Shown: positions 1-64,000 of the stretch, one piece after another
Layout: every line of letters starts with the position of its first letter
Position numbering within the stretch: position 1 is the first letter of the stretch
NCBI GenBank assembly: GCA_037976565.1
Contig: CP137668.1
Location: 26,537,906 to 26,601,905 of the forward strand
From: Mesocentrotus franciscanus
Lineage: Eukaryota > Echinodermata > Echinoidea > Camarodonta > Strongylocentrotidae
DNA length: 64,000 bases
Direction of reading: 5' to 3'
The notes under the pieces: generated by a model
Database searches by the model: none
What the model saw: the letters and a program-made list of their open reading frames with translations, nothing else
What the model was told of the DNA's origin: nothing
Program-made: the position numbers and the translations under genes

Positions 1-430
1 ACCTGGTTGATAAAATGAGGTATCTAGAATGACGATGTTGGCGGTCAAATATGCATGTTAATGGCGGCGATAATCTCATTGATAGAGTTTCAGATAAAGA
101 CTAGGAAAATTACGAAGACAAGTTTTATAGAGAATTTATATGTTTTTGAAATGTAGATGGAGATGATGATGAGGGTGATAACGAGGAGGGTGATTAAGAT
201 GATGCTGATTGTGATGAAAATGATGACAATGGATGAAAAAACGGTAAAAGTTAGGTTATGAAAATGATGCTGTTGGTGATGACAATGAATGATAAAAAAT
301 GATAAAAATTAAGTAATCACAACGATGACGATGGTGATGATGATGATGATGAATGTGATGATGATGAGGGTGATGATGATGATGATGATGTTGGTGATGT
401 TGATGATGATGGTGATGGTGATAAAGGCAG
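1..430. repeat. GAT-rich imperfect microsatellite
   Basis: Starting near 150 the sequence becomes an imperfect run of GAT/GGT/GAA triplets, densest at 322-425. The first 150 bases are AT-rich without a recognisable gene. Open frames across this run (poly-Asp or poly-Ile) come from the triplet repeat and are not genes. The tract resembles the one at 2,820-3,300. Confidence 0.85.
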
Positions 431-454
431 GCGCGGATGCACGACCCCCGCCTT

Positions 455-596
455 TCTTAAAAAAAGGAAAGGATAGGAAAGGAAAGGAAAGGAAAAGAAA
501 GTAAAGGAAAAGGGAAGAAAGAAGGGCTAAAGGACACTCACTTAACCGTATATAGACCAAGGCCTCGGTCCAGTCCCCCAAAAAAAAAAAAAAAAT
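455..596. repeat. AAAGG purine-rich tract ending in poly(A)
   Basis: Positions 462-530 are almost all purines on the + strand, built from GGAAA pentamers. A 15-16 base A run follows at about 579-595. The poly(A) could be a retroelement tail, but no element body or target-site duplication was found. Confidence 0.7.
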
Positions 597-744
597 TCAA
601 ACGTGGTTTATTTCTAATTAGATACCAGTGATTAACAAATGTTGCTGAAATGACATTATGTTTTCGTTTTTTTCTCACTTTCTTGTAAATTATACTTTTT
701 TGTGAAAAATGACAAATTCCCAATTTATATTCAGGCAAAAAATC

Positions 745-1735
745 CTAAAGTGCCCGTTTTTACATAAATAAGGTGCCCCTTTTTACTTCAGGTAAACGCC
801 CCTTTTTTAAATTTCAAATATTTGACGTTCCACTTTTTTATAAGTGCCTCTTACCAACTCTGATAAGTGCCTCTTTACCTCTGATAATTGTCCTATTCAA
901 ATCTGAGAGGTGCCCATTTCACTTTAACAAGTGCCCTTTTCTTTTGTAATAAGTGCCCCTTCCTCTTCAGGTAAATGCCCCGTTTTATTTTGACACGTGC
1001 CCCCCTTTTTTGTCTTTCTAATAAGTGCCATTTTCCTTCTGATAAATGCCCCTCTTTGTTAAATAAGGTCCACCTCCCCTTTTCATAATTGCCCCTACTC
1101 ACACCTCTGATAAATACCTCTAATATTAAAATCTCATAGGTGCCCCTTTTCCTACGACAATTGCCAATTTTCCTTTGTAATAAGTGCTCCTTTCTATTCT
1201 CACAAGAGCCCCTATTCATCTCAAGTGAGTGCCCCTTTTCAGGTACAAGAAGTGCCCCTTATCACCTCTGATAAGTGCCCATTCACCTCTTACAATTGCC
1301 TTTTTTCAAATCTGAGAGGTGTCCCTTATATTTTGACAAGTGCCTCTTTTTATTCTTATAAGTGCCCCTTCTCATCTCCGGTGAGTGCCCTTATTCAAAT
1401 TTGAGAGATGCCCCCTTTAACTTTGTAATAAGTGCCCCTTTTAATCTCTGATAGGTGCCCCTGTTATTTTGACACATGCCCCCTTGTCCTGCCTAATTCG
1501 TGTCATTTCCTTCTGATAATTGCCCCTAATTCTCCTTTGTAATAAGAGCCCCTTTTCCATTCTCATAAGTGCCTTTTTTTCATTTCTGGTGAGTGCCCCT
1601 TATCAGGTGCGAAAATTGCCCCATCAGTTTTCACCTCTGATAATTCTCCTTTTTACTTTGACATGTGCTTCTTTTCTTTCCTAATAAGTGTCATTTTCCC
1701 TTTGGATTTGTGCCCTTTTTCCTTTCACCATAAAA
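745..1735. repeat. Degenerate minisatellite built on AAGTGCCCCTT
   Basis: About 30 imperfect units of roughly 28-33 bases, each carrying a TAAGTGCCCCTTT-like core followed by a variable TTCA-CTCTGA stretch. Units differ by substitutions and small indels, so the array is old. A 108-codon minus-strand frame across it is a repeat shadow: it only repeats Gly-His-Leu-Leu-type peptides and has no domain. Confidence 0.8.
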
Positions 1736-2819
1736 TGTGTTCATAATTTAAAGCAACTAAGAGCAATTTTTTCATTAATTTCGCCCAAATCTCGCTCGCT
1801 ACGCTCGCTCGCATTTAAATTTGATATATCTTACTAAATATCTTTTCAGTCTTTCATAATTAGATTTTGCTTGATGAACCCCATCAGAATTGTTTTTTTC
1901 CCCTCTTTATAAGATGTAATTTTTCGCACTGCGACATCACAAATCTTAAATGTTTTGCTCGCTCGCAAATAAACATATTCAGACCATCACACCCAACTGC
2001 AAAGTATGATGCTTAAGCAGTATCTTGGACCATGTAAAGAGAGAAACAAACATTGAAATCATCCCTGATAATGTAAACACAATGTAGGGATATACACCGA
2101 TGTCTAAAAATTGCATATTTTCACTTTTTTTTCCAGAAAATGCACCTTTTATTGGTGCCCCCCCCCCCCTCTTTGCAAGACGCTCCACCGCCCCTGGATA
2201 AAATGGGCGGGATATTAACTTATCCTCTCATTGCCCAAAAAGTGAAGAACATTAATGTAAGCAATCAAGTTATTTGTTATAGTGGGTAGATGCAAAGTAT
2301 ACTAGCCACATGAATAATCGACATAACAAAAAACAGTACGCCATAGCTAAAACGTAGTTTGTAAGCCCACATCTTGACCGTTATTGTCAGTATTCGCACC
2401 CCCCTTCAAATACAATTGCCCATTATCCCACCTGGTGGGGATGGGGATTTGTTCTGCCCCGAAAAAAGAAGAAGTTTTTGCTCATTACGCCGCTGGTGCG
2501 CATCATATTTTTCATAGATCTTACAGTTTATTCCGTGCTAGTATTATTAGAGACGAATAATTTGATAGGTAGGACACTAAATTTGGTACATCGGCGTACT
2601 ATATCCATGCGGACTGCACACATAGTCCCGCTTCTTGTGTTTACAGTCTTTTCCCAAGAGAACCTCCTAGGAATCCAAGGCTTATGAATTCATGCTGGAA
2701 AAAGTCACAGATTTTAAATGATATCCTGGCAAAAAATATACACCAAATCGCACGAATTGAGTTTGAAAATTCGTATTTTTCTTCAGCTTCATATAGGGAG
2801 ACATCCACCCTCAGACCCC
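1736..2819. other. Intergenic; GCTCGC clusters and a degenerate hAT-like end
   Basis: No supported gene. CTCGCTCGCTACGCTCGCTC at about 1,792 and a GCTCGCTCGC at about 1,958 belong to a motif seen again near 3,970, 6,350 and 7,080. Around 2,150-2,200 a C run is followed by CCGCCCCTGGAT, the reverse complement of the CAGGGGCGG start of the hAT-like element at 6,752. It is probably a decayed relative. Small frames at 2,478-2,965 show nothing recognisable. Confidence 0.5.
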
Positions 2820-3300
2820 TGGATGAAGGTGATAATGATGATGAAGTTGATGATGATGATGATGATGTTCAGGATAATGTTGATGATGGTGATGACGATG
2901 ATGATGAGGGTGACGACGATCATAATGATGATGCTGATGGTGATGATGTAAATTATAAAAATTAGGAAAATTAGTGACCATTAGGTAATGTACAGAGATT
3001 ATCATTATGAAGATAATTATAATGATGATGAAGGTGATGATGATGAGGGTGGTGATGATAAAGTTGATGATAAAGATGAGGATGATGATGATGATGATTA
3101 TTATTATGATGATGATGATGATGAGGGTGACGACGATCATAATGATGATGCTGATGATGCTGATGTAAATGATAAAAATAAAGAAAATTAGTGACCATTA
3201 GGTAATGAACAAAGATTATCATTATGAAGATAATGATGATGATGATCGAAGGTGATGATGATGAGGGTGATGATGTTGATGATGATGATGATGATGAGAG
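2820..3300. repeat. GAT microsatellite with an internal ~218-bp tandem duplication
   Basis: Imperfect GAT/GAC arrays. A longer unit is duplicated: the stretch containing GTGACCATTAGGTAATG and the following ATTATCATTATGAAGATAAT occurs at about 2,973-3,017 and again at about 3,191-3,235. In both cases it is preceded by a GATGATGAGGGTGACGACGA segment. Poly-Asp and poly-His frames here are artefacts of the repeat. Confidence 0.85.
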
Positions 3301-4048
3301 GAGGAGAAGGAGGAAGAACAAGAGAATGAGAAGCAAAAAGGGGTACCGTCGTGACATTGACGACACCAATAATGGTTAGAAAAAGCAGATGATTATTGAA
3401 AAAAGTAAACAATGTGAGGAATACTGCTAACGTCGTTGTAACTAAAATCTACAATTTAAACCTCATTCAAAGTATGGTGAAAGGCATCTTAAATGCGCAC
3501 GAGACGGGGGATGGCCAGCACTCCCAGGGAATTTACAAAACTTTAATATTTGAGCAACGTTTTCTCTTTTGGTCATTTACAACTTGTATACCATATCTAA
3601 TATTATATCATATTGATTTCATTAGCATATAACTGAAGCACGGCCGTAGTGCTCAGTAATATTTATGCAAAGAAAATATCAGTAAGAGCATAATTATACA
3701 CCTCAACTCGACTGCACAATACCAGACTACAATGAATTGATCACTTTGTCCTAATAGAAAGAGTGCCCTCTATCGGTTGTGTTCTACATTCGTGCTACGC
3801 ATTGAATAATATAGTAGGCCTACCAAAGAGATATCTCTTTGGGCCTACATTGTATTCCTACTAATGGATCGATCTACGATAAGTGTTGTAGTTTGCTGGC
3901 AGTCATGGAGAGGAGAGCCATGGAGGGTGCACGTTTGTCAAGAGGTAGATGGAATGTGAGGGAGCAATGCGAGCGAGCAAGCGGATCGAGTGAGAGAGAG
4001 CCAAAATGATTGTCATATAGTGGCATATCTCATTTTCTCACTTTCATA

Positions 4049-4053
<5 letters not shown>
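3301..4053. other. Intergenic, no gene seen
   Basis: Mixed-composition sequence with a GAGGAG-rich start. It contains a 20-bp perfect palindrome at 3,823-3,842 (listed separately) and a GCGAGCGAGCAAGCGG motif near 3,970. I see no conserved protein in any frame. Confidence 0.5.
3823..3842. repeat. 20-bp perfect palindrome CCAAAGAGATATCTCTTTGG
   Basis: Perfect dyad, extended on both sides by GTAGG(C)CTA / GGGCCTAC with one mismatch. A relative with arms CAAAGAGAT and ATCTCTTTG around a 5-base centre lies at 6,063-6,085. Confidence 0.85.

Positions 4054-4090
<37 letters not shown>
4054..4090. repeat. (CT)n microsatellite
   Basis: Uninterrupted CT dinucleotide run of about 18 units. Confidence 0.95.
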
Positions 4091-4093
<3 letters not shown>

Positions 4094-4283
4094 TGGTCGT
4101 ATTATACTCCGACTAGCTGCTACATGCACTGCTACCGTACAAACTACTAGGCTACGTCTTATACTGATGCTGCTGAGACTACGTCCTGTTGCTACTACTG
4201 TTATGCTAAAAACAACTTTTTGTACCGAAACAAGTAAAGTTTAAATATTTGAAATTTCAGATTGAATTATGATGTAAGCACTA

Positions 4284-4331
4284 AGCAGCAGCAACAACAA
4301 CAAACAACAACAACAACAATAATAATAATAA
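4284..4331. repeat. CAG/CAA/AAT trinucleotide run
   Basis: Compound triplet repeat: two CAG, then CAA units, then AAT units. Confidence 0.9.
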
Positions 4332-5151
4332 CGACGGTGACATAGTCCTACATAAATTATGCTTCTATACCGGGTCTGAACATATATATAGTTGGGAGAC
4401 TAAATCAGGCCCATATCTCCAGCAACAGGATAACAGATACAAACATCTTGAGACAACAATAATGATAGCTAGGCCTTTTTTTGTAGTTTTGCTGTGGCAT
4501 ATAACCATAATCTCGTCATATTTCATGATCATGTGATGTGGTCTTCATGGTTTGTGGTCACGTGTAAAGCTGTCTACGCGGCAAATAAGATGGACAATAT
4601 ACAGATAGAGAAGTAAGGGACACTTATTTAGTTCTTCAACAATGACAAAGTTTTCTCTTAAGGCTCACAAGTATAATTGCAGATGTGGAAATAATAGACC
4701 CCCCAATACAAGTTTCAATGGGCTATTGTTGGATGACAGCGTTGTTGTTGTTCCTTTTCGTTACATATAATTATAATCGGAAACGTCGGCCTATTTACTC
4801 ATAGTTAGACTACTAAATTGACATTCAATGTAACAATGTAATGGTCAATGGGCATATTGTGAGCCACAATAAAAATGCTTGTGATATTTATTTTTAAAAA
4901 AGAAGAAGATAATTTTAATCAAAACCAGAGATTTCCAGGAAGAATAAAACATTTTAATGAGAGAGTACCTTAACTTTCATTTTAAAATAACTGTCGTTAA
5001 TATCTATGAACAAAATTAATGTGACTATACTGGATTTGAATGTTATATCAACATTTCAAAGCATACCTCTCTCTTCTCTCACTATTTTCACTAATTATAT
5101 TTTCGACACATTTGGGCATTGCCTTATAAGCGTAATAACGACAAGTTTACT
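4332..5151. other. Intergenic, no gene seen
   Basis: AT-rich sequence with no recognisable coding frame, RNA gene or transposon end. The 94-codon frame at 5,006-5,290 runs into the following triplet repeat and is not supported as a gene. Confidence 0.4.
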
Positions 5152-5160
5152 ACTACTCTG

Positions 5161-5201
<41 letters not shown>

Positions 5202-5298
5202 GCTACTACTACTATGATGATGATAATAATATTTATAATTATGATAATAATGACAATAATAATAATAACAACAATAATAATAACAATTAATTGTAATA

Positions 5299-5329
<31 letters not shown>

Positions 5330-5333
5330 TAAT
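5152..5333. repeat. Compound CTA / GAT / AAT microsatellite
   Basis: CTA triplets (5,152-5,214) run into GAT/AAT units (5,215-5,333). On the minus strand the ATT-rich part directly follows the SINE-like body at 5,334-5,604, so it may have begun as the tail of that element. Confidence 0.9.
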
Positions 5334-5604
5334 ACCGGGTCATCGGATCAGGCTTGACCGTACACATTATATGCACTTTCTTCACTCCCTGGGGAGGATT
5401 CCAGCTAGGTGCCATTTTACAGACGCTCACAATGATGAGCAAACTGCAATTACTTTTTCGCATTATAACACCTGCATGGGTGGAGACGAAAGAGAAGCCA
5501 AACGTTAATGCGATATAACTGTCGCACCGGGGACCGAACCCGCGACCTTTGCATCTCCAGCCAAGTGTTTAAACCACTCGACTACAACACCTTTTCATGT
5601 GCAT
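5334..5604 (-). mobile_element. tRNA-derived SINE (minus strand)
   Basis: Read on the minus strand from about 5,602, the head is tRNA-like. TGTTGTA (5') can pair with TGCGACA (near 5,519) as a seven-pair acceptor stem with two G-T pairs. An A-box-like GTCGAGTGGTTT and a B-box GGGTTCGGTCCCC follow in the right order. The anticodon arm plus variable region are 4-5 bases too short for a working tRNA. A body of about 180 bp follows, ending in the ATT-rich microsatellite. These are the parts expected of a tRNA-derived SINE. Family not identified. Confidence 0.65.
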
Positions 5605-5712
5605 GGCGGATCCAGTGGCCTTTAACTGCACAGCAAAGTTATTTTCATTTGCAACACTTTTCGACCCCCGCCCCCCCTTCTCCCCAGCCAGAGCCTGGAT
5701 ACGCCACCGCAT
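5605..5712. mobile_element. Very short hAT-like end pair
   Basis: GGCGGATCCAG at about 5,606 and CTGGATACGCC at about 5,694 are near-complementary and match the terminal motif of the element at 6,752-7,056. The interior is about 80 bp and C-rich. No clean 8-bp target duplication is visible, so it could be two decayed ends side by side. Confidence 0.4.
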
Positions 5713-6743
5713 GATTACAGAATGTGTTTAGGCTTAGCGTTCGCTGGTTAAATCATACTAGCTATTCGGAAGGGCAACAAAAAACAAGTATATTGGGACT
5801 TAATATTTATACACACCAAAAGGAGATGGTGACTTTCCTAAAGATACTATAATACACTGAAGGGAAAATGTACATTAGGGTTTATTATGTTTTGCATGTT
5901 CAAGTCAACAAAGTGACGTTGCATATAGATAGACCTGCTCCGTCCAAACTTCGGTTCCATCGCCCGTTATTGTGTACGATTGACATTTACGTACAGGTGC
6001 TATATACATTTCTTTATCTTATCAACGTAAATAATTAAGAAACGAAAACATTAATCATTAACCAAAGAGATTAATTATCTCTTTGCATTAACTAAGAGCA
6101 AAGAGGGTGTGGAGGCCTAATGTATTGTAATGTGATATGAAACTTCGTTGATGAATAGGCCCTATCAATATTCTTCCATAAACATATAAATTCATCTTTT
6201 TATAACCTTTTTATAATCAAAGCACCCATTTGAGAATTAAATAAAAAGTTTCGCGTCATGCACCCCGATACCAAATTTATCACAAAAGCACTCGTTAAGT
6301 CCCATAAACATACATACGGGCAAATTTTTTACTAAATTTTGCGAGTGAGTGAAGCGAGCGAGCAATTAAAACAAAAAAGTGGTCTTAGAAATGTAATCAA
6401 ACTAGACACATGATCAGCATGTAAGATATCAAATCACGCGGGCATCTTGTTGCCGAATACATGAATACAAAAGTCAAATATTCAATCACATCGATTCACG
6501 AATATAAGGATATTCGGGCATCTTCTTGCCCAGAATTGTCCTGTTTCTAAATGTTGCGAGGGTGTGAAACGAACGAGGGTGGTATAATTGTAATTTCGAT
6601 TAAAAAAAAGGATGATATATTCGGGCACCTTGCTGCTCCGAATATAATGATATTCTGGCACCTCAATCGCTGTCGAAAAAACGAATATTCGGGCACCTCT
6701 AAACAATATGAGGTATTCGGCATTTTGCTGCAAGAAATCATTT
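5713..6743. other. Intergenic with ATTCGGGCACCT short repeats
   Basis: No gene supported. A short motif resembling ATTCGGGCACCTTGCTGC recurs in both orientations or decayed form near 6,425, 6,510, 6,620, 6,655, 6,690 and 6,715, suggesting a small local tandem or nested family. A dyad lies at 6,063-6,085, and GCGAGCGAGCAATT occurs near 6,355. Confidence 0.5.
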
Positions 6744-7064
6744 TGTGCATGCAGGGGCGGATCCAGCCGGCGGCAAGAGAGGGGGCCGAAAAAGGTGCCC
6801 ACTTCCTGCGAAAATTTGAAAACCGTGCCGGCCGATTTTATTTTCCGCTCACGGTGGGGGGGGGTAGTGAGCCAAATTTTTTAATTTTTTTTTGCCTCCG
6901 AAATTTGAAAATTGGATAATCGTGCCGGTCGATTTTTCGCCCCACTTTTTAACCACCACCCCCCCCCCTTTGAGCGTCAGGGGAGGGGGCCCATCTTCTT
7001 TTTTTATACAAAAAAAGGGTGTTTTAATTTAGGCCTACCCCCTGGATCCGCCACAGTGTGCATG
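6744..7064. mobile_element. Non-autonomous hAT-like MITE with 8-bp target duplication
   Basis: The element is 6,752-7,056 (305 bp). The left end is CAGGGGCGGATCCAG (6,752-6,766). The right end is CTGGATCCGCCACAG (7,042-7,056), whose complement CTGTGGCGGATCCAG matches the left end over its inner 11 bases. The 8-bp direct repeat TGTGCATG lies immediately outside both ends (6,744-6,751 and 7,057-7,064). Eight-base target duplications and ends beginning CAG are typical of hAT transposons. The interior has no transposase frame. It contains two copies of a GAAAATT(G)TGCCGG-type subrepeat and G/C runs. Confidence 0.9.
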
Positions 7065-8528
7065 TCTATAAATGTAACGAGCGAGAAAAGCGAGCGAGGA
7101 AGAAAAACACTTTACTTTTAAAATGTCATATCCTCATGAAAATACATAGCGGTTTTTAATATATATTTGTGTAGAATCTACGCGAAATTGACGTTATTTC
7201 AAAATAGATTTTTTATATAACTAAATTATATAAACTCTGGTTGAAAAACGCTGATATAAATCATAATCATGATGATTGATGTAATGTGAGCAAAAAGGTA
7301 ACACAAAGATATCAGAAAAATGTAGATGAAACGATAAGCAAAAGCGTACTTAAAAACGCAGCAAAACGTTATGTGGATGAACGGTTAAAAGGTCATGTCC
7401 CATTGCCCATTGGGCCCAACTGTTTTCATCTTCGTGCAAAGCGATCAGCGTTTGTTATAGGGCAGTGTAGTAAATTTAGACAAATGTATAAAATTATTAA
7501 AAAGAAAAAACATATAAAAAAAACATTCAGACACAATTCACAGTTCTTCTTTCGCGTTCCATAGATGTAAATTGCAAGCGTTCCCATATCTGGTGCTGCG
7601 AAAGTTGGTGGAAAGTAAAATCGTCTCTTTTTCACGACTTTTTATAATAATCACTTGTATTGTCAGAAGACGTGTGTCGATAAACCTGCAGTGACAGCAG
7701 ATTGTACCATTATTGGTGAGTGTATTATAATTATAGTTCATATAAATCGTGTCTTGTTTGGTTTTTGCACTTCGCCGATCGCCTCGGCTCGTCGTCTTCG
7801 GCCTTCGCTAGCGCTTTGCGCTTCTATTTTTTACACTGCTGGGCCGGCGCACAGTGGGCCAGCCAGAGAGGAGCCAATTTTTCAATTTCAATTTCAATTT
7901 CAATTTATTGTCCAATATTGGAAATTTGTTTTGCTCACATTTTACAAACGTGCAAAGAATCAAAATAAGTTTACATACACAATATATCATATACTTTGAC
8001 GTAGAAATTCTTCAGAATATTGCTATACAGAAATTTTCTTACGTTATTTATAAAACAAAATAGGTCTAGTCTAAGTGAATTATTTTAAACTGTTCGAGTG
8101 AACGGGATGGCCCGGAAAGGTTACAAAAATAACATTATAGAAAATACAGTTATAAAGAAGAACGTAAAATTCAGGTAGCATTTTGATTGTATTTGCGAAT
8201 CGAGAAAGGAACGAAGGAATTTAGAAAACGTTGAGTGCGACAGTTCATTGAACGAAGTCGTTTACCAGAACGCATAACAACATAGTATGGAAAGAGTGGG
8301 TGATTTTCGTTTTTCATAATTTCAAAGTGCGCCAAAACTCATTTTTGGTGATTTGTTTTTTTAATTTTTTTTCTTGCCCAGCTGAGAGATAATACATTGA
8401 AGAATACCTCAGCAAAATATTGAATTCCGGTTTGCACAATAAGGGTATAGATCTAAATTTACTCCTTCAAACTACAGAATCTTAGAAGATAGATCATGAT
8501 ATAGGCTAGGACCTAGGTGACAGGTCTA
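7065..8528. other. Intergenic; GCGAGCGAG motif and TTTCAA microsatellite
   Basis: GCGAGAAAAGCGAGCGAGG near 7,080 continues the dispersed motif. Positions about 7,877-7,906 are a TTTCAA hexamer repeat directly followed by TTTATTGTCCAATATTGG, a sequence that may be the tail of a retroelement. Frames of 60-114 codons in 7,286-8,063 have no recognisable domain, and several are shadows of the hexamer. Confidence 0.4.
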
Positions 8529-9416
8529 GAGTAGAGGAGGGAGTTTTCGGCCACTTAAGGCAAAATCCTATTTTTGGACTCTTTTACTTCCTATTTATTA
8601 TTTTTTTTGTTCAAATCATGAAGCCAATACTATTATTATTCAAACAAAAAAAGAATCCCAGAAAAAAATCATGAACTGCCATGGCAATATTGATTTTCAT
8701 TTTCACTGTTTCGGCGGTAGTTTTCGGCCTAGCCCTAGGCCCTAGCGAGGCAGTTTTCGGCCGCATGTCCAAAGTCAATAGGGAGCGCGCGCCATGCGTT
8801 CGCCCGCTGATCCCTAGCGCGTGCGGCCAGAGCACGTAATCCCCCGCATGGCCGAAAACTACACCTGCGGGTGCCGTGATCAGAAATTGGAATCTAGACT
8901 ATATAGAGATACGGCGCTATAGTATCCGACTGATAGGATAACAGACATGCGGTGAGAAACATTTGAGCTTGTGATGATAAAAAAATCTGACTCTAAATCT
9001 GGAAAATACTTGAAATACAGCTCATTTTATGGGACCCATATTCCTTACAGACACGCGTAAGATATTCCATTTTTCAGATTCCGGTAGCGGGACCGCCGAT
9101 TACTGTACATCGCTAAAATGTGATATTTAAGGGTACATTTTCCATTGCAAATGTGGTTCTCCAGTGACTCTGCCATGTTATTGTATGTGTGTGATACGTG
9201 ATATGCTGTTATGCAATGTATTTTAAAGGATTTATATTTAGGGATACATTTTCCATTGCAAATGTGGTTCTCCAGTGACTCTGCCATGTTATTGTATGTG
9301 TGTGATACGTGATAATATATGCTGTTATGCAATGTAGGCCTATTTTAAAGGATTTTACCATGCATCCAACGGACGGGCGGAAAACTGCCTCTGGCCGAAA
9401 ACTGCCTCCTCTACTC
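8529..9416. mobile_element. 888-bp non-autonomous DNA transposon with TA flanks
   Basis: The left end GAGTAGAGGAGGGAGTTTTC is followed by GGCC, and the right end is GGCC followed by GAAAACTGCCTCCTCTACTC. They form a terminal inverted repeat of about 24 bp with one mismatch. TA dinucleotides lie directly outside both ends (8,527-8,528 and 9,417-9,418), as in Tc1/mariner-like insertions. The core GGCAGTTTTCGGCC recurs inside near 8,712, 8,745, 8,848 (inverted) and 9,380. No transposase is encoded. A ~110-bp tandem duplication lies inside. Confidence 0.8.
9121..9350. repeat. ~110-bp direct tandem duplication inside the transposon
   Basis: Two adjacent, nearly identical copies start at about 9,121 and 9,231. 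Both contain CATTTTCCATTGCAAATGTG and end in TGCTGTTATGCAATGTA. The second copy carries small insertions. Confidence 0.9.
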
Positions 9417-9757
9417 TATTCACAGTTTTTTTAGTGCAAAAGCTAAAGTGACTTATTTTATAAATCCTTCAATTTAACAATAAAAAATAATATGAAATGT
9501 AATTTTGCAGCCAAAGTGGATACATGTAGACTACAGGTATGTGAAGATGTAAAGAGTGGAAAAAACTTGTTGCATATCTCATTCATCTGATGATCTCGGT
9601 CCGGCCGAACTGGTACCCCACACAGTACCCCATAGGACGTACTTCAATCTATGTATAGAGGCGGTCAGAGGAGCCAGATGTAATCTCAGTGGAACAACCG
9701 TCGATATCACAGACTAAAGCTTTCGGTCTAGGTTGCTCGCTGCTAGCTGCTGTGAGT

Positions 9758-9920
9758 GTAGACCAAAAATTCTGTCTCTTTCGTTCATTAGCCTCTGATT
9801 TGGGTAGGATCGGCTCCTCTCTTTATTTGGGTAGGGTCGGCTCCTCTCTTTAGAAAGAGAGGAGCCAACCCTACCCAAATCAGAGGCTAACGAACGAAAG
9901 AGACAGAATTTTCGGTCTAC
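9758..9920. repeat. Foldback element with ~65-bp arms
   Basis: The left arm starts GTAGACC and the right arm ends GGTCTAC. In between, the stretch with CTGTCTCTTTCGTTC, GCCTCTGATTTGGGTAGG and GGCTCCTCTCTTT is repeated in inverted orientation, so the strand can fold into a long hairpin. The left arm has an extra 28-bp direct repeat of TTGGGTAGG-TCGGCTCCTCT. A third copy in the left-arm orientation follows at 9,923-10,000. Confidence 0.9.
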
Positions 9921-9922
9921 TG

Positions 9923-10000
9923 TGAGCCTAGACCGAAGATTTCTGTCTCTTTCGTTCGTTAGCCTCTGATTTGGGTAGGGTCGGCTCCTCTCTTTAAAGA
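9923..10000. repeat. Third, direct copy of the foldback arm
   Basis: Starts TGTGAGCCTAGACCGAAGAT and continues through the same CTGTCTCTTTCGTTC-GGCTCCTCTCTTT sequence as the left arm of the hairpin at 9,758. This gives a direct-inverted-direct arrangement. Confidence 0.9.
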
Positions 10001-12024
10001 CAGAAGCCGACCATAGGCGCTCCTGTGAAAACATTTTGGCCATTTATGGCCAAAACTCTTTGCCCAAAATACTACATTTTACCCGATGCATATCCGATGC
10101 ATTTATTATTGTTAATTAGGCCTAGGCTATGCTACATCGGTTCCACTTACCAGATTGACTGTATGATGCATTTAAGGGTCTTTTTTCCGGATTTTCATCG
10201 CCGAAAATGAGCTCCGTGTTGAAATTCTTGCAGCCGTATTTTTAACTGTTACTGTGAATGGATGACGTCATCTTCCTCCAAGTATGCTTGGGCGTTTGCC
10301 GGAAGATTCTGCAGTCTTCTTTTTACAAATTTTACTTACGCAATACACTTTGGAATAAAAAAATTGGAAATTTGTTACTGGAGTGATGGAGCTTTGTCAA
10401 ATGTTTCTGATGATAATAAACTGATGTGTGATTTACGTGATGAAAACACTAAAAACTGTGATGTCTGCCGAGAGTTTTTGATGTTGATTCTGGCCAGAAA
10501 ATGCATAAAATATGTAACATTCCATATACAAAAGAGGCTGATTTTGCATTGCCAATTTGATGCAGACAGTTTGACAATAGATAGAGATTAGAAGTGTTAC
10601 TACTTACTAGGCGTAGGGGAGTTCGCTTAATTAAATTAAATTAAGTGTCAGAGTCAAAGCATGTGCCTTATACACCCATAGATATTGTCATAAAGTTGGC
10701 ATCAACTTGAAGAATCTGGATATGTTTGTAATATATTGATATTTGATAATGCATGTTTTTTCAGCATTGGGGTTAATGCATACATGTACATGTAAAAGTG
10801 TGCATGCAAAGGTTGATTATGTTGCGTGTGCGAATGAATATATCAATCACAAGATTTACATGTGGCTTTGCATTAAAAATTTCAGGGTGAAAGCGAAAAA
10901 AAACTCACCCCGTGACCCCCCTACAAAAAAAAGGAGACATTTTCGCTCTTGAAGTGAAATTTATTTTGATCATTTAAAGCCTATTCTTGTACAATTCAGT
11001 CCTTTCATTCAAAGGAGAAATGCCTAAATGGTTACAAAGCCTTTGTATGGTAATATATTAGTCTACAGTACATGTAGAGTTTGGACAGTGCATTTTTGCT
11101 TCCATTTACCTTTTGAATAGTTTTGATTAAAGTTTGTGAGCTTGTCAAAGGGCTAGTATTTCCTATACCGGTAGACCTAGTTCCTCTTTATCATTGGCAC
11201 CAGAATTGTATCACGTGTCTGTACAACAAAAAAATCCGTCACTGCCGAAGAAAATGTAGAAATTCATTCTACTAATGAATTTCAATTACAAAAGGAAGTA
11301 GATCCAAAACTCTAAGTGGACTCTAAAATGATACGGGAAACATTTTTAATACCGGTACTGGTACACTTGTTATTGTTAGGCTTACATTCATTAAACAGTT
11401 ACATATAACGAATGAAACAAAATGATTTGTTCATATGAAATGTACATGACGACATACATAGGCCTACAACATCATAAACATACAACATCATAAACATGCC
11501 ACATAATTTGTATAATGTGCATGGAACAAACTGTTTTATGTAACATATTATTTTATGACTTTGGTTGCTGACAGACATGTAGGCCAGGTACATGTACATG
11601 TACATGTACATGTATGTAGTATATCTAATTATCTGTCCTCCATATCCTGTCAATTTTTTGATTATTCATATTTACTGATATGTTGAATATTATGCCTTTT
11701 AAAACCATTTGTATCTACAATCATGTTACAGAATGCACATGCACATGTCAATACATGTAGCCTTGTTTCCACAACATTGGTTCTTGTTATGATGGTAGTA
11801 ACAGTACCACTTGTTCCTCGTTCATTCATTCACTCACTCACTCATCTTCCCATACCAGTCACGCACAAACACACACCCCTTTTATGTGTGTCTCCTATCC
11901 CAAAGACTTTGTGTACTGTATGTGATTATAAAGCTGGTGATAAAAACGAGGTCGGAGTGTGGGCTGCGGCCAGATACTGGCCTCTGATTGGTCACTCAAT
12001 ATGGGCCCACTCTTAATCTCTTGA
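10001..12024. other. Intergenic, no gene supported
   Basis: The longest frame (10,262-10,591, +, 109 codons) starts with an ATG, but I see no known domain, splice partner or neighbour supporting it. TACATG units repeat at 11,588-11,614. The rest is AT-rich single-copy-looking sequence. Confidence 0.4.
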
Positions 12025-12540
12025 CACACCTCCACAACAAACACATCAAAGGTATGGAGTGTCTTTTATGTCAAGATGAGTGTATTGTGTTGTCAATCTA
12101 TTCGCTACAAAGCTATTCACCCATGCTAATCGCTCTCTTGGCTAGCAATCGAGCAAACTTATATACCCACACAAAAGTCAATGGAGAATAATTACATGAA
12201 TACTGTATACATCAAGCAATTTTATTCCCAGAGAGATGAAGTCACAGTTGACAAATATATGAGGAAATTAATAAAAATAAAATGTATCTCCTGTTCCACT
12301 AAAATTCCATAATTTCTACATCCATAACAAATACATCAAAGGTAGGCCTATGGAGTGTTTTCAATGCTATTTACTAGGAATCTAATAACCCATACTAAAT
12401 ATGGAGATGTTCGTGAGCACTCAGGGAGCATTATAAAAAGTTTCATAATTCAGGGAATTGCATTCCTAGAGAAACAAAAGTCACGAATATGAGGAAATGA
12501 ATTAATACAAAACTTACATCCTGTTCAATTTCCTTGAACG
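12025..12540. repeat. Diverged ~290-bp tandem duplication
   Basis: Blocks recur in the same order. CACATCAAAGGTATGGAGTG (12,040s) matches TACATCAAAGGTA..TGGAGTG (12,330s). The later AATTTTATTCCCAGAGAGA with TATGAGGAAATTAAT (12,210-12,270) matches ATTGCATTCCTAGAGAAA with TATGAGGAAATGAAT (12,455-12,505). An old local duplication is the simplest reading. Confidence 0.6.
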
Positions 12541-12840
12541 CCTACTTGTCTTTCTAACCTTTCAAACTAACATAATTTGTAGTAATTAGTAATCAAAATG
12601 GAACTGAATTAGACTAATGATTTTTTTTCTCATGGACTATGGAGACAGAAGAATAGTATTACATTTAATACCGGTACTCCTTTGTGTCTACATTTATTAT
12701 TATTATGATTTAGTGATAGCAGGTTTGTTAAAATCTATAGGCCTAGTTCATGGAGGAATACATATAGGAAGGCATCATTTGCCATTTTAAACCAACATTC
12801 AAACTCTTCTGTTTAGGGGTTTTGATTTCATTTTTAGGAC

Positions 12841-13301
12841 CTGGGCCCGTATTCAATTCAATACTAAGTACAAAATTTAAGCTTTTTACTTAGTATTTGT
12901 CTTAGATAAAAAAAATACTTAGCCTGTTAACCAATTTGGGTATTCAATTTAAACTTTTGGCTAAGTATTATAACCTAAATTTAAGACAGCTCCCTACCAG
13001 ACTTAAGCCAATTATCTGGAGGCCTTGATTGGCAGGCAAATGGTTTTCTTACGCAGTATCATAACCTGCGCACAATTATATTAGCGCGCATTTATTGCGA
13101 CGCATTAATTGCGCATTACTTTTGATTGACCGTGTGATGTCACAATGCTTATCAGTAAGTATATTACTTAGATTTTGTCTCAGGTATTAAAGTAAAAGTC
13201 TAAAATGCCATTTGAATATGAGATAAGTAAACTTCTTAGCTTAGCCGTTTACTTAGTAAATTTCTTACTTATTCTAAGTATTGAATTGAATACCGGCCCA
13301 G
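12841..13301. mobile_element. 461-bp MITE with 27-bp terminal inverted repeats
   Basis: The left end CTGGGCCCGTATTCAATTCA and the complement of the right end CTGGGCCGGTATTCAATTCA differ at one base and continue into ATACT. The interior is rich in ACTTAGTA / TACTAAGT subrepeats in both orientations. No coding capacity. A target duplication could not be assigned confidently. Confidence 0.75.
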
Positions 13302-14285
13302 AAGCCTCATCTTGCTTGACTAATTACTAATTGTACCAACAGGGCACTGAGAGAGTCCACATTTGTTTTCTTTCTTTGAAGAATAGAACTGTTTTTCTTT
13401 TAGTAATCTAAATTCAGATCCTACTCAGGAAAATAAGATACCTGGTACTGAAATGATAATATTTGCCTCGTCACGCGGACATGCACGAACGCTGAATTCA
13501 GGGTTACATCATGGACCTAACGTGGTTAGTGGTTACATAACATCATAAGGTGAAGGCTTGCAACAACATAATGTACATGAATAGTCTTGAGTTGTCAGAC
13601 ACCAAAAGATATTCATGTATTTGACTTGTATGCCTGAGTTGTGGGGAAAAAAGGCCTCAGATAATACAAGACTATGCTAAACTATAGTATCAAATCGAAA
13701 GAATTTGTATCAATCAATAGGCCTACAGTAGGCCTACATGTATACCAAGGTCCTAGGGTATTGATCTGTGTACATGTGGGTCAATTTGATAGACTTCTCT
13801 TTAGTCCAGACTAGGTCCTGGTTAAGGAGGCCATGTAAGTCCTTTGCTTGAATACATTGATCAGATTATTCACCATTGTCCATGGGTAGGGACCATTTCT
13901 CTCAAGGGTCAGCACTGACGTCTTAGCACCCTGGCATCTAATACCCTTTCCCGCGCTTAGATGTCCAGCATTTATGAATTGATAATGATTATTGACTTTT
14001 CGGTGGGATCTCTGATGTGTGTCTGAGCTCGGCATTTTGTTCATTTGGGCTTCTTGATCAATCTGCATTGTTATTCTTTGGAGGGAATCCGAACTGAGGA
14101 GACTTTGGAAGGAAAGACGAGTTGTGTGTTTTGTGGACTGAGGTAAACTTCCCATCACTTGAAGTTTCATGGTATTTTATTTGAATATTTGATCCGATTC
14201 ACTTCTTTGTTCTTTGCAATATGCAAACAAAAATATGCAATTCTGTTGATTGAAAGCATTTTTATAGCCAACAAATAGTATAGTT
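13302..14285. other. Intergenic with an unplaced 119-codon minus-strand frame
   Basis: The minus-strand frame 14,170-13,811 begins with ATG and encodes a polar protein with no domain I recognise. It could be a first coding exon, but no splice structure or partner exon was found, so it is not called as a gene. Nothing else is identified here. Confidence 0.35.
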
Positions 14286-14469
14286 ATATCGACTGCTACG
14301 AGAGGACTAGCTGTTTCTATACGCTCAAGGGATAGTTGAATCCCCTGCTATCACCCCGAGGCGCGCCTGGGTGGGCGGCGCGCCTCGGGGTGATATCGAT
14401 ATAGCAGGGAATTCAACTATCCCGCGAGCCAGTATAGAAACAGCTAGTCCTCATTAAAGCAGTCGATAT
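14286..14469. repeat. Near-perfect ~180-bp palindrome with GGCGCGCC at its centre
   Basis: The outer arms ATATCGACTGCT and AGCAGTCGATAT continue inward through GGACTAGCTGTTTCTATAC, GGGATAGTTGAAT, CCCTGCTAT and CACCCCGAGGCGCGCC. Their complements appear in reverse order up to 14,469. The loop is about eight bases (TGGGTGGG). The right arm has a six-base insertion (ATCGAT-like). It could be a snap-back MITE or a recent inverted duplication. Confidence 0.85.
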
Positions 14470-17411
14470 GACTTTATATGCCGAATTAAAACAAAAATCT
14501 ACCAAGAATTCTTACCTTAGCCTTTTAGTGAGTAAAAATTTGTTAAAACATCACAGAAAATCTGAAACACTGTCTGTTAATCTTCGCTTAAAAATGAGTG
14601 AAAGTTTCAATCATTTGGGAATCGCAGACAAAGAGCACTGTATGGCGTCCGTGCTCGCACGTAGACAATTTTAACACGCAAACCAATGGGGATCGCAGTA
14701 AACCAATGGGAATCGCAGGATAATGAGGATATGAGGGTAGAAACTTTTAACTAGGCCCTGTGGGCTATTGCTATGCCCTTTGATTTGGGCATGGCTTGAA
14801 ATCACGACTCCAATTTCACCAATCAGATGGCTAGATTTCTAAAGTGAGGTACAGTGTACATAACATTTTATGTAGCCACTTTGATTCAAATCAAAGTGTA
14901 CATAGTACTGTACATACATGTAGAGTATCATATTTTTCATTTTTTTATGAAAGTGTGCCTGTAATTTGTGTTAATACTGTATCATGGCTTTATTGAAGTA
15001 AATTCTCTGCAAAGATTCCACTTTTTGATACACTTGTACGCTTTCTCCAGATGTACATGATGCATGTACAGTAGATGTAGATGTAATGCAAATACCAGGA
15101 CCAAGCGTGCACATCGAGAAATATTAAATTGCATTTTAATTGTTGTTGATGTAGTTAACAAATGTCCAATAAAATCTGATCAAAATATCAGATTTCCACC
15201 CAAAAGTACTCTGGACATCAGTTCAGATGATTACCACTACAGATGTCTCCAATATTACTGTGATTTTGACCGTTGTTAAAATCTCACTAATTCTGAAGAT
15301 TATTGGATTTACATAAAAGTAGTGAGATACTGAACATGCTCCAAACAATGATGTTTAAATCTGAATATTTTTTAATTAAAAAAAAAATAGTTTTCCATTT
15401 TGATGTAGACCTAGTCATAACTGATCCCAAATCTTATGGGGATAGGGTTTGACAACATACTGTGAGGCTGTGAGCTAATAAGTTATACCGGTATATCTTT
15501 TAAACTTTGATGAAAACACAAAGATATTGCGGAAGTTCAAAGGTGTAAGTCAGTCTAAGCTTTTGTTCAGCATTAGCAATTGAAGCATTGATCAACGATA
15601 TCAGTTGTTCATCCGTTGCTGATGATAAAGCATTAATATTTGGCTCTAGCCCAAGAATCTAACATTCTTCAAAGTTAAACTTCCTTGACAAAATTGTTAC
15701 ATACGTACATGTACCCAGCCATTTTTGTGTTCTGTATACATGACTGATCATAAAGTTTATTGACATTAGAGAGCTCTCTTCACAGTGTATAGGCTACCTT
15801 ATTGTCTGTTTCTGGTTTAAATTTCACAGACCCATAAACCAGAGTAACATTTCCATGAATTCTGTAGGCTTCCGCTTACCTATAACTGCAGGTCACAAAA
15901 CTTGTTAAATTCTACATGTACATGTACCTTCGTGGAAAATGATTGTTATGTCTTATTTGGAAAACTGAAAGAGGAACAAAATATATTAAAAGTAAATGCT
16001 GGAATATATTTTATGATGACCTACATTTAACAACTACATGTACATGTACATGTAAATTATTCATAACCTTACCAAGTTTTGAAATTTGTTAAGTACCGGC
16101 ATGTGAAAAATAGATATGTCCCGATTTATGTTTCTTGAGAATGTGACATATTAAAGCTTACATCTAAAAGTATTCAACAAAGCCCCTAATTCAACAAAGC
16201 AGTCCACCTTTGATTCTGGAGTTATGAAAAACACAAAAAACTTATTAAAAAATTTACAAGGGTATGAATAATTTAGTTAACTGTACATGAAACATGACTT
16301 ACTTGAGGCACACATACATGTAGCAGTATCAGTGTATTTTTGTGCTGTAAGTTTAGTTCTGTTATTAGTACAGGGCAATCCTACCCTTGTAACAAGTTCA
16401 TTTGTGTGTGAACAGAAGAATACGTGTAAGAGAAACAGACAGGTGAAAAATTGAAATAAATCGGGAGAAAGTTATATATGTTTGACTTTGAAATATAAGA
16501 TCACTAAATCTACACATACATGTTTGTGAATCTCAAATAGGAATTGGGTCAGTGGATGGTGACATATTCATTGTCTACTCTCCCATATCATTGGTCTTTG
16601 TTTTTCGCCTACCGGTATTAAAGTGCCTTCTCCCTTTGGGCACTGTTCTCAAAATATATTATTGATAGCATAAAATTTTAAGCCCGACGAAAATATAATA
16701 TAATTCTGAATAATATATTTCTCTTATCACAAAAATATCCTTGCTCGTACAACTGCAACAAAGATAGCCATCACTCCACTAATCCTTTATACAAACCCCT
16801 GTTTGTCAAATGAATCAATCCAACTCATCACATGATTTTGCCATGCATGGTGTGTTGATGCTGAAGAGAGTTTAATACATGTAGTTTCACACCTAGACCC
16901 CACTTGTCTAGTTTGTCTTTTGTACCATGTTAATTTTCCTCAGTTATGTTTTTTTTTTCCTGAAAGACAATCATATTGTTGGTACTTTTAAGGTAATTTG
17001 TGATACGTTCAATAAAAAATAAGAGTTATGTTCAGAACAAATGCAAATATAAAAGTGATTCAGTTATGTTGTGCAAAGAAAGGACTTTGAAAGAGACTAG
17101 TGAGTGTGTATGATCAGCTGATAGTGGTGGTGCCATATTAGAATGCACACTGAACATGGGCTATGATGATGCCATGGTATTGTGCACTCAATACTATAAA
17201 TCAGCACTACAAATACAATACAACTTGTTCGGTTCAACTATTGTTATTATTGGCTATTGCGTTTTAATCTCCTCGTGTATACCATGATGTACAGGTACAC
17301 CGGGATGTACATGTACACTTGTTGTATTGCTGTTCTGAAGTAGATGAACTCGTCAAAATTTGAGAAGTGGACATCAGTTTTGAACTTGGACTTCAAATCA
17401 ACTGACGGAAC
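14470..17411. other. Intergenic, AT-rich, no gene seen
   Basis: Short frames only. TACATGTA-type runs occur near 14,918, 15,915, 16,035 and 16,317. A dispersed repeat copy at 16,056-16,215 is listed separately. Confidence 0.4.
16056..16215. repeat. Dispersed repeat, copy A
   Basis: About 160 bp including TGTCCCGATTTATGTTTCTT, GAGAATGTGACATATTAAAG and CTTACATCTAAAAGTATTCA. The same order and orientation recur at 54,575-54,750 with a few substitutions and small indels. No coding capacity. Element ends are not defined. Confidence 0.9.
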
Positions 17412-17431
17412 AACTTTAGAATACCCCACCA
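17412..17431. repeat. 20-bp motif, inverted partner at 23,440
   Basis: AACTTTAGAATACCCCACCA lies just before the GTTGGC-type minisatellite. Its exact reverse complement lies at 23,440-23,459, next to a short isolated piece of the same minisatellite. Confidence 0.9.
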
Positions 17432-17479
17432 TGCGGATTTAAGGGTTTTTTTTGTCCACCAACCCAACGCTTCAACCTG

Positions 17480-18790
17480 TCAAAGTACTAGGTGCCGAGA
17501 TATAGTCTTGAATGGCAATCCAAAATCGTACCAACGTGCCAACGTGCGTGCCAACGTACGTGCCGACATAAGTTGAGAGTCGGGACTTGAATTTAATTCT
17601 CCAACGTGCCAACGTGCCAACAATCCAACATAAGTTGAGAGACAGGACTTGAATTTAAGTCGGCAACGCGCCAACGTGCCAACATATAGTTGAGAGACTT
17701 GAATTTAATTCTCCAACGTGCCAACGTGCCATCGAGCCAACATAAGTTGAGAGACTTGAATTTAATTCTCCAACGTGCCAACGTTCCAACGCGCCAACAT
17801 AAGTTGAGAGACTTGAATTTAATTCTCCAACGTGCCAACGTTCCAACGCGCCAACATAAGTTGAGAGACTTGAATTTAATTCTCCAACGTGCCAACGTTC
17901 CAACGAGCCAACATAAGTTGAGAGACTTGAATTTAATTCTCCAACGTGCCAACGAGCCAACATAAGTTGAGAGACTTGAATTTAATTCTCCAACGTGCCA
18001 ACGAGCCAACATAAGTTGAGAGACTTGAATTTAATTCTCCAACGTGCAAACGAGCCAACATAAGTTGAGAGACTTGAATTTAATGCTCCAACGTGCCAAC
18101 GTTCAACGAGCCAATATAGTTGAGAGACTTGAATTTAATTCTTCAACGTGCCAACGTTCCAACGAACCAACATAAGTTGAGAGAGTTGATTTTAAATCGC
18201 CAACGTGCCAACGAGCCAACATAAGTTGAGAGACTTGAATTTAATTCTCCAACGTGCCAACGTTACAACGAACCAACATAAGTTGAGAGACTTGATTTTA
18301 AATCGCCAACGTGTCAACGCGCGTAACGTAAGTTTAGAGACTTGGATTTAAGTTGCCATCGTGTCAACGCGCCAACGTGCCAACGAGCCGACATTAGTTG
18401 AGACATTTGAATTTAAATCGCCAACGTGCCAAAGTGCCAACGAGCCAACATTAGTTGAGAGACTTGAATTTAAATCGCCAACGTGACAACGCGCCAACGT
18501 GACAACGCAACGCCAACGAGCCGACATAAGTTGAGAGACTTGAATTTAAATCGCCAACGTGCCAACGTCTGACGTTGCCAACGAGCCAACATTAGTTGAG
18601 AGACTTGAATTTAAATCGCCAACGTGCCAACGAGCCAACATAAGTTGAGAAACTTGAATTTAAATCGCCAACGTGCCAACGTTTCAACGAGCCGACATAA
18701 GTTGAGAGACTTGAATTTAAATCGCCAACCTGCCAACGAGACATTAGTTGAGAGACTTGAATTTGAATCGCCAACGTGCGGACGTGCCAA
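17480..18790. repeat. Minisatellite of ~48-60-bp units (CCAACGTGCCAACG / TTGAGAGACTTGAATTTAA)
   Basis: About 22 units. Each pairs a variable number of CCAACGTG / CCAACGAG decamers with a constant CATAAGTTGAGAGACTTGAA segment and a TTTAATTCTC or TTTAAATCGC spacer. Units before about 18,180 mostly have TTAATTCTC and later ones TTTAAATCGC, so two subfamilies lie in blocks. Long minus-strand frames (for example MLARWHVGELNSS repeats) exist because many units are near multiples of three. They have no upstream signals or conserved fold and are not called as genes. Confidence 0.95.
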
Positions 18791-20343
18791 CCTTTTTTTT
18801 TTATTATTGAAGATAACACTATCTTTGTATAAGCTCTCTTATGTTACGCTATAGCAATTACACAAAAAAAGAATTACAATTTTAAGGTGCTATATACATG
18901 TATACTGAATATCTAAGTACACAATTTGCTTTAAATCCTTGATAATAAAAAGAACAGTTTATTTTCTGATTGTTATCAATTACTAATCCATTTTATTATT
19001 TTATGTTTGGAAATAATTATATAATCAGCTTTCACTATTTTTGAGCCATGAGGTATTGAAAAGTTAAGCACACTTCCTGGTATTTTCTCTCAATACACAT
19101 CTCGCACCTCTTTTTAATATCAATATCAACTTAGAATGCTCTATCCATGTGTCCTTGTGCACTAGCAATATTATTGATCAATAACCTTTACTCCCTTATA
19201 ATTATAAAGACCACGAAATAGAATTTTACCTAACGCTCTATACTGACTACTTCCGACATTCGCCGTTTTAAGATGAGCCACGCCAGGCTTATTACATACA
19301 TTTATAGCATTTTTTGTCGGTTATACTTGACTTACTTCTCTTTATTATTTTATGTCCTTGTAATTTCCTCCGAAAAATGACAAACAATGTTACATTTGTT
19401 ATTTAACTTTATGCCCGTTTTAATTATTATTACGCCTTATTATGTTATTATTTTGTCACTGTCTTTAATTATTATTAGTTATGTTATTGTTTGTACGTAC
19501 TCCTGGTAGTATTATAAATAAAAGGGGTAATTACCGCTAGGTGAAAGGGCATAATAACGATGAGAAGGGGGTAACTGTGTGTGTGAGTATTAAGGGAGTA
19601 ATTTCGCTCTTAAATACGCCCCTGATTGCCGATGAAAAAGGATATTATTAAGTAGAATATATTGCTATTTATTATAAAGGAAAAGGTAGAGATAAAGGAA
19701 AAAGTGGATTTTTCTATTTCTATTTGAAACTGCAACTATCACATTTTAATTTAGGGTATCATCACATGACAAAGGAAAAGGGCATTTATCAAATTAAATA
19801 TATATATATATGTATTAATTGCAGTAAAACAATTATTTTCGTACGTATAATTAGTCATTTTGGAAAAAAAACTTTAAAAAGTAGACGTGCGGGACTTTGT
19901 GCCCCCCTTGCCCACATACAAACAACCATCACACATAATTATGTTCATAATTTTTATAAACGTTATAATTCTAAATGAAAGTTTCGCTTGTACCAGTTAA
20001 ATATTCTTCTAATAGTAAAATATCCTAAGCACTAATCGAAACTGTTTTGTACACAACCAAATGTAAAACATTTTGTTAACCACCTTAAAGTCGATATTCA
20101 TCCTTATATTCATTTCATATACAATCATATGAACGAATTATCTCATAACTGCTCTCCTCATTTGGTAAGTGGGTTATTTACATAATATGTTTGCATTTTC
20201 TTGGTTATTTATTTTGGTTTACAAAATATTAATCTGTTGATTATGCTCGAGTGCAAGCTTGACTGCTTATAATGAGTGATAAGTTATACTTATAGTGATA
20301 TTAAAACAAGCTAGGCATTTCCAGAATCTGTAGTAGTAGTACT
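18791..20343. other. AT-rich intergenic sequence, no gene seen
   Basis: Mostly A/T-rich with short homopolymers and an ATATAT run near 19,800. The 84-codon frame at 19,724-19,978 has no recognisable feature. Confidence 0.4.
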
Positions 20344-20815
20344 CAGGGCGGATCCGGCCTGCGGCAAGAGAGGGGGCCAAAAAAGGGGCTCACTTCGTGC
20401 GAAAATTTGAAAATCGCGGCGCCGATTTTTAGCTCATTGGGGGTGGAGGGCGGGGCGTGGGGTAGTGAGCACAAATTTTTTGTTTTTGTTGCTCCCAAAA
20501 TTTGAAAATCGTGCGGGCGATTTTAGCTCAGTGGGGAGGGGGGATATTGAGCACAATTTTTATATTGCCCCGAAAATTTGAAAATCGTGCCGGCGATTTT
20601 TAGCTCATTGGGGAGGGGGAGGGTGGGGTAGTGAGCACAATTTTTTTTTTTTTGTTGCTCCCTAAAATTTGAAAATCGTGCCGGCCGATTTTTTGCTGAA
20701 CGGGGGTGGGGGGGGGGGCAGTACTATTTTTAAAAAATCAACATCCACCCCCCTGGGCGCCAGGGGAGGGGGCCCATCTTCTTCTTTTATTGCAAAAAAA
20801 AAGGTGTTTTTACCT
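20344..20815. mobile_element. Truncated hAT-like relative with internal tandem amplification
   Basis: Starts CAGGGCGGATCCGG, close to the left end of the element at 6,752, and shares GGCAAGAGAGGGGGCC and, near its other side, CAGGGGAGGGGGCCCATCTT. Internally a GAAAATTTGAAAATCGTGCC unit followed by GGCGATTTTTAGCTCA and a G-rich run is repeated about four times, against two in the 6,752 copy. The right terminal repeat is missing. Confidence 0.8.
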
Positions 20816-21027
20816 GTGAAGTGTGATGTATCACTGTAGAGGTGAAGGTACATGAATCATGCACCAAGATTTAGATGATGGAAACACATTTTGAATCATT
20901 ATAACCACAAAACCTTTAATTTTATCTATGATGAAAAGTCGTGGCTGAGAAATGAAAAGACATAAATTATTTCTATTACAGTATTAGAAATTATATTTGT
21001 TGAAAAATGTATAACATGAGAACAATT
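20816..21027. other. Short intergenic spacer
   Basis: AT-rich, nothing recognised. Confidence 0.4.
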
Positions 21028-22318
21028 GTCCTACGTTACCCTAGGACACGGGTCCCTGTTACCCTAGGACACCGAGTCCCGTCACCCTAGGACACCGGGC
21101 CCGCGTCACCCTAGGACACCGGAGTTTGCGTTACCCTAACCTAACCCTTACCCTATGACACCGAGTCCGCGTCACCCTAGGACACGGGTCCCGCACCCTA
21201 GGACACCAGGTCCGCGTCACCCTAGGACACCGGAGTTTGCGTTATCTTAACTCTAACCCTAACCCTAACCCTAGGACACCGGGTCGCGCGTCACCCTAGG
21301 ACAACAGAGTTTGCGTTACCCTAACTCTAACCCTAACCCTAGGACACCGGGTCGCGCATCACCCTAGGACACCGAGTCCCGCGTCACCCTAGGACACCGA
21401 GTCCGCGTCACCCTAGGACACGGGTCCGCTTCACCCTAGGACACCGAGTCCGCGTCACCCTAGGACACCGAGTCGCGTCACCCTATGACACCGAGTCCGC
21501 GTCACCCTAGGACACCGGTCCCGTCACCCTAGGACACCGGAGTTTGCGTTACCTAACTCTAACCCTAACCTAACCCTAGGACACCGGGTCGCGCTTCACC
21601 CTAGGACACCGGAGTTTGCGTTACCCTAACCTAACCCTTACCCTATGACACCGAGTCCCGTGTCACCCTAGGACACCAGGTCCCGCGTCACCCTAGGACA
21701 CCGGAGTTTGCGTTACCTAACTCTAACCTAACCCTAACCCTAGGACACCTGGTCCCGCATCACCCTAGGACACCGAGTCCCGCGTCACCCTAGGACACTG
21801 AGTCCCACGTCACCCTAGGACACCGGGTCCCGCTTCACCCTAGGACACCGAGTCCCGCGTCACCCTAGGACACCGAGTCCCGCGTCACCCTAGGACACTG
21901 AGTCCTGCGTCACCCTAGGACACCGGGTCGCGCTTCACCGTAGGACACCGGAGTTTGCGTTACCCTAACCCTAACCCTTACCCTATGATACCGAGTCCCG
22001 CCACCCTAGGACACCGGGTCCCGTCACCCTAGGACACCGGAGTTTGCGTTACCCTAACTCTAACCCTAACCTAACCCTAGGACACCGGGTCGCGCTTCAC
22101 CCTAGGACACCGGAGTTTGCGTTACCCTAACCCTAACCCTTACCCTATGACACCGAGTCCCACGTCACCCTAGGACACCGGAGTTTGCGTTACCCTAACT
22201 CTAACCCTAACCCTAGGACACCAGGTCCCGCGTCACCCTAGGACACCGGAGTTTGCGTTATCTTAACTCTAACCCTAACCCTAACCCTAGGACACCGGGT
22301 CGCGCGTCACCCTAGGAT
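21028..22318. repeat. GC-rich satellite carrying interspersed telomere-type CCCTAA motifs
   Basis: Basic unit of about 25 bp: CACCCTAGGACACCG followed by a variable GGTCCCGCGT. Longer units replace the variable part with GGAGTTTGCGTTACCCTAAC and then two to four CCCTAA repeats before the next CCTAGGACACC. The C-rich telomere strand is on the + strand throughout, so the array is head to tail. About 45-50 CCTAGGACACC cores are present. Composition contrasts sharply with the AT-rich flanks. Confidence 0.95.
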
Positions 22319-23394
22319 CGACAACCGGAGTCTCCACTAATTTTATACTAATCTATTATTTTTTGTTACTAATTAATCTATTATTTTTTGATGAACTAAT
22401 AACAATTTCAACTTCTAATTCTACTTCCATTTCTTTATATTTATCTTCTGTAATTGATAAACTATACTAAAACAAATGTAACATCTATTTATACTTTATA
22501 GTCTCGCATCTTTTAATTTTATGCATATTTTGAATTAATTAATTTGACGTTAATCTATCATATTGCAAACATACAGAGGAACGTGGGGCTTGAAAAGGGG
22601 GGCACAACCTCCACACTTTTCAAGTTTCTCCAAAATAGCATGTGCGATATTTGATTTTTCAGTTTTAAAATTTATATCCTGTATTGAAATTGGCGGAAAT
22701 CTGCCAACCGGCGGAGGAATCTCAGCTCTGAGTCTACATGATCTATTGAAATGCTTGTACCATATATTATATATTTCCTATAAATTTTTAAAGATATATA
22801 AAGCGATTTATAATATTACTATTTATAACAATAATGAAAATATAATAACAAGAAGAAAAACAACATGATAATGCTACGACATATCTTTATTAGCCAATTA
22901 AAATAATGAAAATAACAAAAAAAAAAATCAAATACATATTATATGTTGTATATTGCAAAGACATATATCTTTATTTGGCAATTAGAGGACACCACAGGAA
23001 GACAATTGTAAATCGCCATCGATCGTGACACCGTTCCAAGATAAGGCCTAAAAAAAACATGTTTGTATTGCCAAAACATGGGTCGGTCGGTCGGAAATCT
23101 TTTCTCGACCCAACGTTGTTTGCCATGTAGAGGACACCATAAGTTCCCGATCTAGATTTTCTTTACTTTCCGACAGAATTACATTGATTTCTGACGATTT
23201 TCAAGCGATATCAAGGGTAAATCATTAGAACTAACGTGTGTACATATTTAACACACTATAAATAAGATACTTTGATGTGTAAGAGACCAGAGCAAGTAGT
23301 GAAAACATAAAAAATAACCACATTAGCATTCTCGAGTCGATGCGTTGGCAAATTCAGAAACTGGTCACGAATACTAAAGGACGGGACTACACTA

Positions 23395-23459
23395 AATGGT
23401 ACGTTGGCGCGTTGGCGGACCAACGGACATACTACGTTTTGGTGGGGTATTCTAAAGTT
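23395..23459. repeat. Isolated GTTGGC minisatellite fragment plus 20-bp inverted motif
   Basis: TACGTTGGCGCGTTGGCGGA (complementary in sense to the array at 17,480) is followed by TGGTGGGGTATTCTAAAGTT at 23,440-23,459, the exact complement of 17,412-17,431. Confidence 0.85.
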
Positions 23460-26400
23460 AAGCCCAACTGACTTTGCTGCACTGCACTGCACTTGAGTCA
23501 AATGTGCTGAAACTTATAGATCCATTTGCCTGATTTGGAATAAAAAGCAGTCAAAACAGCAGCTGATTGCTCATCTGTACATTGGCATCTTCGATCTGGT
23601 GCACTGCACTGTAAAACCTGTATTTTTGGGGTAAGTTAATGGATTCTTGGAAGCCGGAACTAGTGCCGTGATAAGATTTTTGACAATTGTAGATCTACAG
23701 GAGAGAGTTTTACTTACTCTTGTACACAGACACAGTACAGTTTAACTTGATGATTTCTTGAGACAATACATACATTTACATCATGGACACAGTTTATACA
23801 GAAAATATCTTGCTTATTCTTGTTATTATTGTTTTATTCTGTTTCTATCATAGTTTTTACTTCTTCCCTTTTTGTGCTTCTTATTTTTTGTTTGCCCAAC
23901 CAATCATTTAAAGATCTAGACTAGTTCTTTTTTAGAGTAACCGAGCAATGAACAGTTGTATGATGGGGGCTATTTGTCTGGACGTTTAAAAACAAATATG
24001 CAAACACTTTTGCCTTTGGATTTAATGAAATGTATGCATCAATTTGCACTTACCATCATTAATCATCATTCTTTATGATATTGTCTAACATAATTCTTAA
24101 AACTTCAAAGATTCATTAAATATTGCTTGTACAGTAAACTTCTTCAAATTACCGTTTTTCAGTCAACTGTCCGGATGCGCAACCTGTCCAAAATACTTAA
24201 AATTTCCCCATGAGAAAATTTTCAATCATTCATTCACTCTGAATGTGATTATTGTAACTTTTTATACAACCCCTGTATGAAACAAGTCTATTCCGTCATC
24301 AATAACTAAGAAAATGAAAGTTTATGAAATTTTCTGTACAGAGCAAATTGGAGAGGACCTTGCAAGATACATCACAATGTTGCCAATTTAGGTTTGACTG
24401 ATGACAACTTCAAACATTCATATTAACTTTCCTATTTTTAGTCGGATATTACTCAAATTTTCACTACCGGAAATTTATTTCTCTAATTTTTCTGCTTTTA
24501 TTAAAACCAACATAATGTACATTGTACATGTAATATCGGAGTATGCTCTACATACATGTATTGTACACATCACTAGCCCAACCGTCCGCAAGTGGGGCTG
24601 TGTCTGATGTGTCAATTTCTGCGGTGGGTGTCCTCAAAGTGGAAGAGACCCCCCAAAAAAGAAATGATCAGCAAAATTCCTGCAAAATATTATTTGCTTT
24701 GTACATTGTAAAATATGTTATTATCATATAATCCTCCAGTTGGATCTGTATCACCTTGGTCAAGTGAAACTTTTGGTCTATTTTGGCTGGCAATCTTGCT
24801 CTTTCGGAACTGTAACATGACAATGTGAACACACATTCACCTATTGTGGGCAATCCCAGCACTCCGGGCAGCAGTAGAGACATAAGGTTGACTACTCATG
24901 GTATATAACCTCTCATACATGTATGTGTGAGTGGTTACATGTACAGTATGAATTTCTGATTTTCTGACATTGGTTGGAAATTGATTCAATTAGCAACTGT
25001 TCACTGCTATAAAATCTAATTATTCTGAATTCAATAATTGTATGGAAAGACAGCTGTTTCATTTTGGCACCAATTTTTAATGTTAAACTAGTAGCTAAAA
25101 TGAGACTGTCTAAACAGCAATCCTAGTTGGTTATATATTTTGAAATAGAGTCTCTAAAAAATTGTTCCAAGTGGGCTCTTTTGTAGAAATCGAACGTTGA
25201 CTTTTGAATGGTTACTGGTACAGGCAGGACTTGTGCAAAGCCACTGTAAAATTTATCTTTCTTTTTGTTGTTTGTTTGGACCTGCTTAAATCGCTGAAAG
25301 CTACAAGGGTGTTAACTTCAATGTGTAATGTCCTTTAGCTCTGAGTTAAAGATACTATGTCCCTTTTGCAGCCAACATCAAATTCTGTAGAACTTTGCAG
25401 GAATTATGAATATGTCATGTATGTCCTATCTGTGAAATTTAAACGTTAGCAGTGTCCTAATATTCAAATTATGCAAGGAAACCCATTTACTTGCTAGACT
25501 TCACTGTCAGACACTATTGAGTGACTGACTGGCTTTTTCATCTTTGGTAATAACATACATAAAATGAGCTGTAAAGGGTACATGAGCATTTGTCTACATC
25601 AATAACCCACTTCTTGTAATGGCCAAAATTAAACTGATTGAATCTTTGCGCAGCATAAAACATACGACCATTCGGTACAATGGTCTGAAAAATCAGACTA
25701 TTACTTACTGGCTCTATAGCTCCTAAGTCGATTCGACAACTAATAGTCGTTATTTTCCCACTTAAAGACATTTTCAAGCCCCCCTTTTTTTAGGGAAGTT
25801 CTAAATTAGTATTGTCTTTCAAATGCCGTTGGAATTTAACCTTTTCAATTTTTTTGCCTGCAAATGGGACATAGTACCTTTAATGTCTTTTTAGGCTCTC
25901 GGCAGATAACTACAGTAACTTGTACTTGAAATAATGATACATTACCTGTACACTATTAATTAATTAACTAATGACCTTGGCATTATTGACAAGTGGCATT
26001 CCATATCAGTGTCATCACCTTTTGGAAGGTTGACATACATAATGGTGGAGTTGGAACCGATCCAATAGAAAATGTCAGGCGGGCCAGGCATGTGATGTAG
26101 ATTACACAGGGAATTCAAATACGTGGGTGGGTTTGTGTACATGGGAAGGATATTGGAACGGTGCCAAGAAGAGAGAGAGAGAGAAAGAGAGAGCGAGCTG
26201 AGAGAGAATTCGAGAGAGGCATTTAAAAATTGCAGTTAAGTTCAAGTGCATGCTGTATAATACCTGTGCATTTACTTCATAGAGAGGGAGATCGTACAAG
26301 GCGATGGTTTGTTGTCATATTGCGTAGTATGCTGTGTATTGGTGCATGAATTTGATTGATTCCATTCAGCAGAATCCTGAAGCATGTAGAATATTTTCAT

Positions 26401-26950
26401 ATATATACAGTGGGTACTGGGTAAGTTTGTAAGATCATGGCGGATTATATCCCTTCTAGCAACTAGCAAATACCTTTATTTGTTTACAAGTCAGATGCTG
26501 ACTAGATTCTAGTTTCTACACATGTACATGTAGTCATGTATGTATGTTGTGAAGTACTATGTACATAAAGTTGATGAATACCTGATATTTATACATGTAA
26601 CTGTAGGCAGAGCAGGACAATTTTGTATTCGGTAGGACCTTTACAAGCTTATAGTTTGGAGGATTTAGTGATTTTATTTAAAGGATTCCTTGAATCAAAC
26701 AATGGATATTGATGGTGCCTTTTTGATAGTCCTTGTACAGTACATGTACCACTGACAACTAGTCACAGTGTCAGTTTAGGCCTACTATACTCAACTACTG
26801 TTAATTAACTCTACACCACTAGCATAAGATTTTCCAATCAGTTTCATCATTATGGTCATTCTCAGTGCTTTGTAACAAATGGCAAGTGAAGAGCCCATCA
26901 AAGTTACATGTACAAGGTGTATGTACCGACATACTATGTACTGTACATCA

Positions 26951-27050
26951 TCTGAAGCCAGAAGGGCGTTAACCCAGGTATACTTTACAGTATACATGTT
27001 AACGCCCCAAATAGCACAGAGTTAACACCCTTATGGCTCTGAACAGACGA
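26951..27050. repeat. Dispersed dyad repeat (GTTAAC / TCTGAACAGA family)
   Basis: AGCCAGAAGGGCGTTAACCC and the later GTTAACGCC, GTTAACACCCTTATGGCTCT and GAACAGACGATAT form partly complementary halves. Related copies lie at about 29,763-29,850, 43,578-43,596 (partial) and 48,668-48,732. Confidence 0.7.
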
Positions 27051-27294
27051 TATATATTTTGTGATGCACTCAGTATTTCTTAACATTTAGACCGGGAAAT
27101 GATTTGTGGAATACATACTGTACATGTACTACACGTACAACATGTACTGCACATGCTTACATTTGTATGTAAACTTGCTCTAATAGAAGTTAATTGAAAT
27201 GCATGTCATGTGACCTACATGTACATGTACTGTACATGCAGTTTGAAGTATGCCCATCTTTGAAAAAGTTTTAAACTGAATAGGTCTATATTGC

Positions 27295-27486
27295 GAGGAG
27301 GAGGAGGAGGAGGAGGAGGAGGAGGAGGAGGAGGAGGAGGAGGAGGAGGAGGAGGAGGAGGAGGAGGAGGAGGAGGAGGAGGAGGAGGAGGAGGAGGAGG
27401 AGGAGGAGGAGGAGGAGGAGGAGGAGGAGGAGGAGGAGGAGGAGGAGGAGGAGGAGGAGGAGGAGGAGGAGGAGGAGGAGGAGGAG
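27295..27486. repeat. Pure (GAG)64 microsatellite
   Basis: 192 bp of uninterrupted GAG triplets, followed to about 27,543 by decayed GGA/GAA purines. The + strand is all purine. The poly-Gly frame across it is an artefact. Confidence 0.98.
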
Positions 27487-27543
27487 ATGATTCTTGAAGA
27501 AGGAGAAGGAGATAGAAAAAAGGAGAAGAGGAGGAACAGGAGG

Positions 27544-28297
27544 TTTATATACAGGTGCAGCTTGCTTTCAAAATAAATTGACTATACAAGGTGTTCAGTA
27601 TGTCTTTAATAGGGCAATACATATTGCAAGTGTCTTCACATCACAGAAATTCTATAATATTCTATGACTCAGAGACACATGATCAATACACACTTGAATC
27701 AAGCGATCGATTGCAACACAGGATGTTACACCACTGACTACATGTCGTCACACCAAACAGCTTCTATTCTTATTTCCTGTCCGTGTAACTCCAAACGATA
27801 CTGATCTTGCATCGGATTGTAGTTTGTTGGAAGATACACATTGCTGACCAAGAAATTCTCCACAGAAAATTTGTAAAGATTTACTGTAGAGTCACCAGTG
27901 TGTTTAATAGGATGAGTGTCTGAATCATTCAGTGATTGTTCTGTGTTTCAAACAACCAATGGTCATCTCTTCATTTCAACAAGTACATGTACTTATCGGT
28001 TCTTATGTATATCTTAAGTTTACGCAGTTTGAATTTGGGCTCAACACTGACTGTTCTCGAAGCGGGTCCGAATCCCATTTCAGGGGTTCAAGTGCAATGA
28101 GAACATGTACCTGAACATGTTCTCAACAATTAGTTTTTCTTTCATGTGTATGTGGAACATTTTATATTGAGTTCATTTACGATTTAGTAAGAGGGAACTT
28201 TGGGTTTCTGCTGACATCCTATATTCAGTGAATAATATGAAGATCCATCTGTTTCAACTCTATATCTGTTCTTTACTCCATTTCCCTCTTTCTCCAG
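27544..28297. other. Sequence upstream of the lipin 5' UTR exon
   Basis: No coding exon seen. This is either promoter-proximal DNA or the end of a first intron. A p53-like dyad lies at 28,101-28,122. Positions 28,272-28,297 form a good pyrimidine tract ending in TCTTTCTCCAG, a plausible splice acceptor for the exon that carries the lipin start codon. Confidence 0.5.
28101..28122. promoter_or_regulatory. Possible p53-family response element
   Basis: Two decamers, GAACATGTAC and GAACATGTTC, separated by CT. The second fits the p53 half-site pattern RRRCWWGYYY exactly and the first fits at nine of ten positions. Because ACATGT is very common in this window, a chance match is quite possible. Confidence 0.25.
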
Positions 28298-28366
28298 ATC
28301 ATTCAAGTCAAGTCTGGTTACAATCAGTAGAATGAGCGGACTGTAGCCAACTGCAAATTGGCCACC
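28298..28366 (+). other. Lipin 5' UTR segment of the first coding exon
   Basis: Predicted to begin after the acceptor TCTCCAG at 28,291-28,297, which would imply at least one upstream noncoding exon. It ends at the start codon, whose context GCCACCATG is an ideal Kozak match. Confidence 0.6.
28332..28346 (+). CDS. Four-codon upstream ORF in the lipin leader
   Basis: ATGAGCGGACTGTAG encodes Met-Ser-Gly-Leu-stop, 20 bases before the lipin ATG and in a different frame. The A at -3 relative to its ATG is a C/T-poor, moderate context. It could lower or regulate initiation at the main start, but this is inference from position only. Confidence 0.4.
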
Positions 28367-28546
28367 ATGAACTACGTGGGTCGCTTGATATCGGGTGTGA
28401 AAACCTTCTACAGTGAGATCAACCCAGCGACGCTGACCGGTGCCATCGATGTCATCGTGGTACAGCAGCCTGATGGCTCCCTCGTCTGTTCTCCGTTCCA
28501 CGTCCGCTTCGGCAAGATGGGCGTCCTCAGGAGCAGGGAGAAGATT
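28367..28546 (+). CDS. Lipin coding exon 1 (residues 1-60), N-LIP
   Basis: Starts [20 protein letters not shown] and contains the invariant GAIDVIVV and [11 protein letters not shown] of the N-LIP domain. The donor is GTAAGT after AAGATT, phase 0. Confidence 0.97.
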
Positions 28547-31500
28547 GTAAGTTTAATCAAAATTATCTAAATATCACCAGATTTATAACATATTTTTTTG
28601 TAATGTACAGTTGTTATTATACTGTCAGAAATATCAAATGGCTTGACATGACCTAAATGAAAGTCAGAAAAGTTTGAGAAGTAAAATCATAAACTTTTGA
28701 GATGCGAAACATGTGCTCAATTGCCATTTTTAGGGGCTCAGGACAAACAAAACAAAAACGACAAGTATGTGTGAATATTCAGTGTTTTTCAATCATTTCA
28801 TGGCAAAAATTTTTCTTGAATCTTTACCACTTAAAAAAATTGTGAGAATTTGCATGTTCACACTTTACATGTATTGTTGGCTTTTATACTTAATCCCTGC
28901 AAGAAATCCACACCCTGTTTTTGCAATCTTTAACCTGACTCGTCTTGTTCATGAAGTACAAATAGCAAGTGGTCAGCAAAATGTCATATCATTATAATCC
29001 TAATTGATGATGTCAGTATCTCCTTATCTCAATGGCTCTTATCAAGGAAAATTACAAAGATGAAGGGTGCTACAGGGACATCATGTACAGGAAATCAAAG
29101 GGAAATGTTGCAACAGCTCTGTACAAAGTCCATGATACAAGTGAATCATTCTTGTTTAACATGAAGTCATAACATTAATTAGATAAAGATTGCTCTTGCT
29201 CAAATCAGCACATACATGTTTATTAAAGCCCCAACACAAAAAGAGGGGGAAAAAGAAGAAGAAGAAGAAGAAATAAATCAATTAAATTAAATAATAGATT
29301 ATTGAACAAACATGAAATATAAAAAAACTTTGAAATAATTAAAAAAAAGCAGTCCCATGTTACATGTATGTAATACACTGTCTGCATTGATCACAACAAA
29401 AATAGTGCAAAGAAAGATTTGATCAACTTCAGAATTCAACCCTTTTGTAAATAATGTCTGGAAACTGAAACATTGTGCATTTCAGATTAGCATGTTCAGA
29501 TGAAATTTCTAAATGTTATTACAGATGCAAGCGAATTCTAATTTCAACCAGTAATTACCTCTCGAATAAAGAAACTGAGAGTATTTGAGAGTGAAAATAA
29601 GAGAGAGAGAGAGAGAGAGGAAATGGCATTTCCTCGTAATTGAGATGTAGCCAGGAAGTAAATAACCCAATTAAGGGATATTAAGGGATTTAATGGATAA
29701 TTCTCAATCCATGCACGACATGCTATTCAGTTCATAACTACACTGTACGATAGATCTACATTGTGAGCCAGAATGGTACTAACTCTGTGTGAAGTGATAT
29801 GAGTTATTGACCTTCTGGCTCTAAACAGACCACATAAGGGTGTTAAGAGAAAGACCAGTTCTGGTCATGCGATTGCATTGTGAAAGAAACGTTGTGAAAT
29901 CGATCAGAAAAGGTTGATCATCTAGCATATAAGTATTGGTATGTACTGCAAGGTTCTGGAATCATCAAAATGATAAGAAATTTGGCCCAGTCTTGGTAAA
30001 GTTACAAGCACTGTACACAGAAAGATGTATATGGGACTACACGACCACGTGCGATATCTATTTGGTCCCAATAGATATAATAATTTACCAAATATATCAA
30101 TTAGTAGGCGGTTTCCTGACTTTCCCGGCAGAATTTGTATCATCACGTATTAGTCAAAACATATTCTTTCACATGATTGGTAATGAGAGCTTCCATTTCA
30201 TTTTTTTGAGAGAGGGGCGTTTCCAAAACTGGCCTTTACCTTTAACTTGATGTTGTATGACATGACTCTCAGCAGATGATAGTTGGAAAAGATGGAAGGA
30301 AAAGGAGGGAATACCCCAAGACTTGCAAATTGAGATGCATTTCCCTCCACAGTAATTCTATTTATTTAGAGTTTTGCAGTATTGACCTACATTCATGGCA
30401 TTTTGAACAACCTATTCGTTATTTATATCTTTACTCTATCTGCAGGTTGATATTCAGATCAATGGGGAACCCGTCGATCTTTACATGAAGCTGGGAGAGA
30501 GCGGTGAAGCTTTCTTTGTGGAAGAAATAGAGGAAGAGGTATTATTATTATTATTATTTATTTGGCATTTCAAACATACAATAGAAGGTACAATAGAATG
30601 GCAATATAGGATACAAAGTATGATAGAATAAAATTGGCTTCCCCTGCTGCACCTCCCGAAGTTGCCTGGAAGAAAAAAATGAATGTGAAATTCCTATAAT
30701 CAAATATTTATGTTATAATCAAATTGAAAATAATTTGTGAGATAAAGCGACAGCTGATGATAATGAAGACAATGCTAACAATGTAGATTTCATTGTTAAA
30801 AGCTGTATTCTGTCTGTCATCTGTACAGCTGATTATTTTCTGGATTTAGATTAAGTGGGCGTTATGGATTTTCCTTGATGAATTTGTGAAACCAATGAAA
30901 GACAAATCATAGTCTATCTAGCCTTGCTGAAGCCATAAAGGTTAAGAAGGACAAGGAGATTTCCTGCTTTATAGTTTAGATTGCATTACCACAATGCCAA
31001 TGGGTAATTTCTAAACTATTTTTGTTTTTCATATTACAACACGTACACATACTCACACCCCAGTTTTCAGACAGACTAAACATATTTATATTTGATGGAA
31101 ACAATTACATACTGTTTTTGTTATGTCAGTTATGCATATCATTATTTTCTTATGGCAAATGATAACCATTTTCCTTAATTTCCACAACTACTGATGAAAT
31201 CTAATTGTGAAACAAAAAAGTCTACCAGGAAGAAAAAGGTACTTTTTAATTTTTAGATAATGTCATGGCATCCCTTCAAATGAAATGCAGTGTTTTAGGA
31301 TGAGGCTCATGTATTTAAAGATGTAAACATGTATTTATGGGTACAAAATTATATTGATAATGTTTCTTTTGTCTTTTGTTTTGTTTATTCTGCAGGATAA
31401 TGTCCCAGACCACCTTGCTACATCCCCTATCCCCACCTCAGGGAACCTCTTTAAAGAAGGTATGAAAGAGCTTCACAGCCAAAGGCCGTCACGCCACTCC

Positions 31501-32866
31501 CGCTCTGAGACAGAGAGCAGTCGAGAATCAGAACCACCCAGCAAGACGATGAGCTCATCCAGTCTCCGGAGCAGCAGTTCTCAGGCCCTCAGTAAAGAAA
31601 CAGGAGTGGACATGCAGTCAGTGGGAGATAAACTTCGTGATATCGCTGATATCAGCATGGAAGCCTCAGGGTCAGGCAAAGCGAAAGAAAAGAAGTTGAC
31701 AAAGACAAAGAACTCCTTAAAGACCCTTCAGGATGTCAAAGATGTCGAAGCAGGGTCGAGCCAAGAGGAGGATGGGTCCTCCAAGCTTGAACAAAGACTC
31801 AGTGCAGGGTCAAGCCCTCACACCACAGAAAGCATCGCAATTGAAAGCGAATCCAAAGCTAACAACTCCAGAAGCAGGATACGTGCCAAAAGACGGAGGA
31901 GAAAAAGCGGGAAGGGTGGCAAGATCGAAAAGACGCCTCCGCAGAACAGTAACGTCAGAAGAGTGGCTTCTATGTCGGAATCCAGCACATCGTCTTCTCA
32001 GCATTCCGATGAGGAGTTGGAAGGCATCTTCCCCATCGATGATGTGGAGGGTGATGAGGGGAACGAAGAGGAAGAGCATCAGGTAGATCGTCCAGTCAGC
32101 TTGGTGGCGGATGAATTTGTGTCTCAGGAGTGGAACAATCTCAATCCTCCAACTCAAAGACCTTTCCATGTCTTCTCTGACGGAGACTACACACCAATTG
32201 TCAGGTTTGTTTGAACATGAATGCATTTCTTCTTTAAAATTGGGGTGGTACAGTGTGTTATTGCCATTTATTTCCAGCTTGAAGGGGAAATGATTTACAG
32301 CAGCAAATATTAGGTATCAAGCTGCTGCTTTATATTCTTCCAAATTCTTTAGCCTAACATATCTCAGTGAACTGTGTAGGAAAAAAATGGCATACTTGAG
32401 GTCACATCCATGACTGGATTAGGCAAGGTAATTTAAAGGAAATTGAATACAAGTTCCATATTACAAATGGTTACAGATGCTAGTTTTCAGTCCCTGTCTC
32501 ATTTTGAGCACTGATACCTTGCCATTCTGGCCTTTTTCCCGGCCTTATTTTATCACCATTGGGCTCCGACGTAACTGGCTGTCTTGCCAGGCTCATTGGG
32601 TGAAAGCAACTAAGATCTCTGTCTTTGTTGTCACATTACTTGGAGGAATACATGATATAGTACATGTACTGTAGCTCTGTAATTGACCTCCAAATATGCT
32701 TGTTCTCTTTTATATCGCAGCCCCCAAGCAACCCGTCCATCCACGCCAAAGAGTGACACTGAAGCTGATCATCTACGTCAGTCAAACCTCAGGCAAGCCA
32801 ACAAGGCAGCTGGCATTGACAAGTTTGAGTGGAACTGGGGAGAACTGCCAGAGGTGAGTCGGCATA

Positions 32867-32902
<36 letters not shown>

Positions 32903-35900
32903 CCCCCCCCCCTCCCCTCTCTCCCTCTATCATGTAAAGTATAAATGCACAAATCGCCAATAATAAAATTTTCAGGCACAACTCTGTATCCATGGTGATA
33001 TGCTTGTGGTAGTGCTGATTGTGGTACAATAATGATGGTGATGGTGTGGAAATGGAGGAGCTGTTGGTGAGGAGGTGTGGATAATATCTACATGTACATG
33101 TAATTGGAATAAAGGATGAAGTGAACGTGGAAATGATAATGTTTGTTGTAGTCATGGCAGTGGAGATGGTACAAGTTGGGGAGGTGATGGTAATTGAGGA
33201 TGAGGGATAGGTGAAATTCTGGTACAGTCAAACCTGTCTATAGCGACCACCCAAGGGAAACACAAAAAGTGGTCTTTGTAGACAGGTGGTCTTTGTAGAC
33301 AGGTTCCTTTAGTACATGTTTCAATGAGAAACCATTTTCAAGGGAAACAAAAAATGTGGTCTTTGTAGACAGGTGGTCACTAAAGCAGGTTTGACTGTAA
33401 TAGCTTTGTCTCTATAATTAATTGGAACAGCTACATGTAGGTGATAGGGTTTATAGAGGAATCTGAAAAGTGAAGGAGAAGTGTAATTTTTTGTTTACAG
33501 AGGGAGAAAACAAGAAGATGGAGGAAAAAATGAAATTATTTATTTCAGTCATGGACATGAAGAGTTTGTTTGTCATCATCACAATTTCTCATCTCATGCT
33601 TCTAATACCTCATGCTTGAATAAAACTTTGCACCATGACAGCTACCAAATAACATCTACAGTATACAAGGATCAGTTTGAACTGGAGATTTTTTTATTTT
33701 TTTAAAATTTATGGCATCATATCTGTTTTCAGAGTTTTATTTGAATGTCATTTTTGTGATAAACATCCATAATAACAATCTGATATACATCTATACTTGT
33801 AGTGATAATTAATGTATATTACTTAGTATTTGAGGGTATGGAGTTGCATGTAGGGTTGGAAAGTTGACCTGCTATTTTTCAATGCATAACAGTCAACTCC
33901 ATGTACGCATCTCACCCATACCGCATAACTCTGAAATATATCCATTTCACTCTCATCGTGTGTATAATGTTATATAGCGAACGGTCTCACAACCAACCAT
34001 TAGTATTCAGATATCTGCCGCCGAATCCATTTCTAAGGTACATATTTATTCAGCCTTGATGTTTTTTGCTTGCTACATTTATGCTTGCTGCATTTGATCT
34101 TTATTTGTTTTAGTTTTTACAGAGGAAATCTTGAGTTCTGAGTACAAAACTGTCATAAATACATGTTATGAAGACATTGAAATTATGTTAAAAAAATAGA
34201 ATGTACAAAAATAGAAATCCTTGTTTAATAACAGTTTCTTTGAAGAAAAAAAATATATTAAAAATATGACCAAAAAATTATATGATATTTGAAAGAAGAC
34301 CCTTGCATTCATATGCATTATTGGCACAAGATATACCTACTTTTAGATGCTTATTTCTCAGCTGATTTTATATTTTTTTCACTATCGAAACTCAAGATTT
34401 TTATTACTTGTAGGTCCCATGTTTTAGCCTGCATTTTGCTTTTGCCAACTTTGGTGACGTGCATGAATGTGATTCATAACGTGCAAATAAAGTTTCATTT
34501 TTGTTTCTTAAAACCTTGGGCTTTTTGTTTTTGTTTTTGTTTTGTTTTTGTTTAAAGAATGTTAATTTTGATTTAGTCCCATTGACCATGATTTGCCTAT
34601 TCAGTTGCATTTTGATCTCGATTTGAGATAAAATTCTAGTTATTGTGTTCTGCCATGACAAATGCATGCATATTCATTTACCTAAGAGAGTCTACAACAA
34701 ATGCACATGTTTCCATACTGATATGCTTTTTAAAAATTGCCATTGATAGTAAATGGTATTTACTTTTACAAGAAAACAATTTGTAACCCTTTATGTTCAT
34801 TTAGTTGAGCAAATTAGCTTTCATAGATGTGATTAGAATCAATGTTTGGTTTTGGTTGATGCATGTCTGATCAATATTCTTTGAGACTATTATTCATTAA
34901 ATGTTGAGGAAAGGAATGTCTGATTTGTTTTAATTATAGAGGATTTTAACACTTGAATACCAATCTGAATACAATGCTCAAGTCCTGTGATTAATTTATC
35001 TAATTAAATTAATGATTAATGAAAGTGGAAGTAATCTATGATAGTTTTTACATATCTGTGTTTCAAAGTACTCTTGCTGTGTTCGAGGTATATGTACCGG
35101 CAAGAAAAATGAGCATGCTGGAAAAGGAAAGTGGGAGATATATCATCATCATGGAAAGATTTAATTTACCCATTTAATGGGTATCATGTTAGAAAATTGT
35201 TGGCAAAGTGTTTTATAGAAACCATTAATTACACGTACATGTACATGTACATGTAGCAGTGCAATTGTCTTGAAGGAAAGTCTGTTATAGTGTTGTACAT
35301 GTACGGACATGTGATTTTGAGTCTATCAGAAGGTCCACCGAGTAGAAATATCATCTTGCACTTTTGTGTGGTCTGCAAGTATGTCCACGCTTTGACTCGA
35401 TTTCCTTTCTTTCTCATCCATGTAGCAACCATTGGACAGCCAGAGCAGAAACGACCCCCAACCTTCCACCTCCCCCTCCTCCTCTTCCACCTCTCAGGGC
35501 AAAGGGGAGGAGAAGAAGTCCTCCATCTGGAGTAAGATCTTCAGCAGTAAGAACGAGGGTCCACGAGAGGAAGGGATGTATCTCCAGGACTTGGCCTCAG
35601 AAGAGGTGGACCCAGAGGTCTATGCACTCTACTTCCCAGAGAGGTAGGTATCGCAGCAAAGGAAGGTGTTTTTATTTTTTTCATTTTGAGGTATTTTTAA
35701 TTATCATCACAAATCAAAACTATGACAAGCCATTTGTCACGGTTTTTGTCATAAATAGTTTCATACCTGGAAGAACCTATGCAAATCACGTCGAAAAATT
35801 GCACTTCAAATTTGTTATGTCAATTAAAATATCTTCACTTTGGTAAATGATGACATAGAATACCATCAGGATTAAATGTCCAGATAAGATGCAGTGAACA

Positions 35901-38900
35901 CGATATACACTTACTTGAAGCAAAACTAAATTGTATATGTGGTTTCAGGCTGGTCGTAATAAATTTTGACAAATAACTTGCCCAAGTGTTTCAAAAAGCA
36001 TTCTCTGTTGAATCTTGTTCAGATGCTTTAAACCCTACACAGTGAAATATAATTTAGGTATAAATGCCTGCAATTTATGCCTTTCCATAACCAGTGACCC
36101 TATGACCTTTGTCCTACCAGCTCTCAAGTCCCTGGAAACCGCATCAGGGCTATCCAGGAAGCCAAAGACGAGGACAAGTCGTCCGATCTCGGCAACTCAC
36201 TACCTCAGTCGCCCAACACCGTCATGGTGAGCGACTCAGAATCACACCACAGCACGACCGACTCGCATCATAGTGCATCGGATCTCCAGCAGAGTATGGA
36301 CTCTGGACAGGGATGCCTTGATACACAGTAAGTTCAGCATTTGCATCTTCTTTATTTTTATATTGGCTGAATTTCTACTGGAACTTTAGAAAGCAAGCAG
36401 ATGACTGTATAGTTGTAGGGTAGGCTTATTAGACATACTGTGGGTCTGGGATGCTTGAGAGCAAGTCAGTGTGCACTTGGTAAGGATTTTTGCATGGTAT
36501 TATATTCTGGAGCTTCTAGATATGCTCTCTTGTCACTCCTGTAAATTTGAACAACACTTAAATTGCAGAAATTTGCAGGAAACATACAACTCAAGTTTCT
36601 ATCCGAAGGACTTGTGTATCAAGGTTTAGCACCTTTCACAGTCTGGGGCACTGTCAAAGTTCTGTATGGACTTGTCAGTTTACAATTTCAAGGCCACATT
36701 CATTACCAGCTGTTTTAAATCAAGTGCAAATAGGATTTTGTTTTCTTCATTTTTCCACAAAGCTTTTTGTTAAGCTGGAAATTTTATTTGAATGCCAGCA
36801 TATTCTAGTATTCAGGATTTGTCTCCTAATTGCATTATGTGTTTTATGTGAGATTGTTTACCAGGGTCTTCATTTAATCATAATGTCTCATGTTTTGTGT
36901 ATTCAGTGAGAATCTTCGAGAGATGCAGCTATCTCTGTGTGGGGGACTCAAGGAAGATGAGGACACAATCGAAATAGGTTAGTGCTCTCTAAAAGGAAAG
37001 TTATTATACAGTTATTAGATGTTATGGATTTGAATACTATCTCATGATCTTCTCTCTTTATTGATGTGATGGTACTGATTGGTTAGTTATGTATGTATGT
37101 ATTGCACAAGATTATCCTCCTCTAAAGCTAGCCAATATTTCAAAGCTACAATATCTGGTTAATATAAAGTATATTGCAGTGGGCTTCTGAGAAATATGGA
37201 ACAATGTTTACCTCTACTTCATTGTTGTACACTATTCCATCTAGGAAATATTTCCAACCCAAATGATTAGCAGTACCAACAAATAATCATCAAGGAATGT
37301 CCTTTCTGAAATGAATGGCTTTAGTCATGCTTTCTAGGTCATTATGAACACAATTCCAACCTTATTAACCTGTCAAAAAGTTGGCATTAATGATATTGTT
37401 TGTTTTGTTTTACCTGACTGCTAAGAAGCAGATGTAAGCTTGTATATTGTAAGTAAGCAACCAGGGGACCCATGGCTTTAAGTCCTCTCAGAGGGACTTT
37501 GTAATGAGGATTACTAGCGCATCAACTTGCTTTCGAACCTGGGACCACTTGGTTACCAGACCACTGCTCTACCACTGAGCCATCGTGCCAACTTTTGCGT
37601 GAATGCGTATTTTTCATTCTACCAACAGATCATTTCAAGAAGCACCTGATAACCTATGAAGAATTCATCAAGGACCCGAGCATGTTAACCAACCCTAAGC
37701 TGGTGATCAGAATCAATAACAAGTTCTTCAACTGGCAGATGGCTGGACCGGTCATCATCTCACAGCTTGCCTTTCAGAAACCTCTACCAGTAAGTTTCTC
37801 AATAGGCCATTATCGTAATGTAATCAAATTTTATGCATAAATCTTTGTTAAGTGCCATGTTACAAATTATTTCATTCACCTGTTATGAATGATTGTATTT
37901 CAATAGTCAGAATGCGATATAAGATTTTAGCTGCAGTGTTATCTATTGTTGAGTAAACTTATGAAATATTATGAAACTAGAAACATTTGGAATCATTAAT
38001 GACTACCAATTTAGAGGTAAGAAACTTGTGTATTGTCAATGGTTTGTGCTGTGCTTCAATATTTTCACGGCATGAAACTTTAGAGAATCTGGACCCCCTT
38101 GCATACACAAAATTTTTCTCGTTTTACAGAATAGGATTTGTTTGTTTAGTCACTCAGTGGTCAATTCTATCTTCAATACATGTAGTGTAGTATATTTGAA
38201 TTAATATGAGTTTATGGTAGTCCAAGTTTTTAAGAACTGTCTCCTCTTTGTTTCTCAGGATGTTGCCAGCAACTTGATGAAGGAGAACCTACCTAAAGGA
38301 AGGAAGAGCCTGACCTCGTGGTTCTGGGGAAGCTCACCCAAGCCGTCGACACCAAAGAAGGTATGATAAACCATGGAGCTGGACTAGACCTTAAGAGGGG
38401 CTCAGAGCATGAAAGTCACAATGACTCATGTATTTTGACAATTATCCCATTAAAAGCTTAAGTACACCATATGACTCCTTGATGTTCATAATATCCTTGA
38501 AAATGACCTCAATACTCTGTACTATACATGTACTATATATGTATGTAAGAACAACAAAAATTAAAGGTACTATACAATTTATAATAAATCAGATTTTTTT
38601 CTTATTTTGGGTGAAATTGCCCTTTTGTGCAAATTAGGAATCACACATCAATTGTTTGTGATTGGTTAATTACCAAATATATCTGCTGAGTTTTCTGTAT
38701 CCCCAGACTTTAAATGATGCAGTCCATTTTCTTTTTGTTTTAATAATGTTTTTGTGTTTTTCTTGTATAGGAGCTTCCAGCAGGGTCGTATCAGGATGAC
38801 CTCTTGATACAGCAAATTGACGATGAAAGGTAAACTTCAATTATCATGATGTCCTGTGAAATTTTAAATTCTCATGAACACATTTAATACTAAGCCCAAG

Positions 38901-41900
38901 AGTACTTGAGCAGGAATCAATGGATCTATAGGTAGAAAGTAACTCTTGTTGAGCTCATCACTCATGATTTTCCATATTTCAGGATGGTTTTTGAGTTGAT
39001 GTTACATGAGCTTTCAAAATGTCCAAAATGTTCCCATTTCACTGGAGTGCAAGGAGCTTCGGGGAAAGATGTTTTATCATGAGCATCATGATATATAGTT
39101 GACTGCAAAATATATCTATGTCACAAAGTCCTTTGGAATGCCTTGCCTGATTTATGCCTTCATAATTATCCATGTTTGTGTGATATAGATGTATGTGTGA
39201 AAGATAGGATTTCAATGAATTTTCTCTCAAAAGACACTAAGCAATCATGAGTGATGGAATGGAAAAAAAATACACTCCCTCCTGTGGTTAAGAAAAAGTT
39301 AGAGTATTTATATTTTTTAGCACCATGAAAAACTTTCTAAGTGTAGGGTGTTTCAATTCTGATCCCAGGATGATGCAGAGAAAGAACTCGATGGAATCGG
39401 GTCAGAACTCTGCAGATGAGATGGAGATGACAGCAGGAGAGAAATCACAAAGGATGAGAAGAGGGACAGAGAGGTATAAGAAAGCAATCAGACTCTCATC
39501 TGAACAACTGGTAAGTTTATTCACTCAACCCTTTCTCGCCAACTACTTTGATCTACTCCGGGTACTATAATTTATACTCCTGTGATAATTCTACTACTTT
39601 TTAAATGCCAGTTCTGCACCCTACTTCTCTTTCTAATACTCATGTTACTTGTACATGTATACTTCCTCAGCTGAAATTGTGAGTGAAAGTGAAGAAAAGA
39701 GAGAGAAGACAAAAAAGAAAGAAATGAGAGAATGATAAGGATGAATGTGTGAGGAACAGACAGAAAGAGAGAGAGAGAGAGAGAGATAGATAAACAAGGA
39801 AAGAAAGAAAATAACTTAAGAAAGAAAGATAGAAAAGAGGAAATAAATATATATAAAAAAAGAAGAGAGAATGGAAGGAATAAAATGGGGTAGAAGGATG
39901 ATTCTATGACAGAAATGGGAACAAAAGTAAGAAGAAAAAAAAGAAGGAAGATTAAAGGTTAATACAAAATATCATTGGATTTATATTGCTCATATCATCA
40001 CTTGTTTCCTGTAGGCTAAATTGAACCTCCAGCCAGGAGCGAATGAGATCCGCTATTCAGTGACAACTCGTTACCAGGGTACAAGTGTGTGTGAATGTAC
40101 CATCTACTACTGGAACTACAACACCAAGATCATCATCTCAGACATTGATGGTACCATCACCAAGTAAGCTCATCTAAAGTTTGAATTGACTTTCTAACAA
40201 TATCGAAGGAGCAAAATTCCAACAGCAAATGAAATAGTATCCACTGTCTTGCTGAAATTCTTGAGAGCTTTACATTCATCAACATTGTTATCAAAGCAGT
40301 AAAGTTAAAATAATGAAAAATTAACTAGCATAATTATATGTACCCAATTTGATGAAGATATAAAATATATTTGATATGCATGTATTAAGTGCTTAACATT
40401 AAGTTTTAACTTTTATGTTACTATGTTATTGTAAGGAAAGGATCATGTCTTTAATCTTTGAATAATGGAACAATCAATCAAAATATCATGACCATTGTTA
40501 CTTTCAGAAGGGCATCTACTCTTGGAATCATATGAATGTGAAAAATGAAATGCATTAAAACTAAAGATGATATTTTGTGGAACTAATTAATGCATATCAA
40601 TAAAGTAACTTCAATGCAAATCAATAAAATATAACTTTTTGGTTTCTTTTCAGATCGGACGTCTTCGGTCAGATCCTGCCGATGGTAGGTAAAGACTGGA
40701 CGCACATAGGCGTGGCACAGCTCTACTCCAACATCAAGCTCAACGGCTACAACTTTCTCTACCTGTCATCCAGGGCCATCGGTCAAGCCAGACTGACCAA
40801 GGGCTACCTGAACAGTATTCAGCAGGACAAGGCTTCCTTACCGGACGGCCCTCTGCTTCTCAACCCCAGCTCTCTCTTCCAAGCATTCCATAGGTAAGCG
40901 TGGGGTATGACCTGCACTGCCCAGTAGAAAGGTCTTTTTTTGACAGATATATGCATGACAAATTCATATTTGATCTATTCTGATTGTAAAACTAGACCTT
41001 TTCCTGTGGCGACTCAGGATCATATGATTCACAGTATCTCATGACTTGATCAGTCATAACTTTTTTGTATTTATCATCTGGAACATAAACAAACTAGATG
41101 ATCTGGAATTGCCTGTATGGATCAAAATCCATAATGACAAGGTTAAACACCTGAGATGTTCTGCCAGTGTTTTGTTCCAAGTTTCCTGTAGTCTGCCTCT
41201 TGGTCTCAATTTAATGCATGATTTAAAAAAAGTATATTTATCCATGACATACATGTAGTAGAAAATTATGTAAAAAATTGTTCTTGCAGTGAGACAACAC
41301 ATCTTCTCATTGTTATTATATATTACAAGTTACTTGGTGTGACCTTTAAAACTTAACCTACAGTTCCATATTGATAGGGTTGACCCGTAGAGTCTAAATA
41401 ACCTGCTTATTTTCATCTAGTTTTCAGCAAGTTGATCACCTCAAGCTGTCTTGGTTTTAATGTAAGATTTTGTTTGGACCTGTTTTATATGCTTGTACAA
41501 TCACGGACCCTGCATTTTATGAGCACTTTTTATTTCTACACAGTGAGGTGATTGTGCGAAAGCCAGAGGAATTCAAGATCAAATGTCTGAAGGATATTGA
41601 GTCTCTCTTCCCACCCGGCAACAAGCCATTCTATGCAGGCTATGGCAACAGAATCAATGTGAGTAGCATTTTTTGTGTGAAAAACATGTATTTTCATATT
41701 TATTTATGGTTTATTACAAATTGAGATTGGCAACCAGGATCTGAATTGTTCAAAATGGCATGTATATGGAAATACATTTAGTGTACTGCAAACTATCCAA
41801 AGAGGTTTAATAAGATAGTCACTGTGATCATTTATGGAGGTGCATGTAATTCATGTGATCCATACAATTTTCAATCCATGAGGAGAATTTTTTTGATATC

Positions 41901-42792
41901 TTAGAAGCATCCCTCATAACATGAAGTTTTACAAAGAATACTTTTTATATTGTATATTATTTTTGTATTTTTAAAAATATGTATATAGGTTAGACTAAGA
42001 AAGATATTCCAATAAATCAATCCCATATTTACTGATGTTACTTATTGTTTGTGGTACACAGGACACTTGGGCATACCGAGCTGTAGGTATCCCGGTCTCT
42101 CGTATCTTCACAATCAACCCTCAGGGAAAGGTCACCCACGAAATGACCAAGTCATTCCAGTCATCGTAAGTATCCAGAAATTAGTAGGGCCCATCTTTTA
42201 ACTACAAGTAGAAAGTGTTACAAATATGATACCTACTAGTGTATAAATATATATGTATGTTATTAAGAGAAGCAAACAAGACTCAAAATGCAAATATTTG
42301 AAAGGGAGAATAAAAATAAGGATTACATTAGGTATTTTTAGTATGGTGCATTTATGCACTTCATCAGAAGGAAGGAACTTTAAAAAAAATACAATTCTTG
42401 GTAAGTTTCAGTTTGGTATATAAATTCACAAGATTGTACCAATAACAATATTTTCTCTGAAGAAATAAAGAGATGATTAGTATTACACAATCAAAGAATA
42501 GTTTTGAATGAAAGGACTAAAACTTTTTTTTATACCCCTTAGGGTAGAAAGCAAAAATAGCGAAAAATTGACAATTTTTTTCAAAGCTATCCCTTTTCAA
42601 CAAAGAATTCCATTGAACTATTCGACCTCCAGGTACCCCAGGATGAAAGACTTGGCAGACCATGTGTTTCCTCCTCTCCACCGACAGACCAGAATGGCCT
42701 TTGACGCCCCCGCTGAGTACAGCGGCTTCACCTACTGGCGTAGCCCCCTGCCCCACCTTGCTCCAGATGATGACCTTCTCTCACCACCCTGA
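28367..42792 (+). CDS. Lipin, Mg2+-dependent phosphatidate phosphatase (16 coding exons, 980 aa)
   Basis: Lipins dephosphorylate phosphatidate to diacylglycerol at the ER membrane, a committed step in triacylglycerol and phospholipid synthesis, and also act in the nucleus as transcriptional co-regulators. The joined exons (28367-28546, 30446-30538, 31396-32204, 32721-32853, 35426-35643, 36121-36327, 36907-36977, 37629-37789, 38259-38360, 38771-38829, 39369-39510, 40015-40163, 40654-40893, 41544-41658, 42062-42165, 42633-42792) total 2,943 nt in one frame. All introns are GT-AG. The N-LIP domain starts MNYVGRL (residues 1-~100). A polybasic KRRRRK lies at 256-261, WNWGELPE near 398-405, catalytic DIDGT at 768-772 and [10 protein letters not shown] at 811-820. 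The C-terminus has FTYWRSPLP. It is somewhat longer than human lipin-1 (890 aa), mainly in the Ser-rich linker. A single invertebrate lipin is expected to be pro-orthologous to LPIN1/2/3. Confidence 0.97.
29255..29272. repeat. GAA microsatellite in lipin intron 1
   Basis: Short AGAAGAAGAAGAAGAA run. Intron 1 (28,547-30,445) otherwise contains a GA run at 29,601-29,619 and a copy of the dyad repeat at 29,763-29,850. Confidence 0.85.
29763..29850. repeat. Dyad repeat copy in lipin intron 1
   Basis: GAGCCAGAATGGTACTAACT with the later CCTTCTGGCTCTAAACAGAC matches the family described at 26,951. The two halves are partly complementary. Confidence 0.65.
30446..30538 (+). CDS. Lipin coding exon 2 (61-91), N-LIP
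   Basis: Encodes [20 protein letters not shown] then EAFFVEE, the second half of N-LIP. This domain contributes to the folded catalytic core in lipins. Acceptor CTGCAG, donor GTATTA. Confidence 0.97.
31396..32204 (+). CDS. Lipin coding exon 3 (92-361), Ser-rich linker with nuclear signal
   Basis: The largest exon. It opens with HLATSPIP, conserved after N-LIP, and continues as a Ser/Glu/Lys-rich, probably disordered linker. KRRRRK at 256-261 lies inside a longer Arg/Lys cluster matching the lipin polybasic region, known in vertebrates for nuclear import and phosphatidate binding. An acidic stretch follows near 310-330. Many Ser residues could be phosphorylated, as in mammalian lipin-1. Confidence 0.95.
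32721..32853 (+). CDS. Lipin coding exon 4 (361-405)
   Basis: Encodes [10 protein letters not shown], a conserved lipin signature, and the W(N)WGELPE motif at the exon end. Acceptor ATCGCAG, donor GTGAGT, followed by a CT microsatellite in the intron. Confidence 0.95.
32868..32935. repeat. CT microsatellite in lipin intron 4
   Basis: CT run interrupted by TTC and a C tract, immediately downstream of the exon 4 donor. Confidence 0.9.
33225..33397. mobile_element. 173-bp TA-flanked MITE in lipin intron 4
   Basis: CAGTCAAACCTGTCTATAGC then GACCACC at the left and GGTGGTCACTAAAGC then AGGTTTGACTG at the right are inverted repeats, with TA directly outside (33,223-33,224 and 33,398-33,399). Internally TGGTCTTTGTAGACAGGTGG is repeated. 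TA flanks suggest a Tc1/mariner-type nonautonomous element. Confidence 0.85.
35426..35643 (+). CDS. Lipin coding exon 5 (406-478)
   Basis: Ser/Pro-rich start, then [21 protein letters not shown]; the DPEV-ALYFP part is conserved among lipins. Acceptor TGTAG, donor GTAGGT. Confidence 0.95.
36121..36327 (+). CDS. Lipin coding exon 6 (478-547)
   Basis: Polar, Ser/His-rich segment including [12 protein letters not shown]. Low conservation outside close relatives is expected. Supported by frame continuity, acceptor CTACCAG and donor GTAAGT. Confidence 0.9.
36907..36977 (+). CDS. Lipin coding exon 7 (547-571)
   Basis: Short exon encoding MQLSLCGGL, a very conserved lipin motif (LSLCGGL). Confidence 0.95.
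37450..37589 (-). mobile_element. tRNA(Thr)-like SINE in lipin intron 7 (minus strand)
   Basis: Read from 37,589 on the minus strand: GGCACGATGGCTCAGTGGTA (A box), then CTGGTAACC, which would place a GGT anticodon, then a B box CCCAGGTTCGAA. No complementary 3' acceptor strand follows. Instead there is a body of about 70-80 bp. This fits a tRNA-derived SINE head rather than a working tRNA gene. Confidence 0.7.
37629..37789 (+). CDS. Lipin coding exon 8 (571-624), middle lipin domain
   Basis: Encodes [20 protein letters not shown] and [19 protein letters not shown], matching the ITY-F-PNLVV / YYNW / AMQAFQKPLP pattern of vertebrate lipins. Confidence 0.95.
38259..38360 (+). CDS. Lipin coding exon 9 (625-658)
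   Basis: Encodes [10 protein letters not shown], the Trp-containing basic segment found between the middle domain and the catalytic region in lipins. Confidence 0.92.
38771..38829 (+). CDS. Lipin coding exon 10 (659-678)
   Basis: Twenty-residue linker exon ([12 protein letters not shown]). Supported by frame continuity, acceptor TATAG and donor GTAAAC. Confidence 0.85.
39369..39510 (+). CDS. Lipin coding exon 11 (678-725)
   Basis: Met/Ser/Glu-rich start, ending [12 protein letters not shown]. The K-(I/S)LRLSS-Q element is the conserved entry to the C-LIP domain. Confidence 0.93.
39765..39790. repeat. GA microsatellite in lipin intron 11
   Basis: GA run in a longer purine-rich stretch (about 39,690-39,960) of the intron. 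Confidence 0.85.
40015..40163 (+). CDS. Lipin coding exon 12 (726-775), catalytic DIDGT
   Basis: Encodes [20 protein letters not shown] and then [10 protein letters not shown]. The two Asp of DxDxT (residues 768 and 770) are the haloacid-dehalogenase-type nucleophile and acid/base, so catalytic competence looks intact. Confidence 0.97.
40654..40893 (+). CDS. Lipin coding exon 13 (775-855), C-LIP core
   Basis: Carries FGQIL at 779-783, the position of the LxxIL co-regulator motif (LGHIL in mouse lipin-1), then [25 protein letters not shown] (HAD motif II region) and [19 protein letters not shown]. Confidence 0.97.
41544..41658 (+). CDS. Lipin coding exon 14 (855-893)
   Basis: Encodes [20 protein letters not shown] and [11 protein letters not shown]. 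The Lys and GNR residues of the HAD core are present. Confidence 0.97.
42062..42165 (+). CDS. Lipin coding exon 15 (894-928)
   Basis: Encodes [20 protein letters not shown] with G-V-RIF-NP conserved across lipins. Donor GTAAGT. Confidence 0.96.
42633..42792 (+). CDS. Lipin coding exon 16 and stop (928-980)
   Basis: Encodes [11 protein letters not shown] and FTYWRSPLP, the conserved lipin C-terminus, ending DDDLLSPP and TGA at 42,790-42,792. Confidence 0.97.
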
Positions 42793-43194
42793 AGCAACAG
42801 GCTGCCACTGAGTACCTCCAAAGATAGCTACAAAGTTTAGTTAAACCTGGTGTAGAAAGACTGCTCAGGGTAAACAATACCCAGCTGCCTCTGTGTGTGT
42901 AATGGCTTTTGAGACGTTACAGACAGCTATCAATAAGATATGATTATATACATCTGGGACTGACCTTTAACATCGCAATCAGGAAGACACATAGTCGCAG
43001 TTTCGAACTACGGACCCTTGTATTTGATTAGTAAGTGAAGACAGTGAGTTGGCCACTAGATGAACACACATCTCTCTAGATAGTTGATCTCTATATACAG
43101 GTTTCCTTTACACGCATTTTCTAAGAGAAACAATGCTGAAGGAACACATTATGGTGATCTTTGTAAACAGGTGGTTGCTGAGGCAGTTACATCT

Positions 43195-43404
43195 GGAGTA
43201 CTACTGTCAAAGGGATCCATGTGCTGCTCCTTAATAAAGGATGGACTTTCTAAAGAGGGTTTTAAGCCATCTGTAAAACTAGGTGGTCTTTACATAAGAG
43301 TGATTAGTGAGACAGGTAAAACTGGAGTACTCCTGCGAAAGGCATCCATGTGCTGCTCCATAAAGGATGGACTGTCTAAAGAGGGTTTCAAGCCATCTAT
43401 AAAA
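43195..43404. repeat. ~85-bp direct duplication in the lipin 3' flank
   Basis: GGAGTACTACTGTCAAAGGG..ATCCATGTGCTGCTCC..AAAGGATGGACT..AAGAGGGTTTTAAGCCATCT occurs at about 43,195-43,281 and again at about 43,324-43,404 with few differences. The intervening GGTGGTCTTTACATAAG resembles the interior of the MITE at 33,225. Confidence 0.85.
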
Positions 43405-44275
43405 CACCAAGACAAATGTTAAAGCATAGTGTAAAAGATATCTATATGTACATCTCTGTGAGACAAGTTGTTACAACTCATGTTGAATGCTTTCAAGGTA
43501 CAGAAAATTGTGAGATGCAAAACAGGATTAAAGAAGGGCATTGATTCCTTCAAAGGAGACAAGACATGCCCTTCTGCTGGCTCTGAACAGATGATATTAG
43601 ATGTGAAGACTGCTTTAGTTCTTTCAGATGATAAAAGGGAAGCCTTTGTGTGTATAGCTATAAAATGATACAAATCCACACTGCTGCATCTGTCCGACAT
43701 TGCCTACTGCATGTCTTTGAAGGAGCCATTCATGTATTCAACATGTGTGGATGTTTCTTCTTCAACCGTGGAACAACGGATCGTCCCATTGGTATGCATG
43801 CTGTAGGTCTCTTCAGTGCAAGTGCAGATGTTGTTGCCAAATGTTGTTAATGTCTCAGGAAAACATTATATTGTCTGTTGTCTGAAGAAGGATTGCAATT
43901 TACGAATTTATGCAGGAAGTGGAATTTGCTTGTAAGCTGTTTTAATTGATGTAACGTTGAAATCAAAGTATCAAACATGCAATCTGAACTCGTTCCTAAT
44001 AGGCAAGACGTCTCAACTTGATCTCCAATGTGAACCCACAAACACATTCACAAAGTGGCTGTATGGCTTCCCTGACAAGATTTTGGAGGCCATTTGGGAT
44101 TTGGATATGATCTTTTATTTACTTGAATTACAGCAGTATATCGTTAAAGGCAGCTGTTCAATACAGAGGGTTATGTGTATTTGTAATATTGGACTTGACA
44201 AAACATTTGAGTTGCTCATTGCAGTATTTCATTGGAAGCAACTGGCTTCCTTCCAGCAAGATTTCTATATGTTAA

Positions 44276-44695
44276 CAGAGATGCCAACCAGTACGATTAA
44301 ATCGTATTTAGTACGATTTTAAGAGTGAAATACGATAATACGATATCACCTCTTAAAATACAATTTTTTTTTTTTTTTTTTAATAATTTTTTTTTTTTTT
44401 TTAAAAGATAAACAACCCATAAAAACTGCGGAATTGCATAGAAACATGTACAAGTAAACCCCCGGAACCCCAGCAAAAACTTTGCTTCACAATTTTCTAA
44501 TTAAATTTTAATGAAAGAGCAAACATTTTACTTGACCGTTCTTACCAGTAAAACATCTTTCTGAAATTTTACTGGCCCGGGGCGAACAGGCCAGTGGTTG
44601 TGTCGAGTTTTCGTGAAAATCTGATTTTTCTCTCCAAAATCTGATTTTTTAGGATGTTCAGTCTGTTTTTTTGTGTCAAGAGGTTGGCATCTCTG
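44276..44695. mobile_element. 420-bp DNA transposon remnant with CAGAGATGCCAACC ends
   Basis: CAGAGATGCCAACC (44,276-44,289) and GGTTGGCATCTCTG (44,682-44,695) are perfect 14-bp inverted repeats. TGTTAA lies directly outside both (44,270-44,275 and 44,696-44,701), a probable 6-bp target duplication. The interior is A/T-rich with TACGATT subrepeats and long T runs. No transposase. Confidence 0.8.
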
Positions 44696-45568
44696 TGTTA
44701 ATGGTATTATAAATGAATATGCTGCCTATAGATTAATTATATCTATACATGTATGTACATTTATACATATGAATTGTACATGTGCTGCATTTATGTTGGC
44801 CATCTATTCATCTCCAAAAATGTAGGCAAGATTTGTCACCTTCTTTAATAGTGCAAATTCTGTGTGTTCTGCATATTTATTGTACGCTACTTAACATTTC
44901 TTCAGTTTACCTCATTCGATTACAACTGCCCATCTATAGCTCAATATATTCATGTGTACATTGATGTGCTGTGTGATTTGACAGTAGATTGTGTAGGTTG
45001 GGGCAAGGTATCATTAATATGGTATCTTAGTATCTGGAACTTGAAGGAAAAGATACCGCTGCTGCATGTTCATGTCTTGACATCCTTTCATCTTCCAGTC
45101 GACTAACTTGCCATTTTTGAAAACTTGAGTGAAGTTGCTGCTTAAAAATGCTGCAAAGCCATGCTTAAGATGTGCACAGAAACCCTAACCTGGCTGTCCA
45201 AATCTCATGACTAGCTAGCCCTGATGAAAGCAGAATGTGTTTAGAACTGTGAGATTAAGTAAAATATAAGCTGTGAGAAGCGCTTCTTCCAGGGAAGTAC
45301 AGTTGATTGAAAGTAGTTGGAATACTTACTCCATTTTTGTTCTTCCTCATTTGTTTTGGTCAGAAGAGTGGATAAAGGATTTTTCAAATTACAGAAATTT
45401 GACGCTGATGGAGTTTCATTGTTCATTTGTAAATCAAGCAGGACAAGAAAGTGAAGAAATTCTTATACTTGATTATGGTGTTTTGTTGTAAAATGTGTGT
45501 GGAACGTAACAGTCCATAATGTTGAGATAGATATTATGGACTAGCTTTATTAATTATAAGGAAAAATG

Positions 45569-45574
45569 AATAAA
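45569..45574 (+). terminator. Candidate poly(A) signal for lipin
   Basis: AATAAA, 2.8 kb after the stop codon. Confidence 0.3.
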
Positions 45575-47311
45575 GTACTATTTGCCATTTAGTTATTTCC
45601 GTTCCTTATGTTACTATCACTATTTTGCGTGTGTCAGAGTTTTCTATCAAGAACTAGAAAATCATATAAGAACTGATTTATTTTGCTTGCTTTGAATGAC
45701 ATTACATTGAATTTACATTAGGAGGGATTCATTTACCTTTTCCCTCACTTTGCTAAGATTCCTTTTACATTTATCTCGCATTGTACATGTTTTATAGTTT
45801 ATTTTAATAGATTATGCTTGTGCTTTCTAATATGTTTTTGTATTGGACATCATTACTTTCACAAAGTTTGTTTCTGCATATGTTTTTTGTAATGAACATT
45901 TTTATTATGTGCAAATTATTTTTTGAGCTTCCACAATATCTTTTACTAGATTTTATCATGGATATTTGCCATTCTATAATTTGCAATTTCATCTTTTTAT
46001 TTCAGCAAATATAAATACTGTATATAGCGATTTTGATGAGAGTTTGAACCATTTTCACCATATTTCATTCTCCATCATGCCTGAATATACATATATCTTA
46101 GAGAGTGCCGAAAACATATTTCTATCAGATGTTTATTGAACTGGTACCGAGTACAGCAAAGACAATGATTTGAATTTAAAATATTTTATGCTTTTCAAGT
46201 TACAGGAATCACATCACATGCAATTCTCATGTTGAAAATCAGTATTCTTAAAAATGTATGTTTTTTTTCCTCTATTTTTACTGTAAAGTATATGTATAGT
46301 ATCAATGTATAAGTGACTTCTTTTCAGTTCTTACTGTATATATTCCGCTACCTTTGATGTGAGAAAAGACAAGGGAATGTTTTGTTCACTGGCAAAGAGA
46401 AGTAAGATATTGGCGAATTGATATTTAATGATTAAAAAAGTATTATGTCAGATTTCTGGTTATTATCTTGATTCATTGGATGAAGCAGTGATGTTAAGAG
46501 AAGGGCATGGCTGCTGAGAGATTTCTTTATCCACTTAGACTTCCAATGTATGAAAAAAAGAGCGGCAGCAACTTACATCAATGATAGTCAAACTCTACTT
46601 CCTCTACTTTTAAAAGGCATCAACAAAATGAAAGTGTCCATAATTGTCTATGTATATTGTGTATGGCTTGTTCTAAGAAGATAGATTCAGATATGCTGCA
46701 ATGATCCTGTTTTGAGTAAGGTTTGGCATAACTTGTAAAGGCTATAAATTACTTATAAGATAAGGTCGCTTGTAGAGTTGAGATAATTCTTTCCATGACT
46801 CATGGCGAAAAGCTCCTATGGAGTTTGAAGATGGAGGCGGTCCTGTGGACCTGGTTCTGGCTTTTGAATTGTAAGGTTATAGATTCAAAATATCTTTCAT
46901 GGCGGATAAAATTATGACTGTCTTGTCGTTGGTTTTGAGAAACGGGCCCCGGGTGCTTGGTGGCCTTCGGGTAGTCGTCTTCGCTTTCATGTAAAGAAAA
47001 CTATGAATGTCGCTGTCATCCCTCCCCAATTATATGTATATATATGTGCAATTTGATTGTAAAATTATGTTCGTGATGTTGGATAGTCCAAGAAAAATAG
47101 TGTTTATTTTGCTGGTACTACAGCATTGTCCAGTTGTGTAATTAACTATTTTATACAAATTTATGTGTGTATGCTTTTGTTATTGTTGAGATTTTTTTAT
47201 GACTCTGTATGATAGGTTGTATGGTGATCGGATAAAAGTGTTCATTGAATGGGACTGAGAAAAGATGATGAGAAGATGAAATCTTTGTACAAAATGATAT
47301 TTTTTGTAATG

Positions 47312-47317
47312 AATAAA
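47312..47317 (+). terminator. Candidate distal poly(A) signal for lipin
   Basis: AATAAA followed by an A-rich stretch and then GTTGTATTGG-type T/G-rich sequence, 4.5 kb after the stop codon. Confidence 0.3.
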
Positions 47318-48667
47318 AAAGAAAATCAATATTGAAGACCATAGTTTCGTTGTATTGGATTAGTAGTCAACCTGTTGTCACTGTGTGGTGTGGTTAAATC
47401 AGGAATGCAGACTTGGTGGTCAAAAGTTTGTTGAATATGTATCTGTGAGATGAATGTGCTGCCACATTTGGGGGTAGAAAGAATTTATATAATTCCATTT
47501 GATTTAGCAGCCAAAATACTATGAACAGTGAACATAACACAAAGCTACAATGTACATGTGCATGTTTTATTCCTGTTTGTCGAGTTGATTTTATAATGGA
47601 GCTCATCTAGGCCTAGGGCCTTTCTTTATTCTTAAACTTAACGCTCTCTCTCTCTCCTTTTTTTCTCCTCTGTCTTTCTCCCCCTGCCTCTCATTTCTAT
47701 CTCTTACTCCTCTTTCCCACACCCCGTCTCTCTCTGTCTTCTGGGAACTGTTCAGGGCTTTGCTAGCACCAAGATTCACACAAGCTTCTGACAACCATCA
47801 TCACCAAATAGCACTAAAACACCTATAGAAGCATTAACTTTTGACACAAACATATTAAAGAAAGATAGTGTATTTAATCTACTATGACAATTCAAATACA
47901 AAGCATAACACAATGATATTGTACAATGACATTAATGATAATTATGAGCACTCCTAAGCAAAGCTGCAAAGAAATTATCTGAAAAACGGTTGTTCTGATT
48001 CACTCATCTGATGTAGAAAATTCGGTGAGTGGTTTGGACAAGCACAATATAAATAAAATTTACAAGGACATCAAGTAAACCAACATGGGTTGACCCAGGG
48101 TGGTTTCAATATGTAACAGTAACAGGTTTGAATTTTGAAATAACGGGTTTGAAAATCAGGAACAGGTTGAAATTCATTCTCAACCAAAATTATTTCTAAA
48201 AAATTAATCAAAAATTTGTTTGAAAATTATCTAAACTACAGCTCTGATTGCACCAAAAAGCATACAGGAACCATAGAGTCCTTGTTAAAGCGATCCCTGG
48301 ACCCCAGCAACAAGAGATTTGTGCTTTGCATGCATCAGTTCATTCTCCTTCCTGGTTTCCACTTAACAGGTTTGAATTTTCATTGGTGGACCACCCTCGT
48401 TGACTTTAGTTTGAACAAACATAAGGTCTCGATCTTTCTTTTTTTTCACTCAGCTATCATAAATAAGCTTGTTTGGTAAATATTATTTGTGGTTGTTTAA
48501 ATTCAGTTTAAATTTCAGAGGATTTCACTTTGAAGTCCTAATTGTTTTTCTTCTTCTAATTACTATCATACTCAAGATAAGCTTTCATTTTTGAAGCATG
48601 GAGATAAAATGTACAATGCAAATAACAAAGCCTACATGTTTTACATTTTTTCATTTCGCCAGTTTAC

Positions 48668-48732
48668 AGCCAGAAGGGTATTAACTCCTATATCTGAACA
48701 CAGGGTTAACGCCGTTCTGGCTCCAAACAGAT
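48668..48732. repeat. Dyad repeat copy between the genes
   Basis: AGCCAGAAGGGTATTAACTC pairs with GGGTTAACGCCGTTCTGGCT and is followed by CCAAACAGATGATT. It is the clearest inverted-repeat member of the family at 26,951. Confidence 0.75.
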
Positions 48733-49449
48733 GATTGAAAAACAATCTAGACCTTAACATTACAGCAACAAGGACACACATGATAGGTATATACATAAAA
48801 CGATTGTACACAGCAAACAAGCAACCTGAAAAAAATGATTAGAGAAACTGACGTATCAGAACATTTGATTTGTTTCAGATGCAATAGTTACTAATCACTG
48901 TGAACATAAGATTATCAACGCTACAAACAGAGACTTAACACGACATTCAAAGATTTCAATATAAAAAATCTACAAAAATTTTCATTCTAATAAATACTTT
49001 ATGTAATAATCATGATCTAATATGCATCATGAGCATAAATATAATTGTATTGTTCCATAAAGCTCCTTAATCAAGGTGTTCAGAATAAATGGACGGCTCT
49101 TTTGCATACAAATGCATATTCAGTATTTACGCTAAGACTGATTTAGTTTGCTATAATCACAAACGCTTCATAGAGCACAGATATGCAACATCACACAAAG
49201 ATAAGTAGGTCTACTAAAAGGACGTCTATGTACACAAAATATTGATCTTTAAGCTCAAAATATTAAGAATTATACACATGATTCAAGAATCAATTATCAA
49301 AATAAAATCTCTAGAATATATAGTTCATCAGTATTATATACAATTCAAGAAAGACATAGAACCACTCCATATGGACGGAATTTATAGCAAAATATATACA
49401 AAGATCAGTTTGTCCGAAATCTGAAAGACTAGTTGTTTAGATACCAGTA

Positions 49450-49459
49450 TTTATTTATT
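49450..49459 (-). terminator. Candidate poly(A) signal for the minus-strand gene
   Basis: Two overlapping AATAAA hexamers on the minus strand, about 510 bases after the stop codon at 49,965. Confidence 0.4.
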
Positions 49460-49964
49460 ACGGTATACAGTATTAATCACCCTCTATCTCCCACTCTTGA
49501 GCAGAAAAGAATCATACCTCTACTACTACACCCTTCATAAAAATCTTGATCTGTCTATCTCTCTCTCTCAAACACACAGGTTATATCAAGACAACACTAA
49601 TTAACAAAAATGAGATGTCATACCTACAGATTATGTAATATTTTTGTACAAAATGGGTGAAATATTAAAAATGTGAATGGAATGACTGCAAATTCTCTGA
49701 GATGCAGTCCATCTCAATAGGTGGTAGGTCAACTCTGATTAGTTTAAATCACAGACCCTTGTCAATCGTATTGCTTTACAAAGAGTCTGAACTAAGAGAC
49801 TATGCCGGCTACTGGGTCTAGTGTTCCCCCGGAGCTGCTCCTGACAAAGACACAGCCAAAGACCGACAGATCTATGCTCTGCCCTGACTGCATAAGACTT
49901 TATGGAATTGTGTTTCAGTATCAAACTAGAGTCTATGCTTGCCGACTAAACTCTGATCCTATTC

Positions 49965-50312
49965 TTACATCTCCTCTACGTCACTGTTGGTGGGCGACAC
50001 CCCTCCAAGGTTATGAGGCACTTGCAGCGAAGGCTGGGAGGTCATCTTGGATCCCCCTCCCAGTGACCCCACCCCCAACGCCTCCCCCTTCCTACGGAGG
50101 GAGGGGGAAGGGGTCCCAGGGATGTTGAGTAGATCCTGGGATCCAATGCCTCCTTGGGTCTTGGGGCGGGTGTGGTTGATCCCCGCCCTGTCCAGGGAAA
50201 GCAGGTGTATGCTTTCGGCTGACCCTGCCCACTTCTCGTGACCAGAGGTCTGGTTTTGGAGGGCAGCACGGAGGTCTTTGTCTAGTCCCACCACGCCCAT
50301 TTCACCAAACAC
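49965..50312 (-). CDS. Minus-gene exon p and stop (850-964)
   Basis: Begins VFGEMGVVGLDKDLRAALQN and becomes a Ser/Gly/Pro-rich, probably disordered tail ending SDVEEM and TAA at 49,965-49,967. Confidence 0.92.
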   Translation of the reverse strand: MFGEMGVVGLDKDLRAALQNQTSGHEKWAGSAESIHLLSLDRAGINHTRPKTQGGIGSQDLLNIPGTPSPSLRRKGEALGVGSLGGGSKMTSQPSLQVPHNLGGVSPTNSDVEEM

Positions 50313-53300
50313 CTGTTAGATAAAAAGAAAAATTCAAATGGATTCAAATGAATTGAATGGATTTAAAAATAAAAATTCAAACGCCCATTATTAGTTTATG
50401 GTGAGCCAAAAACATCTGTTCATCTGGTTTCTTTGATTTTAAATGATAAAGAAATGGAAAAATGCTAGCAATTCTAAGATGCAGTGGTATTCCAAATTTT
50501 TCCAAAGGAGGAATATCAAATCAAAGCAATAAAACTATTTACCCTGGCTCAGGATGTAATTTCAAATAAGCTATTGATACATCAGAAGACAACTCTAAGC
50601 TAAATAAGATGTGTATTAACATCCAACATAAACAGAAGAATATATCTTGTTTGGTGTTTATCACTGTGTCTTATCCTAATGAATTATTACACTACAGTGA
50701 AATGAAATGAATAATGTACATGGTTGCAAATGATGTAGGCCAAATATTTCTGCTGTTCTGGGATTATGGGTGGTTCACAAAATATAAAACATCAAAAAAT
50801 AAGCAATGCCAAAAGCTATTTGCACATCCTTCACATATGTCCCACCTTCCTGTTAATATATGTTAATATGTCTAATAGATGTATTTACCTCAACAATGGA
50901 GCCATCTGGGAGTCGTAAGAAATGTCGGAAGAGCTCTCGCAAGCCATCCAAGTGAAGAGTGTGGACTGAGACATGAGTGGTGATCTCTCGCTTGCCATCC
51001 TGCCCTTCTGAATCCTTCCCAGGCCTCTCCTCAAGGTTATCTTCCTCCTACAAAAAACAAACAAACATTATTGAATGGAGTATCTTATGATAAGTTTATA
51101 AAGCATAGCCTGCTTAAAAATCCTCTGAACCAAGAAGGTAACTTGTCTCAAACATAAATTTCATGTATATGATCTCCATAAAATCTGGACAATTTCCAGT
51201 TTGCAATGTCAGGAATGGGGTTAGGTGTTGGAAATGTTTTTTAATGGTTTTATACCCCTAGTGATAACTATTCTTCTTTTAACTGATTTTGAGATTGTAC
51301 AACACTTAGCCAAAGTCACTAAATATGAAGAAGCATCTTCTCTCATACTGATTAAAAAAAAAATCAGGTTTTGACCACTACTCTTTGATGCAATTTTGCT
51401 TCTACCTACTTCACCTTACTGCACATTTCGAAATGCGCTTGCCTGGTCCAAACACCCACCAACCTACCCATGAATACATAAGAAAACACAGCAACCAACA
51501 TTTTCTCTATAAATTCAATATATCCCACTTTGTAAAGATCACTCAATTATTCTATCAATCTATAATAATAATAACAATAATAACAACGTATCTTATAAAG
51601 CGCTTACCACCAAAGTCTCTAAGCACTATAACACACAGAATAGACTGATAAACAATTACATATTAAACAAAACTTAAAAGTGCAAATAAACCTACAAATT
51701 ACAATACATATGAAATACACATCAATGTGAACAGAGTAAGTTAATCATTAAAAGCAATTTTGAATAGATGTAAAAACAAATATTAATCAATCTATCTATA
51801 CCCAATGAATTAATCACTAAACCACCCAATTAATCAATCAAATATAATTTTGATTTGATACTCACATCTTCCTCCTCCCATATGTAATCATAGACAGCCA
51901 CCTTGCGTCTCTCTCCCTCCTCACCCCTCCACTGCTCTGCCTTGTTACAGATGTAAGCAAGCTCCTGGTTACTGATCTCAAGGTCAAAGGGCATGAAGAA
52001 ATCATCCTCTGCACCATGGAGACGGTGAAAGATGTCCAGCATACGACCGTTGTTGTGCAGCCTGTCATACATGAGAAAATCAATAAATATATTTTTTGTC
52101 ATTGACACAGAGCTCAAAAGGTTCTCATCAAAACATCTTTTCCTCTTCAAATTGCCAATACTAATATTCATTCCACTTGCATTATACACAGAAAGGGGAA
52201 TAGCAACAAAAAAAAAACCTTAAGAACCAAATTCACGGAGTTGACTGAGTTACTTTCTTCTCTCCATTTCGGCCACATTTTAAAATATGTTTCTTCTGCA
52301 AATTACAAATAGGATAATTGAGACAATACTTTGGTATTACTGTGTTAAGAAAATTGAATGAAAGTATGGTGTTTGTACAGGTACACTGTGTCTTAATTTT
52401 CTCCTGTATTTCTAAAAGACCAATAAGTGTAAAAAAGCTTACCGCAAGAAGTACATGTAGAAGATGACACAGGTTAAGAAGGAGAGGAAGAAGATGATGG
52501 GAACCGTCAACAGGATACCCATCAAGCCATTGTCATGGATACGGTAGAAATGGTAGTACAGCTTGGCAGCATCTGCTATGGGCACATCGCTATCGGTGTT
52601 GGCATAACGCTGTTTAGAGATAGAATGAAGAGAAATGTTGCAGGTTTTTTACAATAGTGATGGGCCTGATGGCTTACGAGGACAAATGGAGGTGGAAGAG
52701 ATCTTTAGGACAGTATAAAGAGTAAACCTTTGGAAAAGATCCTTTATGTTAATCCATGAACCATCCATCACCATTCACACAATTTTGCTCTAGCAGCAAA
52801 AGTGTAAGGTTCACTGTCACTGATAGCAAGATACTGCCTTGATTTTCAAGTGTAAAATGATTTCATTTGTCTGTAAACATGTAGAAAACTTTGCAATTTT
52901 TATGAACAGTAAATGAATGGCTAGAGAGCACATAGATGCAATTAAAATTAATCACAATCTGTGACAGACGTATCAAGTCCAGCCAGGACATGATATACCC
53001 AAACAAAGACATTCTGCTTGGACCAAGAAAAACACAAGAAGGATGTGATCATGTATAAGACTATGAATGACTGGGGAACAGAATTGCTGATTTTGGCTTG
53101 AGCATCTGAGTAATCAAAATTATAAAATTCTATGACTTTCTCATCTTTCATCAAATTGCTCAAATTTGTAATGCTTTTATTAGTCAACATAATGCCATAG
53201 AGGACTCCCCCTTTGATACACCTTGTAGAATGTAAAATTGAAAATGTCTCAGATATCATATTTGAGAACAAGATCAGAAGCTATGCCATAAAGCAGAGGG

Positions 53301-56300
53301 TTAGGATCTTGATTAATGTTTAATAAGGATTCTTAATCTTACCCAAGTGGTGCAACCGAGACTATGATTTTCCAATTGAGGCAATGAATGACTTGGTCAT
53401 ATATCACAGGATGAAGATATCTAATAACCTATCAAACCTCATTTTTAGATATCACAGCCCAATGCTTAGATCCCTAACTATGACTTCAGATTATTTTGAT
53501 ATATTTCAGGGACTCCCAATCTTACCCCAAGTGGTGCATCGATGATGGCGATGAGGAAGGGGTCGAGCAGGGTCATGATGGCGAAGACGATGACAAACTT
53601 GCAGAAGAGGTCCGGGAAGTTTCCGACCACCTTCTGGAAGAGCCAGCAGATGAAGACGAGGAGGGACAGAAACAGGACGTTGGTCAGCGGTCCTAGGATG
53701 ACCACTGCCACCTCTTCCTTGGTCTGCAGGAGAGAGGCCTGATAGTTGAGACTGACCGTGTAAGGCAGGAACTGGAATCTGAGTATCACACAGAGAATGT
53801 AATAGCAGCATTAATTGCATAATCAAAATAGTAATTGGTACTAATTGCTCATAGTTAAACAGAGATATATCACAATATAGAATACGTGGCCCAGCACAAT
53901 GGATTTACCAAAGCAGGGCATAACATATAGACATAAAAAATACAGTTGTACAGATATGATACATACATGTAGTTCAATGAGATACTATAAATGAGGTAGT
54001 TTAACATTTCAGAGATATTAATTAAATGGAAATAAATTATATATAAGTGTTGTTTTTATCATATGACAATGATGCGTAAGTAATGTGGAGTATATTGATA
54101 ATTATAATAACCATAATTTACATATCTCTTTTCAATACCATATTATGTACATGCAGCTGGTATCATGTGCTTAGCAAATGCAATGCATCAAAACTTATAA
54201 TTAAACTATCATTTACAGCATCATTCTTTTCCTGTTCATTACTGATCAATGCACTTTGCACGCATTTCATAACATGCTTGGTAAGAAAATTACCTAGACA
54301 TAATTAACAAAATAATACTAATACTAAGAATTCAATCTGAGCTCCAACAAGGACAAAATGTATTAACTGTTGCATTTCACATTTCATCTAGACATTTGTT
54401 TAGAAGTGGGCTTGAACATTTATGGCATAATGGGTTGCTGAAATTAAAATAAGGCGATAAGGCATGCTCTCCCTTGCTTTCTGTATTTTTTCCTCTCTTG
54501 ATTGCTTAAATTTGAAATTTGAAAATGCTACTTAAGAACTGATATCATTATAATTGACTTACAGTTAACAGCTAAATTATTCATACCCTTACCAAGTTTT
54601 GTAATTTTTTTCAGTATGTGAAAAATTGATTTGTCCCGATTTATGTTTCTTGAGAATGTGACATATTAAAGCTTACATCTAAAAGTATTCAACAAAGGCC
54701 TTCATTCAACCAGTCCACCTTTCATTCTTGTGTTACGTAAAAACAAGACATCAAATTTATAAAGAATATAATTTAGTTGTTACCTGTATTTTCTTAGCAT
54801 GATAGATTTATCAGGGACATCCCTGAAAGTTGATTTATCTTTTAAAGACAGTATTTTTAGTGGAGAGGGAACTCACGTGCTGATGGGGACCGCAATGATG
54901 TTGAGGAAGGCCCACTGGCCTAGGTAATGGAGGTACATTCTGACGAAGAAGATGACACAGAGGAGGAGGATCAGGGTCCAAAACTCCCTGGACCTCCACT
55001 GGGACAGACCCAGCTCCGCAAAGAGCTGACGACTGATGTACTGCACCTTCTCGTGGCCCTGACGAGCCGTGTGACCCTTCGTAGAGAACGGTTTTCTAAA
55101 GAAAGAAAATCCAAGATAATGCAGTCAGAAGGCAACGATACATGGAAGTATACATGTATATATGGTGAGAGCGATAAAAGTAATAGCCATCGTATCTTCC
55201 TCTGTACTTTCACAAACTTTTCCACAGCCTATATTGTAGTAGAGCTGTCAGTATCTGTCAATATTTCTGATCTCTTTTGAAGAAAATAGATTAATCAATA
55301 ATAAGTTACAATAACTGATGTAATTGACTGATATCATTCATTGGTTGAGAGCAGATTTGTCATAGAAATATGGAAGGAGTTATGAAACAGGACCCTGCAT
55401 ACTGTTTTTGCATAAGTGTTTACTATAGCTTTGTTAACCTTTACTGAACCTGAGCACATCATGAGTTTTCAGCCTCATACCTTGAAAATCTCTTGATACC
55501 ACATGCAAGGGGGAGAAAAAAAACCACAGTACAGATTTTAGCCACTGTGCACCTATTGAAGTTGGTTAACCACAATAGGTACAAACAGACACCTATTATT
55601 CAAAAGCCTAAAATCGCCACTGCATATAAAACCATTATACTTGTAAATGCATTGCAAGTTTGGTAAAATGGACTCCTATGTGTGTTGACAAATTTGTGAG
55701 TTAATACACAATACTGAAATATGACATTACCCTACATGTCATTGCATTGCATTGCGCCGCAGCACTTTGTAGAGGTTTAATACCGCATCATGAGGATGAA
55801 AACCTAAATAGGGTTAGAGGAGAGGTAGAAGACTTACTGCACAGCACAGCCATGAGTGGCTAGCTCCTCGAGGTGGGTGAGCTTCTTGCGTTTCTTGCGC
55901 TGGTTGAGCAGAGTTGTCTTAGGGATCATGGTGTACATGCGGCGGATGTAGTCGGTCTGTGGCGGGTTCAGATGTTGCTGTGTAGGTAGAATATACATGT
56001 TATTGCAATTTTAAACATCAGTAATTATGCTATTTCATATATACATACATGTATATTCATATGGTGATGAACACAATGTCTACAAATTAATAGAGGTAAA
56101 TAGCACAAATGCAGGAGAAAGATATGGAAAGAGAAAAAAAAACATGAATAGACAGGGTAAGATATATGAAGAGCAAGGGAAAGAAAGATAAGAAAGAGAG
56201 AGGGGAGAGAGAGAGGGAGGGAGGGAGGAAAAAAAAAGGGGGGGGGGTAATACATGGGAGAAACACTATTTATTTTTTATTTGATAGCTCCACAAGGTTC

Positions 56301-59300
56301 TCAAACTGCCCTGATTAAAATCATTGACAACAAAAAACCCATAGAAATTGCAGAAAGAAAAAAAATCACACCTTTTCAAGGAAGTGGCTAACTCACATTT
56401 CCCTGCTTTTACCGTAGCCAATCTCAAAAAGAGCTCTCTTGGGTACAAACGGAATTTCCACACCATCTCTATGATCAAACACAAACTAAATATCAATTAA
56501 CAAACCTTGTAGAAGAGTCCAGGCTCTCCCTTCACCGCCCGGAACCCATCTTCCTTCTTCTTGATGTACTCTTCGTCATCTTCATCGGACTCGGAGTCCG
56601 TGTCGAGGTACGCCTTCTGGTACTTGCCCAGGAGCTTCCTAGATCCAACGGTGGTGGGAGGTGGCTCCTCATCCTTTTGCTTGGTGCCACGGAAACGGAC
56701 GCCCTCCGATGATTCCAGGGTCTTGGTGGAGGCCTCACTCTCCTAAAATGGGAGAGAGATTGATGATGATGAGGTCAATGGTTCATACATGGTGGAATTG
56801 TTGAGAATGGTAAGAGAGATAATGTTGAGAATTGCAGAGAGGTTGCAAGTCATTTGAATCCTTGATCATAAATGAGATAGGGGATCAATCATCTTAAAAA
56901 TCAAATCTTTGACTGGGTACCATTTTTGAAAGGATATGTGTAAATGGCAGTCTCAGATTTAAAGAATCATAATTTGTTTCACCCGCATTCGTAAAAAACC
57001 TAGTAACTTAACATTTAAACACTGTCAAAATCTTTCACATTCCCTTCACTGCTGGTAAGACCAGCTTTGAAACAACCAGAACCGGCAATGCTATCTTCTC
57101 TTCCCTACCCTTACCCACCCCTGTAACACCTGCCCAATCCCTTTCAGTAATATCATTTTTTCCTGGAAGGACCTCTTCCTTACCAGTTTGATGCCGTCAT
57201 TATTTTTCATACTCCCCTCACTGCTAGTGAGGCCATCCTTGATACTCCCTGAACCACTTATACCACATGCTCTTGGAAATGACTCCTCTACCCCCCTTAC
57301 CCACACCTTTAACACCTACCCAACCCCTTTAAGTATTACTATTTTATTTCTCTGGATCTGCCTTCTCCTTACCAGTTTAATGCTGTCATTATCTTTCATA
57401 CTCCCATCAGCAGTGCTAGTGAGGCCATCCTTGATACTACCAGAACCACTAATGCCACATGCTCTTGGAAATGACTCCTCTACCCCCCTTACCCACACCT
57501 TTAACACCTACCCAACCCCTTTAAGTATTACTATTTTATTTCTCTGGATCTGCCTCCTCCTTACCAGTTTAATTCTGTCATTATCTTTCATACTCCCATC
57601 AGCAGTGCTAGTGAGGCCATCCTTGATACTACCAGAACCACTAATGTCCCATGCTCTTGGAAATGACTCCTCTACCTTACCCACACCTTTAAACCACCTC
57701 AATTTAAGTATTACTATTTTGTTTCTCTGGATCTGCCTTCTCCTTACCAGTTTAATGCTGTCATTATCTTTCATACTCCCATCACTGCTAGTGAGGCCAG
57801 CCTTGATACTACCAGAACCACAATGCAGCTCTTCTGACTCCTCTACCCTTACCCACCCCTTTAACACCTGCCCAATCCTTTAAGTGGATACCTCCTCCTT
57901 ACCAGTTTAATTCTGTCATTATCTTTCATACTCCCATCAGTGCTAGTGAGGCCATCCTTGATACTACCAGAACCACTAATGCCACATGCTCTTGGAAATG
58001 ACTCCTCTACCCCCCTTACCCACACCTTTAACACCTACCCAACCCCTTTAAGTATTACTATTTTATTTCTCTGGATCTGCCTCCTCCTTACCAGTTTAAT
58101 TCTGTCATTATCTTTCATACTCCCATCAGCAGTGCTAGTGAGGCCATCCTTGATACTACCAGAACCACTAATGCCACATGCTCTTGGAAAGGACTCCTCT
58201 ACCCCCTATCCACACCTTTAACACCTACCCAACCCCTTTAAGTATTACTATTTTATTTCTCTGGATCTGCCTCCTCCTTACCAGTTTAATTCTGTCATTA
58301 TCTTTCATACTCCCCTCAGTGCTAGTGAGGCCATCCTTGATACTACCATAACCACTAATGTCCCATGCTCTTGGAAATGACTCCTCTACCCCCTCCCCCT
58401 TACCCACCCCTTTAAACCCTTCCTCAACAACTTTTGGTATTACTATTTTGTTTCTCTGGATCTGCCTCCTCCTTACCAGTTTAAGGCTGTCGTTATCTTT
58501 CATACTCCCCTCACTGCTAGTGAGGCCCGCCTTGATACTCCCTGAACCAACGCTGCTGCTACCTTCTCTCAGAGTTGACGGCTCTCCTTCCTCACTGCCC
58601 AGACCAAAGCTGACCTTTGACCCCTTCACGTCGGCAGCTGATTGGTTATCACCTGGAATACATGAACAGATAGAATGATTACAAAACTGAATGAGGATTA
58701 TAAGTGCTCATAGGCTTACTAAAATGTTCTCATTATTCTCATTAATTACCAAAACTTTGAATGCATATGAAAGTTTTGATAAAAAACAGTCATAAAAGCA
58801 AAATGGAAGATTACAACTCTAATGGTTTCATGATTGTGTGACAGCATTGATCCCAAACAGAACATGATCTCTCTCAATCTTGAAACTCCAACTTCAAACA
58901 CTTTCCCCCAATTATTGTTTTGGGCCAATATTAGGTCTAAAACCATATTTAGTTTAAAACATTGAGTGAGTGTTAAAAAAAAAAAAACTCCATACAAATA
59001 ACTGGAATGTTAGGATATGTATCCATTGGAGTGGGCTTATGTTACCATTGGTTGAAGCCATGTCGACCTTCGATCCAGGAATGGGTTCTTCTCCATCAAT
59101 CGCTTCTTCAGCTCCCTTGATTCTATCGGGATAACCGATCAGGTTGGAGGAGAACTGCAGCTCGACCTCGTATTCCTTCTGACCAGCCAGGTACCTGTAA
59201 AATCAAAGGTCAAATCAATTATCTACTAGTAGTAGGTGGGTATTCAAATGAGTGATGATATATATAGTGTAATATATTCATCAATAGCAAGACATGTCAT

Positions 59301-62300
59301 CTTGCTGTTCATGATCTGCAGTATCTATAGATATCAGATAATTGTAATAGTCTTTACATCAATTTGTCTGCATGAGACAGGAGGAAACTAGAAGCTGTTC
59401 ACAATTACAAACCAGGGAGGTTGTTTCACAAAGACTAAGATCGACGTTTAGTTGAACTTCACTATGGCAGGCCGTTCATGCCACTGTTTGCTCTCACCAT
59501 TATGATCTTTAGATATTTTTTTCCTTCAACAATGAATTATCAAAAAATGTAAATTCTGTAGATTTGTGACCACGATTTGTACGTCCCTTGAGAAACCAAT
59601 GCCATAAATGGTTAGAGGAACTAGTGGCATGAACGGTCTGCCATAGTTAAGTCCAACTTAAAGTCGATCTTAGTCTTTGTGAAACACCCCCCAGGATTAT
59701 AAGTGATATTACCATGAATCATTACACAAAAGTAACTTGTAAAATTAAAAGTAATCTTCATCATCATCATTATTACCTCCTAAACATCAATGTCCTCACC
59801 ATCACCCTCATCCTCCTCCTCTTCCTCCTCAGCATCACCATTACCTCATCATCAATGTCATTATCATCATCTTCATCACTATCCTCCTCCTCCTTCTCCT
59901 TCTCCTCCTCATCATCATTATCACATCAGACTTACCTTGGTAATCTGACAATCTCAAAGTAGATATTACAAAGCCAGTGATCGAGATCAGAAGCCATCAG
60001 TTTCTCAACCGTCTCATGACGATCGATCCGGGTATCAATCTCTCCTCTCAGCATGGGAGTTATATACCTTCAAAAAACAAAAATAAGGAGCAATGTTTAA
60101 AAAAACTCTTTCTGATTTGAAATTCCTGCATAAGTTTAGTGAATACATCATTCACCAAGTCTTTTATATATATTTGTTTAAAGGATTATCATAAATATTC
60201 TTAAAATGCACTGAAGCTGAACATTTGATTGTTTGGGATAACTATAGGGTAAATTTGTGTCTGTAGCATATCAAATGCCAATGGTTAATACCTGATATAA
60301 AATGCACTGGTAATTCTGTCATTTACTTTCATTGACAGAAAAAGGAATGTTTAACATGTCAAAGGTGCGGATACTAAATTTAAAGTACCCTTTGAGTAGT
60401 TTTTAAAAAAAGGGGGTGAAACATTGCAATTCCTAGGCGATATATAAAGTGGAAAAAACTTTTCAAGATCACTTTTCCCTTGCTACTGATCAACTTACTT
60501 TCCCTGAAGGACCTCAAACTGACCATCACAGATGGGGAAGACGCCCCAGGCAACCACCTTATCGACTGGCAGGAGGGTACCACGAAGCAGAAAGAGCTCA
60601 AAGACCAGGACCATACCAGGACGGATGTCGGGTTTGGATGGACAAACGGTGAACTGGCTCTGATCAATCTGTGTGCCGTAAAGAGAGCAGGGAACAGTCT
60701 GGCTTTAATAAATTTGTCTTGAAGTATGATTGAATGTAAGCAAAAGCTATTACACAAATTCCATCTAAAATGATTATGAATGTTAAAGATTACCAAGATA
60801 TAAACCAAGAGTTCAAAGTCTGTAAAGTTTCCACAAAAGAGGAAACAAATGTAAGGAATACTTTAATATGACTGATAAATGCAAATCAAAAGTAAATATC
60901 ACAACATACATTGTATACTATTTTACCTTACTGTACTCCATATCTTTACATTTTTGCCAAATGCATTGACTATATAATAATGTGTGCAATTTTTGTTTTC
61001 TTCTTTTAGTCTCCTAATCATAATCTGTACATTGTAAAAGTGTCCATCATGATTGAGGGGAAGTATACATCTAGCCCACTCCTTCAAAATTCAAGTACAC
61101 AACCAATAAGATCAGCTCCTCCAGCCCCCCTCTCGCCTCTCTCCCTTGTATATCTCCTCACTGTAATCTCTACATTGTAGAAATGCCCATCATGGTTGAG
61201 GGGCAGTGTAGACCCAGCCCACTCCTGACCGCGTAGGTTTGACCAGCGCAAGACATGTCCACCCAGACGGTCATACAAGGATGTCATCAAGATGAACCGT
61301 CCAGCTGAGAACAAGAATAAGAAGGAAATCAAGTCAACTAAAACCTAAAGAAAATATTAATCATAAGTAACCATAACCAAAGTAGCAATCATAGGTGGGT
61401 AATTTCATTACAAATATAGTCCTAGAAATCGGGATGGAATGACCTATGAGATAGAAAAACATCACTAAAGTATTACTAACATTATCCACACTTTAAAGGG
61501 GACATCCACACTGGCATCAAATTGATTTTAATATACATAAAAATGAGGAAATTACATTGGTGAAGTTTGATAATAAAAAGTAAAGAGGCTACAAAGATGC
61601 AAAGTTGCGATCTATTAAAAAAACAAAAACAAAAAAAAACAAAACAGCGACTCTATGATTTTCCGTTATGAGTGCTTTCAGTTGTTTGTGGAGAAAAAAC
61701 AAAAATCCTATTTATCCCCTAAAATATATTTTTTGGTTTGATATGCTTGTTCTCTAACCAGGTAGCTTATCCTTGACTCCTCTGAGACACTTGAGCTTGA
61801 TCTGTATCGGTTGTGGAGCTCGATTCCAGTCGACCTTCCAACGACGACCCTTTGACCCGCCATACTGGCCATCAGCCATCATCAAGTCACCGTACATAGT
61901 CTAAAAAACCAGGGAGTAATCAAATTTTAAAAAAATCTGCTGTCAGAACAATAGTTACAACTGAAAGAAATACTACATAAGCTGGACAACTAAATAATCA
62001 TCACCAACATCAACTGTAGGACTTGAATGTCCAAATGTTTTTTAAAGCAAAATGGTGCTTAGATTCTTTCTATTTGTAATATAGAGATGTTTATCTCACT
62101 TAAATAGAAGTTGAGTAATAGTGCAAACAAAATGACTCTCAATGGGTTGTTGTAACTCTTTTACAAAGGGACTCCAGAAGTATCCAAACAACAGCATCAT
62201 CATCAATACAAACAATAAAACCAATAATACCAACATAAAACCATCTTCAAAACAATCACCACCACCATGGATGTGATCATTGTGTGATCATCAAAATCAT

Positions 62301-63921
62301 CATCACCAACATGAACACCTCCAGGGGCGTGTTTCACAAAGATCTTAAATTGAACTTAACTCTAAGTTGGACTTAAACATCATGGAGAGCCATTTGTAGC
62401 CTTGAAATAAAATATATTCAAAAGCAAAAATTCAAGTATTTTAGACTTTTCATACATTCCACATCAACAACATGAAATCTCCTTGATAATAGAAAATATG
62501 AATTATTGAAATCAACATTTTATGCCTTTTAAAATAATTTTTACAAAATATTTTCAAAGATGCTAATGGCTTTCCATAATTGTTAAGTCCAACTTAGAGA
62601 TAAGTTCAACTTAGGATCTTTGTGAAACAACGCCTGAACAATCATCAACAACCATTACTACCATTCACACTCTAACCATCCCTATAACTGTAAATTATAC
62701 TCCAGTATTAAACAACACTGAGACAGAACAGGATGAAACACAGTCTGAACAAAAAGTGACATTAATAATAATCACAATAATAATGTATTCATATAGTACA
62801 TTTTCCATATATACATGTGAAAATATGTGCTTAACAATTATGTTATTAACAGAAGAAGTGAGTTTTTAGATATTTTCGGAAGGTATTGAGAGATTGTTGG
62901 TTGCGAATTCTTTACCATTATCCCCGAATGGTCAAGAATCAGTGGGTTTGGAGTTGCTTTGGTTGTGTGACTCAGGAGGTATAATCTAGACTTTGGTGTT
63001 TAGCCCTTACTCACCTTGACTTCTCCCTTGCGTATTTCCAGAGATCGTTTCAGGAGATTTTCCGCCTTCTTGAAGCTCTTATGGAGCTGATCCTGCAGCA
63101 GACGCTCCCGCTGGAGGCTAAGCTCCTGAGGAGAAAAAAAGAAAGAAAGAAAAAACGTGATCCTCCATTCATACATGTATGTCTCAATTGACACTATTTA
63201 TTTATGTATGAAGAACTCAATAGTTCTCTTTTTATTTCTCATATTGTTTTTCTTGATCCATCGATGTGGTGTCACGACTGTAGGCTGCAATACTATTTTA
63301 AAACCTCTCAATTTTTAGCTGAAGTTCAAAGATAACTATGTTGCTATAAGTTGCAGTGATCTTGGATGTTACATGTTTTATGTCCATCGCCTCGTAGTTG
63401 CTAAATCTATTAGGCAAAATAAATAAATGAATAGATAAACAAAGAAAGAAAGAAAGAAAGAAAGGTGAAAAATGTAATGGGCAATAAAAAAGCACAACTT
63501 GAACAAAAACAAATATCTCCTTGAAAGAAGTCTCCTTATATCAATGCACTCCACTTTTTCAACCCTGAGAGACATATGTTAACAATGAAATTCCTTTTGA
63601 TATGAGGGATTTTAATACACAAGTTGAGACTCACATAAGCTACTTTTTTGCAGAATATATTTCTCTAGTGTCAAGCAGTAGTGAGCAGAGAATTGAGTAA
63701 CACCTTTCTACCAGGTGCATAACAAGAGTGTTTTTTTTTTAATTTGTACTCGCACGTACCTCTCTCAGGGCGAGCTCCTTGCGTTTCTTCTTCATGGTAT
63801 CGGTGACATGCTTCTTGGAGCGCTCTTCCTTGAGAAGAATGTCCTCCTGTCTGTTCCTAGCAAGCTGCGCCTCCTGCTGCTGATAGGCGATGTGCTCATC
63901 CCTCAAACGACGTTCCTCTTC
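49965..63921 (-). CDS. Conserved multi-pass membrane protein with coiled coil and C2-like region (5' end outside window)
   Basis: Sixteen exons (63760-63921, 63015-63125, 61759-61900, 61162-61304, 60499-60659, 59936-60067, 59046-59194, 58477-58652, 56506-56742, 55838-55977, 54877-55095, 53526-53778, 52443-52609, 51866-52061, 50889-51047, 49965-50312) join in one frame: 2,895 nt, 964 codons plus TAA. All junctions are GT-AG and phases match. In-window residues 1-91 are Glu/Arg/Gln-rich coiled coil. Residues ~92-335 are beta-rich with C2-like features (KLKCLRGVKDKLPAGRF, DRLGG, a repeated LLRG). Residues ~335-520 are an acidic/basic linker. Membrane segments lie near 556-576, 579-600, 614-640, 648-671 and 704-730. 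A polar tail follows. I do not recognise the family firmly. Vertebrate OFCC1/Ojoplano-type proteins are one possibility from memory only. The N-terminus lies beyond 64,000. Confidence 0.9.
50889..51047 (-). CDS. Minus-gene exon o (797-849)
   Basis: Begins EEDNLEERPGKDSEGQDGKR, then TTHVSVHTLHLDGLRELFRH and LRLPDGSIVE. Confidence 0.93.
51866..52061 (-). CDS. Minus-gene exon n (731-796)
   Basis: Encodes LHNNGRMLDIFHRLHGAEDD and YDYIWEEED. Soluble tail after the last membrane segment. Acceptor TATGACAG, donor GTGAGT. Confidence 0.93.
52443..52609 (-). CDS. Minus-gene exon m (676-731), membrane segment 5
   Basis: Encodes RYANTDSDVPIADAAKLYYH, then GLMGILLTVPIIFFLSFLTC. Donor GTAAGC. Confidence 0.94.
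53526..53778 (-). CDS. Minus-gene exon l (591-675), membrane segments 3-4
   Basis: Encodes EEVAVVILGPLTNVLFLSLL and FVIVFAIMTLLDPFLIAIID. The charged pair in TLLDP-ID (Asp663, Asp671) inside segment 4 is unusual and may be functionally important. Confidence 0.95.
54575..54750. repeat. Dispersed repeat, copy B (intron of the minus-strand gene)
   Basis: Matches 16,056-16,215 in the same orientation, including TGTCCCGATTTATGTTTCTT and CTTACATCTAAAAGTATTCA. Confidence 0.9.
54877..55095 (-). CDS. Minus-gene exon k (518-591), membrane segments 1-2
   Basis: Encodes KPFSTKGHTARQGHEKVQ, then FWTLILLLCVIFFVRMYLHY and WAFLNIIAVPIS. Donor GTGAGT. Confidence 0.94.
55838..55977 (-). CDS. Minus-gene exon j (472-518), basic juxtamembrane segment
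   Basis: Encodes QHLNPPQTDYIRRMYTMIPK and NQRKKRKKLTHLEEL. The KKRKK cluster before the first membrane segment would favour a cytoplasmic N-terminal half. Confidence 0.92.
56100..56250. repeat. Purine-rich AG tract in a minus-gene intron
   Basis: GA/GGGA-rich run ending in A8 and G9. Supplies the pyrimidine-rich strand in the gene's orientation. Confidence 0.8.
56506..56742 (-). CDS. Minus-gene exon i (393-471), acidic linker
   Basis: Encodes YLDTDSESDEDDEEYIKKKE and ends EPGLFYK. Highly charged linker between the C2-like region and the membrane part. Confidence 0.92.
57000..58560 (-). repeat. Tandem array of ~190-bp exon-end/intron units with repeated splice donors
   Basis: Eight units have an exon-like end whose lower boundary lies at 57,184, 57,373, 57,565, 57,748, 57,903, 58,092, 58,282 and 58,477 (steps 189, 192, 183, 155, 189, 190, 195). 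A ninth decayed unit lies at about 57,000-57,120. Each encodes GSIKDGLTS..GSMKDND.IKL followed by the donor GTAAGGAG and then an intron-like half. Most intron-like halves contain an in-frame stop after a GVG tripeptide. Reading passes from one unit to the next without stop at 57,867-57,508. Acceptor candidates exist but have weak pyrimidine tracts, so use of the copies as exons is undecided. Confidence 0.93.
58477..58652 (-). CDS. Minus-gene exon h (334-392), parent of the tandem array
   Basis: Encodes a Gly/Ser/Glu-rich linker ending GSIKAGLTSSEGSMKDND then SLKL, followed by donor GTAAGG. Its last ~75 bases and the intron start are reiterated seven more times towards 57,184. Frame and phase connect to exon g and exon i. 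Confidence 0.88.
59046..59194 (-). CDS. Minus-gene exon g (284-333)
   Basis: Encodes YLAGQKEYEVELQFSSNLIG and an acidic, Gly/Pro-containing end (DGEEPIPG). Marks the exit from the beta-rich region. Confidence 0.9.
59412..59695. mobile_element. 284-bp MITE with ~75-bp inverted repeats (GTTTCACAAAGACTAAG family)
   Basis: The left arm from CCAGGGAGGTTGTTTCACAA through GGCCGTTCATGCCACT is mirrored by the right arm from TAGTGGCATGAACGGTCTGC to TGTGAAACACCCCCCAGG. The short interior has no coding capacity. It lies in the intron between exons g and f. Confidence 0.9.
59755..59925. repeat. ATC / TCC imperfect microsatellite in an intron
   Basis: CATCATCATCATTATTACC then TCC and CATC triplets. The pyrimidine-rich + strand yields a Ser-rich artefact frame. 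Confidence 0.85.
59936..60067 (-). CDS. Minus-gene exon f (240-284)
   Basis: Encodes YITPMLRGEIDTRID then LDHWLCNIYFEIVRLP. A second LLRG-like turn (MLRG) echoes exon e. Confidence 0.93.
60499..60659 (-). CDS. Minus-gene exon e (187-240)
   Basis: Encodes FELFLLRGTLLP, VVAWGVFPICDGQFEVLQGK. Strongly patterned, likely the most conserved part of the C2-like region. Donor GTAAGT. Confidence 0.93.
61162..61304 (-). CDS. Minus-gene exon d (139-186)
   Basis: Encodes GRFILMTSLYDRLGGHVLRW and DGHFYNVEIT, alternating hydrophobic/polar as in C2-type beta-sandwiches. Donor GTGAGG. Confidence 0.92.
61759..61900 (-). CDS. Minus-gene exon c (92-139)
   Basis: Encodes TMYGDLMMADGQYGG then basic WKVDWNRAPQP and IKLKCLRGVKDKLP. 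Start of the beta-rich region. Acceptor TTTTAG, donor GTTAGA. Confidence 0.92.
62322..62636. mobile_element. 315-bp MITE related to 59,412
   Basis: CAGGGGCGTGTTTCACAAAG at the left, with TTGAACTTAACTCTAAGTTG following, is mirrored at the right by CAACTTAGAGATAAGTTCAA and CTTTGTGAAACAACGCCTG. Shares the GTTTCACAAAGA end and AAGTTGGACTTAA subrepeat with the element at 59,412. Lies in the intron between exons c and b. Confidence 0.85.
63015..63125 (-). CDS. Minus-gene exon b (55-91), coiled coil
   Basis: Encodes ELSLQRERLLQDQLHKSFKK and ends RKGEVK, continuing the helical region. Donor GTGAGT, phase 0. Confidence 0.92.
63443..63464. repeat. GAAA tetranucleotide microsatellite in an intron
   Basis: About five GAAA units in the intron between exons b and a. 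Confidence 0.85.
63760..63921 (-). CDS. Minus-gene exon a (in-window 1-54), coiled coil
   Basis: Encodes EEERRLRDEHIAYQQQEAQL and continues Arg/Lys/Glu-rich to ELALRE. Heptad-like spacing of Leu/Ile/Ala suggests a coiled coil. Acceptor ATTTTAG, donor GTACGT. An earlier exon must exist outside the window. Confidence 0.92.
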
Positions 63922-64000
63922 CTAAAATAATAACAGCAACAGTACGGTAAAAGCACCTGGACATCTGTACCAGCAATATTGATAACCTCAACAAAATCAA

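Follow-up and report, generated by a model that had tools for sequence, protein, structure and literature searches.

The window analysed here, a stretch of 64,000 nucleotides from the sea urchin Mesocentrotus franciscanus, bears on its minus strand a gene that, judged by protein comparison, is the sea urchin orthologue of OFCC1. Among the 120 matches listed out of 170 related proteins found, S. purpuratus LOC582863 and L. variegatus LOC121415911 are 83% and 80% identical to the gene product over the whole query, a Diadema setosum protein is 71% identical, and the vertebrate matches are named orofacial cleft 1 candidate gene 1 (OFCC1). The host gene is described as OFCC1/MRDS1/Opo in PMC3248446. 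With the S. purpuratus protein as tblastn query, nearly all of residues 53-1282 are matched co-linearly over about 18 kb, by exons that run from about 68,316 down to 49,968. Two neighbouring exons, B and C, flank the intron of interest (Table 1). In the database proteins of S. purpuratus and L. variegatus the exon B product is joined directly to the exon C product, with a single copy of the terminal peptide, and the join reads ...DNDSLKL or ...DNDSMKL, then ESEASTKT; at this junction the Diadema protein carries related sequence of similar length. The peptide of exons A, B and C has no match in Pfam or in the PDB, and the exon at 53,481-53,810 has none in the PDB.

Table 1. Exons, array units and the second boundary duplication, all on the minus strand; a slash marks a splice junction.
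Feature	Position	Strand	Length	First intron base at donor	Intron-like half (nt)	Description
OFCC1 exon B	58,477-58,652	-	176 nt	58,476		tblastn residues 652-709, 96.6% identity to S. purpuratus; splice sites from sequence: acceptor CCAG/GTGATAACC, donor CTG/GTAAGG
OFCC1 exon C (next exon)	56,506-56,742	-				tblastn residues 710-789, 93.75% identity; acceptor ...CTCTCTCCCATTTTAG/GAG at 56,742, sole YAG passing the pyrimidine scan over 58,440-56,743
Unit 1	58,354-58,548	-	195 bp	58,476	123	genuine 3' end of the exon with the canonical donor, then the start of the intron; no in-frame stop in the intron half
Unit 2	58,167-58,353	-	187 bp	58,281	115	sole extra donor with in-frame open product; TAG 58,227-58,225; AATAAA 58,257-58,252
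Unit 3	57,975-58,166	-	192 bp	58,091	117	identical to unit 6; AATAAA 58,067-58,062
Unit 4	57,820-57,974	-	155 bp	57,902	83	mosaic
Unit 5	57,640-57,819	-	180 bp	57,747	108	second open junction, into unit 6
Unit 6	57,448-57,639	-	192 bp	57,564	117	AATAAA 57,540-57,535
Unit 7	57,256-57,447	-	192 bp	57,372	117	AATAAA 57,348-57,343
Unit 8	57,084-57,255	-	172 bp	57,183	100	donor within GTAAGGAA
Unit 9	57,083 to about 57,007	-				degenerate; exon-like half with in-frame stop; donor GT lost
Older second copy of an exon 3' end and donor, same gene	61,010-61,083	-				parent 61,226-61,153

At the 3' end of exon B begins an array of nine head-to-tail units, running from 58,548 to about 57,007, which Tandem Repeats Finder returns as two rows (57,108-57,885, period 192, score 1087; 57,891-58,549, period 195, score 1048). 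Units 1-8 are 155-195 bp long and each consist of a 72- or 75-nt copy of the exon 3' end, whose source is the final 72 nt of exon B (58,548-58,477), followed by an 83-123 nt copy of the intron start. A sequence-only reading of this DNA had described a tandem array with units of about 190 bp that repeat the exon end together with the intron start; the array is real, and its coordinates, donor count and unit steps had been given correctly. The estimate of at least eight units stands for those that carry a donor, and a ninth, degenerate unit had been overlooked, whose exon-like half differs from those of units 1-8 at 15-21 of 72 bases (21-29%). The exon-like halves of units 1-8 all retain 24-25 open codons, and the coding-like peptide reported for every copy is indeed kept up to the stop-bearing ninth unit. 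The donor 9-mer CTG/GTAAGG is identical at the border of the exon-like and intron-like halves in eight of eight units. The intact donor that had been claimed for every copy is found, in units 1-8, at the level of the 9-mer; the longer string GTAAGGAG is intact in seven units, unit 8 reading GTAAGGAA. Farther downstream, 7/8 units contain a weaker second donor-like 9-mer, TGG/GTAAGG, and each of the seven leads to a stop when used. Searches of the species' own genome (773 Mb, 21 contigs, very common words skipped, a single candidate region scored each time) returned eight matches to the unit each, all in the array, and a dispersed-repeat or transposon origin was rejected on this result. A structured RNA was likewise set aside, as the array has no match in Rfam and the fold of unit 3 is not better than those of shuffled sequences (z 0.75).

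Minisatellites, or VNTRs, are made of head-to-tail units, with mosaic units and signs of homogenisation. The OFCC1 array resembles them in its head-to-tail units of about 190 bp, within the range of tens to hundreds of base pairs, which are mosaic and recently homogenised; unlike them, it repeats a unit that extends across an exon-intron boundary, and 8/9 copies have a strong donor. Over 192 bp there is no difference between units 3 and 6, in keeping with the recent expansion proposed by the sequence-only reading, and unit 7 differs from them at 4 of 192 positions. Unit 4 shares its exon-like half with units 3 and 6 (0/72 differences), and its tail groups with that of unit 8 (support 0.89). 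In the tree of the exon-like halves unit 1 falls with unit 8 (0.90), in that of the tails with unit 5 (0.90). The trees of the two halves disagree, with supports of about 0.90. Mosaic units and discordant half-trees are the pattern that unequal exchange or gene conversion would be expected to leave, and the similarity of the units supports a recent turnover and expansion of the array. From this turnover pattern, copy-number polymorphism between individuals is likely.

What would the spliceosome make of such an intron? The eight donors proposed for it are all present, with one 9-mer and a single acceptor to be joined to. A simple scan of the intron from 58,440 (YAG after at least 11 pyrimidines of 17, not a trained predictor) found no acceptor within the array and only the known one at 56,742, and cassette exons within the array were rejected on the same scan. 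Donor 1, joined to 56,742, keeps the reading frame as expected. With donor 2 the frame gains 195 nt and 65 residues (VRRRQIQRNKIVIPKVVEEGFKGVGKGEGVEESFPRAWDISGYGSIKDGLTSTEGSMKDNDRIKL) and stays open, and donors 3-8 all run into the in-frame TAG in unit 2. The earlier proposal of a variable number of peptide repeats fails on these frames, because six of the extra donors meet that stop, and the maximum is one extra repeat. The donor-to-donor steps are 195, 190, 189, 155, 183, 192 and 189, and five of the seven are multiples of three, as had been noted. As a sign of coding this periodicity was discarded; it is weak evidence because units 3, 6 and 7 are near-copies and the intron-half lengths depart from the common 117 by 2, 17 and 34 nt. 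There are two open unit junctions, u1-u2 and u5-u6, rather than the single one counted before, and from the exon only u1-u2 is accessible in frame.

The open path through donor 2 raises the question of whether it serves as an alternative 5' splice site. If so, the 65 additional residues would appear in a minor isoform and give the variable linker that precedes the membrane part of the protein another copy of the exon-end peptide. The extension is in frame, lacks a stop and ends at a donor 9-mer identical to the real one, and the intron half of unit 1 has 0 stops where shuffled sequences have a mean of 2.36. However, this absence of stops is not significant (P = 0.068) in a sequence that is purine-rich, and no protein with the peptide was found in a database of 90% clusters, in which isoforms inside clusters are hidden and the species' own annotation may be absent. 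When the array-peptide region was searched there, 1,576 candidates were scored and the S. purpuratus orthologue alone was returned (E = 0.26), at 61% identity over 30% of the region, its motif-bearing stretch being the normal exon only; a 123-aa open reading frame of the array had no match among 86 candidates. The S. purpuratus and L. variegatus OFCC1 proteins, compared at the protein level, lack the array peptide. We regard a functional donor 2 as unlikely. That unit 1 runs on in frame into unit 2, and unit 5 into unit 6, is also what would be expected if the array had once been a coding repeat that later became intronic. Against such an intronisation, the exon junction is the same in S. purpuratus and L. 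variegatus and the peptide occurs once in each, the related stretch of Diadema is of similar length at this place, and most of the other unit tails contain stops; we give this history hardly any credence, the least of all the readings considered.

The donors are not of marginal strength. Scored with a human donor matrix, the canonical 9-mer reaches 5.43, third among the 15 located donors of the gene, and its seven copies are equal to it. Donors of such strength are scarce: 63 9-mers were counted on both strands of 200 kb of sampled genome. Of 48 arrays of period at least 20 in that sample, just one has a donor of this kind, and that one a single copy. Within the window, 16 array rows were recorded, two of which are the donor array itself (four donors each), and one other row has a single donor. 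Multiple donors compete by position. With eight comparable donors for one acceptor, the choice between productive and decoy sites might regulate the gene: use of donors 3-8 would bring in the premature stop and lead to nonsense-mediated decay or truncation, and array length would tune OFCC1 output. It accords with such a role that six of the seven extra donors reach the same premature stop, and PMC5389562 reports that multiple U1 occupancy affects 5' site choice. Yet there is no sign that the donors have been kept by selection, unit 9 having lost its own; substitutions are alike in both halves when units 4 and 8 are left out, and an invariant stretch of 9 nt is, in our judgement, unremarkable among copies so similar. 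Regulation through decoy donors appears very unlikely to us.

A further element of the units is an AATAAA hexamer, placed exactly 24 nt after the donor in four of the eight and followed by what is, by eye, G/U-rich sequence; units 1, 4, 5 and 8 lack it at this distance. Four of the nine AATAAA of the minus strand between 49,968 and 64,000 fall in the array. According to PMC5389562, U1 binding can block polyadenylation up to 1 kb away. Each unit might then be a module of donor and poly(A) signal, in which U1 at the donor restrains polyadenylation at the hexamer and its release yields a shortened OFCC1 that terminates within the array and lacks the membrane part. But the four hexamers go back to a single substitution that the array has multiplied (units 1 and 5 read AAACAAA at this place), and chance is their default explanation; a poly(A) module seems to us barely credible. 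A related proposal, which we hold to be highly improbable, combines the donors, the AATAAA of 4/8 units and the G-runs into a copy-number-variable platform for U1 binding. Were it true, the number of units would set the balance between the full-length membrane OFCC1, the form with 65 additional residues and the truncated membrane-free form.

How, then, could so many strong donors be tolerated in one intron? We propose that the array is probably a young, near-neutral minisatellite, seeded by tandem duplication across the 3' end of the OFCC1 exon. Duplication of the final 72 nt of the exon together with the first roughly 115 nt of the intron would have provided the seed, which would then have grown into an array whose units became partly uniform through unequal exchange or gene conversion. 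All added copies would have come to lie downstream of the real donor, within the intron. With the first donor defining the 176-nt exon, the copies would be spliced out with the intron and evolve close to neutrality. U1 may be expected to sit on several of the donors, and from the literature and the anatomy of the array we infer that the first is the one used. The array would be tolerated because this first donor still defines the exon, and the intact look of the donors and peptides would be owed to the youth of the copies and not to their use; in unit 9, which has diverged most, neither the donor nor the open peptide is left.

Several observations speak against a silent minisatellite and have to be weighed. 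The eight donors, scoring equal to the real one, could well compete. When all eight units are compared, the intron-like half is the more variable (40/75 variable columns against 13/72 in the exon-like half), and the mean pairwise difference is 6.5% for exon-like and 15.4% for intron-like halves, the latter inflated by poorly aligned shortened tails. With units 4 and 8 set aside for their shortened tails, the variable columns are 10/72 in the exon-like and 21/108 in the intron-like half (Fisher P = 0.42), and unit 8 differs from the others by 9-18% in its tail, pairwise realigned, and by 10-11% in its exon-like half. Transcripts that always join 58,477 to 56,742, together with equal decay of the two halves, had been named beforehand as the mark of an inert minisatellite, and this expectation is half borne out: the halves behave alike without units 4 and 8, and the intron-like half looks faster with all eight. 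The exon-like changes among units 1-8 are nine non-synonymous and four synonymous, against an expected 20% of synonymous sites (P = 0.27 for a synonymous excess), and constraint on the peptide copies was rejected on these counts. Unit 9, compared with the inferred ancestor, has eight synonymous and nine non-synonymous changes, and this excess (8/17; P = 0.012, transition bias ignored) also stands against a silent array; we read it as synonymous change that probably accumulated along the constrained branch of the exon itself. Two of the unit tails contain no stop, with shuffle P values of 0.068 and 0.056. The substitutions do not clearly point to selection acting on the copies. Length changes provide the best remaining hint: the exon-like halves contain one in-frame 3-nt indel, and nearly all others lie in the G-rich intron-like tails. 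Constraint could produce such an asymmetry, and so could gene conversion templated by the exon or slippage in the G-runs.

How does the array relate to known systems? Tandem duplication is described as an accepted route to new splice sites in the review PMC3443670. PMC4974935 describes the potato RdRp gene, in which a duplicated piece crosses the intron-exon boundary on the acceptor side and a new intron is made, and fission yeast genes in which a 24-bp exonic AGGT segment is repeated several times in tandem. Intron gain and the OFCC1 array have in common that splice signals are multiplied within a gene, and that the duplicated segment crosses a splice site, here the donor of the exon at 58,652-58,477. 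In intron gain the duplication supplies both donor and acceptor, whereas the simple scan found no acceptor in the array. The potato case copies the acceptor side and creates a new intron; in OFCC1 the donor side is copied, in nine copies, and an existing intron is lengthened. We view the OFCC1 array, unusual but most likely near-neutral, as a donor-side equivalent, expanded to an array, of the boundary-spanning duplications already known. The titles and abstract openings surveyed contained no case of a tandem array with a donor in each unit.

Competition among identical 5' splice sites is usually studied on constructed pre-mRNAs. The duplicated 5' splice-site constructs treated in PMC5389562 and PMC8724738 place identical donors before one acceptor, and their selection rules should apply directly to the array; they are laboratory pre-mRNAs with few sites, whereas the OFCC1 array is natural, genomic and has eight. 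According to PMC5389562, multiple occupancy by U1 affects the choice between alternative 5' sites, and efficiency is kept unless the sites are very close. The value of the OFCC1 array lies in its being a natural donor-competition experiment, in which exon definition, favouring the first donor, is set against closeness to the acceptor, favouring the last. The 9-mer is identical at all eight donors, which leaves position and context as the only differences. If there are individuals that differ in array length, they would form a dose series. The array also illustrates how duplications of exon 3' ends can persist, the extra copies landing in the intron.

The gene contains a second, older duplication of this type (Table 1). 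The copy lies in the intron, 143 bp downstream of its parent, matches it at 60 of 74 bases without gaps and has lost the donor GT. When 35 kb were compared with themselves (on one strand with the dust filter, for matches of at least 40 nt less than 5 kb apart), the array and this pair were the only two local direct duplications in the gene body. A randomly placed unit would span an exon 3' end of the gene with a chance of about 0.21 if 192 bp long and about 0.08 if 74 bp long. That two of two duplications lie at exon 3' ends is suggestive; copies of constrained exons also stay recognisable for longer. The second duplication suggests, as part of the U1-platform proposal, that donor regions may be preferred starting points for copies. 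A third set, at about 79,830-80,210 in window-equivalent coordinates, consists of short tandem duplications upstream of, and outside, the matched OFCC1 exons.

Other repeats in the window are of different kinds. At 21,034-22,317 there is a complex array in which an GGACACCGGGTC unit is mixed with telomere-like CCCTAACCCTAA stretches, at a chromosome arm position. A perfect (GAG)64 run occupies 27,295-27,486, with 100% matches over 192 bp, and may be coding or a replication hotspot. At 17,531-18,791 lies an array whose units, based on CCAACGTGCCAACG, measure 41 to 57 bp and form nested periods of higher order.
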